Shown here: positions 1 through 64,000 of the stretch, one piece after another | Position numbering within the stretch: position 1 is the first letter of the stretch | Layout: each line of letters starts with the position of its first letter | DNA from: Pleurocapsa sp. PCC 7319 | GTDB lineage: Bacteria > Cyanobacteriota > Cyanobacteriia > Cyanobacteriales > Xenococcaceae | Assembly: GCF_000332195.1 (NCBI RefSeq) | Contig: NZ_KB235922.1 | Coordinates: 3,445,322 to 3,509,321 of the forward strand | Direction: 5' to 3' | Length of the DNA: 64,000 nt | Notes under the pieces: generated by a model | The model's input: only the letters and a program-made list of their open reading frames with translations | What the model was told of the DNA's origin: nothing | Database searches by the model: none | Made by a program: the position numbers and the translations under genes

Positions 1-208
1 TACTGTAACAATTCCCATAGAATGTTATCTTATTTTGCCTCAGGTAACTATAATCGGGTTCGATAATCAGCAACTAAGTTAAACTGTAGAACTAAAACTA
101 ACGAAACTATATTAAAAGTAATCTAGCCTCAAACATAAACCCTGTAAAGATTTTAGCTGTTAATCTAGGCAACAAATAGTAAAAATTTCATTTTAGCTAG
201 GCAAGCTT

Positions 209-682
209 GTGGCAAAAGTACACTTACGAAAAGTAACGCGGGAAAATTTTCGAGAATGCCTGAATCTTCAGGTTACGGAGCTACAGAAAAGTTGGGTTGC
301 AACTACCACACAATCTCTGGCAGAAGCTTATGTAGATCCCAATCTTTTTCCTTTAGCCGTCTACGATGGTTCTGTATGCGGTTACGAACAGCCTGAAGCA
401 CCAATGATTGGATTCACGATGTATGAAATTGTTGCGGGTGTAGGATTTATCATACGACTGATGATCGACCAAAAGTATCAAAGGCAAGGTTATGGAAAAG
501 CTACTATGATTGAGGTTATTCGTCGTCTCAAGTTATATCCTGATGTCGAAATGATTGCGACTAGTTATCGGCAAGGGAATAAAATAGCTGCCGAATTATA
601 TCAAGGTTTAGGGTTTCGGCAATGGGATATTTCTGACGCTATCTCTAATCCTACGGAGGTTTATGTCAAACTTGAAGACTAA
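209..682 (+). CDS. GNAT family N-acetyltransferase
   Basis: 157-aa single-domain GNAT acetyltransferase, predicted to move an acetyl group from acetyl-CoA to an amine; the substrate cannot be told. The acetyl-CoA loop is visible as the R/Q-x-x-G-x-G/A motif 'QRQGYGKA' (about residues 92-99), after the hydrophobic strand 'GFIIRLMI'. The C-terminal 'AAELYQGLGF' is the usual last helix-strand of the fold. The start is GTG at 209; no better upstream start is visible. The stop overlaps the ATG of the DUF1499 gene by one base (TAATG), so the two are probably translationally coupled. The family assignment is firm, the function generic. Confidence 0.88.
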   Translation: MAKVHLRKVTRENFRECLNLQVTELQKSWVATTTQSLAEAYVDPNLFPLAVYDGSVCGYEQPEAPMIGFTMYEIVAGVGFIIRLMIDQKYQRQGYGKATMIEVIRRLKLYPDVEMIATSYRQGNKIAAELYQGLGFRQWDISDAISNPTEVYVKLED

Positions 683-1191
683 TGACTAAAAATCACTTTA
701 TATTAAAAGAGTATTTTGTTAGAGAGTTAATTACTGTGTCTCGTTTGATCTCAATTATTTTCGGCATTATTATTACCCTATCGAGCAGTTTAATGTTTTC
801 TACTCCTGCTTGGGCAGCAATTGGTATTAACAATGGTCATTTGTCTGCTTGTCCTAGTTCGCCTAACTGTGTGGTTAGTCAAGATGGAGATGCGGATCAT
901 GCAATTGAACCAATTACCTACCAAGGCGATCGCGCTACTGCCAAAGAAACGTTGTTAAAAGTGCTTTCGGTGGTACCGCGCACTGAAGTTATCGAACAGA
1001 CAGATAATTATATATATAGCGAATCTACTAGTCGTATTTTTAAATTTGTCGATGATGTAGAATTTTATTTCCCTGAAGATGAAAACATTATTCACGTTAG
1101 ATCTGCTTCACGAGTTGGTGAATCAGATTTGGGAGTTAACCGCCGACGTATCGAACAAATTCGTTTAGCAATGCAAGATTTAGGCGTTTAA
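682..1191 (+). CDS. DUF1499 domain-containing exported protein
   Basis: 169 aa. An N-terminal hydrophobic segment (about residues 20-45) ending in 'TPAWAA' looks like a signal peptide, so the protein is likely periplasmic or thylakoid-lumenal. The rest fits DUF1499: 'CPSSPNCVVS' near the start of the domain, the 'Y.E..S.IF.F.DDVEF' core and the C-terminal 'VRSASRVGESDLGVNRRRIEQI'. The molecular function of DUF1499 is unknown. It is coupled to the upstream GNAT gene by a 1-base stop/start overlap. A GTG at about 736 would remove an 18-residue leader and is an alternative start. Confidence 0.85.
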   Translation: MTKNHFILKEYFVRELITVSRLISIIFGIIITLSSSLMFSTPAWAAIGINNGHLSACPSSPNCVVSQDGDADHAIEPITYQGDRATAKETLLKVLSVVPRTEVIEQTDNYIYSESTSRIFKFVDDVEFYFPEDENIIHVRSASRVGESDLGVNRRRIEQIRLAMQDLGV

Positions 1192-1237
1192 CTATTGGCT
1201 CATAACTTGTTAAACAGCTAACCAATATTTTTCTCTC

Positions 1238-1714
1238 ATGAAAACCCCCATACCTACTAACCAAATTTCTAAGGTCAATAGACTGAGGCGGATGAGTCGG
1301 TTATTAGATAACGCAATTCCTATACCTGGAACTAAGATTCGCTTTGGGCTAGATCCAATTTTGGGATTGCTTCCTGGAGGTGGTGATACGGTAACTGGGG
1401 GACTATCTGCTTATATTGTGGTAGAAGCTGCCAGAATGGGTTTACCCCGCGAGGTTTTGTGGAAAATGGTGGGAAATATATTAATAGACTCTTTTGCTGG
1501 AACTATTCCGGTATTGGGAGATTTATTTGATGTAGGCTGGAAATCTAATGTCAAAAATATTGAGCTATTAGAAAAGCATTTAGATATTGCTGAAAATAGT
1601 AAAAGCGATCGCTTGTTTACTTTTGGCTTAATTTTACTCTTAGCCTTAATCGTACTAGGGTTTGCGGCGATTACAGTATTTACAGTAAGTTGGCTCTGGA
1701 ATCTTTTATTTTAG
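1238..1714 (+). CDS. DUF4112 domain-containing membrane protein
   Basis: 158 aa. The segment of about residues 15-110 carries the DUF4112 signature: 'LLDNAIPIPGTKIRFGLDP' leads into 'LLPGGGDTVTGGLS', followed by 'SFAGTIPVLGDLFDVGWKSN'. The C-terminus is one strongly hydrophobic segment (about residues 127-155), consistent with a membrane anchor. No enzymatic function is established for the family. It starts 46 bp after the DUF1499 gene in the same direction and may share its transcript. Confidence 0.85.
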   Translation: MKTPIPTNQISKVNRLRRMSRLLDNAIPIPGTKIRFGLDPILGLLPGGGDTVTGGLSAYIVVEAARMGLPREVLWKMVGNILIDSFAGTIPVLGDLFDVGWKSNVKNIELLEKHLDIAENSKSDRLFTFGLILLLALIVLGFAAITVFTVSWLWNLLF

Positions 1715-1838
1715 CGATGACTGCTTGCAGCCAACAAATCTAATAATCATAAGAATACTTGATCTAATCGTTCCCTAATTAAATTGATTTTTGTAACAGC
1801 TATAAGATAAGCAACCGACTTTTAATATTTCATGTCTG

Positions 1839-1877
1839 TATAATGCATCTCAACTAAGGTATCGAGAAGTTGAGAAG
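1839..1877 (+). promoter_or_regulatory. Promoter -10 and leader hairpin of TPS adhesin 1
   Basis: TATAAT at 1839-1844 is followed by a short leader with an 8-bp inverted repeat, TCTCAACT (1848-1855) and AGTTGAGA (1868-1875). The 3' arm overlaps the only Shine-Dalgarno-like sequence, GAGAAG (1872-1877), six bases before the ATG at 1884. The same block precedes adhesins 2 and 3. The hairpin could mask the ribosome binding site; that role is inference. Confidence 0.55.
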
Positions 1878-1883
1878 TTAAAC

Positions 1884-4800
1884 ATGAAAAAGAAATTATC
1901 TCTATTACTATTTTTGGTTAGCTGCATTATCATTCCTGGAATTTTATTAAAACCAGCTACAGCACAAGTAACACCAGACGGCACTACCAGCACTACAGTT
2001 AATGCCGATGGGAATGATTTGACGATCCAAGATGGCGATCGCGCAGGAAATAATTTATTTCATAGTTTCCAAGATTTTTCTGTACCTAATGGCGGTGAGG
2101 CATTTTTTGATAACGATGCCAATATAGCCAATATTTTGTCTAGAGTCACAGGGGGAAATATCTCCAATATCGATGGTTTGATTCGGGCAAATGGTAGTGC
2201 TAATTTATTTTTAATTAATCCTGCGGGAATTATCTTTGGGCAAGATGCAAGATTAGATCTTGGTGGTTCGTTTTATGGCAGCAGTGCTAGCAGTATTCTG
2301 TTTGAAGATGGGATTGAATTTAGTGCTACCGATTCAGAAAATCCACCTTTATTAACTATTAATGCGCCTCTAGGATTAGGTTTAGAAGATAATCCAGGGC
2401 AAATAATCAACCGTTCCTTAGGGCAAAATAGCAATCAAGAAGTTGTCGGTTTAGAAGTTGCTCCAGGAAATAATCTGGCTTTGATTGGCGGTAATATTAA
2501 CTTTGAGACGGGTTTAGCTACTGCACGAGGAGGCAATATTAAATTAGGGGGATTATCTGAAGCAGGGACAGTAGATATTAATCCCGATGGTAGTTTAAGT
2601 TTTCCTGATGGAGTAACCAAAGCAGATGTTAACTTGAGCAATTTTTCCGTTGTAAATGCCACGGGAACAGGGGGAGGAAGTGTTAGCGTTAATGCTGGTA
2701 ACTTAAATTTAGCAGCAGGAGAATTCGGTAGTAGTTTCATTATCGCAGGAATTAGAGCTGAATCGATATCTGCCGAGGCACAAGCAGGAGATGTGACTAT
2801 CGATGTGGCTGAAAAGATAACTCTCAATGATAGTTTTATTACAAATCAAGTTGACTCTGGTGGAGTGGGTAATTCAGGCAGGATCGTGATTAATACTGGT
2901 TCAATTGAAGCAATCAATGGAGGACAAGTTGATGCTAGTACTTTTGGTCGAGGTGATGCCGGAATTGTCGCTCTTACTGCTACAGGAGACATTACTTTTG
3001 ATGGTGAAGATTTAGAAGGTTTCCAGAGTGGTGCTACTAGTACGGTTACTTCAGGTGCAGAAGGAAATGCAGGGGGGGTGACTATCAGGACAAACAATCT
3101 GACTCTAAGGGCAGGGGGAAGAGTTGATGCTAGTACTTTTGGTCGAGGAAATGCCGGTTCGGTCAATATTACCGCTACTGGAGACATTACTTTTGATGGT
3201 GAAGATTCAGAAGGTATTCCTAGTGGTGCTACTAGTCAGGTTACTTCAGGTGCAGTAGGAAATGCAGGAGGTGTGACTATCAGGACAAACAATCTGACTC
3301 TGAGCGCAGGGGGAAGAGCTGATGCTAGTACTTTTGGTCGAGGGAATGCCGGAACTGTCGCTCTTACTGCCACAGGAGATATTACTTTTGATGGTGAAGA
3401 TTCAGAAGGTATTCCTAGTGGCGCTACTAGTCAGGTTAATTTAGATGCAGTAGGAAATGCAGGAGGTGTGACTATCAGGACAAACAATCTGACTCTGAGC
3501 GCAGGGGGAAGAGTTGATGCTAGTACTTTTGGTCGAGGGAATGCCGGAACTGTCGCTCTTACTGCCACAGGAGATATTACTTTTGATGGTGAAGATTCAG
3601 ACGGTACTCCTAGTGGTGCTATTAGTGTGGTTACTCCAGATGCAGAAGGAAATGCAGGAGGTGTGACCATCGATGCTGCTAATCTGACTCTCACTAATGG
3701 GGGACAAGTCAATGCTAGTACGAGTGGTCAAGGTGATGCCGGTTCGGTCGATATTACCGCTACAGGAGATCTTATTTTTGATGGTGAAGATTTAGACGGT
3801 ACTCCTAGTGGTGTTTTCGGTGCGGTTGATCAAGATGCAGTAGGGGATGCAGGAGGTGTAACAATCAATACTGCTAATTTGACTCTCACCAATGGGGGAC
3901 AAGTCAATACTAGTACTTTTGGTGAGGGAAATAGTGAGAATGTGGAGATTAGAGCCCAAAATACCATCGCCATTGATGGTGATGCTAGTGGTGTTTTCAG
4001 TGCGGTTGGTGAAGGTGTAGTAGGAAATGCAGGAGATGTGACCATTGATGCTGCTAACCTGGAGCTGAGCGCAGGAGGGTTAATTGCTACTTTCACAGTT
4101 GGTGCGGGAAATGCAGGAGATGTGACCATTGATGCTGCTAACCTGGAGCTGAGCGCAGGAGGGTTAATTGCTACTACTACACTTGGTGCAGGAGATGCGG
4201 GGGATTTAACTGTTAATGCTACTGAATCGATCTTCATCAATGGTCTAAATGCAGAAGGAGATGTTAGTAGTGGGTTATATGCTAATGCACTAATCAATGA
4301 CGGTAATGGAGGCAATGTCAATGTTATTACCAACCAACTGACTATTAATGATGGTGGAACTATTGACGTTGGCAATTTTGATAATTTGGTTGTTATCAGC
4401 CAACTAACTGTTGATGATAGTGGAACTATTGACGTTGGTAACTTGGATGATTCGAATGCTTCTCCAGCAGGTACAGGAGAACCAGGAACTATTAATATTG
4501 AAGTTAATTCGATTAATCTGAGTAATCGAGCTAGCATTGTAGCTGCTACTCAAGCTGAAACTACTAGTAATAGTGCCAATATTAATCTCCAAGTTGCCGA
4601 TCGCATCACTCTAGAGGATAACAGTTTGATCTCCGCTCAAGCTTTCGAAAATGCCGATGGCGGTAACTTAACTATTGATACTGATTTTCTAGTTGCTTTC
4701 CCTAGTGAGGGTAATGGTAATGACCTGATTGCATCGGCAGAACAAGGAGATGGTGGCAATATTGATATTACTGCTGAGTTTTTATTGGGTATTGAAGAAC

Positions 4801-5267
4801 GTCCTCTCGATCCTGTTACCAATGATATTAATGCCTCTTCCGAATTTGGCTTAGATGGAACAATAGGCATCAATCAACTAGATGTTAATCCCGTCGAGGC
4901 ATTAGAAGAGTTACCTATGTCTGTGATCGATGTGGTGGGATTAGTAGCACAAAATCTCTGTCAGCAAGGGAAAGGAAGCGAATTTATTGTCACAGGTAAA
5001 GGTGGTGTAGCGCCAAATCCAAGTCAAGTAAGAGATGGGGAAGTAACTGCTGTAGATTTAGTGGCACCGGCGACTGGGGAAGAATCAGAGCAAGTCGAGA
5101 CAGTGAAGGAAGCCGAGTCAAATAGAGAAATAGAAGAAGAAAAAGAAATTATTGAGGCTCAGGGATGGATAATTAACGATCGCGGCAATGTGGAGTTGGT
5201 GGCACAGAAAACTGATGTGAATGGTTCTCTACCACAGCCACAAGATGACAGAGTTTGCAGCAAATGA
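1884..5267 (+). CDS. TPS-family filamentous adhesin, paralog 1 (1127 aa)
   Basis: Secreted two-partner-secretion (TpsA-like) beta-helix protein. A signal peptide (residues 1-27, ending 'ATAQ') is followed by the haemagglutination/TPS domain (about 30-160) with 'NLFHSFQDFSVP', 'GLIRANGSANLFLINP' and 'NPAGIIFG', the cyanobacterial form of the NPNG motif. The rest is a repetitive Gly/Asn/Thr-rich beta-helix with 65-residue tandem units (DNA 2928 to about 4100) and two 28-residue units (from 4023 and 4107). The C-terminal tail differs from paralogs 2 and 3: a cysteine in 'NLCQQGKG', then 'TGKGGVAPNP', an acidic Glu-rich stretch, 'AQGWIINDRG' and Cys1125. Likely exported through an outer-membrane TpsB pore, which is not encoded in this window. 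Role in adhesion or self-recognition is family-based inference. Confidence 0.92.
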   Translation: MKKKLSLLLFLVSCIIIPGILLKPATAQVTPDGTTSTTVNADGNDLTIQDGDRAGNNLFHSFQDFSVPNGGEAFFDNDANIANILSRVTGGNISNIDGLIRANGSANLFLINPAGIIFGQDARLDLGGSFYGSSASSILFEDGIEFSATDSENPPLLTINAPLGLGLEDNPGQIINRSLGQNSNQEVVGLEVAPGNNLALIGGNINFETGLATARGGNIKLGGLSEAGTVDINPDGSLSFPDGVTKADVNLSNFSVVNATGTGGGSVSVNAGNLNLAAGEFGSSFIIAGIRAESISAEAQAGDVTIDVAEKITLNDSFITNQVDSGGVGNSGRIVINTGSIEAINGGQVDASTFGRGDAGIVALTATGDITFDGEDLEGFQSGATSTVTSGAEGNAGGVTIRTNNLTLRAGGRVDASTFGRGNAGSVNITATGDITFDGEDSEGIPSGATSQVTSGAVGNAGGVTIRTNNLTLSAGGRADASTFGRGNAGTVALTATGDITFDGEDSEGIPSGATSQVNLDAVGNAGGVTIRTNNLTLSAGGRVDASTFGRGNAGTVALTATGDITFDGEDSDGTPSGAISVVTPDAEGNAGGVTIDAANLTLTNGGQVNASTSGQGDAGSVDITATGDLIFDGEDLDGTPSGVFGAVDQDAVGDAGGVTINTANLTLTNGGQVNTSTFGEGNSENVEIRAQNTIAIDGDASGVFSAVGEGVVGNAGDVTIDAANLELSAGGLIATFTVGAGNAGDVTIDAANLELSAGGLIATTTLGAGDAGDLTVNATESIFINGLNAEGDVSSGLYANALINDGNGGNVNVITNQLTINDGGTIDVGNFDNLVVISQLTVDDSGTIDVGNLDDSNASPAGTGEPGTINIEVNSINLSNRASIVAATQAETTSNSANINLQVADRITLEDNSLISAQAFENADGGNLTIDTDFLVAFPSEGNGNDLIASAEQGDGGNIDITAEFLLGIEERPLDPVTNDINASSEFGLDGTIGINQLDVNPVEALEELPMSVIDVVGLVAQNLCQQGKGSEFIVTGKGGVAPNPSQVRDGEVTAVDLVAPATGEESEQVETVKEAESNREIEEEKEIIEAQGWIINDRGNVELVAQKTDVNGSLPQPQDDRVCSK
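2928..4100 (+). repeat. 65-codon (195-bp) tandem repeat array inside adhesin 1
   Basis: The sequence GTTGATGCTAGTA or a close variant starts at 2928, 3123, 3318, 3513, 3708 and 3903, exactly 195 bp apart each time. Neighbouring units share long identical runs, for example around 3220-3330 and 3415-3525. Each unit encodes 65 residues of beta-helix and ends in an 'ASTFG.G.AG' turn. An 84-bp (28-codon) repeat follows, at 4023 and 4107. Confidence 0.9.
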
Positions 5268-5701
5268 GTAATCTCTTTTTTATCACCCTATAGTCATAAA
5301 AGAAGGATAAACCAATTGATTTGGATACTATTTTAGTCGAGAAGAAAATGACCAGCTCTAATATCAAGTTCGGATGAAGAGTTAAATCTAGGTAGGTAAA
5401 GTAACAAGTAGCAAGTAGCAAGTAAAAAGTTGTTCTTGATCCTTCTAACTCCAACTTTATTTAACCAGCAAAACTCCAGTTTTCAATGTGGACGGGGTTT
5501 AACACTCGATCGGGTGAGCGAAATTTACGGTGGCCAAAATTTTAATTGCCGTTACTCGTTACTTTTTATTCGTTACTTAAAGCGTCTCTATTATTTAACT
5601 CCCACACCTTTTTTCGTTCACCCCACTCGATCTAGTCTTGACTCAATTAAATTTTGTGATGACTATTAATATAGACAATCGATTTTAAATACTTATGTCT
5701 G
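5268..5701. other. Intergenic region with tail remnant and heptamer repeats
   Basis: No convincing gene. Positions 5310-5354 match 12234-12278 with one visible mismatch; in both places the frame reads 'ILVEKKM', a degenerate piece of the paralog 2/3 tail 'ILVQGKI', and here it runs into a stop at 5374. Two heptamer arrays follow: AAGTAGC-type at 5399-5426 and GTTACTC-type at 5551-5578. From about 5615 onward the sequence is the duplicated upstream region shared with adhesin 3. Confidence 0.6.
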
Positions 5702-5740
5702 TATAATGCATCTCAACTAAGGTATCGAGAAGTTGAGAAG
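5702..5740 (+). promoter_or_regulatory. Promoter -10 and leader hairpin of TPS adhesin 2
   Basis: Same arrangement as upstream of adhesin 1: TATAAT 5702-5707, inverted repeat TCTCAACT (5711-5718) / AGTTGAGA (5731-5738), GAGAAG at 5735-5740 and ATG at 5747. The block from about 5615 to 5746 matches 9114-9245 with one visible difference. Confidence 0.55.
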
Positions 5741-5746
5741 TTAAAC

Positions 5747-8740
5747 ATGAAAAAGAGATTATCTCTATTACTATTTTTGGTTGGCTGCATTATCATTCCT
5801 GGAATTTTGGTCAAATCAGCTACAGCACAAGTAACCCCAGACGGCACTACCAGCACTACAGTTGATGCCAATGGGAATAATTTGACAATCCAAAATGGCG
5901 ATCGCGCAGGAAATAATTTATTTCATAGTTTTCAAGACTTTTCTGTACCTACTGACGGAGAGGCATTTTTTGACAACGCTACCGATATAGCCAATATTTT
6001 GTCGAGAGTCACAGGGGGAAATATCTCCAATATCGATGGTTTGATTCGGGCAAATGGTAGTGCTAATTTATTTCTGATTAATCCTGCGGGAATTATTTTT
6101 GGTGAGAATGCCAGTTTAAATGTTGGTGGTTCGTTTTATGGCAGCAGTGCTAGCAGTATTCTGTTTGAGGATGGGGAATTTAGTGCGGTAGATAATATCG
6201 AGCAGCCAATACTGACGATTAATGCACCCATTGGGTTGGGTTTTCGGGATGAACCAGGAGAGATTGTTAATCGTTCGCGAGTCGAAAACAGTTCTGGATT
6301 ATTAACAGGTTTAGAAATTAGTTCGGGGAATAATCTGGCATTTGTTGGGGGAGATATTAGGTTTGAGTCGGGGAACGCTACTGCTAGGGGTGGAAATATT
6401 TATCTTGGCGGATTAGCCGAAGCAGGAATAGTTAATCTAAATCAGGATGGCAGTTTGAGTTTTCCAGACGACTTAAATCAGGCAAATATTACTCTGACTA
6501 ATGCTGCGGATGTCGATGTTCAAGGTGCGGGAGGAGGAAATATTACCATTGATGCGAATAATCTCAGTTTAGCAGCAGGAGAATTGGGCATAAGCATGAT
6601 TCGGGGAGGAATAAGCTCTAATTCCACCAATCCTCAAGCCCAGGCGGGAGATATTACGATTAACGTTGCTGAAAATATTAGCCTTGATGATAGTAACATT
6701 AGAAATCGAGTCGAGCCTGAAGGAATAGGTAATGCGGGGAATATTACTATTACTACTGATTCTTTGGAATTAATCGATGGCGGTTCCTTTAGTGCTAGTA
6801 CCTTTGGTCAAGGTAATGGAGGGGCAGTTAATGTTACCGCCACAGGAAATATTACCGCTACGGGGGAAGGTTCAGACGGTATTTCTAGTGGCATTTTTAG
6901 TGCTGTTGCTACAGATGCAACAGGAAATTCAGGAGGGATAACTATCTCGACTACTAATCTCAACCTAACTGCTGGCAGTGTAGTTAATGCTAGTACCTTT
7001 GGTCAAGGAAATGCTGGAGATATCACAATTGATACTGGTACTCTGACTCTGAGCAATGGAGGGGAAATTAATAGTGATACCTCTGGTCAAGGGAATGCTG
7101 GTTTGATTAATATTATCGCTAGCGATACTATCATTATTGATGGTGTAGATTCTGAGGGCGATGATAGTGATGTTACCAGTGAGGTCAATTCAGAAGGAGT
7201 GGGAGATGCTGGAGATATCACCATTGATACTGGTACTCTGATTTTGAGCAATGGAGGGGAAATTGAAACTGATACCTCTGGTGAAGGAAATGCTGGAGAT
7301 ATCATAATTGATACTGGTACTCTGACTCTGAGCAATGGAGGAGAACTTAATAGTGATACCTCTGGTCAAGGGAATGCAGGTTCAATCAATATTACCGCTA
7401 GGGATACCATCACTATTGATGGTGTAGATTCTGGGGGCGATGATAGTGATGTTACCAGTGAGGTCAATTCAGAAGGAGTGGGAGATGCTGGAGATATCAC
7501 CATTGATACTGGTACTCTGATTCTGAGCAATGGAGGGGGAATTGAAACTGATACCTCTGGTGAAGGAAATGCCGGTTCGATTAATATTACCGCTACTGGA
7601 GATCTTACTATTGATGGTGAAGATTCAGAAGGTATTCCTAGTGGTGCTACTAGTCTGGTTGATACAGGGGGAGTAGGAGATGCTGGAGGAGTAACCATCT
7701 CTACTACTAATCTTAATCTGACTAATGGGGGACGAGTTTCTGCCAGTACTTTTGGTCAAGGTGATGCGGGAAATGTAACCATCGATGCCACAGAATCTAT
7801 CTTCATCAGTGGAGCAATTGAAGGCTCTCGCAGTGGCATATCCGCTAATGCCCTAATCAATAATGGCAATGGCGGTAATGTAAATGTGTTTACCGAGCAA
7901 CTAACTATTGCTAATGGTGGCACAATTGAAGCCAGTAATTTTGACAATATAGGAGAACGAACTCCAGGTACGGGAGAACCAGGAAATATTTTGATTGAAG
8001 CCAATAATCTTGATTTAGTAGATACAGCTAGAATTGAGGCTGCTACTCAAGCTGAAATTGGTAATAGTGCCAATATTAATCTCCAAGTTGACGATACGAT
8101 CACTCTAGAGGATAGCAGTTTTATTTCGGCTCAAGCTTTCAATAATGCCAATGGCGGTAATTTAACTATTGATACTAATTTTCTAGTTGCTTTTCCCGAT
8201 GGCAATAACGATATTATCGCCAATGCCCAACAAGGGAATGGGGGTAATATTAATATTACTGCTGAGTCTTTATTTGGTATTGCAGAACGTCCTTTAAATC
8301 CCAACACTAACGATATCAATGCCTCTTCAGAGTTTGGTTTAGATGGTAGCATTTCTATTTTTACGCCCGATATCAATGCGATTCAAACCGATCTTGTATT
8401 ACCTAATAACCTAGTGGAATCAGAAGAAACTGTGGCTCAAGCTTGTCAAAACGATCGCATTTCGGGAAAATCTAGTGGTTTAACGATTCAAGGTAAAGGC
8501 GGTATTCCTCCCCAACCAACAGAACCCATTGACTCGGAAGCTATATTAGTTCAGGGAAAAATCACCACCTCTAAGCCACCAGTTCAAGCTCCAGATATCC
8601 CACCCTTGGGATCTAATATGGGAAATATTCTTCCAGCTAGGGGGATCATCAAAACTGAAGATGGTCAAATTATTTTAACTGCCTATTCTACAGACCAGCT
8701 CGATACCCGTACTCCTCATATTTCCCCTAATTGCAGATAA
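5747..8740 (+). CDS. TPS-family filamentous adhesin, paralog 2 (997 aa)
   Basis: Same plan as paralog 1: a near-identical signal peptide, the TPS/haemagglutination domain with 'NPAGIIFGEN', then a beta-helix rich in 'GNAG.I.I...L.LSNGG' coils. It contains a 279-bp direct tandem duplication (7007 and 7286), that is 93 codons or 65+28. The C-terminal tail has 'VAQACQND', 'TIQGKGGIPPQP', a Pro-rich 'SKPPVQAPDIPPLG' stretch, 'PARGIIKTEDGQIILTA' and a penultimate Cys996. The last ~290 nt are almost identical to paralog 3. Predicted to be surface-exposed or released; the cysteine pair near the C-terminus recalls the disulfide loop that tethers Haemophilus HMW1. That parallel is inference. Confidence 0.92.
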   Translation: MKKRLSLLLFLVGCIIIPGILVKSATAQVTPDGTTSTTVDANGNNLTIQNGDRAGNNLFHSFQDFSVPTDGEAFFDNATDIANILSRVTGGNISNIDGLIRANGSANLFLINPAGIIFGENASLNVGGSFYGSSASSILFEDGEFSAVDNIEQPILTINAPIGLGFRDEPGEIVNRSRVENSSGLLTGLEISSGNNLAFVGGDIRFESGNATARGGNIYLGGLAEAGIVNLNQDGSLSFPDDLNQANITLTNAADVDVQGAGGGNITIDANNLSLAAGELGISMIRGGISSNSTNPQAQAGDITINVAENISLDDSNIRNRVEPEGIGNAGNITITTDSLELIDGGSFSASTFGQGNGGAVNVTATGNITATGEGSDGISSGIFSAVATDATGNSGGITISTTNLNLTAGSVVNASTFGQGNAGDITIDTGTLTLSNGGEINSDTSGQGNAGLINIIASDTIIIDGVDSEGDDSDVTSEVNSEGVGDAGDITIDTGTLILSNGGEIETDTSGEGNAGDIIIDTGTLTLSNGGELNSDTSGQGNAGSINITARDTITIDGVDSGGDDSDVTSEVNSEGVGDAGDITIDTGTLILSNGGGIETDTSGEGNAGSINITATGDLTIDGEDSEGIPSGATSLVDTGGVGDAGGVTISTTNLNLTNGGRVSASTFGQGDAGNVTIDATESIFISGAIEGSRSGISANALINNGNGGNVNVFTEQLTIANGGTIEASNFDNIGERTPGTGEPGNILIEANNLDLVDTARIEAATQAEIGNSANINLQVDDTITLEDSSFISAQAFNNANGGNLTIDTNFLVAFPDGNNDIIANAQQGNGGNINITAESLFGIAERPLNPNTNDINASSEFGLDGSISIFTPDINAIQTDLVLPNNLVESEETVAQACQNDRISGKSSGLTIQGKGGIPPQPTEPIDSEAILVQGKITTSKPPVQAPDIPPLGSNMGNILPARGIIKTEDGQIILTAYSTDQLDTRTPHISPNCR
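7007..7564 (+). repeat. 279-bp tandem duplication inside adhesin 2
   Basis: Two consecutive 279-bp units begin at 7007 and 7286. Both start GGAAATGCTGGAGATATCA and differ at only a few scattered positions. The length is 93 codons, equal to one 65-codon plus one 28-codon beta-helix module, so the reading frame and the helix register are preserved. Confidence 0.85.
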
Positions 8741-8745
8741 CTCAG

Positions 8746-9114
8746 TTGACATCCTCTCCGACCTGAAGGTACGGAGATTCCCTAAAACAGAGTTAACTGT
8801 TTAGGGGTGGTAGACGGTTCAACACAAACTGCTACTGTTGTAGTCTGACACTTGCTCCCACGTCCGTTCTTACGACAATCGCTCATGGGGGAAACCCCCG
8901 CCCTCGACAGTTCCTTTAAGCGGGGGAACCCCGCCAACGGACTGTCTCGCAAGACCGCGTTGTCGCGCTTTTTAGATTGGTCGGATTGCCCACCCGCCCA
9001 TTGATTTAAGTTTTTTGCTGCGTTGATATCTCGGTCGTGAATTGTATTGCAAAACAAACACTCCCACTCCCTAATATCTAACTCTTTTCTTCCTCCTGAC
9101 TCTCCGCAGCATGA
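8746..9114 (-). mobile_element. Truncated IS200/IS605-type tnpB remnant with right end
   Basis: Remnant of an IS605-group element lying on the minus strand. It keeps the 3' end of tnpB and the right end but has lost the left end and any tnpA. The right end carries the hairpin TCTCCG (8755-8760) / CGGAGA (8772-8777) with an inner ACCT/AGGT stem, next to TTGAC at 8746-8750, which is typical of these elements. Both boundaries are sharp: left of 8746 the sequence matches the 3' end of adhesin 3 (…CTCAG), and right of about 9114 it matches the region upstream of adhesin 2. The segment corresponds to where an omega-RNA would be encoded in an intact element. Confidence 0.75.
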
Positions 9115-9120
9115 GTTCAC
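8782..9120 (-). pseudogene. tnpB: C-terminal fragment of TnpB (zinc-ribbon end)
   Basis: 112 codons open from a GTG that lies in flanking, non-IS sequence. The translated start 'SCCGESGGRK' and 'CLFCNTIHDRDINAAKNL' are the C-terminal zinc-ribbon and the conserved 'DRDxNAAxN' box of TnpB (RuvC III region). The RuvC I and II parts are missing, so it is not a functional RNA-guided nuclease. The remaining tail is rich in Arg/Ser/Pro, as in many cyanobacterial TnpB proteins. The full-length family is about 370-420 aa. Confidence 0.8.
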
Positions 9121-9200
9121 CCCACTCGATCTAGTCTTGACTCAATTAAATTTTGTGATGTCTATTAATATAGACAATCGATTTTAAATACTTATGTCTG

Positions 9201-9239
9201 TATAATGCATCTCAACTAAGGTATCGAGAAGTTGAGAAG
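9201..9239 (+). promoter_or_regulatory. Promoter -10 and leader hairpin of TPS adhesin 3
   Basis: TATAAT 9201-9206, inverted repeat TCTCAACT (9210-9217) / AGTTGAGA (9230-9237), GAGAAG 9234-9239, ATG 9246. Same sequence and spacing as upstream of adhesins 1 and 2. Confidence 0.55.
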
Positions 9240-9245
9240 TTAAAC

Positions 9246-12110
9246 ATGAAAAAGAGATTATCTCTATTACTATTTTTGGTTGGCTGCATTATTATTCCTG
9301 GAATTTTATTAAAACCAGCTACAGCACAAGTAACACCAGACGGCACTACCAACACTACAGTTAATGCCGAGGGAAATGATTTTACCATCCAAGATGGAAA
9401 TAGATCAGGGAATAATTTATTTCATAGTTTTCAAGATTTTTCTGTACCGAATGGCGGTTCGGCATTTTTTGATAACGCTCCTGATATAGCCAATATCTTA
9501 TCTAGAGTCACAGGGGGAAATATCTCCAATATTGATGGTTTGATTCGGGCAAATGGTAGTGCTAATTTATTCTTAATTAATCCTGCGGGGATTATTTTTA
9601 GGCAAGGTGCAAGATTAGATGTTGGTGGTTCGTTTTATGGCAGCAGTGCCAGTAGTATTCTGTTTGAAGATGGGGAATTTAGTGCGACAGATTTAGAAAC
9701 TCCACCTTTATTAACGATTAATGCACCTATTGGTTTGGGTTTTCGCTCTGAACCAGGAGAAATAACAAATCGTTCCTCTGTGCAAAATGATTCTGGAGAA
9801 TTTGTCGGTTTAGAGGTTGCATCAGGTAATAATCTAGCTTTTATTGGCGGTAATATTAATTTTGAGGAGGGTGAAGCTACTACTCAGGGAGGAAACATAG
9901 AATTAGGAGGATTATCTGAAGCAGGGACAGTTGGGATTAATCCCGATGGTAGTTTGAGTTTTCCTGATGGAGTAACCAAAGCAGATATTGACTTGAGCAA
10001 TGGTGCCGATGTAGATGCCAGGGGAACAGGGGGAGGAAGTGTTAGCGTTAACGCTCGTAACTTAAATTTATCAGCAGGAGAAGAATTTGGTAGTAGTCTC
10101 ATTCGGGCAGGAATTAGAGCTGAATCTACATCTGCCGAGGCACAAGCAGGGGATGTAACTATCGATGTTGCTGAAAATATAACCCTTGATGACAGTGGTA
10201 TTTTTAATCAAGTTGATTCAGATGGAGTCGGTAATTCAGGCAATATTACGATTAATACTGGTTCAATTGAAGCAATAAATGGGGGAGATGTTGATGCTAG
10301 TACTTTTGGTCAAGGGGATGCAGGTTCGGTCAATATTACCGCTACTGGAGATATAACTTTTGATGGTGAAGATTCAGGCGGTACTCCTAGTGGTGCTACT
10401 AGTAACGTTAATTCAGATGCAGAAGTAAATGCAGGAGGTGTAACTATCTCCACTGCTAATCTGACTCTAACCAATGGGGGGCAAGTTGCTGCTGATACTT
10501 TTGGTGAAGGTAATGCCGGTTCGGTCGATATTACCGCTAGCGATACCATTACCATTGATGGTCAACTTTCTGATGGTGGCTTTCCTAGTAATGTTACTAG
10601 TCTGGTTAATTCAGATGCAGTAGGGGATGCAGGAGGTGTCACGATCTCTACTGCTAATCTGACTCTAACGGCAGGGGGACAAGTTAATACTAGTACATTA
10701 GGTGATGGGAATGCAGGAGATGTGACCATTGCTACTGATAATCTGACTCTAACGTCGGGGGGACAAGTCAATACTAGTACATTAGGTCAGGGAAATGGTG
10801 GGAATGTCGAGATTAGCGCCCAAGATACCATCTACATTGATGGTGATACTAGTTTCGTTGCTAGTATAGTTGATGAAGATGTAGTAGGAGATGCAGGAGA
10901 TGTGAGCATCTCGGCGGCTAACCTGGAGCTGAGCGCAGCAGGGTTCATTACTACTTTGACAGCTGGTGCGGGAAATGCAGGAGATGTGACCATCAATGTT
11001 GCTAACCTGGAGCTGAGCGCAGGAGGGTTCATTGCTACTACTACAGGTGGTGCAGGAGATGCGGGGGATTTAACTGTTAATGCTACTGAATCAATCTTCA
11101 TCAATGGTCTAAATGCAGAAGGAGATATTAGTAGTGGGTTATATGCTAACGCACTACTCAATGACGGTAATGGAGGCAATGTCAATGTTATTACCAACCA
11201 ACTGACTATTAATGATGGTGGAACTATTGACGTTGGCAATTTTGATAATTTGGTTGTTACCAGCCAACTGACTGTTGATGATAGTGGAACTATTGACGTT
11301 GGTAACTTGGATGATTCGAATGCTTCTCCACCAGGTACAGGAGAACCAGGAACTATTAATATTGAAGCTAATTCGATTAATCTGAGTAATCGAGCTAGCA
11401 TTGTAGCTGCTACTCAAGCTGAAACAACTAGTAATAGTGTCAATATTAATCTCCAAGTTGCCGATAGTATCACTCTAGAGGATAACAGTTTGATCTCCGC
11501 TCAAGCTTTCAAGAATGCTAATGGCGGTAACTTAACTATTGATACTAATTTTATCGTTGCTTTCCCTAATGGTAATAACGATATTATTGCTACTGCCGAA
11601 GACGGGAATGGGGGCAATATTGATATTACTGCCGAGTCTTTATTGGGTATTGAAGAACGTCCTTTAAATTCTAACACTAACGATATTAATGTCTCTTCCG
11701 AATTCGGTTTAGATGGTAACATTTCTATTTTTACCCCCGATATCAATACGATTCAAACCGATCTTGAATTACCTAATAACCTAGTTGATTCTCAACAAAC
11801 TGTGGCTCAAGCTTGTCAAAGCGATCGCATTTCGGGAAAATCTAGTGGTTTAACGATTCAAGGTAAAGGCGGTATTCCTCCCCAACCAACAGAACCCATT
11901 GACTCGGAAGCTATATTAGTTCAAGGAAAAATCACCACCTCTAAGCCACCAGTTCAAGCTCCAGATATCCCCCCCTTGGGATCTAATATGGGAAATATTC
12001 TTCCAGCTAGGGGGATCATCAAAACTGAAGATGGTCAAATTATTTTAACTGCCTATTCTACAGACCAGCTCGATACCCGTACTCCTCATATTTCCCCTAA
12101 TTGCAGATAA
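9246..12110 (+). CDS. TPS-family filamentous adhesin, paralog 3 (954 aa)
   Basis: Signal peptide, TPS domain with 'NPAGIIFRQG' (Arg where paralog 1 has Gly-Gln and paralog 2 Gly-Glu), beta-helix and paralog-2-type C-terminal tail ending in 'SPNCR' (Cys953). It is visibly mosaic: DNA 11052-11554 aligns without gaps with 4188-4690 of paralog 1 at high identity, while 11823-12115 is almost identical to 8453-8745 of paralog 2. Beta-helix modules recur at 195 bp (10290, 10485) and 84 bp (10683, 10767). Expected to be exported by a TpsB partner encoded elsewhere. Function as an adhesin is inferred from the family. Confidence 0.92.
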   Translation: MKKRLSLLLFLVGCIIIPGILLKPATAQVTPDGTTNTTVNAEGNDFTIQDGNRSGNNLFHSFQDFSVPNGGSAFFDNAPDIANILSRVTGGNISNIDGLIRANGSANLFLINPAGIIFRQGARLDVGGSFYGSSASSILFEDGEFSATDLETPPLLTINAPIGLGFRSEPGEITNRSSVQNDSGEFVGLEVASGNNLAFIGGNINFEEGEATTQGGNIELGGLSEAGTVGINPDGSLSFPDGVTKADIDLSNGADVDARGTGGGSVSVNARNLNLSAGEEFGSSLIRAGIRAESTSAEAQAGDVTIDVAENITLDDSGIFNQVDSDGVGNSGNITINTGSIEAINGGDVDASTFGQGDAGSVNITATGDITFDGEDSGGTPSGATSNVNSDAEVNAGGVTISTANLTLTNGGQVAADTFGEGNAGSVDITASDTITIDGQLSDGGFPSNVTSLVNSDAVGDAGGVTISTANLTLTAGGQVNTSTLGDGNAGDVTIATDNLTLTSGGQVNTSTLGQGNGGNVEISAQDTIYIDGDTSFVASIVDEDVVGDAGDVSISAANLELSAAGFITTLTAGAGNAGDVTINVANLELSAGGFIATTTGGAGDAGDLTVNATESIFINGLNAEGDISSGLYANALLNDGNGGNVNVITNQLTINDGGTIDVGNFDNLVVTSQLTVDDSGTIDVGNLDDSNASPPGTGEPGTINIEANSINLSNRASIVAATQAETTSNSVNINLQVADSITLEDNSLISAQAFKNANGGNLTIDTNFIVAFPNGNNDIIATAEDGNGGNIDITAESLLGIEERPLNSNTNDINVSSEFGLDGNISIFTPDINTIQTDLELPNNLVDSQQTVAQACQSDRISGKSSGLTIQGKGGIPPQPTEPIDSEAILVQGKITTSKPPVQAPDIPPLGSNMGNILPARGIIKTEDGQIILTAYSTDQLDTRTPHISPNCR

Positions 12111-12244
12111 CTCAGGTTAATTACCTCTCAGCTCTTTGCTTGGCAATATGTTAAGAGCGATCGCTCTCTAAGACAAGTAATAGTTGAACAATTACAATTA
12201 AGGGCAAGGGCAGTATTGCTAAAGAATCTAGCTAACCAATTGAT

Positions 12245-12598
12245 TTGAATACTATTTTAGTCGAGAAGAAAATGACCACCTCTAAGCCACCAATTCAATT
12301 TCCAGATATCCCACCCTTGGGATCAAATATGGGAAATATTATCGGAAATATTCCTCCTGAATCTAGCGAATCAGTTGATTCTGATACTTTCTCAGTCCAG
12401 GAAAAAATTACTCCTCCCAAGTCACCAGTTCAATCTCCAGATATCAAACCTATTAAAACTAGCAAGGGAGATATTTTTCCAGCACGGGGCATCATCAAAA
12501 CTGAAGATGGTCAAGTTATTTTAACTGCTTATCCTACAGACAAGATCGATACTCGTACTTCTCATATTTCCCCTAAATGTAGTCAAGGCAGAGGATAG
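12245..12598 (+). pseudogene. Orphan C-terminal tail cassette of a TPS adhesin
   Basis: 118 codons homologous only to the C-terminal tails of paralogs 2 and 3: 'TTSKPPIQFPDIPPLGSNMG', then 'PARGIIKTEDGQVILTAYPT' and a final 'SHISPKC'. It contains an internal duplication of the 'ITPPKSPVQSPDI' piece not present in paralogs 2 and 3. There is no signal peptide, TPS domain or beta-helix, and the first in-frame start is a TTG with no ribosome binding site. It is either a degraded fourth paralog or a silent tail cassette able to recombine into its neighbours; the second reading is speculation. Confidence 0.7.
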
Positions 12599-12685
12599 AT
12601 AAGAATAAGAACACTATTCCCCATCAAATAGGACATGATTTTAAACAGGTTGCAAAATATGTCCGCTAAGTGCCATTATTGAATT

Positions 12686-13039
12686 ATGGTGGAGTCGGGG
12701 AATATTACTATCTCTCGCCCCTCTGGTTCAATCAAGGAGAATTTTTATTTGGGGAGAATCGAAGAGTTCAGCCTAAAAGGACTACAGGCGTTTTTTCGTT
12801 CGAGCGACCATCGCCCCCCACATTTCCACGTTAAAAAGCCTGGAAGGTGGGAAATAAGGGTGTATATTTTGACCTCATCGAAAAACGGCTTGGATTACTC
12901 TTTCAAGTTCCCCAAGAATAAGTCAGTTACCCTTACCTCTAAAGAGGAAAAAGCAATCCTCGGTTTTGTCACCAGCAATAGAGAGAAGCTTCTACTTGAT
13001 TGGCAAATTCAAGTATGCGTCAAGGAGAAAATGAAGTAA
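12686..13039 (+). CDS. DUF4160 domain-containing protein
   Basis: 117 aa. Residues about 27-100 carry the DUF4160 features: 'F.....HRPPHFHVKKPG', followed by 'IRVYIL' and a C-terminal helix 'EKAILGFVTSNREKLLLDWQ'. DUF4160 is a small domain of unknown biochemistry. The N-terminus is about 25 residues longer than the usual domain, so an internal start is possible, but no clear internal ribosome binding site is seen. The stop overlaps the start of the next gene by one base (TAATG at 13037-13041). The pairing with a DUF2442-HTH gene suggests a two-component unit, possibly toxin-antitoxin-like; this is inference. Confidence 0.75.
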   Translation: MVESGNITISRPSGSIKENFYLGRIEEFSLKGLQAFFRSSDHRPPHFHVKKPGRWEIRVYILTSSKNGLDYSFKFPKNKSVTLTSKEEKAILGFVTSNREKLLLDWQIQVCVKEKMK

Positions 13040-13779
13040 TGAGCCTTAATACTAAAGTAGACCCCATGTATTCTGTCGATCGCCGAGCAAACTCCTTGGC
13101 TGTAAAATCTTTGAATCTCAATCGTTTGAAAAGCGAAACGATTAAGAACAACAAAACCAAATCAGAACTAGATTTAATTTACCTAGAAAACTCTGTAATT
13201 CTTCAGGTGAAGGGTCAAAACAAGCCCGTAGAGTCTTACTATGGTTTTGACCCAAAGGTAGCCAAGAGAATTAAATCGGCTTGGAAATGGGAAGCTGAAG
13301 ACGAGCTAATTGCGATCGCCTCTGTATCTGATGATTCATTATTTGTTATGGGATGCGATCTAACAACCTGGGAGATCCCTTTTAAAGCCCTTCCCTGTTT
13401 GGATAAAATCCCCGAATCAGAAAAATCTAACTTCGAGATAGATGAAGATGGTAGTTATCTTTACTGGAAGAGTGCCGCTATTCATCTCGATCTAGAAGAC
13501 ATCAAAGCTGCCGTCGATCCAGAGTTTAAAGAGCAGCTTCTACTTAACAAACTAGAGTATGGCAAATCTTTCGGCAAAGCGATCGCCGTTGTCAGAAAAG
13601 CCCACAAACTAAATCAAAACGAGATTAATGGCATCTCGGACAGGCATCTGAGAAGAATTGAAACCGAAGGGCGACAGCCAACCCTAGACGCTCTCAAAAA
13701 ACTATCCATAGCTCACGGGTTAGATTTAGAGGATTACTTAGCTGAAGTAAATCAAGCTCTCATAAACGTCAAATTTTAA
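13039..13779 (+). CDS. DUF2442-like protein with C-terminal helix-turn-helix
   Basis: 246 aa from ATG 13039. The frame also opens at TTG 13000 and ATG 13015, but AAGGAG at 13022-13027 sits 11 bases before ATG 13039, which in turn overlaps the DUF4160 stop, so 13039 is the best start. Residues of about 95-160 fit DUF2442 ('DLTTWEIPFKALPCL', then 'YLYWKSAAIHLDLED'). Residues of about 185-240 look like an XRE-type HTH ('AVVRKAHKLNQNEINGISDR', then 'LRRIETEGRQPTLDALKKL'). The architecture suggests a DNA-binding antitoxin or autoregulator partnered with the upstream protein. The domain calls are moderate and the role is inferred. Confidence 0.7.
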   Translation: MSLNTKVDPMYSVDRRANSLAVKSLNLNRLKSETIKNNKTKSELDLIYLENSVILQVKGQNKPVESYYGFDPKVAKRIKSAWKWEAEDELIAIASVSDDSLFVMGCDLTTWEIPFKALPCLDKIPESEKSNFEIDEDGSYLYWKSAAIHLDLEDIKAAVDPEFKEQLLLNKLEYGKSFGKAIAVVRKAHKLNQNEINGISDRHLRRIETEGRQPTLDALKKLSIAHGLDLEDYLAEVNQALINVKF

Positions 13780-13838
13780 AGCTATCTATACCATTTCTCA
13801 AAAGTATAGCAGCAATACGGACTTAGATTAGGACACTT

Positions 13839-13873
13839 GTTACTCGTTACTCTTTACTCGTTACTCATTACTT
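13839..13873. repeat. Heptamer tandem repeat (GTTACTC)5
   Basis: Five consecutive 7-mers: GTTACTC, GTTACTC, TTTACTC, GTTACTC, ATTACTT. This is the type of short tandemly repeated repetitive (STRR) sequence described in cyanobacteria. It lies between convergent genes. A related array is at 5551-5578. Confidence 0.7.
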
Positions 13874-13955
13874 ACGAGCAATCAAATAAACTTGTCCTAA
13901 GTTAACTTTGTACGGCTATAACAGGAGAGATGAAGAAATTTATTTTAAGTATCTT

Positions 13956-15524
13956 TCATTTTTCAAGTAAATGAAGATTATAAGGTTTTTGACTTAATAC
14001 TTGAAGATAGTCTGAACTTAAATAAGGAAGATAATCAGCATTTTGAGCCACGTAGGTTTGGAAAAAAGCTAGCGCTAAGGCATTTTGATATTTTTTGCTG
14101 ATGTCTGATTCCAGATTCTGAGATTGCGATCGCTTTTGATCTAAAGTAGCGTTAGTGTGAGGCAGTTTTTCGGACACGACAAGATATTTTTCTGCACTAC
14201 CCATCGCCTCGAAGGCAGGAAGCTGCTCTTTCAGTAAAGAGGTTAAAAAGTCTCGGTCTACAGTTTGCCACATTGTCGGTGTGGTAATCTGGCTTAATTG
14301 TTCTTCCCCAAACAAGCTACTACCAAAAGGGACAAACATATAAGTTGCTTTAATTCGTGGATCTTGCAAGTCTACTTCCTGCCGAGGTAACTCCAAAGCT
14401 CGACATTGATATAGTATCGAAATATTAAGCAAATCTAGTGGGCGATCGCAATCTTGTTGCAGTTCTTCAAAATCTAATACTGCACCAGTCAAGGAAAGAG
14501 CGGTTGCACCACCAAAAGAATAGCCAAAAACACCTGCATTTTCTATATCAAGGCGATTATTGAATTTATGGTGATTTAATTGGTCTAGTTCATCCAGAAC
14601 CAAACTAATATCCAAAGGGCGATCGATAAAATCTTGAGCATCAAAATTTTCTTTATATAGACCTTTAATAAAGTCTGCTTGGCGTTGATGATTAGTTCCT
14701 GGATGATCGGGAATTGCTACGGCAAAGCCATAGGATGTCAGATGCTCAGCTAATTCAACAAATCGCGATCGCCTTGCCCCTAGACCATTTGATACGACAA
14801 TTATGGGGTATTTAGCGTTGGCTTGTGGCTGTCGGCTCTGGGGTAGATAAAGATCGACCAGCAAACTACGATTGTCACGATTGGTATCTTGAAGGTTCAG
14901 TTCTTGTTTGGTGACAGAGAATTGACCAGGAATTGATAAATCTGAAAATTTGACTGCTTTTACTGGAGAAATGGGTTCAGAATCTAGCTTACTCAGACTA
15001 GAAATAAATTCATCGGTTTCTTGGCTATTTTTAGAGACTTGTTTAACTAATTTAAGTATTTCTGGCAAATTGAGCTTTAGTTCTGTGGGAAAATAGCGCA
15101 AAAAATTGACTAGATTAACCCCCTCAGAATCGCTGGCTGTTTTCACCGCAGCAGCACGTAAACCATAAAAACCGTTAATATCATGGGGAGTCTGTAATAT
15201 TTCTCCTACTCGCAATAACATCTTTTGACCTACGGAAGTACGAGAAAAGCGATAGACGAGGACAGGATCGATATCGTATTTTAGTTGCAAAAATTCTTGT
15301 AACTGCTCCTGTTGTTGAGGAGAAAATCGCTTGAGATAAAAGTTGAACTGCCTCGTAACTTTGCCCTCATTAGCGTATAAAGCTAAATCTTCTACATCCA
15401 GGCTAAAACCTAAGATACTGTAGTTAAACTTAATTTTCTCGGCAGGATTAGTAGGAGATTCCCCAGCTAAAAAGGCGATCGCGGTGGTAAGGATTAAAAT
15501 TATTAGACGGTTAAATCTAGCCAT
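13956..15524 (-). CDS. Alpha/beta hydrolase with N-terminal DUF1400
   Basis: 522 aa from ATG 15524. A signal or anchor peptide (about 1-25) is followed by a DUF1400 region (about 30-170, 'NFYLKRFSPQQQEQLQEFL') and then an alpha/beta-hydrolase domain resembling the platelet-activating-factor acetylhydrolase type. The nucleophile elbow is 'GYSFGGAT'; a C-terminal histidine ('KLPHTNA') is a candidate catalytic His. Probably a periplasmic or lumenal esterase/lipase of unknown substrate. It lies 30 bp downstream of the acyl-AMP ligase gene, so a joint role in acyl-lipid handling is likely but inferred. Confidence 0.82.
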   Translation of the reverse strand: MARFNRLIILILTTAIAFLAGESPTNPAEKIKFNYSILGFSLDVEDLALYANEGKVTRQFNFYLKRFSPQQQEQLQEFLQLKYDIDPVLVYRFSRTSVGQKMLLRVGEILQTPHDINGFYGLRAAAVKTASDSEGVNLVNFLRYFPTELKLNLPEILKLVKQVSKNSQETDEFISSLSKLDSEPISPVKAVKFSDLSIPGQFSVTKQELNLQDTNRDNRSLLVDLYLPQSRQPQANAKYPIIVVSNGLGARRSRFVELAEHLTSYGFAVAIPDHPGTNHQRQADFIKGLYKENFDAQDFIDRPLDISLVLDELDQLNHHKFNNRLDIENAGVFGYSFGGATALSLTGAVLDFEELQQDCDRPLDLLNISILYQCRALELPRQEVDLQDPRIKATYMFVPFGSSLFGEEQLSQITTPTMWQTVDRDFLTSLLKEQLPAFEAMGSAEKYLVVSEKLPHTNATLDQKRSQSQNLESDISKKYQNALALAFFQTYVAQNADYLPYLSSDYLQVLSQKPYNLHLLEK

Positions 15525-15554
15525 GAACAATTAACAATGAATCAATAACCGATA

Positions 15555-17423
15555 CTAAACCTTCAAGAATAAAAATAACCAACGTCTTAGTCTTCCCCTA
15601 GCGATCGCGGCAAAAATTCTCAGATAGGTTAAAGGATTAGTGTATCTTTGCCAGAGGGCGGTGACATCGCTTGCTCGGACATCGGATATATACCATGTAT
15701 GCAGAGCTGCCAAATTTTGAGAGAGAAATTTTTCTTTGCAAGCAGAACGTTTTACTTTACCACTAGAAGTTTTTGGTAAGGCTCCTGGTTTGAGAAGAGC
15801 GATCGCATAGACATCAATAAAATGTTCCTGAAATACTGCCCAACGAATAGCTTCAATAACTTCTTCTGGGACTAAACACTTTCGATAGCTACGTTCAATC
15901 TCTTGAACAATGACTAAACGATTTTGTCCCTCTACTTTTACTGATAAAGCAGCACCATTATTCGCTTTTAAGGCGGGGTGACATTGTTCAACTGTCTGCT
16001 CAATATTCTGAGGATAATGATTTAGCCCCCAAAAGACCATCACATCATTTAAACGACCAGTAATATACAATTCGCCCTGGTGAATAAAGCCTAAATCCCC
16101 AGTCCGCAAGTATTTTTCTGCTTGACTATCTTGTAAATAGGCTTGGAAGGTTGCTTGGGTTTTTTGAGGTGATTGCCAATATCCTTGACCAATACAAGAG
16201 CTAGAAAACCAGATTTCTCCAATAGTATCTGAGTTACATTTAGTTTGAGTCTGAGGATCGACGATTGCCAGTTTACCATCCAGCCAAGGATGACCATTAC
16301 TAATAACTGAGGCAACTCCTGGCTGATATTGTTCTGCAAATACTACTTGATTCTGCTCTAAAGCCACCCGATCCAAATACTGAAATTTTGGAGCTTGTTC
16401 CTTGCTACCCCCAGTAATTAACAAAGTTGCTTCCGCCATGCCATAACAGGGATAAAAAGCTGGCTGGCGAAAGCCACAGGAAGCGAATTTACGGCTAAAA
16501 CGTTCTATTGTTGACTCTTGCACTGGTTCTGCACCACAAAATGCCACTTCCCAGCTACTTAAGTCTAATTGAGCGAGTTGTTCATCTTTGACGCGATCGC
16601 ATAACAAATCATAGGCAAAATTGGGCGCACCGCTAGTGGTCGCTTTATATTTACTGATTGCCTGTAACCAACGGAGCGGTTTTTGCACAAAATTAACGGG
16701 AGACATCAAGACACAAGATATTCCTAGATATATGGGTTGGATCACATTGCCAATTAAACCCATGTCATGAAACAAAGGTAGCCAACCCACTCCTAGAGAC
16801 TGTTTACTATGCCCAAAAGAAAGTCTGAGCATTTCCTGGTTTTGTAATAAGCAGTCGTGAGTAATCATTACCCCCTTTGGTTCTCCTGTTGACCCAGAGG
16901 TGTATTGTAAAAAAGCTAAACTATGAGAATCTAACTTGGGTGGTTGCCAATTATCTAATTCTTGAGAATCTGATGGATGTAAATTATCTGTGTTGAGCCA
17001 ATGTAAACTCGATCCTACCTCAGCTAATTGTTTCTGTAGCTTAGAAAATAAACTTGAATTGGTTAAAATGATCTCTATCTCCGCCGAGACAAGACGAGAC
17101 TTCATCTCAGCGATAGTCAAACGATTGAGAGGAGGATGACAGGGAACAGCAACCACTCCAGCATAAAGACAACCGAAAAAAGCGGTGATAAAGTCTAACC
17201 CTGTACTGTAAGGATAGGCAATTAAAACCCTAGAACCAGGAACAGCGTACTTTCTTAATTGGATAGCGATCGCTTTTGCTTGTAGCTCTAGTTCTTTATA
17301 AGATAGCGTAGTGGTTTTATTCTCCCCATCTTCTAGCCAAATATATGCTGTGGCATCAGGTTGAGTAATAGCCTGTTTCTGTAATATCTCGACAATACTA
17401 GAGTAACCCTGAACCGCCTTCAT
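15555..17423 (-). CDS. Fatty acyl-AMP ligase (FAAL)
   Basis: 622 aa, ANL superfamily adenylating enzyme. Visible motifs: the P-loop-like 'FLQYTSGSTGEPKGVMITH', the FAAL-typical 'GWLPLFHDMGLIGN', 'CYGMAEATLL', 'LRTGDLGF' and a C-terminal 'TSSGKVKRSACKEKF' with the catalytic lysine. FAALs make acyl-adenylates that are normally handed to an acyl carrier protein, feeding polyketide, lipopeptide or hydrocarbon pathways. No ACP, PKS or NRPS gene is in the window, so this is a stand-alone ligase. The last ~45 residues form an unusual basic, hydrophobic tail ('LRRWLFLFLKV') that may bind membrane. It probably forms an operon with the hydrolase downstream. Confidence 0.87.
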   Translation of the reverse strand: MKAVQGYSSIVEILQKQAITQPDATAYIWLEDGENKTTTLSYKELELQAKAIAIQLRKYAVPGSRVLIAYPYSTGLDFITAFFGCLYAGVVAVPCHPPLNRLTIAEMKSRLVSAEIEIILTNSSLFSKLQKQLAEVGSSLHWLNTDNLHPSDSQELDNWQPPKLDSHSLAFLQYTSGSTGEPKGVMITHDCLLQNQEMLRLSFGHSKQSLGVGWLPLFHDMGLIGNVIQPIYLGISCVLMSPVNFVQKPLRWLQAISKYKATTSGAPNFAYDLLCDRVKDEQLAQLDLSSWEVAFCGAEPVQESTIERFSRKFASCGFRQPAFYPCYGMAEATLLITGGSKEQAPKFQYLDRVALEQNQVVFAEQYQPGVASVISNGHPWLDGKLAIVDPQTQTKCNSDTIGEIWFSSSCIGQGYWQSPQKTQATFQAYLQDSQAEKYLRTGDLGFIHQGELYITGRLNDVMVFWGLNHYPQNIEQTVEQCHPALKANNGAALSVKVEGQNRLVIVQEIERSYRKCLVPEEVIEAIRWAVFQEHFIDVYAIALLKPGALPKTSSGKVKRSACKEKFLSQNLAALHTWYISDVRASDVTALWQRYTNPLTYLRIFAAIARGRLRRWLFLFLKV

Positions 17424-17525
17424 AAAATCAAACAGATAGATGAGCCCATAATCAAAGTTAATATCTTATCTATTGTTTACAGCGATCGGGAAGATTTAAT
17501 CAGCAAAATTAACCTAAAATTTCCT

Positions 17526-17855
17526 TTATATGACTTGTTCCAAAGAAGCGATCGGCTCAGGGATGGTATCAGAAGGTGCTTCAAATTTTCCTGATGCTAC
17601 ATACTCTAATCGTAATTTGAGCCAAGTAGATAATTGCTCATTGGTAGTGATTACTGCTGCTGCTGGTTGAGGAATTTGGGCTTTAACATTTGCCATTTCT
17701 GGAGCTTCTAAGAAAGCTGGTTGCTTAACTAACCAAAAATCAATTTCCTTATTTTGTTCCTGATAATTACGAATTCTTTCTTTAATTACCTCTTCAAAAG
17801 GTTCTTCTTCCAATAAAAACTTTTGGCTAGCAGCAACGTAATAGTAAGTAGTCAT
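17526..17855 (-). CDS. ycf54: Ycf54, subunit/assembly factor of Mg-protoporphyrin ester cyclase
   Basis: 109 aa. Family features are unmistakable: 'TYYYVAASQKFLLEEEPFEE' at the N-terminus, then 'DFWLVKQPAFLEAPE' and 'PAAAVITTN' with 'WLKLRLEYV'. Ycf54 binds the AcsF (CycI) oxidative cyclase and is needed to make the isocyclic ring of chlorophyll from Mg-protoporphyrin IX monomethyl ester. The gene is separated by about 100 bp from the FAAL gene on the same strand; no other chlorophyll gene is adjacent. Confidence 0.93.
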   Translation of the reverse strand: MTTYYYVAASQKFLLEEEPFEEVIKERIRNYQEQNKEIDFWLVKQPAFLEAPEMANVKAQIPQPAAAVITTNEQLSTWLKLRLEYVASGKFEAPSDTIPEPIASLEQVI

Positions 17856-18244
17856 GAATGGTTATGTTACCAAATACAAGTAGTCAGATAAATATTTTAA
17901 AGTAATTTGAGCAAGTTAGATTTAGAAGCGATCGCAATTTGTGATAACTCTCTTTATTTATGGTTTTGAAAAGCTAAGTCCCAACATCGCTGCCGGGACC
18001 TAACTGTTTAAACTTTCTATCATCTAATCAGGAAAAGAGTCTGAGTAAATCAAATTACAGACTTCAAATGTATTAATGTTATATGATTGCATCAATACGA
18101 TTTGCAGTGGTAAAAAACTGCAAGTGAGGCTTATTTCGATAGCGATTGCTCGTTAGACCAAGGAGCGATCGCTTTTTTTCTGTTATTATACTTGCTCCAC
18201 AAAATATATCAAAATATCAAATAGGTTTAGGTTAAATTTGGACA
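17856..18244 (+). other. Intergenic region with several hairpins; possible small RNA
   Basis: No open reading frame worth calling. It holds a 5-bp stem GTCCC/GGGAC around 17981-18002, a perfect 7-bp hairpin TTGCAGT (18102-18108) / ACTGCAA (18117-18123) and a strong terminator at 18141-18179. All precede a T-tract on the plus strand although both flanking genes are on the minus strand, so a plus-strand transcript of roughly 100-230 nt is possible. No known RNA family is recognised. Confidence 0.35.
18141..18179 (+). terminator. Rho-independent terminator (plus strand)
   Basis: Stem AGCGATTGCTC (18141-18151) pairs with GAGCGATCGCT (18163-18173) with one T-G wobble, followed by seven T. The second arm includes a HIP1 octamer. 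No annotated plus-strand gene lies upstream. Confidence 0.6.
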
Positions 18245-18739
18245 TTAAATTATCCATTTAGGGGAGAGTAGCAGAAATAAGGTACTTCTAGAGATTGGTG
18301 TACCAATACTAGGAAGCTGTAAGCCGATTATTCCCGATTTTTTGACTACTATTTGTTGTTTAACAGTTCCCCAAATTAAAGTTTCTGCCCAGTTACCTAA
18401 ATTTGGCTGATGCCCCACTAAAGCTAAAGTACCATTGGCGTTTTGAAGTTGCCATGACTGTAGCCAAGTTAACCACTGTTCAATATCGCCTTCGGGTTTT
18501 AGAGGGTCAAAGGCATCAACAGTTTTAGATAAACCTGCTTGTTGGAGAATTTCTGCAGTTTGAGATGCTCTTATCAAGGGGCTACTTAAAATCAGGTCAA
18601 ATTTTACTCCCACAGACAACAATCGCTCTGCTACCTTAGTCGTTTTTTGACGACCTTGATTAGTTAAGGGTCGCTTTTTGTCATCATGGTAATCTTCTCT
18701 GGGAGCAGCTATTCCGTGACGAACTAAATAAACTTGCAT
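18245..18739 (-). CDS. sixA: Phosphohistidine phosphatase SixA
   Basis: 164 aa histidine phosphatase (phosphoglycerate-mutase-like). The catalytic 'VRHG' is at residues 6-9 with His8; other conserved pieces are 'SSPLIRASQTAEIL' (phosphate-pocket Arg) and 'LVGHQPNLG' (second catalytic His). SixA proteins remove phosphate from histidine phosphotransfer domains or PTS-Ntr components. It lies 22 bp downstream of the DHH phosphoesterase gene on the same strand, so probably co-transcribed. Confidence 0.9.
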   Translation of the reverse strand: MQVYLVRHGIAAPREDYHDDKKRPLTNQGRQKTTKVAERLLSVGVKFDLILSSPLIRASQTAEILQQAGLSKTVDAFDPLKPEGDIEQWLTWLQSWQLQNANGTLALVGHQPNLGNWAETLIWGTVKQQIVVKKSGIIGLQLPSIGTPISRSTLFLLLSPKWII

Positions 18740-18761
18740 TTATCTCCAATCAAACAAATCA

Positions 18762-20000
18762 TTAATCAGAAGCAATAACGTTACCTTTTGGTTCAACTAA
18801 ACGCATTAACTTTTGCTTAATCTGAGTATCAAATACTTCCCACTTGAGCTTAGTGTAATCTGAATTATCATTGAAGCTTCCTAGGAAACCGAGAGGAATT
18901 TCAAATCCCCCAGCCATATAGCGACCTCCGCCAAAATATCTTCCCTGATTATCTTTACCTAAAGTTTCTTTAATAAACTCATCGGGGTCTAATGTCAGCT
19001 TAGTAGTTCTCAACGAGCCGATTACTAGTTCCTGGTCGTCATCCTCATTGTGAACGATGCCAAAAACTACTGCGGTATGAATATCTTCTTCTGTGACTAA
19101 AAAATCTGCTGCTTGGGGAATTGCATCGCGGTCATCATAAAGTAGATAACCTACTCCTGAAATCGAAAAGTTCTTTGTGATAATTCGGTTGCGCAAAGCA
19201 CGCTCTATTACGTCCATAACTCGACGCGATCGCGCTGACTGCAATATAGCATTTAGTAACTGAGAATCGTAAAAGCGACTCAAGTAAGCCGCAGCACTAA
19301 AATCTTCTTCTTTAGCTTGCATTAAGCAGTTGGTATCAGAACGGAGACCATGCATCAAAGCAGTAGCACATTTAACGTGTTCTTCATTACTGTGATCGAG
19401 CTCCAGCATTCCTGACTGAATATACTGAGTCAAAATTGTCGCAGTTGCCCTAGTTTGAGGACGAAGATCGATGAATTCAGCCTCTAAATCTTTTTGTTTG
19501 CTGTGGTGATCGATTACCACAATCAAAGGAATATTAGCTTGTTCGACAATGGGATACATTTGACTATTTGTCCCCTGACTATCAATCAAAACACAACCTT
19601 GATAAGCAGATAAATCTTGTTCGCCAATCGCACTATTTAAAACTCTTGTAGCGGGTAATCCTGTAAGTCTAACTAAAGCAATATTTTCTTGGTGAGATAA
19701 AGTTCCCCCATAAAGGATATCGCAACTGATATCGTAGTTTGCCGCAATCAATTTATAAGCCCAGGCACTGGAAAGAGCATCTGGATCCGGGAAATCCTGA
19801 ATTACGATTACTTGTCGCTCTCCATGATGTTTTTCAAGATTTTCACCCAGTTGGTGCAGAATTTTTGCCAAATTACTACTTTTCTTAGTCTCCAAATTGA
19901 GTTTAGAGCCATCAACCGCTTCCAGTGGCTTTTTGCTGGATACTTTCTTTTTATTGGCTAAACGGCTTTCTAGAGAAGTGTTAAGGTTTGAAGACGACAT
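18762..20000 (-). CDS. DHH-family phosphoesterase, NrnA-like
   Basis: 412 aa. A low-complexity basic N-terminus (1-50) precedes the DHH domain: 'IQDFPDPDALSSA' (metal-binding Asp residues), 'VLIDSQG' and the name-giving 'DHHSK' around residue 165. A DHHA1 domain follows, with the glycine-rich 'GRYFGGGRYMAGG' near the C-terminus. NrnA-type enzymes degrade nano-RNA and dephosphorylate pAp; cyanobacterial relatives with this layout are annotated this way, but pAp versus c-di-AMP or RNA activity cannot be decided from sequence. Confidence 0.85.
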   Translation of the reverse strand: MSSSNLNTSLESRLANKKKVSSKKPLEAVDGSKLNLETKKSSNLAKILHQLGENLEKHHGERQVIVIQDFPDPDALSSAWAYKLIAANYDISCDILYGGTLSHQENIALVRLTGLPATRVLNSAIGEQDLSAYQGCVLIDSQGTNSQMYPIVEQANIPLIVVIDHHSKQKDLEAEFIDLRPQTRATATILTQYIQSGMLELDHSNEEHVKCATALMHGLRSDTNCLMQAKEEDFSAAAYLSRFYDSQLLNAILQSARSRRVMDVIERALRNRIITKNFSISGVGYLLYDDRDAIPQAADFLVTEEDIHTAVVFGIVHNEDDDQELVIGSLRTTKLTLDPDEFIKETLGKDNQGRYFGGGRYMAGGFEIPLGFLGSFNDNSDYTKLKWEVFDTQIKQKLMRLVEPKGNVIASD

Positions 20001-20122
20001 ATTAATTTTAATGGTAATTGAACAATTACCGAGTAATAGAGTAAGTATATGATTTAAATATTTATTTATCTAGAGCTACGAGTTTATCATTAACTGCAAA
20101 AATGTATATCTTCATTAAATAA

Positions 20123-20620
20123 TTAAATTCCAATAACATACTTTTTCCACTCTTGATTAGAGTTTCCTTGTGTATATTTTACTAACTCAAAATGAAGACT
20201 ACTATAGGGACGACGAGGCTTGGTCAATAGCATCATTTCTGCTTCTTTAGGAGTTCTATTCCCTTTTTTGACATTACATCTAACACAGGCAGCCACAAGG
20301 TTCTCCCAAGTATCTCCACCACCACGGGATCTTGGTATAACATGATCGATGGTTAGCTGATCTCCCTTGGCTTGACAATACTGACAGTTATGACTATCCC
20401 TTTCTAAAACATTGCGGCGAGTTAAGGGGATTTCTTTGTAAGGTACACGGACATAGTAACGTAAGCGAATTACCGTTGGTAGGGGGAAATCGGCATAGAT
20501 CACTTTACCCCTATGTTCAAGTTGCTCCGCTTTACCCTTTAAAAGTAATACCACTGCTCGACGCCAACTGGTAATATTCAAGGGTTCATAGGAAGCATTT
20601 AATACCAAAACCTTACCCAT
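20123..20620 (-). CDS. HNH endonuclease family protein
   Basis: 165 aa. The zinc-binding HNH core is complete: 'NCQYCQAKGDQLTIDHVIPR' with the first CxxC and the catalytic DH, then 'SRGGGDTWENLVAACVRCN' with Asn and the second CxxC. The N-terminus ('GKVLVLNASYEPLNITSWRR') is the conserved leader of the small stand-alone HNH proteins present in most cyanobacteria. No restriction-modification or phage genes are near. Cellular role unknown. Confidence 0.88.
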   Translation of the reverse strand: MGKVLVLNASYEPLNITSWRRAVVLLLKGKAEQLEHRGKVIYADFPLPTVIRLRYYVRVPYKEIPLTRRNVLERDSHNCQYCQAKGDQLTIDHVIPRSRGGGDTWENLVAACVRCNVKKGNRTPKEAEMMLLTKPRRPYSSLHFELVKYTQGNSNQEWKKYVIGI

Positions 20621-20884
20621 AATATAAAGTCTATATTATTTATTTATATTATTTATCAGAGATGGTAACACAGGCGAACTAATTACTGTAGTTCGGTAAT
20701 TATAACTTAAGGGTTTATGGCTGCAAGAATACTTTTTTGCTAAGGCAGAAGTAGGTGTTAGTATTCGTAACTTTTATCTAGCCAATATCAAACTATAAAT
20801 TTTTACACTAACTTGACCTTATCTATTTCTCGTCTAATATTTGTGAATAATACCAACAACGTTAAAAGTAAGACTTAACTTTAT

Positions 20885-22075
20885 ATGGGTGGCTGGCAGC
20901 AAAAAATCAAAACTCATTCGTCCCCCAAACAAAATAATTATCTATCTCTGTTGGCAAATCGCCAGCGGGCCTGGGTAGAAATAGATTTAAAGGCTTTAGC
21001 TCATAATGTGCGAGCTTTGAAAAGCTTTCTGGGACATCAAACTAAGCTGATGGCAGTAGTTAAAGCCGATGCTTACGGTCACGGTGCAATTACGATCGCC
21101 CAGACTGCCGTCGCCAATGGTGCTGATTGTTTGGCGATCGCTACTTTGGCAGAGGGTGTAGAATTACGCCAAGCAGGAATTACTGAACCAATATTGATTT
21201 TGGGGGCGATCAATTCACCTGAGGACATTAAGGAGATCGCTGCTTGGCAATTAGAACCTACTATCTGCAATCAGGAACAAGCATTAGTTTTTGAGTCAAC
21301 CATGGCGAGAGTGGGGAATTCCTTACCTGTACATCTCAAGTTAGATACAGGAATGTCCCGTTTAGGTACAAATTGGCAAGAAGCCGTTTCTTTTGTCCAG
21401 CTTGTACAAAAATTGCCTCATCTAAAGATAGCCAGTATCTATTCCCATTTTTCTACGGCTGATGAGAGCGATCGCACTACCATGAATCTGCAGCACCGAC
21501 GTTTTCGTGATGCTATTGACCAATTGAAACAGGCGGGTTTTGTTCCGCCTCTATTACATTTAGCTAATTCTGCTGCTGCCCTAAGTGATCGCACTTGCCA
21601 TTATGATTTGGTGAGGATTGGACTAGCTCTTTATGGTCTGTATCCGGCACCTCATCTTCATCAGGTAATCGACCTGCAACCAGTATTACGAGTCAAAGCC
21701 AAAATCACTCAAGTCAAAACTATTCCCGCAGGAGAGGGCGTTAGTTATGGTCGTAAATTTATCACAGCCAAAGACACCAAAGTAGCTGTTGTTGGTATTG
21801 GCTATGCCGATGGTATTCCTCGCAACTTATCCAATCGTCTCCAGGCCATTGTATCTGGGCAATTAGTTTCTCAAATAGGCTCTATTACTATGGATCAGCT
21901 AATGCTTAATGTAGATTGTATTCCCCATATACAACCAGGAGAAGTAGTTACTTTAATTGGTCAACACTATGGTCTCCAGATTACTGCTGATGATTGGGCA
22001 AATATACTCGATACTATTTCCTGGGAAATTCTTTGTGGTTTTAAACATCGATTACCGAGGATAAATGTTAACTAG
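20885..22075 (+). CDS. alr: Alanine racemase
   Basis: 396 aa, PLP-dependent fold type III. It converts L- to D-alanine for peptidoglycan. The PLP lysine lies in 'AVVKADAYGHGA' (Lys60); the catalytic tyrosine is in 'GEGVSYGRKF'. The C-terminal beta domain has 'GSITMDQLMLNVD'. The first ~25 residues are an extra polar leader compared with the usual start at 'RAWVEIDLKAL', so the true start could be later. Divergent from the HNH gene across a 264-bp spacer. Confidence 0.95.
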   Translation: MGGWQQKIKTHSSPKQNNYLSLLANRQRAWVEIDLKALAHNVRALKSFLGHQTKLMAVVKADAYGHGAITIAQTAVANGADCLAIATLAEGVELRQAGITEPILILGAINSPEDIKEIAAWQLEPTICNQEQALVFESTMARVGNSLPVHLKLDTGMSRLGTNWQEAVSFVQLVQKLPHLKIASIYSHFSTADESDRTTMNLQHRRFRDAIDQLKQAGFVPPLLHLANSAAALSDRTCHYDLVRIGLALYGLYPAPHLHQVIDLQPVLRVKAKITQVKTIPAGEGVSYGRKFITAKDTKVAVVGIGYADGIPRNLSNRLQAIVSGQLVSQIGSITMDQLMLNVDCIPHIQPGEVVTLIGQHYGLQITADDWANILDTISWEILCGFKHRLPRINVN

Positions 22076-22082
22076 ATGAGGA

Positions 22083-24284
22083 TTAATCGATCAGTAGGGC
22101 AGCAGATTGATGATCCATTGGTTTCGAGAACAGATATCCTTGACCTAATTTACAGTTAAAAGTTTGTAAAACCCTGAACTGTTTTAAGTTTTCCACTCCT
22201 TCGGCGATGACATCTATTTTCAATATTCTCGCCAGGGTAATGATTGTCTTGACGATCTCAAAATTTTCCTTTTCATCTAACATCCCCTGTATAAATGAGC
22301 GATCAATTTTAAGAATACTAATTGGGAAGCGATTTAAATATTGTAAAGATGAATAACCAGTGCCAAAATCATCGATATTAAACTTGATTCCTCGGTCTCG
22401 AATTTGATTAAATAGGCTAATTGTCTCGGGATTATAGTCCATCAGAGTACTTTCGGTAATCTCTATATGTAGCGCATTTGCCGATAGTCCAGTATTAGTT
22501 AAGATTCTATCTAGAGTGGCTAAAAAATTACGGTCTTTAATTTGTTGACTGGCGATATTAACACTGATTTTTAACTCAACTGCACCTGAATATTGACTTT
22601 GCCAAGCAGATAATTGATGACAAGCCTCCTTTAAAACCCATTCTCCAATCGCTATAATTAATCCTGTTTCTTCAGCAACATGAATAAATTTGTCAGGATA
22701 TATCAAACCCTTAGTGGGGTGATTCCAGCGCAATAATGCCTCAAAACCATATAAAGTATTGGTTTCCAAAGAAACTATGGGCTGATAATGCAGAACAAAT
22801 TCATTTTGTAAAACTGCTTTTCGGAGATCGTTTTCAATTTCCAGTAGCTCTCTAGTCTCATCGTACATCTCTTGGTCAAAGACTTCATGGCGGGCTTTTC
22901 CATGGGATTTGGCATTATACATGGCAATATCGGCATCACGCAAAATTGCGGAACTGTCTTGATATTGATGATTACCGATTACAATCCCAATACTGGCACT
23001 GGTAAAAACAGTATGACCCTCTAAATAAAATGGCGACTCTAGTTGTTTTTGAATTCTGTCAGCTATTTGGATACCGTCTTCAACAGTCTGAATTTCATTT
23101 AAGAGGATCGTAAATTCGTCGCCCCCTAAGCGAGCCACAAAATCGTTGTTGCGGCAACAACTAGTAAGAATTTGAGCGACTTTAATTAACAATTTGTCTC
23201 CAACTAGATGACCTAAACTATCATTAACAATTTTAAAACGGTCTAAATCGATAAATAAGACAGCAAATAAATAATGTTGGTCTTTAAAACTTCTGGTTAA
23301 TGCTTGCTCAATTCGCTCTAAAAATTTAGCTCGATTAGGTAAATTAGTCAGAGAATCGTGTTTAGCTTCGTAGCTTAATTCTTCCTCGATTTGTTTACGT
23401 TCTGTGATATCACAGATGATACCGTCTCTGCGTTTAACTATTCCCTGCTCATCATAAATTAAGCGACTACGCTCCCATACCCAGCGAATTTCGCCACTAG
23501 GCTGAACAATTCGATATTCGAGATCATTGCTGTGGTTTAAAGAACTAGCTAACGACAGTTCTACGCGATCGCGATCTTCAGGATGAATCGACTCTAAGCG
23601 TAGGTCAGGATTATTTAATAACTCGGCAACTGAACGACCATAAACTTTTTGGGCTGCTGGATTGAGAAACAGTAAATTACTCGTGGCAACATCAGCTGAC
23701 CAAACTACTTCTTCCAAAGAGTTGAGAATACTCTCTAATTTTTCTTCGCTTTCTTGCAGCAGTCTGGTGACTTGTCTGCGTTCGATAATTTCTCGTTGTA
23801 GTTCTTGATTCGCTGATTCTAACTGAGCCGTCCGTTCTTGGATCCGCCGTTCTAGTTCATGATTAAATTGCAGAATTTCTCTTTGGGCTGCTTGCAGTTT
23901 GAGTTGATTTTTGATCCGCAATAAGACTTCATCAATTTGAAAAGGTTTATCGATATAGTCTGCTCCACCAGCATTTAAAGCTTTAATGCGATTAACTGCA
24001 TCATTATTAGCACTTAAGAAAATAATCGGAATATTTTGGGTGATGGCGTTAGCCCGTAACCGCGCACAAACTTCATAACCATTTAATCCCGGCATCACTA
24101 TATCCAGCAAGATCAGATCCGGTATTGCTGAAGTAGCTACCACTAATGCCATTTCCCCCGAAACCACCCCCTTGACATCATATCCTTCAGAATTCAAGGC
24201 ATCAGAGAGCAGATGTAGATTTTCTGGCTGATCGTCTACAACTAAAATTTTGGCTTTAGTTTGCTCTAAAGAGGGTAAGCTCAT
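22083..24284 (-). CDS. Response regulator with REC-PAS-GGDEF-EAL
   Basis: 733 aa. REC (about 10-125, 'DLILLDIVMPG' with the phosphoacceptor Asp), a coiled coil (about 130-175), PAS/PAC (about 180-300), GGDEF with intact 'RLGGDEF' (about 310-470) and EAL with 'EALLRWNHP', 'DDFGTGYSSL' and 'IAEGVEN' (about 490-725). All active-site motifs look complete, so both diguanylate cyclase and c-di-GMP phosphodiesterase activity are possible. The start overlaps the kinase stop by one base (TAATG), so it is probably the output protein of the upstream hybrid kinase. Confidence 0.92.
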   Translation of the reverse strand: MSLPSLEQTKAKILVVDDQPENLHLLSDALNSEGYDVKGVVSGEMALVVATSAIPDLILLDIVMPGLNGYEVCARLRANAITQNIPIIFLSANNDAVNRIKALNAGGADYIDKPFQIDEVLLRIKNQLKLQAAQREILQFNHELERRIQERTAQLESANQELQREIIERRQVTRLLQESEEKLESILNSLEEVVWSADVATSNLLFLNPAAQKVYGRSVAELLNNPDLRLESIHPEDRDRVELSLASSLNHSNDLEYRIVQPSGEIRWVWERSRLIYDEQGIVKRRDGIICDITERKQIEEELSYEAKHDSLTNLPNRAKFLERIEQALTRSFKDQHYLFAVLFIDLDRFKIVNDSLGHLVGDKLLIKVAQILTSCCRNNDFVARLGGDEFTILLNEIQTVEDGIQIADRIQKQLESPFYLEGHTVFTSASIGIVIGNHQYQDSSAILRDADIAMYNAKSHGKARHEVFDQEMYDETRELLEIENDLRKAVLQNEFVLHYQPIVSLETNTLYGFEALLRWNHPTKGLIYPDKFIHVAEETGLIIAIGEWVLKEACHQLSAWQSQYSGAVELKISVNIASQQIKDRNFLATLDRILTNTGLSANALHIEITESTLMDYNPETISLFNQIRDRGIKFNIDDFGTGYSSLQYLNRFPISILKIDRSFIQGMLDEKENFEIVKTIITLARILKIDVIAEGVENLKQFRVLQTFNCKLGQGYLFSKPMDHQSAALLID

Positions 24285-26740
24285 TAGTTAACTGATTCTG
24301 TCAGGTCAATAATTTTGTCACAACGAAAATGCTCGACTAAATCTTCAATTCCTTTGGCAAGAGATTCATATTCCTCAGGAATATCTGATAATAGTTGCAA
24401 TATTTCTTGGTTATCTACTTTGGCCGCAGCTTGATGTAGTTGCGATCGCCATTGGGGAGACATGACGGCTAAGCTTTCTCTGGTTAATTCTGGGGGTGGT
24501 GATTGCCGATTTTGGGCAAAATCAACTAATTCTTCATAAAGATAATCTATGTCTAAATACTGACCGATCTTATGTAATAGTTCCATTTCATAAAATGGCT
24601 TCCGCATAAAGTCATCGCAACCAGCCGATAAAATTACTACTTTCTCTTCTTCAAAAGCACTTGCTGTAAGAGCGATAATTATCGTTTTTTTACCTTGAGG
24701 ATGAGATTTGATCTGCTTGGTGGCCTCATAGCCATCCATAATTGGCATTCTCATATCCATCAAAATTAAATCAGGATGCCAGCTAGACCATAGATCGACA
24801 GCTTCTTGACCATTTCCTGCCTCTTGAACCAAAAAACCAATTCCCGATAACAATTTTCTCAATAGCAAACGACTAGCCGGTACATCATCTACAGCGAGTA
24901 TGCGATATTCGGGCTGACCAGGTGCTAAACCCATAATTCTTTGATTGGCAAATTCAGTTTTACTACTTACCTCGGTTATTTCAGTCTCTTGCGACCTAAC
25001 TAAAATATTAAAAGAGAAAATACTTCCTTGACCTACTGTACTTTGTACCTTGAGTTCACCTCCCATGAGATCGACAAATTTGTGACAGATAGATAAACCC
25101 AAACCTGTACCTTCATTAGAAATACGACCTATTTTGGTTTGCTCAAAAGGTGAAAATAGCCGTTCTAGATCTTCTGGTTCGATACCAGGACCAGTATCCG
25201 CGATCGTAAAATGTAGAGAATAAGTATCAGAAAAAAGAAAATCAATTTTATCTTCGACCAACTTAGCATTTTCTTCTAGTACTACTGTCAGAGTTATAGA
25301 ACCTTTTTCTGTAAATTTGAGTGCATTACCGAGCAAATTAATGATAATTTGGCGTAATTTTCCTTCATCCGTATGAATAGATTGGGGAACATTATTAGCT
25401 ATATTGAAAATCAAATCTAAATTCTTAGCTTTAGCTTTTAACCTCAACATCTCTTCTAAGCTGTTAAGCATTGTATGTAGGTTAAATTTGCTTTCATTGA
25501 GATTGATTTGACCCACTTCTATTTTCGACATTTCGAGAATGTCGTTAATCAGCTTTAATAGATGCTCGCCGCTACGATTAATAATCTTGAGATTTTCCTG
25601 ATGTTCCTCTCCTATAGAAGAATCACGACACATTAGCTGAGTAAATCCCAAAATAGCATTCAGAGGTGTACGTAGTTCATGACTCATATTAGCCAAAAAT
25701 GTACTTTTGGCTTGGTTGGCATTTTGAGCTTGTGCTAAGGCTATTTCAGTATTTTGGATACTTTCTTCTAATTGTGCAGTTCGCTGCTCTACTTTTGTCT
25801 CTAGTTCTTGAGTAAAACCTTCTAAAATTTTGACTATATTGTGATTTGTACGCCTTAAATTATTTATAATTTTATAAGCAATAAAGATTATGATAACTAA
25901 AATAAACAAGAAACTTAATAGCTGATAAAGAGTATTTTTCTCTTGAGTATTTTGATATTGGTTTAGAAAAAATTGCTCTAACTCCTGCACTTGATTATTG
26001 AGATCAATTGATTCTGATTCTAGCTGCTTTATATTATGATCAATATCTTTTTTTTGGCGAATAATAATATTAGTATGATTAATGAATTCTTCAACAATTA
26101 GCTTATATTGTTTGAACTTTTCTTGTTTGAGTAACAGATTTATATTTTGAATTTTGCTTTCTAGAGTAAATTTCAAGTCTTCATCAATACTATGACAGTA
26201 TAATATAGTGTTACTCATTAAATCATTAATCATAGAAATCAATTGGCTATTTGATGATAGATCATTACCAAGTATTTCTGGATTAATTGTTAGTTCGTTT
26301 TGTAATCGAGTAATATGTAAACAAGACTCTCTTAAAATTGGTTTGGTATTGAGAAGCTGCTCAATTGTTTTTACTTGGGAAGCAAGCAATATCTCTTGAG
26401 TTTCTAACTTGCTACTAAATACATTTTGTTCCCTGAGAGCCAAAAACTTAGGTATTTCCTGGAGTCGCTCACTAGCTTTCTTAATAACCTTTGTTTGCAA
26501 GAGAAGATTATCAGACGATTCAGAATAAGTGTAGTTTGATTTTGATAAGATTTTCTCTAATTCTAATATTTCTTGTCTTGTTAATTGAATAGCTTGTTGA
26601 TATTCTCTAGCTTTCTCTTTGTTTAAAGGTAAACTATTCTGAATTAAAAAAAACATTAGCAGACTACTTAATCCACCAATGATAATATACGCATAGATTG
26701 CCAGTGAACTTTGCGTTTTTCCTTGAGAGAATAAACTCAA
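24284..26740 (-). CDS. Membrane hybrid sensor histidine kinase
   Basis: 818 aa from TTG 26740, chosen because GAGGAAGG lies four bases upstream. Two membrane segments (about 13-33 and 270-292) bracket a ~235-residue extracytoplasmic, helical Gln/Glu/Lys-rich sensor region of no recognised family. A coiled coil follows, then HisKA with 'FLANMSHELRTPLNAILG', HATPase ('LLGNALKFT', 'DTGPGI', 'GTGLGLS'), and a receiver domain with 'DLILMDMRMPIMDG'. A ~95-residue C-terminal tail could be a degenerate Hpt, but no phosphoacceptor His is obvious. Forms a two-gene operon with the REC-PAS-GGDEF-EAL gene. Confidence 0.92.
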   Translation of the reverse strand: MSLFSQGKTQSSLAIYAYIIIGGLSSLLMFFLIQNSLPLNKEKAREYQQAIQLTRQEILELEKILSKSNYTYSESSDNLLLQTKVIKKASERLQEIPKFLALREQNVFSSKLETQEILLASQVKTIEQLLNTKPILRESCLHITRLQNELTINPEILGNDLSSNSQLISMINDLMSNTILYCHSIDEDLKFTLESKIQNINLLLKQEKFKQYKLIVEEFINHTNIIIRQKKDIDHNIKQLESESIDLNNQVQELEQFFLNQYQNTQEKNTLYQLLSFLFILVIIIFIAYKIINNLRRTNHNIVKILEGFTQELETKVEQRTAQLEESIQNTEIALAQAQNANQAKSTFLANMSHELRTPLNAILGFTQLMCRDSSIGEEHQENLKIINRSGEHLLKLINDILEMSKIEVGQINLNESKFNLHTMLNSLEEMLRLKAKAKNLDLIFNIANNVPQSIHTDEGKLRQIIINLLGNALKFTEKGSITLTVVLEENAKLVEDKIDFLFSDTYSLHFTIADTGPGIEPEDLERLFSPFEQTKIGRISNEGTGLGLSICHKFVDLMGGELKVQSTVGQGSIFSFNILVRSQETEITEVSSKTEFANQRIMGLAPGQPEYRILAVDDVPASRLLLRKLLSGIGFLVQEAGNGQEAVDLWSSWHPDLILMDMRMPIMDGYEATKQIKSHPQGKKTIIIALTASAFEEEKVVILSAGCDDFMRKPFYEMELLHKIGQYLDIDYLYEELVDFAQNRQSPPPELTRESLAVMSPQWRSQLHQAAAKVDNQEILQLLSDIPEEYESLAKGIEDLVEHFRCDKIIDLTESVN

Positions 26741-27077
26741 AATGCCTTCCTCAGCTTTTGGCTCTAAGATAATACTTAGATTGTTTTAGTTTTCGATTAC
26801 CATTCAAACCAAATATCCCTAACATTATCAATTTAATGTTTGAATAAAATAGTTAGAATGCTTTATATCTTTTCTTGAAGCTACAATATGAAGCTCAAAA
26901 AATATTGAAATACTGTATAATACAAAAAGCAAGGATTAAATATATCGAATTAAGTAGATATGAAATAAAAACTATAAATTGAGTACTAAATATCCTTTAA
27001 AATAACTCTAGCTATTAAAAATTGTAAATACGAGAAATCCCTGAAAGCGCGAGCTACTAGCTATTATCCTCATAAAT

Positions 27078-27277
27078 GGGCTTCGCCCCAGCTATAAGCC
27101 ATAAGCTTTAAGCTCTAAGCTCAATCAAATGGGGTTTTAGACCCCAACTGATTGAAAACAACGTGTAGCGGTGTATCGCGGTCTTGTTGGTTCCCAACAA
27201 AGAGCGAATGAACCAAGAAGACGATAGGGTATTAAACCCTTGAGCTTATAGCCTACAGCCTAAAGCTTAAAGCTTTT
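27078..27277. repeat. Nested inverted-repeat element with heptamer-array arms
   Basis: Left arm: GGGCTTCGCCCC hairpin then four heptamers NTAAGCY (27094-27121). Right arm: five heptamers AGCYTAN (27243-27277), the reverse complement type, including AAGCTCAA (27117-27124) / TTGAGCTT (27240-27247). Inside lie three perfect hairpins: CAATCA..TGGGGT / ACCCCA..TGATTG (27122-27154), TTGTTGG/CCAACAA (27184-27200) and AGGGT/ACCCT (27226-27240). The left module GGGCTTCGCCCCAGCTAT recurs at 56347-56364. It may be a MITE-like repeat or a structured RNA. Confidence 0.6.
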
Positions 27278-27307
27278 TGATAAAATTGAAAGCCATGCAC
27301 AGCAAAA

Positions 27308-27350
27308 CCAAACCCCAAGAGCAGTTAAACTCAAGAAGTTTGGCTTTTTT
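27308..27350 (+). terminator. Terminator-like hairpin (plus strand)
   Basis: CCAAAC (27308-27313) pairs with GTTTGG (27338-27343), followed by C and six T. The reverse strand has only a short T tract, so the orientation points to a plus-strand transcript from the repeat element, although it may also serve the convergent end of the SDR gene. Confidence 0.4.
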
Positions 27351-27377
27351 ATTTTTAAATTCTTAGTGGGTTTAACT

Positions 27378-28250
27378 CTAAGCAGATAGTTGCCCACCGG
27401 TCACGTCATAAAGCGCACCGGTAACAAAGCTACTGTCAGAGGAAGCCATAAATACATAGACAGGTGCCAGTTCTTCAGGTTGGGCGGCACGCTTCATAAT
27501 GCCATCAGTGTCGTAGTTATCAACTTTTTCAATCGGCATAGTTGCGGGAATGTTGGGAGTCCAAACGGGACCTGGGACAATAGAATTAACGCGAATACCA
27601 CGATCGCCTAAATTTAGAGCCAAAGACTTAGTAAAGGTATGAACTGCACCTTTAGAAGTAGCATAGTCTACTAACATTCCTTTCCCCATTTTGCCGACAA
27701 TGCTACCAGTGTTGATAATTACATCTCCCTCTGTCAAATAAGGTAAAGCTGCTTTAGCCATATAGAAATAGCCAAAAACATTTGTTTCCATTGTGCGGCG
27801 GAATTGTTCTAAAGAAATATCCTCAAACTTTTTTTGGGTCATCTGGTATGCAGCATTGTTAACCAGAATGCTTAATTTACCAAAGCGGTCAACTACTTGC
27901 TTGAGGGCATTTTCGCAGTCTTCATAATTACGAACATCACCTTTGATAACTAGACAGTCTTTATTACCAATTTCCTTGACCATCTTTTTCGTGTCTTCGG
28001 CATCGGTATCATTTGCATGATAGAAAATAGCGACTTCTGCGCCTTCCATAGCATAGGCGATCGCTATAGCACGACCAATACCGGAATCCCCACCAGTAAT
28101 GAAAGCAACTTTACCAGTCAATTTATCAGCAGGACTATAGTTAGATAAATCGCTATCAGGTTGGGGAACCATATCCCTTTGAGATGCGGGATAATCTAGT
28201 TTCTGTGGTGGAATATCTTCAGGTTTTGGACGGCGTTCTTCGCTACGCAT
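27378..28250 (-). CDS. SDR family oxidoreductase (YhdF/YghA-like)
   Basis: 290 aa from ATG 28250. Classical short-chain dehydrogenase: the NAD(P)-binding 'FITGGDSGIGRAIA', 'NNAAYQ', catalytic Ser in 'INTGSIVG' and the Tyr/Lys pair in 'DYATSKGA', then 'VNSIVPGPVWTP'. The ~45-residue Pro-rich N-terminal extension ('RPKPEDIPPQKLDYPASQ') is typical of the stress-associated YhdF/YghA-like subgroup. The substrate is unknown; some relatives act on small aldehydes or sugars. Confidence 0.9.
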   Translation of the reverse strand: MRSEERRPKPEDIPPQKLDYPASQRDMVPQPDSDLSNYSPADKLTGKVAFITGGDSGIGRAIAIAYAMEGAEVAIFYHANDTDAEDTKKMVKEIGNKDCLVIKGDVRNYEDCENALKQVVDRFGKLSILVNNAAYQMTQKKFEDISLEQFRRTMETNVFGYFYMAKAALPYLTEGDVIINTGSIVGKMGKGMLVDYATSKGAVHTFTKSLALNLGDRGIRVNSIVPGPVWTPNIPATMPIEKVDNYDTDGIMKRAAQPEELAPVYVFMASSDSSFVTGALYDVTGGQLSA

Positions 28251-28442
28251 ATTCAAAGTAGGGTATTTTTAAAAGTTTTATTATCAAAAATATTAAAAAA
28301 AAATAATCAGAAATCTATGAGCCAAAAGTAATATTTTGCAAAATTACAATTCAAAAGAACTTACTGCTTTTGATGGAGTATTTATGTTGACAAAAATGTC
28401 TTAATAAAAAGTAATATTGAATTCAAAAAATTAAGCAAATTT

Positions 28443-28859
28443 ATGTCTGAGCAACAACCAGAGGCTAATGTGTCTGAGCAAAAACCAGAAGCTGAAGTAA
28501 TCTCCGAAGCCAAAGAAAAACTATCCGAGGTAATTCCTACTCCTCCCGAAGCAACTCCAGTATCTAGCGCACAAGCCTTAAAAGAGCGCTTAGATTGGGG
28601 TGAGCCGGCGTTAACAATTATTGATACTCGATCCCGAGAAGCTTATTTAAAAGAGCGCATCAGAGGTGCAATGTTAGTGTCTGAAGTCGGTAATCTTGCT
28701 CAAAACCGTGAAATTTATATTTACGGTGATAGTAATGAAGAAACAGCAACAGCAGCAAATAATTTGCGTCAAGAGGGATTTGAAAATGTATCCCAACTTC
28801 AAGGGGGTTTAGCTGGATGGAAAGCCATTAATGGTCCTACCGAAGGAAGAGTAGCCTAA
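28443..28859 (+). CDS. Rhodanese-like domain protein lacking the active-site cysteine
   Basis: 138 aa. A ~45-residue acidic, Pro/Glu-rich N-terminus precedes one rhodanese domain (about 50-135): 'TIIDTRSREAYLKERIRGAM', the loop 'IYIYGDSNEET' and the final 'QLQGGLAGWKA'. The catalytic Cys normally opens that loop (Y-C-x-x-G-x-R/S); here a Gly (YGDSNEE) occupies the site, so sulfurtransferase activity is not expected. Probably a binding or regulatory domain. Divergent from the SDR gene. Confidence 0.82.
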   Translation: MSEQQPEANVSEQKPEAEVISEAKEKLSEVIPTPPEATPVSSAQALKERLDWGEPALTIIDTRSREAYLKERIRGAMLVSEVGNLAQNREIYIYGDSNEETATAANNLRQEGFENVSQLQGGLAGWKAINGPTEGRVA

Positions 28860-28945
28860 CTTTAATTATCTATTAAGATATTTTGTCGTAGGTGAATATT
28901 AAATTATTTGCTTACGACTTCAAGGAAATAACAAATACATAAATT

Positions 28946-29134
28946 ATGAATACAGATCCCCAAAAATTTGCCCAAACTGAACCTTTTGCTGAGGTGAATG
29001 ATGTCGATAAGTTAGGCAAACAAGCAGGTGTAGAAATGCCTGATGATGAAAAACTAGGATTAAAAGCCAAACTTGAAGCAAGAGATGACAGTCGTTTAGA
29101 TTTATCAGAACCTAACCAGAACTTATCTGAATAA
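28946..29134 (+). CDS. Small acidic conserved hypothetical protein
   Basis: 62 aa, strongly charged and probably unstructured, with 'DKLGKQAGVEMPDDEKLGLK' in the middle. There is no membrane segment and no recognised domain. AAGGAAA about 20 bases upstream is distant for a ribosome binding site. It follows the rhodanese gene by 86 bp in the same direction and ends just before the terminator at 29157-29191. Confidence 0.6.
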   Translation: MNTDPQKFAQTEPFAEVNDVDKLGKQAGVEMPDDEKLGLKAKLEARDDSRLDLSEPNQNLSE

Positions 29135-29156
29135 AATTATTGAATCACTTCCTCCT

Positions 29157-29191
29157 AAAAAAATTTGGGAGTTAGCAATTTTGCTAACTCC
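29157..29191 (-). terminator. Intrinsic terminator of psaK (minus strand)
   Basis: Perfect 10-bp stem GGAGTTAGCA (29168-29177) / TGCTAACTCC (29182-29191). On the minus strand it is followed by CAAATTTTTTT, placing it 25 bp after the psaK stop. It can also stop the convergent plus-strand gene. Confidence 0.75.
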
Positions 29192-29215
29192 TAATATAGT
29201 AATATTTATATCTGA

Positions 29216-29482
29216 TTAAAGTGCGCCAGCGTTAGCTAATCCCAGAATAACCCCTGCTCCAATGAGATGTCCTAGGCTAGTAGTACCTAGCAAAGCAGGA
29301 AGCCCCATGCCACCGAAAAACTCGGGGGAAGGTAAACCAGGTCCAGCACTCTGGTTCTTAATGGTGTATTTACCAAAAGCGATCGCCGCAATATTACAAA
29401 CAATCATCACAATTGCTACTTTGGGACTCCAAGATACAGTTGTAGGTACATATGCTGCTGCAAGCAAAGTTAGATAAGTCAA
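29216..29482 (-). CDS. psaK: Photosystem I reaction centre subunit PsaK
   Basis: 88 aa from TTG 29482. The frame is open up to 29569, but GGAG at 29492-29495 lies nine bases before this TTG, and the resulting length matches known PsaK (about 85-90 aa). Two membrane helices are visible, around 'VAIVMIVCNIAAIAFGKY' and 'LGHLIGAGVILGLANAG', joined by the conserved 'GPGLPSPEFFGGMGLPALL' loop. PsaK binds antenna chlorophyll at the edge of PSI and takes part in state transitions. Monocistronic, with its own terminator. Confidence 0.92.
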   Translation of the reverse strand: MTYLTLLAAAYVPTTVSWSPKVAIVMIVCNIAAIAFGKYTIKNQSAGPGLPSPEFFGGMGLPALLGTTSLGHLIGAGVILGLANAGAL

Positions 29483-29673
29483 GGTTAGTTTCTCCTGAAA
29501 ATTTGATATTTCCTGAATCGATAATAATTTTATTTCTTTACATAACAAGAGTATTAATCGATGTTGCAATATTTATTAATCTAGTAAAGTTTTATATACA
29601 AAAATATAGTATTCGAGCCAAGTTTTTTGGTCTTAGTTTAAGGTGTGGTTTATTATGAAGTTGAGATAAACGA

Positions 29674-30025
29674 GGGGCTGTGGCTCAGTAGGATAGAGCA
29701 AGCGCCTCCTGAAAGTTCGGGCACTATGGGGGAAACCTCATCAGTGAATGTGGTCAAATTCAAGGAAGCCTAAAGTTACTAATAGTAGCCATGGTAATCT
29801 TGAGCCAAGCTCTATAGTTCCTGGTAGAGAAGGTGCAGAGACTGGTTGTAGGTCTAAAATCAGGAAAGTCACCGAATCGTAAATCTTGTTTGCAACAAGA
29901 TAGCCTACAACATAACGGCCACCGCCTAAAGGTAGCTTACCCAAGGTGAAGGAATAGTCCAGAGAGTGGGGAAACTCACACCAATCTGAAGCGCTAGGTC
30001 GCCAGTTCAAATCTGGCCAGTCCCG
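29674..30025 (+). tRNA. tRNA-Arg(CCU) interrupted by a group I intron
   Basis: Exon 1 is 29674-29710 and exon 2 is 29989-30025 (74 nt spliced). The acceptor stem is GGGGCTG / CAGTCCC with discriminator G at 30025 and no encoded CCA. The D arm is GCTC/GAGC, the anticodon stem AGCGC/GCGCT, the spliced loop CUCCUAA (U33, anticodon CCU, A37), and the T arm GCCAG-TTCAAAT-CTGGC. The split falls directly after the anticodon. All stems pair only if the intron is removed exactly at 29711-29988. Confidence 0.93.
29711..29988 (+). other. Group I self-splicing intron in the tRNA-Arg anticodon loop
   Basis: 278-nt intron without an ORF. P1 forms as CCUGA (exon CCU plus intron GA) with UCGGG, giving the obligatory U-G wobble at the 5' splice site; the intron ends in the omega G (29988). 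Conserved core blocks are visible in order: P (AATTCAAGGAAGCC), Q (GGTAATCTTGAGCCAAGC), R (GGTGCAGAGACTGG) and S (GGAATAGTCC). There are GAAA tetraloop hairpins at P2 (GGGG-GAAA-CCTC) and P9 (GTGGG-GAAA-CTCAC). The pattern matches subgroup IC3, like the cyanobacterial tRNA-Leu(UAA) intron. Confidence 0.92.
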
Positions 30026-30170
30026 TTATCTCACTTATTATGTCAGCTGTATGTATTAGCTCAAATCAATTCAGTCTTTAAAATTTTATTGCGTAGATGT
30101 AACTTGTGGTGCAAGAAAAATATACACTCACATACATATGGAATAAATTTTTGCTCAAGATCTATACTTT

Positions 30171-30764
30171 ATGGCTTATTACTGGTTTAAAGCATTTCAC
30201 TTAATTGGTGTTGTAGTTTGGTTTGCAGGGTTATTTTACCTGGTGCGATTGTTCGTTTATCACGCGGAAGCTGAGCAAGAGCCAGAACCAGCCCGCAGCA
30301 TTTTGAAAAAGCAGTACGAATTGATGGAAAAGCGTCTCTATGGCATTATTACTACCCCAGGAATGCTTGTTACCGTAGCCATGGCGATCGGTTTAATTTC
30401 TACCGAACCAGCAATTTTAAAGTCAACTTGGTTACATATTAAGTTGACTTTTGTCGTTTTGCTTCTTGGCTATCATCATTTTTGCAAGCGCATCATGAAG
30501 AAATTGGCTGCAGGGGAATGTAACTGGACAGGACAACAGTTTAGAGCCTTAAATGAAGCACCTACAATATTACTGGTGTTGATTGTTTTGTTGGCGGTAT
30601 TTAAAAACAATTTACCTTTAGATTTGACTACTTGGTTAATAGTAGCCTTGGTAGTATCAATGGTTGCCAGTATTCAGCTCTATGCTAAGAAACGTCGTAA
30701 AGACAAAGAAAAATTAGCTCAAATGGATCAAAATCCTGGGTTTGCTAGCTCTGTTGGAGAATAA
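30171..30764 (+). CDS. hemJ: Protoporphyrinogen IX oxidase, HemJ type
   Basis: 197 aa membrane protein with four or five helices. It oxidises protoporphyrinogen IX to protoporphyrin IX, the branch-point step before heme and chlorophyll. Family features: the conserved N-terminal 'WFKAFHLIGVVVWFAGL' with His10, then 'EKRLYGIITTPGM', 'WLHIKL' and 'LNEAPTILLVLIVLLAV'. The C-terminal Lys/Arg/Glu tail is cytoplasmic. Monocistronic, 145 bp after the tRNA. Confidence 0.93.
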   Translation: MAYYWFKAFHLIGVVVWFAGLFYLVRLFVYHAEAEQEPEPARSILKKQYELMEKRLYGIITTPGMLVTVAMAIGLISTEPAILKSTWLHIKLTFVVLLLGYHHFCKRIMKKLAAGECNWTGQQFRALNEAPTILLVLIVLLAVFKNNLPLDLTTWLIVALVVSMVASIQLYAKKRRKDKEKLAQMDQNPGFASSVGE

Positions 30765-30868
30765 TTGCTGAAAAGGATAAAGGATAAATGATAATCAACT
30801 AGTTCTTTGTTGCTCATTGATAACTGCTCACTTATCTTTGACAGCGTGTTCTTCATCCTTATTGGTAA

Positions 30869-32026
30869 ATGTATTTAAAAAAACTACACTTGCGCTCATT
30901 TCGGAACTATGTTGATCACCAGGTAGAGTTTACTGCAAGAAAAACGATCATAGTGGGCAACAATGCACAAGGTAAGTCAAATTTGTTAGAAGCTGTAGAA
31001 CTACTAGCTAGTCTTAAAAGTCATCGTACTACTCGCGATCGCGAATTAGTTTTAGAAACTGCTAGCGCTGGTCAAATTGAAGCAGTTCTAGAACGTGCCT
31101 ATGGAACCAGCGAACTAAGTATTATTTTCCGTAAACAGGGAAGACGGACTGTTGCCATAAATAGAGAGCCACTACGCCGTCAATTGGATTTTTTGGGGAT
31201 ACTTAATGCGGTACAGTTTTCCAGCCTTGATTTAGATTTAGTTAGAGGTGCGCCAGATTCCAGACGCAGTTGGATTGATAGCTTGTTAATCCAACTAGAG
31301 CCTATATACTCTAGTATTTTGCAGCAGTATAACCAAGTGCTACGTCAGCGTAATGCTTTGCTCAAAAAAATCCGTGTTATTCAACAACAGACACCAGATG
31401 AACCGGATCGTTTCGTTCGTAATTATCAATCTCAACTAAAGTTATGGAATGAACAACTAGCCGCAGCTGGTTCCAGGGTTACTCGCAGACGCGCAAGAGT
31501 CATTAATAGACTTGCCCCGATCGCACAATATTGGCATAAGTGCATTAGTGGTGCAACTGAACAGTTAGAGATTAATTATCTGCCTAACGTAGAATGGACA
31601 GAAGATGATCCAGTAAAAGTACAGCAAGCCTTTCTGACTAAAATTGAACAACGTCAGGTTGCAGAACAATATCAGGGCAAGACAGTTGTGGGAACGCATC
31701 GTGATGAAATAGAATTTACCATTAATCGAACTCCCGCTCGGCATTATGGCTCTCAGGGACAACAACGCACCCTAGTATTAGCCTTAAAATTAGCAGAATT
31801 GAAGTTGATTGAAGAAGTAGTCGGTGAACCTCCTTTATTACTATTAGACGATGTATTGGCAGAACTAGATCCTAATCGTCAACAGCAACTCTTAGAAGTA
31901 ATTGGCGATCGCTTTCAAACCATGATTACTACTACCCACATTGATTCCTTCAATCATGAGTGGATTAAAGACTCCCAGATCTTAGCTGTTGAAGCAGGAA
32001 AAATCAGTGAGGTTTTACTGAATTAA
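30869..32026 (+). CDS. recF: DNA replication and repair protein RecF
   Basis: 385 aa SMC-like ABC ATPase that helps load RecA at gaps. Walker A is 'GNNAQGKSNLLEAV' (about residues 32-45), the ABC signature region is 'YGSQGQQRTLVLALKLAEL', Walker B is 'PLLLLDDVLAELD', and the switch histidine follows in 'TTTHID'. Full length. It is not in the dnaA-dnaN-recF cluster, as is usual in cyanobacteria. Confidence 0.95.
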   Translation: MYLKKLHLRSFRNYVDHQVEFTARKTIIVGNNAQGKSNLLEAVELLASLKSHRTTRDRELVLETASAGQIEAVLERAYGTSELSIIFRKQGRRTVAINREPLRRQLDFLGILNAVQFSSLDLDLVRGAPDSRRSWIDSLLIQLEPIYSSILQQYNQVLRQRNALLKKIRVIQQQTPDEPDRFVRNYQSQLKLWNEQLAAAGSRVTRRRARVINRLAPIAQYWHKCISGATEQLEINYLPNVEWTEDDPVKVQQAFLTKIEQRQVAEQYQGKTVVGTHRDEIEFTINRTPARHYGSQGQQRTLVLALKLAELKLIEEVVGEPPLLLLDDVLAELDPNRQQQLLEVIGDRFQTMITTTHIDSFNHEWIKDSQILAVEAGKISEVLLN

Positions 32027-32085
32027 ATACTTGCATTCGTGAATTCGGAGTTTTGATCATCCAAAATTCAGACATCTAGAAACTC

Positions 32086-32123
32086 ATAGCTAAAAGCTAA
32101 AAGCTGATAGCTGATAGCTAAAA
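32086..32123. repeat. Heptamer tandem repeat (ATAGCTN/AAAGCTN)5
   Basis: Consecutive 7-mers ATAGCTA, AAAGCTA, AAAGCTG, ATAGCTG, ATAGCTA lie between recF and the GT4 gene. Similar AGCT-centred arrays occur at 27094-27121, 27243-27277, 33603-33637 and 56359-56379. Confidence 0.65.
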
Positions 32124-32158
32124 GATTAATATGAACAAAGCTAATTCACGCCAAGCGT

Positions 32159-33427
32159 ATGAAAATAGCCATTATTAGTTCTAGTTTTTTTCCCGTGATT
32201 GATGGTGTAACAGTTGCTATCCATTATCGATTGCAAAGGCTTAGTGAATTAGGGCATCAGGTAATTTTATTTTGTCCAGACTATAGTGTACTCAAAAATA
32301 TTTATCCCAATTGGCAAGAATATACCGGAACAATTCTGCCAGGAATCACGGTAGTCAATTTGCCCAGTACAGAATCAATTGGTTTAGATTTTGAACGAGA
32401 TGTTACTAGCAAGTCATATCAAATTGTTGAGCAAAAGCTAAACGAGTTTCAGCCCGAGATTATTCATGTTGATGAAGCAGAAAGACTCACAACTAGATTT
32501 TTGCATCTGCCTGGAGTCAAGTTTGCGAAGAAAAGCGAAATTCCCTGTGTTGCTTTTTATCATACTAACTATTTGGATTATTTTGATGATTATTTCAACC
32601 TGCCTTTTGGCTTCAATATTTTACTGAAAACTATTTTGGGCTGGGTTTTTAGCTGGATTTATAATCAATATGATTTAACCTTAGTAGCTAGCAGAATTAC
32701 ACAAGCAAACCTGAGACAATTAGGGATTAAAAATTTATACTTAGCAGATATTTTGGGAGTTGATCTTACTCAATACACAGCTGCTTTCAAGAACAATAAT
32801 TATTTAGTTGAACGGTACGATTTACCCGATCTTCAATCTAAGATTAAGCTGCTCTTTTTAGGAAGACTAACCCCAGATAAAGGTTGGAATTTTGGTCTTG
32901 CTGCTCTCAGTAAACTACCTACAGAAATTAGACAGAAAATCGCGATTATTATTGCTGGAGATGGCGACATGAGCGATCGCATTCAGCAAACATTAGCTAA
33001 AGTAACTTCTCATGTCTATCTTTTAGGTAGAATTCCTCCTGAGTTTGTTCCTGCTTTGTTAATCAACGGGGATATCTTGATTACCAATTCCCAAAAAGAA
33101 ACCAAAGGATTAACTGTAATGGAGGCAGCAGCAGCAAGTCTACCAGCGATCGCCCCTCGAGCTGGAGGAGTTATAGATACGATTCAAGATGGGACCACAG
33201 GCTTTTTATATGAGCCGCAAAACGAATCTGATTTTTTAGCTAAGTTGAATTTATTGATTAGTAATCAAAGTTTACGAGAATCAATGGGTATTCAAGCTCA
33301 ACAAGCGATACAAAAATATAGTTGGGCACAAGTAGTTGATAATTTAGTTGAGATCTGGACAGAACAAATTAATCAGAAAAAAATTTCATCACCAAGAATT
33401 AATCGCATTAGATTAACTAGCAAATAA
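32159..33427 (+). CDS. Glycosyltransferase family 4 protein
   Basis: 422 aa GT-B fold retaining glycosyltransferase. The N-terminal acceptor domain begins 'MKIAIISSSFFPVIDGV' and contains 'FYHTNYLDYF'. The donor domain has 'LFLGRLTPDKGW', 'IIAGDGDM' and the nucleotide-sugar motif 'TKGLTVMEAAAASLPAIAPR' (E-x7-E type). It resembles SqdX- and mannosyltransferase-like enzymes, but donor and acceptor cannot be assigned. It precedes the FG-GAP and toroid-like genes, so a link to cell-surface glycans is possible. Confidence 0.85.
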   Translation: MKIAIISSSFFPVIDGVTVAIHYRLQRLSELGHQVILFCPDYSVLKNIYPNWQEYTGTILPGITVVNLPSTESIGLDFERDVTSKSYQIVEQKLNEFQPEIIHVDEAERLTTRFLHLPGVKFAKKSEIPCVAFYHTNYLDYFDDYFNLPFGFNILLKTILGWVFSWIYNQYDLTLVASRITQANLRQLGIKNLYLADILGVDLTQYTAAFKNNNYLVERYDLPDLQSKIKLLFLGRLTPDKGWNFGLAALSKLPTEIRQKIAIIIAGDGDMSDRIQQTLAKVTSHVYLLGRIPPEFVPALLINGDILITNSQKETKGLTVMEAAAASLPAIAPRAGGVIDTIQDGTTGFLYEPQNESDFLAKLNLLISNQSLRESMGIQAQQAIQKYSWAQVVDNLVEIWTEQINQKKISSPRINRIRLTSK

Positions 33428-33602
33428 CCAAAAACCGAGTAATTACGGTATCTCATTTAAATCCAAGCAGCTATAAATGGATGTGATAGCCATTAATATT
33501 TATAACCTAAATTCGGGATAAGCTGAATGACTTATGGTGTAGTTGATTAAAAACCATGATTTTCCTTAAATCATAAAAAGTTAGGCGAGAATATAAGTCC
33601 AA

Positions 33603-33637
33603 AAAGCTTAGAGCTGATAGCTTAAAGCTTAGAGCTG
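33603..33637. repeat. Heptamer tandem repeat (AAAGCTT/AGAGCTG)5
   Basis: AAAGCTT, AGAGCTG, ATAGCTT, AAAGCTT, AGAGCTG in direct succession. It lies just upstream of the FG-GAP gene and ends 14 bp before its first possible start. Confidence 0.65.
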
Positions 33638-33702
33638 ATCTCACCCTTAAATTGCCTTATCCCGAACTGAGATTATTGTTCATAGCTACAGAGGAAAAGG
33701 TT

Positions 33703-35625
33703 TTGTTTAATAATGTTACTGAAGGCAGTGGAATCACTTATACGGGAAGTTCTTATGGTGCAGCTTGGGGAGACTTTAATAATGACGGTTATCCCGATCT
33801 CTGGGTAAGTAATCATGGTTTTTTACCTAATCTTTATCAGAATCAAGGCGATGGCAGTTTTATCGATATCACCTTAAATGTATTTGACCAGCAGCTACTC
33901 AAGGGAGATTTTCATGGTGCAGCTTGGGTTGATTTTGATAATGATGGTGACTTGGATTTACTTCAATTAGTAGGTGGAGATTCGGGTAATAGCAGTCTTA
34001 GCGATCCGAATATTGCCAATAAGTTTTGGATTAATCAAAACGGAACTTTTGTAGAAAGGGCTATCGATCTGGGTTTAGGTTACATTGGTTCTCGTGGCAG
34101 AAGCCCCCTGTGGTTCGATTACGACAATGATGGTTTATTGGACTTGTTACAAGGTGCTGGAGAACGACCCGATGGGGAAGTTCCGGCAACAATCTTTCGT
34201 CAGGATGATCAATTTGAAGACCTTCGTCCCAGTTTAGGTTTTGATCTGGCACCAACTCGGTTTGGTGTTTTGTCAGATTTAGTTGATGACAATACGCCAG
34301 AATTAATTCTCATTGACCCCTCTGAGGGAATATCAATTTATGACTCTACAGAAATCAACGATATTACTGACTCAATATTAGAAAAAAACTATAAAGCTCA
34401 AGATTTTATTTCGGAAGATTTTAACGGGGATTTGTTACCAGATTTATATTTAACCAGAAGAGGTTTAGGCAATTCTGCTTTTTTCCAGCCTCAAAATAAT
34501 TCTCTAAATCTCAATTTTCTGGCTCAAGCAGACCAGAAAGGCATTACCTTTCAAACTGAGGGGGAGGTTTCTATTGACTTGTTTACATTTGGCTATAGTT
34601 TTGAGGAGATTGATCCAGAAGAGATATTTATTGGTGCACGTGGTTTGAATCCAGAGGATCTGAATACTGCTTTAGAAGCTGAAAATAGCACTATTACTAG
34701 ATTACAGTTGAATCTCGATCCAGAAGATTCGCGAGTGGAGGGAGTTGCCCCTTTTACCCCCGGAGAAGATGAAGGTCTCTATATTGGTTACGATCCAGTT
34801 TTGGCTGAATGGGAAATATCTTTATCAACTCCCGATCAAGATTTAGTTGCCGCTATTGTTGAATCTTCAAGTGAAATTACAGAAACTAAAGCGATCTCTT
34901 TTAATAATGATCTTGAACCTTTTCCCGATCAATTATTGATTAATAACGGTTCGGAGTTAATCGATCAGACTAACGGCTCAGGAATTAATAGTGTCAGAAC
35001 TGCAGGAGTCAGTACGGTGGCAGGAGATTTTGATAATGATATGGATGTAGATATTTATGTTGTTACTGCAAATGCTGCGGGCAATGAACCAAACGTCCTC
35101 TACGAAAACCAAGGCAATGGAACGTTTATCGCTGTGGCAGATTTAGGAGCAGCTCAGGAAAGCATCTTAGGTATTGGAGAATCTGTTGCTACAACCGATT
35201 ACAATAATGACGGATTTCTCGATTTATTTGTTACCAATGGTGGTTTTCCTCCTATACTCAGCGAAAGCGCACCTTATCAACTATTGGAAAATGAGGGCAA
35301 TGATAATCATTGGTTAACAATTGATCTAGAAGGAGTCGTCTCCAACCGAGATGGTATTGGTGCTCAAGTATATGTTACTGCTGGCGGCATTACGCAACTA
35401 CGACAACAATCCGGGGGGATGCATAATCGAGTGCAAAATGATTCTCGCTTACACTTTGGACTAGGAGAAAATACTTTAGTCGAAGAAATTAAGATTGAAT
35501 GGTCTAGTGGTATAGTTCAAACCATGGAAAATATAACTGTCGATCAAATTCTCAATATTACCGAATGTGCTGAATCAACTAACTTTCTAGAAACCAGCTG
35601 GGAAACGATAGGATGTGTTATCTAA
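33703..35625 (+). CDS. FG-GAP/VCBS repeat protein with ASPIC/UnbV domain
   Basis: 640 aa from TTG 33703, favoured because GAGGA at 33691-33695 lies seven bases upstream; the frame opens at TTG 33652. It contains at least six Ca-binding FG-GAP-type loops of the D-x-[DN]-x-D-G kind ('DFNNDGYPDLW', 'DFDNDGDLDLL', 'DYDNDGLLDLL', 'DFNGDLLPDLY', 'DFDNDMDVDIY', 'DYNNDGFLDLF'), so a beta-propeller is expected. The C-terminal ~90 residues match ASPIC/UnbV ('RDGIGAQVYVTAGG', 'SGGMHNRVQND', 'HFGLGENTLVEEIKIEW'). No signal peptide is seen. The stop overlaps the next gene by 11 bases. Confidence 0.85.
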   Translation: MFNNVTEGSGITYTGSSYGAAWGDFNNDGYPDLWVSNHGFLPNLYQNQGDGSFIDITLNVFDQQLLKGDFHGAAWVDFDNDGDLDLLQLVGGDSGNSSLSDPNIANKFWINQNGTFVERAIDLGLGYIGSRGRSPLWFDYDNDGLLDLLQGAGERPDGEVPATIFRQDDQFEDLRPSLGFDLAPTRFGVLSDLVDDNTPELILIDPSEGISIYDSTEINDITDSILEKNYKAQDFISEDFNGDLLPDLYLTRRGLGNSAFFQPQNNSLNLNFLAQADQKGITFQTEGEVSIDLFTFGYSFEEIDPEEIFIGARGLNPEDLNTALEAENSTITRLQLNLDPEDSRVEGVAPFTPGEDEGLYIGYDPVLAEWEISLSTPDQDLVAAIVESSSEITETKAISFNNDLEPFPDQLLINNGSELIDQTNGSGINSVRTAGVSTVAGDFDNDMDVDIYVVTANAAGNEPNVLYENQGNGTFIAVADLGAAQESILGIGESVATTDYNNDGFLDLFVTNGGFPPILSESAPYQLLENEGNDNHWLTIDLEGVVSNRDGIGAQVYVTAGGITQLRQQSGGMHNRVQNDSRLHFGLGENTLVEEIKIEWSSGIVQTMENITVDQILNITECAESTNFLETSWETIGCVI

Positions 35626-37249
35626 AATTGACGATGCAATCACTAATTTGTCTATGAGTAACAGAGATTTATTCGCTCGTGAAGCCTTAGCCCAGATTCC
35701 CAAAATTTTAACTCTCTTAGACCGAAATCCTCATAGTCCCACCTATGGTTGTTTTGATCGTACTTTTTGGCAATATAAGGTAATTGATTTTCCGGCGGGA
35801 ATGTCTCAGGAGTTTGTTTATCCTTTAGCATTGGCATATCACTGCAACCTGACTGACAATATTTTTTATCAACAACCGATTATTAAAACATGGGTTGAAG
35901 CTGGCATAATCTATGCAGCTCGGAGCAGTCACCCTAATGGTTCCTGTGATGATTATTTTCCCTATGAAAGGGCTGCCGGAGCCGCAGCTTTTTCCTTACT
36001 TGCTTGCATCGAAAGTTATCGTCTTATGGGTTTAAATAACCCTGAAGCCCTGGATTTTTTCCGTAAAAGAGCAGATTGGCTGGCAGAACATCAAGAAAGC
36101 GGACGTTTAACTAATCATCAAGCTTTGATTGTCTTATGTTTAGAGTTACTGGCAAACTTATTACAAACCGATCGCTGGGATATCAGTAAGCAAGAGCGTT
36201 TGGAACAGGTGCTATCCTGGCAAAATCCTGAAGGCTGGTTTATTGAATATGAGGGTTGCGATCCTGGATACCATACTTTAACTATTTCTTGTCTGGCACG
36301 AGTGTATGAACTCAATCCTAGAGTCAGACTCAAACAAGCGATCGCTTCAGGGGTAAGTCTGGCTGCCCAATTTGTGCATCCTGATGGTTCTTATGGGGGA
36401 GAATATACGAGCCGCAATACTTATAACTTTTTTCCCCATGGCTTTGAATTGGTAGGCAAATGGCTACCTGAAGCTCTCAACATTAACGATCGCTTTTTAG
36501 AGGGACTAGCCAATGGTTTAGGTTCCTGTTATGCCGACGATCGCATCATTGGGCATCATACTTGGAATTATCTCCTAGCTTGGCAAGATTTTATCCCTGC
36601 TCGTCCGCCACTAAAACCTCGTCTTCAGGGACGCTTTCACTTCAAGGAAGGTGGCATCCTCATCGAACGGCGCGACAATACAGAATTGTATTTGGCTTTA
36701 AATAAGGGCGGTGTATTTAAAATATTCCGTGATGACAAGTTAGTTGCCTCAGATACCCAATTTTCCCTATTGGTCAAAGATGGCAAAAAACTCAGAAATG
36801 CGGTGGGACATTTAGTTGATGATTATCAAATTCAATTAGAACCAGAGCAAATTGCGATCGCGGGAACTTTGGGTTGGGCAAAACAAAAACAAATGAACTC
36901 TCTCAACCTGATTATCTTACGCTTGGTAATGTTGACTTTAGGAAGATTTTTTCCCAATCTAATTCGTCGTATATTACAAACAATACTGATTACTGGTAAA
37001 AAAGATGCACCATTCAAGTTTACTCGTCACTTCCATTGGCAAGATAATCATTGGCGCGTCAGCGATCGGCTAATGGCAAAGTCTTGGCAGGATGTGGTGC
37101 AGGCAGATATTGGTTGCGATCGCACTTCGATTTATGTAGTAATGAGTCGTACTTTCCAACCAGGACAACTCCAAACTGCTTTAGACTTGAGCGATCGGGT
37201 CAAAGCCCTAAATTCGGAAGAATCTCTGGATTTAACCAGAGATATCTAG
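35615..37249 (+). CDS. Conserved hypothetical protein, probable alpha/alpha-toroid
   Basis: 544 aa, starting at GTG 35615 inside the end of the FG-GAP gene; ATG 35654 is an alternative. Residues of about 40-340 are helical with Trp/His/Gly-rich turns such as 'YHTLTISCLARVYEL', 'HPDGSYGGEYTSRN', 'NFFPHGFELVGKW' and 'GHHTWNYLLAWQDF', suggesting an (alpha/alpha) toroid as in heparinase-, lyase- or terpene-cyclase-like proteins. The remaining ~200 residues look beta-rich. No catalytic motif can be assigned with confidence and no signal peptide is seen. Co-translation with the FG-GAP/UnbV gene implies a joint function. Confidence 0.65.
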   Translation: MLSKIDDAITNLSMSNRDLFAREALAQIPKILTLLDRNPHSPTYGCFDRTFWQYKVIDFPAGMSQEFVYPLALAYHCNLTDNIFYQQPIIKTWVEAGIIYAARSSHPNGSCDDYFPYERAAGAAAFSLLACIESYRLMGLNNPEALDFFRKRADWLAEHQESGRLTNHQALIVLCLELLANLLQTDRWDISKQERLEQVLSWQNPEGWFIEYEGCDPGYHTLTISCLARVYELNPRVRLKQAIASGVSLAAQFVHPDGSYGGEYTSRNTYNFFPHGFELVGKWLPEALNINDRFLEGLANGLGSCYADDRIIGHHTWNYLLAWQDFIPARPPLKPRLQGRFHFKEGGILIERRDNTELYLALNKGGVFKIFRDDKLVASDTQFSLLVKDGKKLRNAVGHLVDDYQIQLEPEQIAIAGTLGWAKQKQMNSLNLIILRLVMLTLGRFFPNLIRRILQTILITGKKDAPFKFTRHFHWQDNHWRVSDRLMAKSWQDVVQADIGCDRTSIYVVMSRTFQPGQLQTALDLSDRVKALNSEESLDLTRDI

Positions 37250-37599
37250 TCTTGACACCTCGATACTAATAATTATTAGTGGCATTAACAATTCATTTTC
37301 TGAGTTGCTTATTGTTGCTAATTTATCTTAAGGATAGCTTTTAATAAATGATCCGACGATATTTTGCCCAAAAATTGCTATATACTGTATATCTGAAATC
37401 ATACTCATCTAATTATGTGTATTAGCAACTGCTCAATACCCATAAATTCTCTACCTCATGAGTCTAAAAAACTCTACCTACTGGCACAAATTGTGGGTTT
37501 TAGAGATGAGCTAGAGATTACCGCCTATTTTATTTTTTAGTTACTTGAAATCAAAGTTTTTAACACACCAGTTAAGTTCTAACAAAATCTATTAATTTC
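37250..37599. other. Intergenic region, nothing recognised
   Basis: AT-rich, 350 bp. A 41-codon frame at about 37415-37540 has no similarity I recognise and no ribosome binding site. No repeat or strong hairpin is seen. Confidence 0.5.
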
Positions 37600-38106
37600 A
37601 TGATTGAGTCTACTACAACTACAAAATTGTTGAATTGGCTAAAATCCAGGTTAATTCATGGTGAAAATGGGATTGTTTTTAATGATGATTTTTCAGAAAC
37701 CTTTGATACTATTCAAAACTTTGTCTCAAGTGTCGATCAAAATCTCCAAACTCCCGTTATTTACTATCAAGCTTTTCCTGAAGAGAGTACAAGGGAATTT
37801 TTAGCTACTTTAACTCACGAGTTGGTTTCTAAACTAGGTAAGGCTACCCTAAACTGCAATCAAACTTTAATCGAAATTATAGAAGCTGCGGCATTAAAAA
37901 TGGTGATTATAGATCAGAGTCAACTTGCACCTCTAGATACTATACAAAGTCTTTTAAATTTTTTTGGTAGTCGTAATATTGCCTTGATTTTAGTCGGTTC
38001 ACATTCCAAAATGGAAACAGCCCAAGTTTTGAGTCTTGCTACTGTTTCTTACTGGGAGCGATTTACGGCAAGCTACAAGCAAGAAAGCTTATCGAACTTT
38101 CGTTAA
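37600..38106 (+). CDS. Hypothetical protein, degenerate AAA/TniB-like
   Basis: 168 aa. The order 'PVIYYQAFPEESTREFLATL', 'LKMVIIDQSQLAPLDTIQSL', 'ALILVGSHSKM' resembles the region from strand 2 to sensor 1 of TniB/AAA-type ATPases, with 'MVIIDQ' at the Walker B position. No Walker A (GxxxxGK[ST]) is present: the corresponding segment is 'GENGIVFNDDFSETFD'. ATP hydrolysis is therefore unlikely. It stands alone, with no transposase nearby. The family resemblance is a weak inference. Confidence 0.5.
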   Translation: MIESTTTTKLLNWLKSRLIHGENGIVFNDDFSETFDTIQNFVSSVDQNLQTPVIYYQAFPEESTREFLATLTHELVSKLGKATLNCNQTLIEIIEAAALKMVIIDQSQLAPLDTIQSLLNFFGSRNIALILVGSHSKMETAQVLSLATVSYWERFTASYKQESLSNFR

Positions 38107-38435
38107 TAGTTCAAGTATTTTTCACGAGTAATGAGTAACGAGCCTCTGACGAGGTAGGCAACAGGCAACAGGGGAAATACTTTGCCTCGCAAAATAAGGT
38201 CAGAAACTACTTATGACGTAGGTTTTAGCCTTTAATGATTCTGTTTAGTTTCTGGAGAGTAATAAGTAATGAGTAATACCTCTACAGTCGCCGAAGACAA
38301 AGGCGCTTAGTTCGCCCTTCGGGTTCACCCCACAACAGATACACATTTAGTCAGAAGTCGAAAATTCAATAAAGACTTATGTTAAAGGAGATGTTATCAA
38401 TGTGAGAGAACTAGCTCAAGGAATAATAAGTCAAT
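38107..38435. other. Intergenic region with degenerate heptamer repeats
   Basis: Contains short GAGTAAY repeats around 38125-38140 and 38258-38277, a TAGGCAA/CAGGCAA pair near 38154-38167, and the palindrome-rich CGCCCTTCGGG near 38310. No gene. The cax ribosome binding site is not obvious. Confidence 0.45.
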
Positions 38436-39527
38436 ATGCTCAATAAAGAAAAACTTTTCTTAGTTTTGTTAGTTTTTATTCCCGTTTCTATTGCCGCTAA
38501 TTTTTGGGAATGGGGAGAAACCACCGTATTTATTACCGCAGCTTTAGGCATTGTCCCCCTGGCAGCATATATGGGTACGGCTACAGAAGAAATCGCCGTT
38601 GTCACAGGTCCCAATATTGGCGGATTACTCAATGCTACCTTTGGTAATGCAACTGAATTGATTCTTGCTTTTATTGCTCTTAAGGCTGGTTTAGTTGGTG
38701 TAGTGAAAGCGACTATTACTGGCTCGATAGTCAGTAACTTGCTATTGGTCATGGGATTTTCAATGTTGCTGGGAGGATTACGTTTTAAGGAGCAGCAGTT
38801 TCAGCCTACTGTTGCCCGTCTTAATGCTTCCACAATGAATCTCGCTGTAATTGCACTTCTTTTGCCCACTGCCGTGGAGTATACATCGTCAGGTATTGAA
38901 GAAATGACGCTACAAAATCTATCGGTAGCTGTAGCGGTAATTTTGATTATGGTTTATATTTTGACGCTACTGTTTTCTATGAAAACTCATTCCTATCTTT
39001 GTGATGTGGGAGATATAGAATCAGGTGAAGGCGGGGAAGATAAACATAAAGTCAATTTAAGTTTTTGGGTATTTATTTTATTACTAGTAACCCTTGCTGT
39101 GGCAATAGAATCAGAATTACTTGTAGGCTCCTTAGAAGTAGCTACTTCTGATTTAGGTTTAAGTGCCTTGTTCACTGGAGTGATCTTACTACCGATTATT
39201 GGGAACGCTGCTGAGCACGCTACTGCGGTTACTGTGGCGATGAAAGATAAGATGGATCTCTCTGTTTCCGTCGCGGTAGGTTCAAGTATGCAAATTGCTC
39301 TCTTCGTTGCGCCAGTACTAGTAATTGCCGGATGGATCATTGGTCAACCGATGGATCTAAATTTTCATCCGTTTGAACTAGTTGCCGTTACAGTTGCTGT
39401 ATTAATTGCCAATTCTATTAGTTCTGATGGAGAATCTAATTGGTTAGAAGGCAGTTTGCTCTTAGCAACTTATGCAGTGCTGGCACTTGCCTTTTTCTTC
39501 CATCCTGTCACAGAAGGGATAATTTAG
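38436..39527 (+). CDS. cax: Ca2+/H+ antiporter, CaCA superfamily (Cax)
   Basis: 363 aa with about 11 membrane helices in two inverted halves. The two diagnostic alpha-repeats are intact: 'NATFGNATELILAFIALKAG' in the first half and 'GNAAEHATAVTVA' in the second. An acidic loop ('GDIESGEGGEDKHK') lies between the halves. Expected to export Ca2+ from the cytoplasm in exchange for protons. Stand-alone gene, convergent with the following regulator gene. Confidence 0.93.
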   Translation: MLNKEKLFLVLLVFIPVSIAANFWEWGETTVFITAALGIVPLAAYMGTATEEIAVVTGPNIGGLLNATFGNATELILAFIALKAGLVGVVKATITGSIVSNLLLVMGFSMLLGGLRFKEQQFQPTVARLNASTMNLAVIALLLPTAVEYTSSGIEEMTLQNLSVAVAVILIMVYILTLLFSMKTHSYLCDVGDIESGEGGEDKHKVNLSFWVFILLLVTLAVAIESELLVGSLEVATSDLGLSALFTGVILLPIIGNAAEHATAVTVAMKDKMDLSVSVAVGSSMQIALFVAPVLVIAGWIIGQPMDLNFHPFELVAVTVAVLIANSISSDGESNWLEGSLLLATYAVLALAFFFHPVTEGII

Positions 39528-39576
39528 ACGATAGACAATATCGTCTCGATAATTCTGATATCTGATAATTGTTACA

Positions 39577-39606
39577 TCGGGGTATAAAGATTAATTTATA
39601 TCCCGA
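39577..39606. terminator. Hairpin between convergent genes
   Basis: TCGGGGTATAAA (39577-39588) pairs with TTTATATCCCGA (39595-39606) over 12 bp with one wobble. It lies between the ends of cax and the convergent REC-EAL gene. There is no long T tract on either strand, so termination is likely but not certain. Confidence 0.5.
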
Positions 39607-39611
39607 CATAA

Positions 39612-41414
39612 TTATGCAATAGGGCTAATCTGTGGTTTAGTTGAGACATTAATCATAGCTAGCTTTTGAAATTCTCTAGCATTTAAAGGACGACTAAATA
39701 TATAACCTTGTATTTCATCGCAATTACTATTTTTGAGAAAATTTAATTCCGCTTCGGATTCAACTCCTTCAGCCACTACTTTTAATCCCAACTCATGTGC
39801 CATGGTAATTATAGTTTTAGTGATCACTGCATTAACTGGATCTTTATCAATATTATGAATAAAACAAGAATCTATTTTTAAAATATCAAAGGGAAATTGT
39901 TGCAAATATCCAAGAGAAGAATAACCTGTACCAAAATCATCTAATACGATTTTAACCTCTAGCTTTTTGAGCAAATTCATTCTTTGAATGTTAGTTTTGA
40001 TATTTTCTACCAAGACTTTTTCGGTTAACTCCAACTCTAAGTATTGAGGTTCTAAAGATGAATTGAATAAAGCTTGAGTTATCTGATGAAATAAATCTGA
40101 TTGTCTAAATTGAGATCCTGACAGATTAATACCAATATTTAAAAAATTTAAACCAAGATTATGCCAGGCTTTAGTTTGTTTACAGGCACGATCTAAAATC
40201 CATTCTCCTATAGGTCGAATTAAACCACTTTCTTCTGCTAAAGGAATAAATTTGCCTGCACCAATTCTGCCCATAACAGGATGATTCCAACGTATCAATG
40301 CTTCTGCACCGACAATTTTATTAGTTTTGAGATTAACTTTTGGTTGATAATATAATTCAAACTCTTCACGTTCTAGAGCATGATGTAATTCCGCTTCCAT
40401 GGTCAAACTTTCAGCAGCTCTAGACGGTTTAATATTAAAGGCATATGTAAATAATTGGGAGCGATTTCCTCCTTGTGAGCGCGCATACTCGATCGCTTTT
40501 TCACCTTGCTGTAATAGTTCTTCAATATCCTTACCATCAGATGGATAAAAAGAAATACCAATATTAGTCGAGAGAAATATTTCGCGATTGTTAATCAGGA
40601 ATGGTTCTCTAAGCCGATTTAAGATTTCTTGTCCATAATTGCTGGCTGTTAATTGCTTGTCTAAAGGAATCATCACGACAAAGTGATCTTCCTTTAGATA
40701 GACAGTAATACCCTGAAACTCTAAATCATTGACATAGTCGGTTATACGTTTAGCTATCTCTTTAACTAAACTATCTTGCTGCTCTTTAGTTAAGAAAGCA
40801 CTAACTTTTTGAAACCGATCTAAGCTAATATTAAGAACTGCTATTAATTTTAGCTCCGGTTTTTCACTGTTGTCTTCTACTGAGCTATTCTTACTATTGA
40901 TCGAGGAAACTAAGTAATCAAATAAATCTCGTAAAAAAAGTTTGTTTGGGAGATTGGTGAGGTTATTTTTATATATGTCATCAAACTGTGAAGAATATTC
41001 ATTAACAGTATCTTGTAAAGACTGTTGAATTGATGACTGCTCTTGATGTTTACTCAAAATCATCTTAATGTTGGCATGCAGTTCTTGATCCCTAAAAGGT
41101 TTGATGAGATAACCATAACATCCCACTTGAGATGCTCTCTCTAGGGTTTGCTCATTAGCGTAAGCCGTCAGGAAAATAACAGGAATATCTGCTATAGATT
41201 TAATTCTGCTAGCTGTTTCAATACCATCTATATTTCCTTTGATGGCAATATCCATCAAAATGAGATCTGGTTTTGTGGTTTTAACAAAGTCAATTGCAGC
41301 TTGTCCTGAGGAAACAATTTTAGAGATAGTGTATCCTAATCTTTGGAGTTTTTTAGCTGTGTTTCGGGCAATTATCAACTCGTCTTCCACGATCAAGATA
41401 TTGATTTTATCCAT
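39612..41414 (-). CDS. Response regulator with REC, degenerate GGDEF and EAL
   Basis: 600 aa. REC (1-120, 'KPDLILMDIAIKG'), a linker, a GGDEF-fold domain (about 145-320) in which the signature is 'KEDHF' instead of GGDEF, and a full EAL domain (about 340-585) with 'EALIRWNHP', 'ELTEKVL', 'DDFGTGYSSLGYL' and 'VAEGVESE'. Expected to be a c-di-GMP phosphodiesterase controlled by phosphorylation, with the dead GGDEF perhaps binding GTP as an allosteric site. No partner kinase is adjacent. Confidence 0.9.
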   Translation of the reverse strand: MDKINILIVEDELIIARNTAKKLQRLGYTISKIVSSGQAAIDFVKTTKPDLILMDIAIKGNIDGIETASRIKSIADIPVIFLTAYANEQTLERASQVGCYGYLIKPFRDQELHANIKMILSKHQEQSSIQQSLQDTVNEYSSQFDDIYKNNLTNLPNKLFLRDLFDYLVSSINSKNSSVEDNSEKPELKLIAVLNISLDRFQKVSAFLTKEQQDSLVKEIAKRITDYVNDLEFQGITVYLKEDHFVVMIPLDKQLTASNYGQEILNRLREPFLINNREIFLSTNIGISFYPSDGKDIEELLQQGEKAIEYARSQGGNRSQLFTYAFNIKPSRAAESLTMEAELHHALEREEFELYYQPKVNLKTNKIVGAEALIRWNHPVMGRIGAGKFIPLAEESGLIRPIGEWILDRACKQTKAWHNLGLNFLNIGINLSGSQFRQSDLFHQITQALFNSSLEPQYLELELTEKVLVENIKTNIQRMNLLKKLEVKIVLDDFGTGYSSLGYLQQFPFDILKIDSCFIHNIDKDPVNAVITKTIITMAHELGLKVVAEGVESEAELNFLKNSNCDEIQGYIFSRPLNAREFQKLAMINVSTKPQISPIA

Positions 41415-41818
41415 AACAATTTACAGTATTTTAATTGTAAGATTTCTGATCTAAGATATTTATCAGTCAGACTTGGCAATCAACAGAAGCGAAATATATT
41501 TAATTAATAGTTAAATTAATAGTGCCTACTGTTCATCGGTAACAAAACATATTTTTTGATGTTTAGGTTCTTAAAATAGCAATAAAAATCAAGATTGTAA
41601 ATCAATATTTTTTCTATCGTAGAATTGCTTATAATAAGTGGTTGTTTCGAATTTATTGTTTTTTCAAATACATACTTCAGATTACCAACACTTTTGTAAA
41701 TCAACAAAATGTGTTATAGATTACAGCAAAAACACATAAAAAAATCGCAGAATAAATCAATTAAACACTACTAACTTTACACTTTGAAATAATACAGGTT
41801 TTAAAACTTCAGCCTCAT
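41415..41818. other. AT-rich intergenic region, nothing recognised
   Basis: 404 bp. A 63-codon minus-strand frame at 41516-41707 has low-complexity AT-driven composition and no similarity I recognise. No repeats or terminator are seen. Confidence 0.5.
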
Positions 41819-43060
41819 TTATTTTATTGCTTTCATTTGAGGAATTAACTGTTTCAAATAACTTAAAATTCCTAAACCGACTAATGTCGAGGCAGCACAC
41901 AGTAGCCAAAAATAGTTAGTATATTCGGGATGATCTAAAGCCCAGCCTCCAAGAGGTGGTCCCACAAAGTAGCCAATTGCCCAACATTGAGAATTAATCG
42001 AGAAATATACTCCTCGCAATGATGTGGGGGCTAAATCTGCCACTAAGCCCGAAGCAACAGGAGTATAAGTAACCATCCCCAAAGACATCAAACCCAAAGT
42101 TAGAACTGCCCAAATTAATGTTTTATCAGGCATAGTTCCTGTCAGCCAGACTAAGATAAAGGCAATTCCCCACAACACCAAAGACAAGCTCAACGCCGTA
42201 ATGCGACTAAAACGATTTAAAATCCAGGCTATAGGTAACTGACAAATGGCAGCAAAGGCTATATGCCAAGTAAATAGAGCGCTGATAACCCGTTCTGAAA
42301 ATCCTACTCCTGTGTTGGCTAACTGAACATAGTTTTTGAAATATAGAGGAAGAGTACTTTGTACTTGAGAAAGATAAATAGTAAATAATATACTTACCGC
42401 CACAAAAACCATCAAGGCGCGATCGCGTAATGCCAAAGACCAACCGTTAATACTACTTGACTCTGATTGTTGCCCTTGAAATTGATAAGTTTCGGCGATC
42501 GCAAAATAGATTACTGCAAAAAAAACAGCAAAAGAAATTCCGTCAATGACAAACAAGGCTCGATAATTGCCTGAATTAGCGATTAATGCTCCACCTAAAA
42601 CTACTCCTAAACTTAAACCTAAGCTATCAGCTAATCGAGTAACGGCAAAAGCTTCATTGCGTTGTTCTGGAGTTGTTAAATCAATAATTGCCGCTTCTGT
42701 TGCCGGCCAATAGATACCAATGCCAAAACCCATCAGTAAATTACCCACAATCAAGCTGGGAAAATTCGCTGTGAGGGCCAATACCACATCTGCCAATACA
42801 GACACAGCAGCAGCAGCTAAGAGAGTTTTTCTTCGTCCCCAACGAGGGGAGTCTGCCCATTGTCCCCCCAGAAATCGTCCTGCTACACCCGAAACAGAAC
42901 CACTCCCTAAAGCTACCCCCACCAAGGTAGAAGATAATCCTACTTGATTGACAAAAAAAATAGGCGCATAAAACAGGGTAAAACCAGTACCAATTTCTGA
43001 TAAAAGTCTACCTGCTGCCAGAATCCAAACCTTGAAGCTGAAATTTAGTATGGTAGACAT
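41819..43060 (-). CDS. Major facilitator superfamily transporter
   Basis: 413 aa with 12 predicted membrane helices. The MFS loop 2-3 motif is present as 'RFLGGQWADSPRWGRRKTLL', and a TCR/YbjJ-like drug-efflux pattern appears in helices 4-5 ('RLADSLGLSLGVVLGG'). The substrate is unknown. It starts 12 bp after the ispD stop on the same strand, so the two are probably one transcript, although no functional link is evident. Confidence 0.87.
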   Translation of the reverse strand: MSTILNFSFKVWILAAGRLLSEIGTGFTLFYAPIFFVNQVGLSSTLVGVALGSGSVSGVAGRFLGGQWADSPRWGRRKTLLAAAAVSVLADVVLALTANFPSLIVGNLLMGFGIGIYWPATEAAIIDLTTPEQRNEAFAVTRLADSLGLSLGVVLGGALIANSGNYRALFVIDGISFAVFFAVIYFAIAETYQFQGQQSESSSINGWSLALRDRALMVFVAVSILFTIYLSQVQSTLPLYFKNYVQLANTGVGFSERVISALFTWHIAFAAICQLPIAWILNRFSRITALSLSLVLWGIAFILVWLTGTMPDKTLIWAVLTLGLMSLGMVTYTPVASGLVADLAPTSLRGVYFSINSQCWAIGYFVGPPLGGWALDHPEYTNYFWLLCAASTLVGLGILSYLKQLIPQMKAIK

Positions 43061-43072
43061 TAATCAATTAGG

Positions 43073-43780
43073 TTAATCACTTCTTTGACGTAAAATAAAT
43101 TCGGCGATCGCCAAATCCACGGGAGTCGTTACTTTTAAGTTTGTTTCTTCACCCTGAACAATTTTTACGGGTAGTTGGCACTTTTCCAATAAAGCTGCAT
43201 CATCAGTGACAGACCAACCCAATTCTTTTCCCTGGGCATGACAACGCTTTAAAAGCTGTACTTCAAATCCTTGAGGAGTTTGTGCTGCCCATAAATTGCT
43301 GCGATCTGGGGTGTCAATAATAATTTCTTGATCGTTGACTATCTTAATTGTATCTTTGACAGGTATAGCAGCAATTAAACCCTGACAAGTTTCCAGTGCT
43401 GTAGTGCAGCGATCAAATAATTTAGGAGTTGCCAAACATCTTGCTCCATCATGGATTAAAACTCTCTCAGCCCTATCTGGCAGAGCCTGTAAGCCATTGT
43501 ATACAGATTCTTGACGGGTATCACCTCCGACAATTAACTCCACCGATTTAGTCAAATTGAGCTGGCTGAGGATATGTTGAAAATCGGCGAAATCTCTCGG
43601 CTGTCCAATAATGCCAATCCATTCGATACTTGGGGAGTTTTCCGCAGCAAGTAAAGTCCAGGCTAAAAGTGGTTTTCCTAATAATTCCAATAAAAGTTTA
43701 TTACGTTGGCGTAGCCCTCGCGTAGCGAACTCGCTACCCATGCGACGACCCATGCCTGCCGCAGGTATAAGTAAGTGCAT
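43073..43780 (-). CDS. ispD: 2-C-methyl-D-erythritol 4-phosphate cytidylyltransferase (IspD)
   Basis: 235 aa. It activates MEP with CTP in the non-mevalonate isoprenoid pathway. Motifs: the N-terminal 'IPAAGMGRRMG' CTP loop, 'GGDTRQESVYNGL', 'VLIHDGARCL', 'AIPVKDTIK', 'QTPQGF' and 'VTDDAALLE', all typical. Unusual: about eight extra residues ('EFATRGLRQ') sit between 'RRMGS' and 'RNKLLL', separating the two parts of the CTP-binding signature. The DNA there (43705-43738) is a palindromic small repeat. The reading frame is kept. First gene of a likely ispD-MFS transcript. Confidence 0.93.
   Translation of the reverse strand: MHLLIPAAGMGRRMGSEFATRGLRQRNKLLLELLGKPLLAWTLLAAENSPSIEWIGIIGQPRDFADFQHILSQLNLTKSVELIVGGDTRQESVYNGLQALPDRAERVLIHDGARCLATPKLFDRCTTALETCQGLIAAIPVKDTIKIVNDQEIIIDTPDRSNLWAAQTPQGFEVQLLKRCHAQGKELGWSVTDDAALLEKCQLPVKIVQGEETNLKVTTPVDLAIAEFILRQRSD
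43705..43738. repeat. Small palindromic repeat inserted in frame in ispD
   Basis: Contains the inverted repeat GTAGCGA (43722-43728) / TCGCTAC (43731-43737) next to GGCGTAGCCC. This GCGTAGC-rich type is characteristic of small dispersed repeats in cyanobacterial genomes. It coincides with the extra residues between the Arg and Lys of the IspD nucleotide-binding loop. Confidence 0.6.
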
Positions 43781-43883
43781 TTACGACGTTTTCCTAAAAA
43801 TTAAAACTGTTTAGCTCTATCATCTACTAAAATTGTCCTCAGATAAAAATAAGGACTATATCTAAATATCTACTTCATTAAGG

Positions 43884-44831
43884 ATGCGTATACTAGCTCT
43901 CGTTCCTGGCGGAATTGGCGATCAACTTCTCTTTTTCCCAACTCTCGAAACCCTAAAAAATCAATATCCCCAAGCTGCAATTGATGTTCTAGTAGAACCT
44001 AGAGCAAAAAAAGCTTACCGAGTCTGCAAAAATGTAGATGAAGTCCTGGTGTTTGATTTCCAAGACCAGAATAGTCTCGCTGATTATCTTAATCTTTTAG
44101 GGATTGTGCGCGATTGCGAATATGATGCTGTAATTAGTCTTCCAACTTCTTGGCGCATCAAATTATTACTGTGGCTCAATGGTATACCTACCAGGGTAGG
44201 TTATCAGGATGACTTTGCTTTATTTCTGTCTAACTCTGTTGTCCGTAAACCAGAACAATATCGAGCAGAAATGTATCACGATCTGGTAACAGGATTGGAT
44301 ATTAAAGCGACTTGTCCGCCCATCACTATTAATGTACCTACAGAAGACATTAATTGGGCAGAAGCAGAGCAACATCGTTTAGAAATTAAAGATAGTGGCT
44401 ATATTATTCTCTGTGATGACCAATCTGTTGCAACTGAGATTAGTAATTATCCGCTCAAAAGTTGGCAACAAATCGTCGAGAATATCGAGCAACGACAAAC
44501 AGGATTATCCATTATCCTGTTGCAAACAGATACCAACCAAGAATGGGTAACGGCAATGATTTCGAATCATAGCAATCTTAAAGCGATCGCTTGTCCTGAT
44601 GTGGGTAAAATGGCAGCTATAGTTGCTGGAGCTAACTTAATTTTGTGTAATAATAGTGCCCCGCTGCAGTTAGCAGTAGCAGCCAATATCTACAGTATCG
44701 CTTTATTAACTTCTCAAGAGAGCAAGATGATCCTGGCACAAAATGAAAATTGTGTAGGTATTCAATCGACAACGGAAAAACTTGCTGATATTAAGCCAGA
44801 AACAATTGTGCAACAACTATGGCAAGGTTAG
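43884..44831 (+). CDS. Glycosyltransferase family 9 (heptosyltransferase-like)
   Basis: 315 aa. Typical GT9 start 'MRILALVPGGIGDQLLFFPT', then 'YDAVISLPTSWRIKLLLWL' and the C-terminal donor-site segment 'ANLILCNNSAPLQLAVA', which replaces the usual D-[ST]-G-P-x-H. The loss of the Asp and His of that motif is unusual and may reflect a different donor. A role in LPS or glycan assembly is expected from the family. Divergent from ispD. Confidence 0.85.
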   Translation: MRILALVPGGIGDQLLFFPTLETLKNQYPQAAIDVLVEPRAKKAYRVCKNVDEVLVFDFQDQNSLADYLNLLGIVRDCEYDAVISLPTSWRIKLLLWLNGIPTRVGYQDDFALFLSNSVVRKPEQYRAEMYHDLVTGLDIKATCPPITINVPTEDINWAEAEQHRLEIKDSGYIILCDDQSVATEISNYPLKSWQQIVENIEQRQTGLSIILLQTDTNQEWVTAMISNHSNLKAIACPDVGKMAAIVAGANLILCNNSAPLQLAVAANIYSIALLTSQESKMILAQNENCVGIQSTTEKLADIKPETIVQQLWQG

Positions 44832-44868
44832 AAATTTACCTGTAAACTCGTTAATGATTTGGCCTTAA

Positions 44869-44904
44869 CACAGAAGGTGTCGAACAAATTCGGCACCTTC
44901 TGTG
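44869..44904. terminator. Long perfect hairpin after the GT9 gene
   Basis: CACAGAAGGTG (44869-44879) and CACCTTCTGTG (44894-44904) are perfect inverted repeats; inside, CGAA/TTCG extends the stem after one T-G wobble, giving 16 pairs around a CAAA loop. It is 37 bp after the GT9 stop. Only a short T run follows. Confidence 0.6.
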
Positions 44905-45008
44905 ATTTCGGTCATATTTCAATTATATATTTAGAATGTAAAATTATAGCAACTTAATCAATGAGGAGAGATTTTTAAAACAGCCTGATTGAGCATGAAT
45001 CAAAATAC

Positions 45009-45965
45009 ATGAATAAAAATAATTGGCAAAGAAAACCCAGCTCTTTTGCCGAGACAGTTAAGCTAGTAGAGAACTACGCCGTAATTGAAATTAGGCAAGA
45101 AACAAGCGAGAAGCAGCTTTATTACCATACTCTGAGCCATGCTCTAGGGGTAAAACGCAGAGCTAATAAAATTTTCCACAATATTCAACCTGTCTTAGCT
45201 CAAAGCATTCCTTTAGCCTCTTTAGACAGGGTAGAAAGTTTGATTAATCTCTGTGCGATCGCCCATGATATGGTGCAGTGTTTTCATCCCAGTACTAATG
45301 CCAGTACACCAAGAAAACGTGCTGCAGGGGTCAGCGAAACCGCTACAGTCAAAAAACTGCTTAACTATATCCGTAATTTAAATCAACAGTTATTGACCGA
45401 TCAGGTTGATAAATCAATTCTATTTAGCGATTTAGATCTCCAGATTATCCAAGATGGTATCTTAGCTACAATTTGCAATCGCGATCCACAAGCGGGCAAA
45501 ACCAACTATAGTTTTTCTCCCTATTCTATTTATCAACCCTATCTCTACGATTCTCAACGTAAAATATCCGTTGTTGGTAGCATAATTGCTTTAGCTGATT
45601 TAGGTACCTTAGGAATGGAAGGGGCAGAAAACTATATTCGAGAAGGCGTTTTGATTTTTTTGGAAGATAATTTGGATTTAAAAGAATTAATTTTAAATTG
45701 TGAATGTAACCCAGCATTTGATCGACATAGTATCAAGGCTAGATTACTTAACATGACGAAGTTTATTGTCAGTATGGCAAAAGAGCGACAAGCTAGATTG
45801 GAATTAGAGATTTCTGGATTTACAGCTTCGATTCGTCAGATCCTGCGGCAGCAAGTTTTCATCTATCTTAATGCTCAAAATATTCAAAAAATTGAGGCTA
45901 TAGTGCCAACTGATGAAAATACTAAATTATCCGATTTAATCAAGTTTTTTTGCTTGAATGCTTAA
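45009..45965 (+). CDS. HD-domain metal-dependent phosphohydrolase-like protein
   Basis: 318 aa. The H...HD pattern is visible: 'YYHTLSHALGVKRRANKIF' (first His) and 'NLCAIAHDMVQ' (HD), then 'IALADLGTLGMEG' (candidate final Asp) about 120 residues later. The rest is helical. HD proteins hydrolyse phosphate esters or nucleotides; the substrate is unknown here. The start at ATG 45009 has no strong ribosome binding site. Confidence 0.7.
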   Translation: MNKNNWQRKPSSFAETVKLVENYAVIEIRQETSEKQLYYHTLSHALGVKRRANKIFHNIQPVLAQSIPLASLDRVESLINLCAIAHDMVQCFHPSTNASTPRKRAAGVSETATVKKLLNYIRNLNQQLLTDQVDKSILFSDLDLQIIQDGILATICNRDPQAGKTNYSFSPYSIYQPYLYDSQRKISVVGSIIALADLGTLGMEGAENYIREGVLIFLEDNLDLKELILNCECNPAFDRHSIKARLLNMTKFIVSMAKERQARLELEISGFTASIRQILRQQVFIYLNAQNIQKIEAIVPTDENTKLSDLIKFFCLNA

Positions 45966-46080
45966 ATATTTAACTGCTTAAATAGCTTGCAATAATTAAT
46001 CTTACTAAAAATATTAAATATTAAATGGCTTAGTAATTAGGTGGCTTATCTATACAATTCTCATACCCACCACCTAATTA

Positions 46081-46461
46081 TTATTCACTCATGACAGAAG
46101 AGCCAATTTGCGATTCCTGCCAGAGCTGGTACAAGAAGTATTCATTTCTTTGGTTCAAATCGCAAACGAATACTCCTTCTTCGCTTTCTTCGCTCATCGA
46201 TACCCAAGTACCTGAAAGAGAAACTTCAATATATTCTTCGTCACAAATTGTGATTTCGACATTTGCTCTGACTTCTAATTCTGACCAACCTGATAAATAA
46301 GGAATATTGACCGGAAATATCAAACAAGCGGTACTGGGTTCGATATAAATACTAGCTGCTGCGCGCAAGCTAACCAAAACTCTAGAAGCTTTCCAAGCTT
46401 CAACTGACTCTTGGAGATATTCTAAGTAAATTTCTTCTTCTAAATAAGTAATTTTTAACAT
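46081..46461 (-). CDS. Conserved hypothetical protein (alr0857-like)
   Basis: 126 aa, acidic and probably cytoplasmic. Starts 'MLKITYLEEEIYLEYLQESV', followed by 'RVLVSLRAAASIYIEPSTAC' and 'FPVNIP'. I recall cyanobacterial proteins of the alr0857 family with the same opening and length, but cannot confirm it. No known domain and no membrane segment. It stands alone on the minus strand and converges with the HD-domain gene. Confidence 0.65.
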   Translation of the reverse strand: MLKITYLEEEIYLEYLQESVEAWKASRVLVSLRAAASIYIEPSTACLIFPVNIPYLSGWSELEVRANVEITICDEEYIEVSLSGTWVSMSEESEEGVFVCDLNQRNEYFLYQLWQESQIGSSVMSE

Positions 46462-46686
46462 GAGTTTCTCTGCTCCTAAAAAATTTAACTTCTTAACTGA
46501 TGTCGTTCTTGGTGCTCATTTTGTTCAAATAGTCCCTAATTCAATTTTTCCTATTTCCACGATATTGGCACTGACTCAAATCACGTCGCGGTTGTTCTTT
46601 TTGATCGGAGTAAAAATGACCCCATAAAAAACCCCGCTTCTGGAATTTAGTAGCGAGGTAAAGTAAAGTTTTGTTAAGACAACGAC
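46462..46686. other. Intergenic stretch before a minus-strand terminator
   Basis: No gene. It includes the terminator at 46626-46658 that would end a minus-strand transcript from the 46687-46938 frame. Nothing else is recognised. Confidence 0.4.
46626..46658 (-). terminator. Rho-independent terminator (minus strand)
   Basis: Read on the minus strand, CCTCGCT (46658-46652) pairs with AGCGGGG (46638-46632) with one wobble, followed directly by six T (46631-46626). It lies about 30 bp after the end of the small minus-strand frame 46687-46938. Confidence 0.7.
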
Positions 46687-46938
46687 CTATTTAGGTCTGG
46701 TTATTTTAATTTTGCTTTTCCTGCTAATTTGTTTTAGTTGAAATTGACAATAAGTGTTAATAAAACCTAAAACCTTTATATATTCTTGATTACAAACTCT
46801 TATACGTATGAGTTCCGGCGAATATGCTCTGTTACTATATCTCTTGTTCAACAAATACTCTAGATTAATCGCTGTCTCTGGACAACAATTTTGATGCGCT
46901 ATAGTAGAGATCAGCGTAAAAAGAGATAACAGCAACAT
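46687..46938 (-). CDS. Possible small secreted peptide
   Basis: 83 aa. The N-terminus 'MLLLSLFTLISTIAHQ' resembles a short signal peptide; the rest has four cysteines ('QNCCPE', 'VCNQ', 'TYCQF') and a basic C-terminus ('RKSKIKITRPK'). It resembles no family I know. In favour: the strong terminator just downstream on the same strand. Against: short, AT-rich, and no clear ribosome binding site. Divergent from the RHH-like gene at 47024. Confidence 0.4.
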   Translation of the reverse strand: MLLLSLFTLISTIAHQNCCPETAINLEYLLNKRYSNRAYSPELIRIRVCNQEYIKVLGFINTYCQFQLKQISRKSKIKITRPK

Positions 46939-47023
46939 TAATTTTCTCTAAAAGGGTTTGCAAAAGGCATTTAAAATACTACACTTATAGTACCGTATAT
47001 GTCTAGTATCTAGAGGAAAAAAA

Positions 47024-47359
47024 ATGCGAACCCTAACTCGCACATCGACAACCGAAATGGAAGTTACCAGTATTCGGCTGGAACGCAGTCTTAAAGATAA
47101 ACTCAAAGAATTATCTGGCAATCAAGGTTATCAAGCTTTAATCAGGGATATCCTTTGGAACTATGTTCATCAGAAGTCTGGTGATTATCGTCCTCAATTT
47201 GCCCGTTCTGATATTCGTGCTACCGTTGAAGCAACTGCTCGTAAAGATGAAAGTTGTGCTCTTACTGGCAAGCTGATTCAGGAAAATGAACCTATGCTTT
47301 TAGGATTTACAATTTATGGCGATCTAGTTCCCCTAAGTGTAAATAGCGTAAGCGAATAA
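47024..47359 (+). CDS. Conserved cyanobacterial protein with RHH-like N-terminus
   Basis: 111 aa. Residues of about 13-45 ('TSIRLERSLKDKLKELSGNQ', then 'YQALIRDILWNYV') fit a ribbon-helix-helix DNA-binding fold. The C-terminal half ('ARKDESCALTGKLIQENEPM') contains a 'CALTG' turn seen in a conserved cyanobacterial protein group. No toxin gene is adjacent. The upstream AGAGGAAA, nine bases before the ATG, is a good ribosome binding site. Confidence 0.7.
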   Translation: MRTLTRTSTTEMEVTSIRLERSLKDKLKELSGNQGYQALIRDILWNYVHQKSGDYRPQFARSDIRATVEATARKDESCALTGKLIQENEPMLLGFTIYGDLVPLSVNSVSE

Positions 47360-47620
47360 AATTTCCTCGCTAGGGAATTGAAAAGTTGAGTTTTTTAAGT
47401 TTTCAATTCCCTAACAAATAGCAATCTTCAAGTTTGAGAGATTTTTAAAATACACGTAAATATCAACGATTTATCACTATCTCGGAGTCTTAAGCAGTAC
47501 AAGAATTTAGAATAGATTTTAAAATATAAGTTATACAGACATATAGTAGATTTTGAGCGACTGTATAAAGTTACTTATCTTACTGACTCATCATAAATCT
47601 AGAAGGAGTTTTCGGCACCA

Positions 47621-47980
47621 ATGACAGAAGCCACTAAAACCATTGAAAGAGGAATTCAGCTAACACCCACAGCTTACAAGCATATTAAAATGCTGCAAGA
47701 GCAACAGGGGAATAAGGAACTTTGCCTGCGAGTAGGGGTTCGCCAGGGGGGATGTTCAGGAATGTCTTACATGATGGATTTTGAAGAACCAGATAAGATT
47801 CAGGATCATGACGAAGTATTCAATTATGACGGATTCAGAATTGTCTGTGATCCCAAAAGTCTCTTATATCTCTACGGTTTGGTCTTAGACTATAGCAATG
47901 CCATGATTGGTGGTGGTTTTGAGTTTACCAATCCCAACGCTGCTCAAACTTGCGGTTGTGGCAAGTCTTTTGGCGTCTAG
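47621..47980 (+). CDS. A-type iron-sulfur cluster carrier (IscA/SufA family)
   Basis: 119 aa. All three cluster ligands are present: Cys45 in 'QGGCSGMSY' and Cys111/Cys113 in 'TCGCGKSF'. The internal '[27 protein letters not shown]'-type region follows the cyanobacterial slr1417-like form. It carries or transfers Fe-S clusters or iron to targets. AAGGAG lies about 13-18 bases before the ATG. Monocistronic, ending in a strong terminator. Confidence 0.93.
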
Positions 47981-48027
47981 AATTAAATAGACATATCTTA
48001 TAACTAGACAAAATTAACTATCTCATC

Positions 48028-48062
48028 AAGACAGACTAAATCTATTCAGTCTGTCTTTTTTT
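48028..48062 (+). terminator. Rho-independent terminator of the A-type carrier gene
   Basis: Perfect 10-bp stem AAGACAGACT (48028-48037) / AGTCTGTCTT (48048-48057) leading straight into a T run to 48062. It lies 48 bp after the stop codon. Confidence 0.85.
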
Positions 48063-48091
48063 GAGAATTGTTTTTTTATTTCAAAAAAAAG

Positions 48092-49087
48092 TCACCGAAT
48101 TCCACACCCTGCTTGAGCAAGTTTATGATACTGAGAATCTGAACTTAATTGTAAAACTTGTTTAAAAGCCCGATCTGCCTCTGTTAATTTTTCCGCATCA
48201 CAGAGACAAATACCTTTATATAACCAAATCGTAGCTTCTTGATTGTTAGTTAGAGCATGCCGTTGCAAAATACGATCAAAAGCGGCAACTGCTTGATTAT
48301 GATGACCTAACTTATATAAAGCGATCGCCTTCCCTTGTCGAGCAGATAAATATGTAGCAGAATTTTTGATAGATCGATCAAACGCTGCGAGCGCCTGCTG
48401 GAATTGACCTTTTCTCAGTAAACTTTGACCTTTTTGATTGAAAGCGATCGCTAAATCACGGCGAGGTTTATCTGCCTTATCTTCTACTTTTTGTTTCAGA
48501 AATTTAATCGCTTGGTCACTAGCGAAGAAAGCTCGATCATAATGCTTAAGCTTAAATAAAGCTCGACTCTCGTTCAGCCAATAAGTTGATTCACGAGGAT
48601 TAATGGAAGTAGCTTGCTTAAATGCTTGCAGTGCTTCTTCATACTGACCTAAATGATAGAGAGCTTCCCCTCGGCAATTCCAGCCCAAATCAGTTTGAGT
48701 GTCAACAATAGTTGCTGCCGAACAAGATTGCAACATTTCATTATAATTCTGCAATTTAGACCAAGCATAACCTCGATTGAGCCACAGGTTCTCCCGTTGA
48801 CCAATATTAGTTTGCAGTAATTTATCATAAGCTGCTATTGCTGATTGATAATTTTTTTGGGCTAATAGTTGATTAGCCTGTTTAAGTTGTTGCAACTGTA
48901 GAAATTTAGTAATCAAACTAAATCCCAGTCCAGTTAAACCACTAACCAGAATTAAACTAGCTAGTATAATTTTTTTGGTCATTTTAGGAGAATTCTGTGA
49001 ATTCTCATCGACAGAAACTTGCTCAGGGGAACAATTAAGGAATTTATCTTCTATGGATGAGGAAATTGAATTATTAACCTTAGCCAT
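48092..49087 (-). CDS. Membrane-anchored tetratricopeptide repeat protein
   Basis: 331 aa. A cytoplasmic Ser-rich N-terminus, one membrane segment (about 38-60, 'IILASLILVSGLTGLGFSLI'), then six or seven TPR units with the W-LG-Y-A-F-P pattern, for example 'GEALYHLGQYEEALQAFKQA' and 'GKAIALYKLGHHNQAVAAFD'. Probably a scaffold facing the periplasm; partners unknown. It lies 22 bp after the small MshEN-like gene on the same strand, suggesting an operon. Confidence 0.87.
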   Translation of the reverse strand: MAKVNNSISSSIEDKFLNCSPEQVSVDENSQNSPKMTKKIILASLILVSGLTGLGFSLITKFLQLQQLKQANQLLAQKNYQSAIAAYDKLLQTNIGQRENLWLNRGYAWSKLQNYNEMLQSCSAATIVDTQTDLGWNCRGEALYHLGQYEEALQAFKQATSINPRESTYWLNESRALFKLKHYDRAFFASDQAIKFLKQKVEDKADKPRRDLAIAFNQKGQSLLRKGQFQQALAAFDRSIKNSATYLSARQGKAIALYKLGHHNQAVAAFDRILQRHALTNNQEATIWLYKGICLCDAEKLTEADRAFKQVLQLSSDSQYHKLAQAGCGIR

Positions 49088-49109
49088 TTGTTCTTCTAGC
49101 CAAATATGG

Positions 49110-49358
49110 TCAAAAATATTGTGATAAATGCGATTGGCTATCCGGACCCTGCCCTATTTTAATTTTATCAGACCAATGTCTAATAGATATTTCTGTTGTT
49201 TGTTGAGTGATCCATCTACGACGAACCATGATCTCGCCGATTCTAGATTTTGGTAGAAATGCACGATCTTGAAGGGCAATTTGCACTTGTTCAGAGGAAA
49301 CTAAACCAGCTTTCTGTAAGACTAATTCTAAAGGCTTAACAATAATAGTTTTCGTCAT
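49110..49358 (-). CDS. Small protein resembling the GspE/PilB N-terminal (MshEN) domain
   Basis: 82 aa. 'LELVLQKAGLVSSEQVQIAL' followed by 'SRIGEIMVRRRWITQQT' matches the helical first half of the MshEN/GspE N-terminal domain, which in type II secretion and pilus ATPases binds c-di-GMP or partner proteins. Here it is free-standing with a short polar tail. Possible adaptor for pilus or secretion functions; coupled with the TPR gene downstream. The assignment rests on pattern only. Confidence 0.6.
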   Translation of the reverse strand: MTKTIIVKPLELVLQKAGLVSSEQVQIALQDRAFLPKSRIGEIMVRRRWITQQTTEISIRHWSDKIKIGQGPDSQSHLSQYF

Positions 49359-49550
49359 AAATCATCTAAAATAGAGATTAAATTTATTAAGTAGCACTAC
49401 ATCTTAATCACTAGTTCTGAATAATGTTAAGATTTTTACTTATCTTCAAAGACTTTGATTAATAAGTTAAAAACAGCAATATTAGCAAGCTGTTGACAAT
49501 TGTCAAATTGTCTTGGCATTTATTTATTTACCTGACAAAAAATTAGTTAT

Positions 49551-50813
49551 ATGACTGCTACTCCAATTAAAGGTGATTACCCATCCCCGTCTCCTGGCGA
49601 TCGCAATTCTGTCTCAGTACCTGATGAACTAGGACGTTTTGGTCCTTATGGTGGTAAATACGTTCCAGAAACTTTGATGCCAGCTTTAGCAGAATTGGAA
49701 ACTGCCTACAGTAAATATAAAAATGATCCAGACTTTACTCAAGAATTACAAGGGCTTTTAAAAGATTATGTCGGTAGAGCAAATCCTCTCTATTTTGCAG
49801 AACGCCTCAGTCAACACTATTCTCGTCCCGATTTTACTCCCGAAATTTATCTCAAACGGGAAGATTTAAACCATACTGGAGCGCACAAAATCAACAACGC
49901 CTTAGCTCAAGCTCTCTTGGCAATTCGCATGGGTAAAAAACGTATCATTGCCGAAACAGGAGCAGGGCAACACGGAGTAGCAACAGCCACAGTCTGCGCT
50001 CGCTTTGGTTTAGAATGCATTATCTATATGGGCGTTGAAGACATGGAAAGACAGAAACTCAATGTCTTTCGGATGCGTCTTTTAGGGGCCACGGTTGAGC
50101 CAGTTTCGGCTGGTACAGGTACCCTTAAAGATGCGACTTCTGAGGCGATTCGAGACTGGGTAACTAATGTTGAGAGTACTCACTATATTTTAGGCTCGGT
50201 TGCTGGACCTCATCCTTACCCGATGCTCGTTAGAGACTTTCATGGAGTAATTGGTCAAGAAACTCGTCAGCAATGTGCAGAGAAATGGAATGGTCTTCCT
50301 GATATTCTGGTTGCTTGCGTGGGGGGAGGCTCCAATGCCATGGGATTATTCTATGAGTTTATCCCTGAGCCTAGCGTACGTTTGATTGGTGTAGAAGCAG
50401 CAGGTGAAAGTGTAGCTTCCGGAAAACATGCTGCCACCTTAACTGAAGGTCGACCTGGAGTATTGCATGGTGCGATGAGTTATCTATTACAAGATACTCA
50501 GGGACAGATTGTTGAAGCCCATTCTATTAGTGCTGGACTAGATTATCCTGGTGTTGGTCCAGAACACAGTTATCTCAAAGATACTAAACGAGCAGAATAT
50601 CATGCCGTTACTGACCTAGAAGCGATCGCTGCTTTACGCTTACTATCCGAACTAGAAGGTATTATCCCCGCTCTAGAAACTGCCCATGCCTTTGCTTATC
50701 TGGAAAAACTCTGTCCTCAGCTAACTGGTACTCAGAGGATTGTGCTGAACTGCTCAGGAAGAGGTGATAAAGATGTACAGACAGTAGCGAAATATTTAGG
50801 AGATCAACTTTAA
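49551..50813 (+). CDS. trpB: Tryptophan synthase beta chain
   Basis: 420 aa. It condenses indole (from TrpA) with L-serine to form tryptophan; PLP-dependent. The PLP lysine lies in '[12 protein letters not shown]', the phosphate-binding loop is '[12 protein letters not shown]', and '[12 protein letters not shown]' and '[14 protein letters not shown]' are diagnostic for TrpB1. The ~24-residue polar N-terminus is typical for cyanobacteria. No trpA is adjacent, as usual in this phylum. Confidence 0.96.
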
Positions 50814-51063
50814 AGCATGATGATCTGGAGATAAGGGATGGAGATTGAATAAATTATAGGTTTTTAGTGCGGGAAGATAGATAAAACTACGGTAGTTTTT
50901 AAGATTGCCAAAATAATACAATAAGGTATTCAGATTGCCTTTGTTGCCTAACTAATATCAATTTGGATAATATCTGAGACACGTAATATTCTGGTAAGGG
51001 CGAACTGCGGTTAGCCCCTACAAATAATCTGTCTTACCTAAAAACTGAAATGATATAAAAACA

Positions 51064-51621
51064 ATGTATAAATTCCTAATTCCTATACTAACTAGGATGT
51101 TTGCCAAAATATTGCTATCTACTTTAGTGGTCACAACTTACATTGGATGGTGGCAATCGAAGGCAGTTTTGGGTCAAGAAGGATCCCTTCACCAAATCAC
51201 TGCTTCAACAAAAACTAAGAGCAGCCAGGAACTAGAAGAGATAGCTCAACGAGCTTATGTTCTAGTCAACCAATACCGGGCAACTCTTGACCTTGCTCCA
51301 TTAGAATTCAATTCCGTAATTAGTGAACAAGCTAGAATTCATAGCGAGAATATGGCTAAACAAAAAGTAAAATTTGGTCATGATGATTTTGAAAATAGGG
51401 TTGCCGCTTTAAAAAACGATCTACCTTATCGGAGTGTGGCAGAGAATGTAGCATACAATATGGGATATAGCGATCCAGCAGGTAGAGCTGTGCTGGGATG
51501 GATCGACAGTGAAGGTCATCGTCGCAATATGGTGGGAAACTTCAATTTAACTGGTATTGGAGTAGTCAAAAATGAAAAAGATGAATATTATTTCACTCAA
51601 ATTTTTATCCGCGAAAAATAA
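51064..51621 (+). CDS. CAP domain-containing secreted protein
   Basis: 185 aa. An N-terminal hydrophobic segment (about 10-35) serves as signal peptide or anchor. A bacterial CAP/SCP domain (about 58-183) follows with 'LVNQYRATLDLAPLEF', 'SEQARIHSENMA', 'GHDDFENR', 'VAENVAYN' and 'GWIDSEGHRRNMVG', including the His and Glu residues of the CAP cavity. Function in bacteria is poorly known. An internal ATG at about 51097 is an alternative start. Confidence 0.88.
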   Translation: MYKFLIPILTRMFAKILLSTLVVTTYIGWWQSKAVLGQEGSLHQITASTKTKSSQELEEIAQRAYVLVNQYRATLDLAPLEFNSVISEQARIHSENMAKQKVKFGHDDFENRVAALKNDLPYRSVAENVAYNMGYSDPAGRAVLGWIDSEGHRRNMVGNFNLTGIGVVKNEKDEYYFTQIFIREK

Positions 51622-51634
51622 ATAATTTGGCAAT

Positions 51635-52267
51635 ATGGTTTTTAATAACGTTCAAATTTGTGATGAGGATTTAGATGGAGCTACTTATGCCCGTTATATG
51701 TCTGCCGAAGCTCTTGCCATAGATACGGAAACTATGGGTTTAGTTTTAGGACGCGATCGCTTATGTTTGGTGCAGTTGTGCGATCCTCAAGGTTTTGTCA
51801 CTGCAATTCGTATTGCCAAAGGGCAAAAAGAAGCACCTAATCTACAAAAACTACTAACTTCTTGGGATATTACCAAAGTCTTTCACTACGCTCGTTTTGA
51901 TGTCGCACAGTTTAATACCCACTTCGGTATTGAAACTGCACCAATTTTTTGTACCAAGATTGCCAGCAAACTAGCTCGTACCTATACTTCTAGCCATGGT
52001 TTAAAAAGTTTAGCTGGTGAATTATTGGGGGTCGAATTAGATAAAAGCGCCCAAAGTTCTGATTGGGGCGATGCCGAAAATCTTTCTGGAGAGCAATATA
52101 GTTATGCCGCCAATGATGTTCGTTATCTTTTGGATATCAAAGATAAGTTAACCACAATGCTCAAAAGGGAAGGACGTTATCAACTAGCCCAGCAGTGTTT
52201 TCAGGCAATTCCTATATTTGTGGCGTTGGATCGACTGCAATATGGCAATATCTTCGATCACCATTAA
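51635..52267 (+). CDS. RNase D-like 3'-5' exonuclease
   Basis: 210 aa, only the DEDDy exonuclease domain and no HRDC. Exo I is 'LAIDTETMGL' (Asp and Glu), Exo II is 'VFHYARFDVAQF' and Exo III is 'YAANDVRYLLDI' (Tyr and Asp). This small stand-alone form is common in cyanobacteria. Probably processes or degrades RNA 3' ends. It starts 13 bp after the CAP gene, so the two likely share a transcript. Confidence 0.9.
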   Translation: MVFNNVQICDEDLDGATYARYMSAEALAIDTETMGLVLGRDRLCLVQLCDPQGFVTAIRIAKGQKEAPNLQKLLTSWDITKVFHYARFDVAQFNTHFGIETAPIFCTKIASKLARTYTSSHGLKSLAGELLGVELDKSAQSSDWGDAENLSGEQYSYAANDVRYLLDIKDKLTTMLKREGRYQLAQQCFQAIPIFVALDRLQYGNIFDHH

Positions 52268-52432
52268 CTACACTATCGACAATTAAGTAGGTAGGCATAA
52301 TAATTTATAAAACCCAGGTAGTTAATTTTTTCCCTATCACCCATCCCCTAACCCCTAACCCCGGCAAAAACCGTTTTATATTTAATTTCACCCACCTATT
52401 TATACTGCCCTAACTTGTAAATCTTGCTAATT

Positions 52433-52717
52433 TTAAGTTTTGCCAGTTTTTGCTTGTTTGATCATTGCTACTAAGGTGTGATGGGCATCTTCCGCATCCT
52501 TGAGAGTATGGTCAAATTTCACCCTAATCGGTACTACTTTTCCTGAAATTTGGGCAGAAATATTCATACCTTGGGGATCGATAGAATCCATAGTTGCGGT
52601 TTCAGTTTGAGGCGCATCACCAAATGCCTTGGCGTAAAGGGCGATCGCATCGCGGTGATCGTCATTCATGTGTTTACAAATGCGATCGCTAATAGCAGGA
52701 GTAATTGGTTCAGACAT
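52433..52717 (-). CDS. DUF2470 domain-containing protein
   Basis: 94 aa, nearly all DUF2470: 'ISDRICKHMNDDHRDAIALY' carries the His residues typical of the C-terminal domain of HugZ-like heme proteins, followed by 'TATMDSIDPQGMNI' and 'RVKFDHTLKDAEDAHHTLV'. It may bind heme or tetrapyrrole, but as a free-standing domain its role is unknown. On the minus strand downstream of the bcp gene. Confidence 0.87.
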   Translation of the reverse strand: MSEPITPAISDRICKHMNDDHRDAIALYAKAFGDAPQTETATMDSIDPQGMNISAQISGKVVPIRVKFDHTLKDAEDAHHTLVAMIKQAKTGKT

Positions 52718-52798
52718 GGTTTTTTCTTGAATATTAACGGCACAAAGCTGGGCAAATCTCTCGCTGAAGCTAGCGAAGAGGTTGAATACTAACCTAGA

Positions 52799-53275
52799 CT
52801 AGCTTACTAGTTTTTGTAGCTCAGTTAAGACTTTTTCTACGTGACCTTTGACTCTTACCTTATCCCAAACCTGGGCAATTTTACCATCAGGAGAGATTAA
52901 GAAAGTCGAGCGCACCACACCCATATATTCTTTACCCATAAATTTCTTCAATCGCCATGCACCGTATGATTCAATCACTTTATGCTCAGGATCACTTAAC
53001 AGCTGAATCAACAAGTTATGTTTATCGATAAACTTACAGTGAGATTTCTCTAAATCTGGACTAACTCCGATAATGTCTGCTCCCAATTCTTGAAAATGAG
53101 CAGTATATTGGGTAAAATCTTTAGCTTCAGTGGTGCAACCTGGAGTATTGTCCTTAGGATAAAAATATAATACTAACCAGCGATCGCTTTTATCTTTGAG
53201 ACTAACAGTATTACCATTATGATCTTTCGCGCTAAAGTTTGGAGCTAGTTGTCCTACCTCAGGGATATCAGTCAT
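52799..53275 (-). CDS. bcp: Thiol peroxidase of the Bcp/PrxQ family
   Basis: 158 aa peroxiredoxin. The peroxidatic Cys47 is in 'PKDNTPGCTTEAKDF'. The resolving Cys found five residues later in E. coli Bcp is absent (Lys52), but Cys80 in 'DLEKSHCKF' (helix 3) is placed as in the alpha-3 type of atypical 2-Cys PrxQ. Reduces H2O2 and alkyl peroxides with thioredoxin. Other family marks: 'GVSPD' and 'RSTFLISPDGKI'. Confidence 0.93.
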   Translation of the reverse strand: MTDIPEVGQLAPNFSAKDHNGNTVSLKDKSDRWLVLYFYPKDNTPGCTTEAKDFTQYTAHFQELGADIIGVSPDLEKSHCKFIDKHNLLIQLLSDPEHKVIESYGAWRLKKFMGKEYMGVVRSTFLISPDGKIAQVWDKVRVKGHVEKVLTELQKLVS

Positions 53276-53312
53276 TATTACTATTTTAAGATGAATGCCA
53301 ATACCTACTAAA

Positions 53313-54359
53313 CTATCTTAAGTTAGCGGTATTAAATAAAATTGGATTGCTACTACTAACAAGCATTAATAAACGTCGACGATTATTTAAAGCTTTGTCA
53401 TACTTGGGATTGACTCGTAAAGCTTGACTATAGGATTTGATGGCTGCTCTCGTTTCTTCTAGAGCCTCTAATGCGACCCCGCGATTATTCCAAGCAAGAT
53501 GATAATTCGGTTTTAAGGTGATCGCTTCTTCATAAGCAGTAATTGCTGCTTCATAATCATGTAACTGGAGATTAATATTGCCTAAGTTATACCAGGCTTG
53601 ATGTTCCTCGGGATTGAGCTTCAGGATATCTTGATAGACAGAAATTGCCTCGTCATATCTTGCTAATTTATTTAATAATCTACCCAAACCGTACCAAGCA
53701 TGATCGTATTCAGGTTCAAGATCGGTCGCAGCTTGATAAGCTAAAATTGCTCGTTCAAAATCTCCCGTTTTTTCGAAGACTTTGGCTAGTTGATAGTGAG
53801 CCACATGAAAGTCAGTTTTGAGAGCGATCGCTTGCTCAAAGGAGGCGATCGCTTGCTCGTATTTTCCAAGATGTTTATAGGCATTACCTTGGTTATACCA
53901 AGCAGTATGCTCCTGAGGATTAATCTTTATCGCCTGTTGATAAGCAAAAACCGCTTGAGAATATTGTTCAAGATGGCTCAAAGCAATACCTCGACGATAC
54001 CAAGCTTGTTTTAAATCCGGTTGTAGTGATAAGGCTCGATCAAGACAAATTATGGATTCACGATATTTATTTTGCTGTTGCAAAGCAACTCCACGATTGA
54101 GCCAAATTTGATAATGAGTCAATTGAGAATTTTTCTGAGGAAGATAACAAGAAATATTCTGTTCGTATTTTTCTAAATTGGTGACTAATTCCGAGGGAGG
54201 ATTATAAGCATAGTAGGTTTTGTAATTTTTATAGGTTTTATTTTTGTCTCCTTCTACTTGTTTGGAAGTTATAGCAGCGTTTACTGATGATTTTGGGGCA
54301 TTAGCTAACAAGATGCTAGTGGTGATGCCGAAAATAGTTAACCAACGAAAATACTTCAT
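53313..54359 (-). CDS. Exported tetratricopeptide repeat protein
   Basis: 348 aa. Signal peptide (about 1-28, 'LTIFGITTSILLANAPKSS'), then a linker and eight TPR units from about residue 80 to 335, very regular at 34 residues: 'AWYNQGNAYKHLGKYEQAIASFEQA', 'AWYGLGRLLNKLARYDEAISVYQ', 'AWNNRGVALEALEETRAAI'. A protein-interaction scaffold outside the cytoplasm; partners unknown. It lies 37 bp upstream of bcp on the same strand. Confidence 0.87.
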   Translation of the reverse strand: MKYFRWLTIFGITTSILLANAPKSSVNAAITSKQVEGDKNKTYKNYKTYYAYNPPSELVTNLEKYEQNISCYLPQKNSQLTHYQIWLNRGVALQQQNKYRESIICLDRALSLQPDLKQAWYRRGIALSHLEQYSQAVFAYQQAIKINPQEHTAWYNQGNAYKHLGKYEQAIASFEQAIALKTDFHVAHYQLAKVFEKTGDFERAILAYQAATDLEPEYDHAWYGLGRLLNKLARYDEAISVYQDILKLNPEEHQAWYNLGNINLQLHDYEAAITAYEEAITLKPNYHLAWNNRGVALEALEETRAAIKSYSQALRVNPKYDKALNNRRRLLMLVSSSNPILFNTANLR

Positions 54360-54558
54360 GGAGCTTACCTACTTTTTTACTTTTTTTTTCTACCCTAGTA
54401 TTGGGTAATAGTATCTAATCAAAATTAAGAAATAACTGTGATCGTAGTGGGAATAAGTAATATTCCCACGCAAAGATCCTATTCTGCTGTCAAATTTACT
54501 ACTGACTAGTTTCCATTATGAACCCAGTCAGTGAATTTTGAGAGTTAAAAATCTTAAT

Positions 54559-55506
54559 CTAATTACGTTTCCAATTGAGCAGTGCTTCCACAACAGATTG
54601 AGAAATAAAAGGCAGAATAGATTTATTTAAAGCATTATCTTTCCCCTCCGTAAACACAGTCAATAAATAAGGCGGTAAGTTAGGAATTTCGATATAAGCA
54701 GTATCATGACGTACTCGGCTCATCCAACCAGCTTTAGACCATAGTTGAGCATTGACTGGTAATCCTTCTCCCAGAAACCCTGTAATTTGGTTTTCGTCAT
54801 CACTTGCCACAAAATCTACCGGATTAAGACTTCGCTTGAGTAGCTGCATCATTTTTTGTGATCGCTCTCTGGATATGGCAACTCCGCCGATAATACTGTG
54901 TAATAATCTGGCTACCGCATCTGTAGTCAGCATATTACGATTTTCCATCAATTCCCCTAAAAAGGCTTTTTCTCTCCCATAGGCACCGTCACACCAAGTT
55001 TTTTGATTGACATTGATACTTTCTAACTCTTCCCAACCCAGAGATTTAAAATAGCGATTAACTATGTTGCGCTGATTTTGCCACGTTTCAAATGGTTTAG
55101 GAGGTAATTCTGGCCCACTAGTAGTACCTGTTAGAACATCGACAATTAAACTGGTAGCATCATTACTTGACTCGACAATTGCATCGCGAATAGCTCTGTT
55201 TAACTCTAAGGACTCGGCTACCATTTTTCCTTCTAACCATTCTTGTATTGCCACTAAATAAAAGAGTTTGACAATGCTGGCAGGATAAATCCTCTCTACT
55301 CCTCTGTAACTAAATCCTTTAATTGGATATTGCCAAAACTCTGCTGCCGATAATGCTCCTCCAGTATTAACGATTACTGGCTCTTCGTATACAATCCAAG
55401 TAAGGGCAATTTTGTCTCTAGTTATAGTAGGAAATTTCTCTCTTGTGATTTGTAAAATCTCTTGGGCAATTGTAGTTAATTGCTCATCCTGATAGAAAAA
55501 AGGCAT
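54559..55506 (-). CDS. Class A beta-lactamase-fold serine hydrolase
   Basis: 315 aa. The SxxK motif is 'YPASIVKLFYL', the second motif is 'VESSNDATSLIVD' (S-x-N type) and the KTG-like box is 'WSKAGWMSRVRHD'. Without a signal peptide and with a weak KTG box it is more likely a housekeeping hydrolase or peptidoglycan-related enzyme than a resistance lactamase. Stand-alone on the minus strand. Confidence 0.82.
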   Translation of the reverse strand: MPFFYQDEQLTTIAQEILQITREKFPTITRDKIALTWIVYEEPVIVNTGGALSAAEFWQYPIKGFSYRGVERIYPASIVKLFYLVAIQEWLEGKMVAESLELNRAIRDAIVESSNDATSLIVDVLTGTTSGPELPPKPFETWQNQRNIVNRYFKSLGWEELESINVNQKTWCDGAYGREKAFLGELMENRNMLTTDAVARLLHSIIGGVAISRERSQKMMQLLKRSLNPVDFVASDDENQITGFLGEGLPVNAQLWSKAGWMSRVRHDTAYIEIPNLPPYLLTVFTEGKDNALNKSILPFISQSVVEALLNWKRN

Positions 55507-55677
55507 AAAAACTATAGATAAGGAACAGTATTATTCAAACGTTCAGTTTATCGTGTTTAGAACATCAATCATTTTCATGATTATTGGAGTTTCAGACAAA
55601 TTTTGCGACAATAGCAAGAACTTAATTAATTATCGAGTACGTGTTGGGAATGTAACTCAACTCAATTAAAAAATTTA

Positions 55678-56040
55678 ATGGAAACTAGCGATCGCCAATC
55701 TATTGAACCAATTACCAAAATACAAGCATCTAATCTTGAATCTCAACAGCAAAAAAGGAATAATTTTTGGGTAGTTTTTAGCTCTACTTTTGTCACCATT
55801 TTTCTAGCAGAGATGGGAGACAAAACTCAGCTAGTTACCCTCTTAATGAGTGCTGAATCTCAGGCACCTTGGATTGTCTTTTTAGGTGCAGCTTTAGCTT
55901 TAATCGCCACTAGTTTAATTGGGGTTTCTATTGGCTATTGGTTATCAAAAAAACTTACTCCCGAAACTCTAGATTTATCCGTGGCAATTTTACTATTGAT
56001 CATTACCGCCTGGTTAATCAGCGACATCATTAAACTCTAA
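55678..56040 (+). CDS. TMEM165/GDT1 family half-transporter, subunit 1
   Basis: 120 aa with three membrane helices after a 28-residue polar N-terminus. The cation-binding motif is 'LAEMGDKTQLVTLL' (E-x-G-D-[KR]-[TS]). GDT1-family proteins export Mn2+ (and Ca2+) from the cytoplasm; in cyanobacteria the Mnx member protects against Mn toxicity and supplies the thylakoid lumen. Full-length family members have two such repeats; here each repeat is a separate gene, and the partner follows after 26 bp. Confidence 0.88.
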   Translation: METSDRQSIEPITKIQASNLESQQQKRNNFWVVFSSTFVTIFLAEMGDKTQLVTLLMSAESQAPWIVFLGAALALIATSLIGVSIGYWLSKKLTPETLDLSVAILLLIITAWLISDIIKL

Positions 56041-56066
56041 GCTCGTTATAATTAATAATTTAGAAA

Positions 56067-56345
56067 ATGGATTGGCAACTAATTGGGATTAGCTTTATTA
56101 CCGTATTCCTAGCAGAGATTGGCGATAAGAGTCAGCTTGCAGCGATCGCTCTTGGTGGTAGCTCAAATAATCCTCGGGCAGTATTTATTGGCTCAACAGT
56201 AGCCTTGATTTTAGCCAGTTTTCTGGGGGTTTTAGCTGGAGGGGCAGTGGCACAATTCTTACCGGAGAAGCTACTGAAATCTTTCGCAGCACTTGGTTTT
56301 GCAACTATGGCATTAAGAATCTTGTGGGTAGGCGGGCAAGAATAA
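56067..56345 (+). CDS. TMEM165/GDT1 family half-transporter, subunit 2
   Basis: 92 aa, three membrane helices with the second motif copy 'LAEIGDKSQLAAIALG'. It lacks the polar N-terminal extension of subunit 1. The two half-size proteins are expected to form a heteromer equal to one full GDT1 transporter. The start at ATG 56067 is 26 bp after the subunit 1 stop. Confidence 0.88.
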   Translation: MDWQLIGISFITVFLAEIGDKSQLAAIALGGSSNNPRAVFIGSTVALILASFLGVLAGGAVAQFLPEKLLKSFAALGFATMALRILWVGGQE

Positions 56346-56346
56346 A

Positions 56347-56379
56347 GGGCTTCGCCCCAGCTATTAGCTATTAGCTATT
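56347..56379. repeat. GGGCTTCGCCC hairpin followed by (AGCTATT)3
   Basis: GGGC-TTC-GCCC at 56347-56357 is followed by three exact AGCTATT heptamers at 56359-56379. The hairpin plus first heptamer is shared with the left arm of the element at 27078. It sits between convergent genes and may also act as a terminator for the GDT1 pair. Confidence 0.65.
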
Positions 56380-56405
56380 TGATTAACATGATTTCGATAA
56401 AAACC

Positions 56406-58343
56406 TTAATTTAAATTGATGATCTCTATGGGGTCAATTGACTCTGCTGGTTGAAAACCAAAAATACGAGCATAGAAATAATACTCGCTATCTAAAGCCT
56501 TTTTAATATTTTCAGACATCCGAAAGCCATGAGCTTCCTGTTCAAAAGCCACATAGGCAACGGGCAGTCCCTTGGCTTTGATAGCATTAAACATCATCTC
56601 AGCTTGGTTAGGGGGAACAACTTTATCTTCTAAACCTTGAAAAAAGATCACCGGACAATTCAGTTGTTCGGTAAAGTGAATTGGCGATCGCTCTTGATAA
56701 ATTTCCCGTTCTTCAGGGTATTTGCCAACTAAACGATCAAGATAACGAGACTCAAACTTATGAGTATCTTTAGCCAATATTTCTAGGTCGCTAACGCCAT
56801 AATAGCTGGCACCTGCCTTAAAAATATTACGGAAAGTAAGAGCCGCTAGAGTCGTGTATCCCCCAGCACTACTGCCTGTGATTACTAATCTTTCCCCGTC
56901 TACTTTGCCCTGATTTACCAGGTACTTAGCACCATTGACACAATCATCGACATCAACAATTCCCCATTTACCGTCTAGTCGACGACGATATTCTCGACCG
57001 TAGCCAATACTACCGCCATAGTTCACATCTAAGTAACCAAAGCCACGACTTGTCCAATATTGAATGCGAAGGTTTAAATCAACTGAAGCTGCTGCGGTCG
57101 GACCTCCGTGGCTTTTAACAATTAACGGAGGTAACTCTCCTGCTGGGGCAGTGTAATCTTGATTGACGGGTGGATAATACCAGGCATAGGCGGTGAAATT
57201 ATCGGTTGTGGGAAAAGCGATCGCCTGTGGTAAAGATAAATAACCAGGATTGATAGTTAAATCTCCGGTTCGTTTTAATATTTGTTCTTGACCAGTGTCT
57301 AAATCTAATTTAATTACTGCTGTGGTTTCTGTGGGTGTTCCGCCGATAAATACGGCCAAACCGGTTTTTGTAGCTCGTAAATCAGAAATATTAGTATATT
57401 TAGTTTTAATTTCTTTAAATTGCTTAGTTTTAGTATTTATAGTCCCCAAATGCCAGCTACCGTTAGTCGAATAAGCGCAAACTAGACGATCTCGCCCGGC
57501 AAAGGCATAGGTTGACAGTCCAAACACCCAATGGGGATAAGCAAACTCCGCCGCCATTTTGTGTAAAATCTCTACTGAACCATCTTGATTGCGACGATAT
57601 AGATTCCACCAATTAGTGCGATCACTAGCAAAATAAAGCGCGCCAGATGGAGACCACTGGGGTTCACAAATTGACTCAGCTTTTGAGCCGGCTACTAACT
57701 CTGGTTTTGCAATCGAGCCATCATGATCGATCTTGGCTAACCATAAAAAAGTACTATCCCAAGGCATATCGGGATGATTCCAACTCAGCCAAGCTAACCA
57801 TTCACCATTAGGACTCAAACGAGGTGAAGAATAAAAGTCTGCGCCTGTAACTAAATTGCGTATTCTCCCTGTACTTAAATCGATGCTAATAATAGTGCTA
57901 ATTGCTTCGCGATCTCTTGGAGAATGATCTTCACAAACGCAAATCAAACGGTTTCTTGAAGGGTCGACAATGATATCACCATAACGCTGCTGCACTTTGT
58001 TGGTCAGAGCTTGAGGCGGTTTAGGCAAAACTTGCTGATAAATTCTACCATCACTGTAGTTAGAGAAATAAATGGTATCTTGTTCAACTATAAATGCCCC
58101 TCCTCCGTATTCGTGAATTTTGCTCCGTACACTCAAGGGTGAGGGGGTAATACTCTTGATGCCACGTTGCTTAGAATAGCGGACAATTAAATTTCTGCCT
58201 TTTTCTTGGGGTCTTTTCTCTAACCAGTAAATATCATCTCCGTTAACAACAATACTGCCGATACCAATGGTTTTAGAGACAATCAAATTCGAGGTAATGG
58301 GAGATTTCCAAGAACCATATGCCGCAACTTGAGATGTATTCAT
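56406..58343 (-). CDS. S9 family peptidase (prolyl oligopeptidase-like)
   Basis: 645 aa. An N-terminal seven-bladed propeller (about 30-370, WD40/PD40-like 'SPRLSPNGEWLAWLSWNHP', 'EPQWSPSGALYFASDR') is followed by an alpha/beta-hydrolase domain (about 385-640). Catalytic Ser is in 'ITGSSAGGYTTLAAL', Asp in 'GLEDKVVPP' and His in 'EQEAHGFRM'. No signal peptide, so cytoplasmic; probably an oligopeptidase of the dipeptidyl/acylaminoacyl type. Single gene. Confidence 0.92.
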   Translation of the reverse strand: MNTSQVAAYGSWKSPITSNLIVSKTIGIGSIVVNGDDIYWLEKRPQEKGRNLIVRYSKQRGIKSITPSPLSVRSKIHEYGGGAFIVEQDTIYFSNYSDGRIYQQVLPKPPQALTNKVQQRYGDIIVDPSRNRLICVCEDHSPRDREAISTIISIDLSTGRIRNLVTGADFYSSPRLSPNGEWLAWLSWNHPDMPWDSTFLWLAKIDHDGSIAKPELVAGSKAESICEPQWSPSGALYFASDRTNWWNLYRRNQDGSVEILHKMAAEFAYPHWVFGLSTYAFAGRDRLVCAYSTNGSWHLGTINTKTKQFKEIKTKYTNISDLRATKTGLAVFIGGTPTETTAVIKLDLDTGQEQILKRTGDLTINPGYLSLPQAIAFPTTDNFTAYAWYYPPVNQDYTAPAGELPPLIVKSHGGPTAAASVDLNLRIQYWTSRGFGYLDVNYGGSIGYGREYRRRLDGKWGIVDVDDCVNGAKYLVNQGKVDGERLVITGSSAGGYTTLAALTFRNIFKAGASYYGVSDLEILAKDTHKFESRYLDRLVGKYPEEREIYQERSPIHFTEQLNCPVIFFQGLEDKVVPPNQAEMMFNAIKAKGLPVAYVAFEQEAHGFRMSENIKKALDSEYYFYARIFGFQPAESIDPIEIINLN

Positions 58344-59034
58344 GATTTTAATATTTTTACTACTCTTCTCCTACAAAACCCCTAGTCAGCTACACTTAAT
58401 AATTTTTACAGCTTTCTGAGTCCAAATCCTATAGTAATATCTCAGATAGAACCATGTAATAATTGGTAATTATGCGAATTTATGCAAGAAGTCTTTCTTC
58501 TCAATCATCTGCTTAGGTTTTCTCTTTTTTATTGTTTATTTATACTTATATGTAATTTTTTCAAAATAAATGCAGTTTGTCGATGTCAACGCTTTTATCA
58601 GGAATTATTCTGACCTAATGGTGCTAACACTTTTTTTGTTGTCAGAGTTGCATTTTTAATCAGTAATTGTCTGTATGATCGTGACAGAGACTTTGGTTCG
58701 TTAGCATAACCTATGAAATTCATAAACATTGCTTACTCATAAAAGTTACAAAAGTTAATAAATATAGTGTATCCTAGAAGTTGGGGAACAAAAGCAAAAT
58801 TATGTTCAATTAACCCCAGTGTAGCCAAGCAAATACTAAATCTGTTGCAATATGATTAAGAATTAGTAAGCCATCTGCCGAGTTGAGGCTCGACATTGAG
58901 CACGATTGCTTGTTAATAAAAGTAAATGTTGATTCTCATATTCAGTTTAAGAATCTATTTTTACAGACAACAAAATATTTACATCACCAAGAATTTCGTT
59001 CTTACCCAATAAATTCCAGTAAGTTAATCGCGTC
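58344..59034 (+). other. Long intergenic region upstream of the sigma factor gene
   Basis: 691 bp without a gene. It likely holds promoters for the divergent S9 peptidase and for the sigma factor, which would then have a long 5' leader. One inverted repeat TCTGAC / GTCAGA spans about 58609-58646 with inner AACA/TGTT. No riboswitch family is recognised. Confidence 0.4.
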
Positions 59035-59991
59035 ATGAAAACAGCAACCAAATCTAACGACTTAGTTAGAAGCTATCTGAAAGAAATAGGTCGCGTTCCT
59101 CTATTAACACATGAGGAAGAAATTCTTTATGCCAAAAGAGTTCAGAAGGCGATCGCTTTAGCCAAAGTCAAAGAAGATTTAGTCGAAGAGCTAGGAGTAG
59201 AACCCACTGATGCTCAATGGGCGGTAGCAGCCAAGACTTCGCTAGCAGACTTATCGGCTGTAATTGAAGCGGGGGAATCTGCCAAACGGAAAATGGTAGA
59301 GGCCAACTTACGTCTGGTAGTGTCCGTTGCCAAAAAATATCTCAAGCGGAACCTTGACCTTCTAGACTTGATCCAAGAAGGTACAATTGGCATGCAAAGG
59401 GGAGTTGAGAAATTCGATCCCACTAAAGGTTATCGCTTTAGTACTTACGCTTACTGGTGGATTCGTCAAGCTATTACTAGGGCGATCGCGGAAAAAGGTC
59501 GCACGATTCGCTTACCAATACATATCACCGAAAAACTCAACAAAATTAAAAAAGCCCAAAGACAGTTGGCTCAAAAAAAAGGCAGGACTGCTACAATTTC
59601 CGAGTTAGCTAATGAATTAGATCTTACTCCTAAGCAAGTACGAGACTACTTAGAAAAATCTCGCCAGCCAATTTCTTTGGATATCAGAGTTGGGGACAAC
59701 AATGATACTGAACTAGGAGATATGCTAGAAGATACAGGTCAATCTCCGGAAGACTATGCTACTTCTTCTTCTTTGAGGATGGATTTAGATAGACTGATGG
59801 CTGATTTAACCCCTCAACAAAAAGAAGTTATTTCTCTTAGATTTGGTTTAGCTGATGGCAAACCGATGACTCTGGCTAGAATTGGGGAGTGTTTAAGTAT
59901 TAGTAGGGAAAGAGTTAGGCAGATTGAGAGAGAGGCACTTTCCAAATTACGTAAACGAAAGACTGTAATCCGGGAATATTTAGCTAGCTAA
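59035..59991 (+). CDS. RNA polymerase sigma factor, group 2 (RpoD/SigA-like)
   Basis: 318 aa. Region 1.2 ('[21 protein letters not shown]'), region 2 ('[21 protein letters not shown]', '[17 protein letters not shown]'), region 3 and region 4.2 ('[20 protein letters not shown]') are complete. Without the long N-terminal extension of the principal SigA it fits the non-essential group 2 factors (SigB-SigE) that manage stress, dark or nitrogen responses; which one is not clear. A small oddity is Met-Gln in '[10 protein letters not shown]'. The long upstream region suggests complex control. Confidence 0.93.
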
Positions 59992-60343
59992 CAAATGCCA
60001 ACACTTTTATCGCTTTAAAATGTCACAGATTCTTCAATTAATAGTAACTAATTAATAAACCTAAGTGAAGCAAGTGAATTATCGGTTTCCCTGGTAGTTA
60101 TTCATTTATTTAACAGTAATTGTTGATTCTGAGAATGCCGTCACTGCTGAGCTTGCTTCTATTATTTTTTGGTCAAAAATGAACTTATTTTAAATCTAGC
60201 TGGGTCGGGAAACTCGCTAATGTCAGTTCGGTTCTACATAACTATTAATTAATTAGAATATGATTAAATTGGAAAGTAATCAAGTTAGTTTAGTTTTAAT
60301 ACAATTACTAAATTTTTTCTAATTCAATCAGGGAGATAAAGTA
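59992..60343. other. Intergenic region, nothing recognised
   Basis: 352 bp, AT-rich. It ends with the ribosome binding site GGGAGAT (60331-60337) of the DUF760 gene. No repeats or terminator stand out. Confidence 0.4.
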
Positions 60344-60670
60344 GTGAAGAGCGAAAGTGGTCCTCAAAACTTATTTCAACATAATGGAGAAGGCAATGCG
60401 CTCTGGCAATATGTCCAATCCCTAAGTCCAGAGACTGTTACTCAACTTTCCCAACCTAATTCTCAGGAAGTATTCCAAATCATAGAGCACAACATCATCG
60501 GATTGTTGGGTAATATTCCCTCTGAACATTTTGATGTTGCAATTAGCACCAACAGAGAAAACTTAGGGCGTTTATTAGCTTCGGCTATGATGAGTGGTTA
60601 TTTCTTGCGTAACGCTGAACAAAGAATGACTTTTGAAAAGTCTTTATCATCAACACAGACTGACAGATGA
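60344..60670 (+). CDS. DUF760 domain-containing protein
   Basis: 108 aa from GTG 60344, supported by GGGAGAT seven bases upstream. DUF760 marks: 'LWQYVQSLSPETVTQLSQPN', 'IIEHNIIGLLGNIPSEHFDV' and 'LGRLLASAMMSGYFLRNAEQR'. The family is found in cyanobacteria and plastids; function unknown. Monocistronic or first of the mutT cluster (123 bp gap). Confidence 0.9.
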   Translation: MKSESGPQNLFQHNGEGNALWQYVQSLSPETVTQLSQPNSQEVFQIIEHNIIGLLGNIPSEHFDVAISTNRENLGRLLASAMMSGYFLRNAEQRMTFEKSLSSTQTDR

Positions 60671-60792
60671 CAATTATAAACGTAAATTAAATTACCAGTC
60701 TAGACAACCTTTATCGATTTATGGTAAGGGTTATTCTATGTTTATTTGTGAGCATATTTTAATGGTTAGCTCAATATAATAATTAACATTCC

Positions 60793-61215
60793 ATGCCAGA
60801 AACACAACTTCCTCTGGTGCATAAGCAAATAGGGGTAGCTTTAATTAGTAATCAACAGGGAAAAATTCTCATAGACCGTAGAAAAACTCAAGGGGAGATG
60901 GGAGGACTTTGGGAATTTCCAGGGGGTAAAATTGAAGTAGGAGAAACAGTAGAAGAGTGTATTAAGCGAGAAATTAAAGAAGAACTAGGAATAGAAATAA
61001 TAGTTGGCAATCACGTAACAACAATATCTCATCGTTATGAGAAATTTATCGTAACCTTATATGTTCACGATTGCCAACATCTAAGTGGAGAGCCACAAGC
61101 ACTAGAGTGTGACGAAATCCTCTGGGTCGACTCATCAGAGTTGAATCAATATCAATTTCCCCAAGCTAATACCCAAATTATAGACATTCTCCAAAAGAGA
61201 GGCATAACAAAATGA
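60793..61215 (+). CDS. mutT: 8-oxo-dGTP diphosphatase MutT (Nudix)
   Basis: 140 aa. The full Nudix box G-x5-E-x7-R-E-U-x-E-E-x-G-U starts at 'GGKIEVGETVEECIKREIKE', ending in 'ELGI'. The N-terminal 'KILIDRRKTQGEMGGLWEFPGG' is the MutT type. It sanitises oxidised nucleotides. The stop overlaps the ATG of the response regulator by 4 bases (ATGA), so the two are co-translated. Confidence 0.92.
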   Translation: MPETQLPLVHKQIGVALISNQQGKILIDRRKTQGEMGGLWEFPGGKIEVGETVEECIKREIKEELGIEIIVGNHVTTISHRYEKFIVTLYVHDCQHLSGEPQALECDEILWVDSSELNQYQFPQANTQIIDILQKRGITK

Positions 61216-62384
61216 ATGCCAAAACAACTTCTGACAATCTGATTATCAGAGAATTTACTGCCCCAAAACAAATCAAGTTGTTTATCTCTCTGCAAAAAAA
61301 CCAGGTAAGTGGGCAGCTGACCTTTACTGACCCGATATCAGAGAATGAGTGGCATTTCTATCTCTACTTAGGTAACATCGTCTATGCAACGGGAGGAGTT
61401 CACCCGATTCGCCGTTGGCAAAGAAATCTCGTTACCAATTTACCTCAAATACCTTTTTCACTTGCTAGTTTGCAGGAACAGCTAACTGAATATGAGGCAG
61501 ATCTCAGCGACAATGTCTGGGAATATGGACAAATATGTAATTGGGTCAAACAGGAGATAATAACGCCTCAACAAGGGAAAAATGCCCTACTATTTGCTGC
61601 TAGAGAAATACTATTTGATGTTACTCAAGCTAGACAGGTAATATGCCGTCTCAATCAAAATGATATTTTAGCTCCTAAATTAGAACCCATTGAACCAGAA
61701 GAATTGATTAAACAAAATCAGCAAATTTGGTCAAGGTGGGAGAACGCCAAAGTTGCAGATCGTTCGCCTAATTTAGCTCCTGTAATTTTACAAGCCAAAG
61801 AGCTACAAGAGAAAACCTCAATTTCTGCTTATCAAAGCTTGTGTAAACTGCTTAATGGGAATAAAAATATTAGGGACTTAGCTGTACAACTGAGAACATC
61901 ACCTCTGCAGGTTATTTCTTCTCTATCACCTTACATTCAATCAGGAATATTTAGTTTAGTTGAAGTTCCTGATTTTCTGGAGTTGTTTACTACTACCGAA
62001 GCACACAACAACTATCAAGACCGTCCCTTAATTGCTTGTGTTGACGATAGTTTGATGATTTCTCAGATGATGGAGCAAATTATCTGTTTGGCAGGCTATC
62101 GTTTTATTTCCATCAACGATCCCATGCAGGCAATATCAACTTTGATCGAATGTCAGCCAGATTTAATTTTTTTAGACATCGTGATGCCCAAAATTAGTGG
62201 CTACGATCTCTGCGCTCAAATGCGCAAACATCAAGAGTTTGCGGAAACACCAATTGTCTTCTTAACTGCGAACTCTGGCATTATTGATCGCCTTAGAGCG
62301 AAGATGGTTGGCTCAACAGATTTTCTGAAGAAAACCGTTGATGCTGATGAATTGTTGCAAAAAGTGGTTGAACTTTTACCTTAG
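61212..62384 (+). CDS. PatA/PilG-type response regulator
   Basis: 390 aa. The N-terminal ~240 residues match the PatA-type effector region (DUF4388-like 'SGQLTFTDPISENEWHFYLYLGNIVYATGG'; internal repeats and winged-helix-like 'NIRDLAVQLRTSPLQVISSL'), followed by a C-terminal REC domain (about 270-390) with 'CVDDSLMISQ', 'DLIFLDIVMPKISGYD' and 'VFLTANSG'. Such regulators (PilG, PixG, TaxP) work in pilus motility and phototaxis chemosensory systems. Overlaps mutT by 4 bases; no Che genes follow. Confidence 0.87.
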   Translation: MNAKTTSDNLIIREFTAPKQIKLFISLQKNQVSGQLTFTDPISENEWHFYLYLGNIVYATGGVHPIRRWQRNLVTNLPQIPFSLASLQEQLTEYEADLSDNVWEYGQICNWVKQEIITPQQGKNALLFAAREILFDVTQARQVICRLNQNDILAPKLEPIEPEELIKQNQQIWSRWENAKVADRSPNLAPVILQAKELQEKTSISAYQSLCKLLNGNKNIRDLAVQLRTSPLQVISSLSPYIQSGIFSLVEVPDFLELFTTTEAHNNYQDRPLIACVDDSLMISQMMEQIICLAGYRFISINDPMQAISTLIECQPDLIFLDIVMPKISGYDLCAQMRKHQEFAETPIVFLTANSGIIDRLRAKMVGSTDFLKKTVDADELLQKVVELLP

Positions 62385-62607
62385 AGATTAAACACAAAGC
62401 TTAATCGAAAATTTATCTTTTGTGAGCGAGAAGACCCTCTTGTCCCTTTATTGGAGGATGTTAATAACTACTCCTGATACCTGAGTTCTTTTCGCTATAA
62501 ATATTAAAGCTTATTAATTATTAATAGGAAACACTTTAGGATATCTTCTAGTAAGATTTACCATTGTCCTAGTGTAATCACATATAAAACTAATAAGTAT
62601 AATTGCT

Positions 62608-63708
62608 ATGAAAAGGAGACAAGTACTAGATCGTTTGGCGATCGCTGCTACTACCAGTACTATCTTAGTTGCCTGCGATCAAACCAATAATAGTCCTAAT
62701 GTTCAAGCCAATGATTTACCCAATATTAAATGGCGGATGGTAACAAGTTGGCCTAAATCTCTGGATACAATTTATGGTGGAGCGCAAACCGTATGCGATC
62801 GCATTTCTGCCATGACTGGAGGACGTTTTACGATTGAACCCTATGCCGCAGGAGAAATTGTTCCCGGATTGGAAGTCTTGGATGCAGTACAAAATGGCAC
62901 AGTAGAATGTGGACACACCGCTAGTTATTATTACGTAGGCAAAAATCCTGCACTAGCTTTTGGCTGCTCTTTACCCTTTGGATTAACTGCCCAACAGCAA
63001 AATGCCTGGTACTATCACGGTGGCGGCTTACAAACAATGCACGAACTCTACAGTGCATTCAATGTAATTAATTTTCCTGCGGGTAATACCGGAACGCAAA
63101 TGGGGGGCTGGTTTAAGAAGGAAGTAACATCTCTCCAAGATCTTAAAGGCTTAAAAATGCGTATCCCTGGCTTAGGGGGTAAAGTCATGTCCCGTTTGGG
63201 AGTTAATGTGCAAGTGCTTCCAGGAGGAGAAATTTATCTAGCTTTAGAACGGGGGGCGATCGATGCGGCAGAATGGGTTGGTCCCTACGATGATCAAAAA
63301 TTAGGTTTGAATAAAGCAGCATCCTATTACTACTATCCTGGTTGGTGGGAACCTGGTCCCACCTTGGAAGTTCAAGTTAATAAATCCCAGTGGGATAAAC
63401 TACCCATTGAATATCAAGAAATCTTTAAAACCGCAGCTATGGAAGCTAATCTTAATATGCTGTCAAAATACGATGCCTTAAATCGGGAAGCTCTAAAAAG
63501 CCTGGTAGACAGTGGTACTAAACTGAAGGCTTACCCTCCAGAAGTTTTACAGGCAGCCCAAAAAGCGTCTTTTGATTATTATCAAGAAGAAGCTGGTAAA
63601 AGTCCTGCTTTCAAGAAAATATTTGACCAGTGGAATCAATTTCGTATTGAAGTTTCTGAGTGGAATAAAATTAATGAGTTAAGTTTTGCTAGTTTTGTTA
63701 ATAAATAG
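62608..63708 (+). CDS. TRAP transporter substrate-binding lipoprotein (DctP family)
   Basis: 366 aa. The N-terminus '[22 protein letters not shown]' combines a Tat-like Arg-Arg with a lipobox LVAC (Cys23), so it is probably lipid-anchored. The DctP fold follows with '[20 protein letters not shown]', '[15 protein letters not shown]', '[17 protein letters not shown]' and '[18 protein letters not shown]', resembling binding proteins for alpha-keto acids and related carboxylates. The TRAP membrane subunits (DctQ/DctM) are not in the window; they may lie elsewhere. Confidence 0.9.
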
Positions 63709-63856
63709 ACTACGATCTGACTGCCTGACACAAGTATCTCAAATCCCTTGTGGTGCATAGATTTTTTATTTTGTACTCAAAAGACATTGTTTGATCAAGC
63801 GATTGTTTGTAAGTATTGAAGTGCTGTACTAGCAAAATTTAATTTCTACGGAAAAT

Positions 63857-64000
63857 ATGGAATCTAATCGAGCAAGCAAAATATCTTTAGTAATTTCTGA
63901 CGTTGACGGTACATTGATTGACGACAATAAAACGTTAACAGATAAAACTAAAACAGCAGTTCAAAAACTACGAGAAGCTGGCATTTTATTTACCGTTACT
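63857..64000 (+). CDS. HAD superfamily (Cof-type, IIB) hydrolase, 5' part
   Basis: First 48 codons, cut by the window end. HAD motif I is present: 'LVISDVDGTLIDDNKTL', with the nucleophile Asp and the general acid Asp two residues later. 'TKTAVQKLREAGILFTVT' begins the Cof-type cap-proximal helix and strand leading to motif II. Probably a sugar-phosphate or other small-molecule phosphatase. Confidence 0.8.
   Translation, partial: MESNRASKISLVISDVDGTLIDDNKTLTDKTKTAVQKLREAGILFTVT

Follow-up and report, generated by a model that had tools for sequence, protein, structure and literature searches.

A 64-kb stretch of cyanobacterial DNA (the window, meaning the whole stretch analysed) almost certainly carries a group I intron (RF00028) in a tRNA-Arg(CCU) gene, at positions 29711-29988. 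The intron, 278 nt long and on the forward strand, is placed between U36 and A37 by ARAGORN with introns allowed. We are confident, short of certainty, in reading it as a ribozyme that is predicted to splice itself and is passed on mainly by vertical descent; its ancestor probably lost an open reading frame (ORF) for a LAGLIDADG protein, and its arm between P7 and P3 would have gained a contact with loop L6.

The RF00028 match (29698-29981; 62.8 bits against a gathering threshold of 50; E 1.5e-13) was the only one above gathering in an Rfam search of the 64-kb window. ARAGORN in its default mode reported no tRNA in the window and overlooked its sole tRNA gene; with introns allowed, it found a tRNA-Arg(cct) spanning 29674-30025, 278 nt of this being intron, whose joined exons form a standard cloverleaf. 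An earlier sequence-only reading had proposed a group I intron directly after the CCU anticodon, with boundaries at 29710/29711 and 29988/29989, a normal cloverleaf only upon removal of the 278 nt, a P1 with a U.G pair and a GGG guide sequence opposite CCU, core blocks, GAAA-capped P2 and P9, and a terminal G. The covariance model and the exact agreement of the ARAGORN boundaries bear this out, all the structural elements are present and the guide is correct; that reading described the core properly and overlooked the P7-P3 arm. The splice-site U.G, the terminal G and the P3/P4/P6/P7 core, hallmarks of group I introns, are all present. Taken alone, the fold energy of the intron departs only mildly from expectation (z -2.7), with 2 of 100 shuffles reaching an equally low value. 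The intron contains no intact endonuclease ORF of the kind that marks mobile introns, being overlapped only by an 89-aa antisense ORF, and the LAGLIDADG protein of its relatives has no match in its own genome (G000). Judging by the established chemistry of group I introns, exogenous guanosine bound in P7 would attack after U36, and the released 5' exon, still paired with the GGG guide, would attack after the terminal G, joining the tRNA.

Table 1. Features of the intron-split tRNA-Arg(CCU) gene (positions in the window)
Feature	Position	Strand	Evidence
5' exon of tRNA-Arg(CCU), last nt U36 of the anticodon	29674..29710	+	ARAGORN, introns allowed
Group I intron, 278 nt, final G	29711..29988	+	RF00028; ARAGORN boundaries; homologues in 32/40 relatives
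P1, CCUGA with UCGGG; splice-site wobble U29710.G29719	29708..29721	+	U.G invariant, 33/33
P2, GAAA loop	29722..29746	+	Two-sided changes in 8/10 pairs
P3, 5' strand; partner 29917-29922	29750..29755	+	100% of cells paired; double changes in 2/6 pairs
P4 (29759-29764 with 29799-29804) and P5	29759..29804	+	33-intron structure count
P6a and loop L6; UUCCUGG of L6 (29818-29824) predicted to pair with the J7/3 arm	29810..29829	+	P6a double changes in 3/5 pairs; L6 pairing tests
P7, 5' strand GACU; partner AGUC 29956-29959	29840..29843	+	Invariant, 33/33
71-nt arm, J7/3 (P7-P3 interval)	29844..29914	+	LAGLIDADG ORF there in 40 relatives; 2 nt in 13 introns of the state tree
P7.1-like helix, 5' strand GUUGUAGG; partner CCUACAAC 29904-29911	29845..29852	+	Two-sided changes in 7/8 pairs; 93.6% of cells paired
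UCAGGAA, predicted long-range pairing with L6 29818-29824	29860..29866	+	0/10000 permutations as low
P8	29923..29948	+	33-intron structure count
P9, GAAA loop	29966..29979	+	100% of cells paired
3' exon of tRNA-Arg(CCU), first nt A37	29989..30025	+	ARAGORN

The structure that we drew by hand is paired in 96.4% of cells in 33 related introns, compared to 30-41% when slid, and 31 of its pairs changed on both sides; none of 500 shuffles reached either value. The P1 U.G is identical in 33/33 introns, the four P7 pairs do not vary and the terminal G is invariant. The trees described below and the drawn structure (Azoarcus-type kin; short P5 without P5abc) suggest an IC3-like intron. The intron also has the P7.1 helix between P7 and P3 that characterizes subgroup IA; because relatives in the same clade lack this helix, we regard it as a resemblance to IA and not as membership.

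A search of 40 relatives, counting the own genome, gave a match in 38, and 32 have the intron, its presence in weaker hits having been checked; the others comprise three genomes with contiguous exons (G029, G033 and G036), three that matched in one exon only and two with no match. Family f1 was represented in this search by 26 genomes, own included, and every one of them has the intron. Across the order, 190 of 291 genomes matched a 3' probe and 151 were counted by hand as having the intron, with the 39 matching genomes of E over 1e-12 counted as exon only. At the level of the phylum, 64 of 194 genomes have an RF00028 match, and those among them in tRNA-Arg(CCU) lie in the window's order, the tRNA hosts being assigned by reading the exons (labels from trial splicing were noisy). 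A plasmid collection yielded no match. The intron is probably inherited mainly along with its host.

The 71-nt arm is missing from the simplest relatives, and Azoarcus-type introns have 2 nt at this place. Its UCAGGAA starts 16 nt downstream of AGACU and is complementary to UUCCUGG of L6, and relatives keep the pairing with other letters (GUCCCU/AGGGAC, CCCCG/CGGGG, GCUCC/GGAGC and UUGCUGU/ACAGCAA). Across 35 introns (a set without L017, L072 and L030, and with the L6 segment of L014 taken too long), cognate L6 and arm averaged -8.61 versus -6.39 kcal/mol, 0 of 10,000 permutations being as low; 18 representatives gave -8.92 versus -6.24 kcal/mol, also with 0 of 10,000. When L6 was set against arm positions 11-26, no permutation was as low for 31 introns (0/5000) or for 15 introns (0/5000). 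A P5-arm control gave no signal (2529/5000 as low in the full set and 1576/5000 in the representatives), L6 against the rest of the arm was slightly above chance in the full set (3/5000) but not in the representatives (352/5000), and a control on the last part of the arm, a segment that overlapped the pairing site, gave 0/5000. Exceptions are L116, with no stem, and L021, with 4 bp, neither of which reaches 5 bp; L028 and L101 are unconvincing, their long stem occurring only elsewhere or being made without G-C pairs. L6 pairing was not seen in ORF-bearing introns, both for all 40 (3621/5000 permutations as low) and for 23 of them (3716/5000).

These comparisons of related sequences provide good support for the predicted contact between L6 and the arm. 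The arm would fold as a P7.1-like helix and dock on L6 through a 7-bp long-range pairing, and this docking should, we infer, stabilize P6 together with the guanosine site. The conserved UAAAAUCAGGAA of the window arm might also be taken for what is left of the beginning of the ORF, but its partner in L6 explains it better. The sequence and its fold further show an extra hairpin in the arm, AUCUUGUU-UGC-AACAAGAU, at 29883-29901, which is not kept in all relatives.

At the same place in the arm, 40 of the 291 genomes of the order have a LAGLIDADG ORF, inside tRNA-Arg(CCU) introns of 832-969 nt. The ORF protein is matched in 59 of the 291 genomes at E 1e-3, the matches beyond the 40 being weaker and three of them lying in tRNA-Asn(GUU) introns. 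Two ORFs matched LAGLIDADG_2 (PF03161, E 1.4e-33 and 5.5e-33), and the protein is I-SceI-like, matching I-SceI chains at E 1.2e-4. In 37 full-length ORFs, the position of I-SceI D44 is occupied by Asp in 7 and by Glu in 3, and that of D145 by Asp in 3; both catalytic Asp are present in one only (L274), with at least one missing in 36/37, Asp at neither position in 28/37 and an acid at neither in 25/37. Among 206 columns ranked by variability, the D44 position comes first and the D145 position 29th, with the adjoining Gly and Asp invariant. The median dN/dS of 125 pairs of ORFs is 0.18, indicative of purifying selection, and that of 38 pairs whose two members have no acid at either position is 0.19. 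Broken copies number 3 of 40, and a stop falls inside the stretch matched in the order-wide protein search in 5 of the 37 full-length copies. Because the protein is conserved while its nuclease centre is lost, its sequence suggests a maturase-like function.

In five introns (L253-L255, L257 and L256), AGGAG or GGGAG just upstream of the ORF start, in the helix that holds the ORF, pairs with CUCCU at the other end, and translation of the ORF may be tied to intron folding in these cases. The LAGLIDADG ORFs in tRNA-Asn(GUU) (L291, L292 and L293) lie in 898-nt introns, and their second motif keeps DDG, the first being without Asp. L294 and L295 also encode LAGLIDADG proteins with kinship to that of the intron ORF, and both acidic motifs are kept in them (GDG and MDDG); no tRNA was found around these two genes.

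The order in which the ORF and the RNA arm appeared was read from a state tree of 95 introns, with tRNA-Ile introns as the root. Outermost in this tree are ten introns without an arm, followed by the armed clade (100/98), whose two basal branches each include ORF-bearing introns and in which RNA-arm introns are nested; the minimum is 8 changes among the three states (no arm, ORF and RNA arm) in 89 rows. The most likely source of the RNA arm is an ancestral intron whose arm helix carried a LAGLIDADG ORF; once this ORF had been lost, the remnant would have come to contact L6. The order from ORF to RNA arm is only favoured, because many branch supports are below 95, with inner supports mostly moderate, and because three armless introns and one ORF clade (f15) are placed inside, the ORF clade within the RNA-arm part. 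The position of the f15 introns could also be explained if the arm came first, that is, if an arm of RNA origin, neutral or purely structural and part of an ordinary intron, was later invaded by the ORF. Such invasion would be in line with the insertion of ORFs into introns in general, which often occurs in peripheral loops. However, in the armed clade each of the two basal branches is occupied by ORF-bearing lineages, the armless introns lying outside, and we consider the RNA-first order a possible but somewhat doubtful alternative.

Within the favoured order, ORF first, we further hypothesize a swap of protein for RNA in the arm. Under this scenario, which we put forward tentatively, an I-SceI-like gene settled in the P7-P3 helix and lost its nuclease site to become a maturase, and in several lineages, including that of the window, the protein was replaced by the arm-L6 contact. 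If true, one ribozyme would have exchanged a protein cofactor for RNA structure in nature, and more than once.

With regard to the origin of the intron, a tree of 124 introns groups the cyanobacterial Arg(CCU) introns with tRNA-Ile(CAU) introns, betaproteobacterial in the best tree, and with Rhodothermota Arg(UCU) introns (100/100), and a tree of 112 introns recovers the same grouping (98/99). In both trees, cyanobacterial tRNA-Leu introns form their own clade and proteobacterial Arg(CCU) introns are also apart. Without the P9 columns, the grouping with the Ile and Rhodothermota introns is absent from the best tree (p-AU 0.248 when forced). The 124-intron tree was obtained after dropping six odd anticodon labels, thinning out 31 of 47 Leu introns and drawing 14 of 54 Met(cat)-labelled loci at random; for the 112-intron tree, nine further loci (mostly long branches) and three tRNA-Thr introns were left out. 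The row of the window retained 18 nt of the arm in the 124-intron tree and none in the 112-intron tree. Loci labelled Met(cat) by ARAGORN we take, from knowledge of the literature, to be tRNA-Ile(CAU). The named loci (at least 119, with ARAGORN labels for 102 of the matches listed) came from a pattern demanding an armless Azoarcus-like core and from the matches listed for it, so that the sampling is biased on both counts.

Shared ancestry at the same site with proteobacterial tRNA-Arg(CCU) introns, which have the same tRNA and the same insertion point, is unlikely: a joint clade is compatible with the data without the P9 columns (p-AU 0.158) but is rejected with all columns (p-AU 0.008), in trees that covered proteobacterial introns other than the alphaproteobacterial tRNA-Arg ones. 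Introns in tRNA-Arg(CCU) of alphaproteobacteria were reportedly described by Paquin and colleagues in 1999. Less likely still is that the cyanobacterial tRNA-Leu intron recently moved into tRNA-Arg through an altered guide. The sequence-only reading had raised the question of transfer between tRNA sites on account of a close likeness of the core blocks to the tRNA-Leu intron; a special likeness was not supported, the best trees joining the Arg(CCU) introns with Ile(CAU) and Rhodothermota Arg(UCU) introns instead. Both Leu and Arg introns are IC3-like, and forcing them together gave p-AU 0.157 with all columns and 0.371 without P9; however, the best trees separate them with strong support, the P9 region of the Arg intron is short in the alignment, as in tRNA-Ile introns, and longer in the Leu form, and a jump would not be recent because the Arg intron occurs widely across the order. 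Of the two groups that the same reading had singled out for a phylogeny, neither is joined to the intron in the best trees; union with Leu is tolerated by the p-AU values above and union with the proteobacterial introns is rejected only with P9. Because the forced union with Leu is not rejected and the grouping with the Ile and Rhodothermota introns depends on the P9 columns, the proposed transfer between tRNA sites may have taken place, with a Leu source disfavoured by the best trees.

A search for an intron-free tRNA-Arg(CCU) in the own genome, also suggested from the sequence, found none by sequence query, anticodon-arm pattern and ARAGORN: a 350-nt query of exon and intron gave one match, and the pattern gave 11 matches, compared to 15 for a reversed-pattern control, with 0/11 identified as tRNA by ARAGORN. 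The genome has a tRNA-Arg(UCU) (L301), and such a tRNA might read AGG by wobble, so that tRNA-Arg(CCU) might be dispensable and its intron decayed and no longer splicing, but we consider this highly improbable given the core pairs maintained with double changes in 33 introns, the intact exons and the lack of any other CCU tRNA found in the genome.

The own genome contains a second group I intron, at L001 977-2273 (G000:C7 near 5137634), inside thyX and with an HNH_3 ORF; both exons around it match Thy1. As this is the only other RF00028 match, the search revealed no second tRNA intron in the genome. Elsewhere, three family f2 genomes have group I introns inserted after U33 of tRNA-Thr(UGU) (L070, L071 and L082). 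Further hosts of such introns, by ARAGORN label (among L159, L180, L183, L199, L220, L204, L168, L250 and others), are tRNA-Arg(UCU) in Rhodothermota, Bacteroidota and Vibrionaceae; other bacteria have them in tRNA-Leu(CAA) and tRNA-Lys.

That tRNA-Arg(CCU) can host a group I intron is known. As far as the excerpted text of one report goes, the cyanobacterial tRNA hosts known earlier were only tRNA-Leu and tRNA-fMet, and very short introns have been claimed in Arg(ACG), Gly and Lys tRNAs (PMC5733544). The open-access literature that we searched (subscription papers fell mostly outside its scope) contained no report of cyanobacterial tRNA-Arg(CCU) introns. The intron is common in the order, yet it is missed by a default tRNA search. 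One site thus exists in three natural states in related hosts, namely, without an arm, with a protein gene and with an RNA arm, which makes the old question of whether intron proteins and peripheral RNA domains substitute for each other directly testable in vitro.

Among known systems, the Azoarcus-type (IC3) introns of tRNA-Ile(CAU) resemble the window intron in their insertion just 3' of the anticodon, their core and their short P9, but lack the P7-P3 arm, having 2 nt there (as the search pattern itself demanded). The cyanobacterial tRNA-Leu(UAA) intron is likewise a group I intron in an anticodon loop in the same phylum; unlike the window intron, it is inserted after U34, has a longer P9 region and belongs to a separate clade. 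Some cyanobacterial tRNA-fMet introns carry an ORF, according to excerpts from PMC1995217; the one with I-Ssp6803I is also a cyanobacterial tRNA intron, but its ORF is of the PD-(D/E)XK type and its clade is separate. In the Twort intron, P7.1/P7.2 encircle the guanosine pocket, as excerpts from the same source state (PMC1995217). The P7.1/P7.2 extensions and P11 of subgroup IA involve an arm at the same place, whereas the window arm sits in an IC3-like intron; the L6-arm contact may be the same as P11. Finally, a group I intron in Thermotoga 23S rRNA encodes a LAGLIDADG protein with maturase-like activity, by the excerpted account in PMC3984707. What is shared with that system is that a bacterial group I intron encodes a LAGLIDADG protein; unlike there, the ORF proteins here are found in relatives of the window intron, are I-SceI-like, belong to a tRNA intron and have a maturase role that is only predicted.
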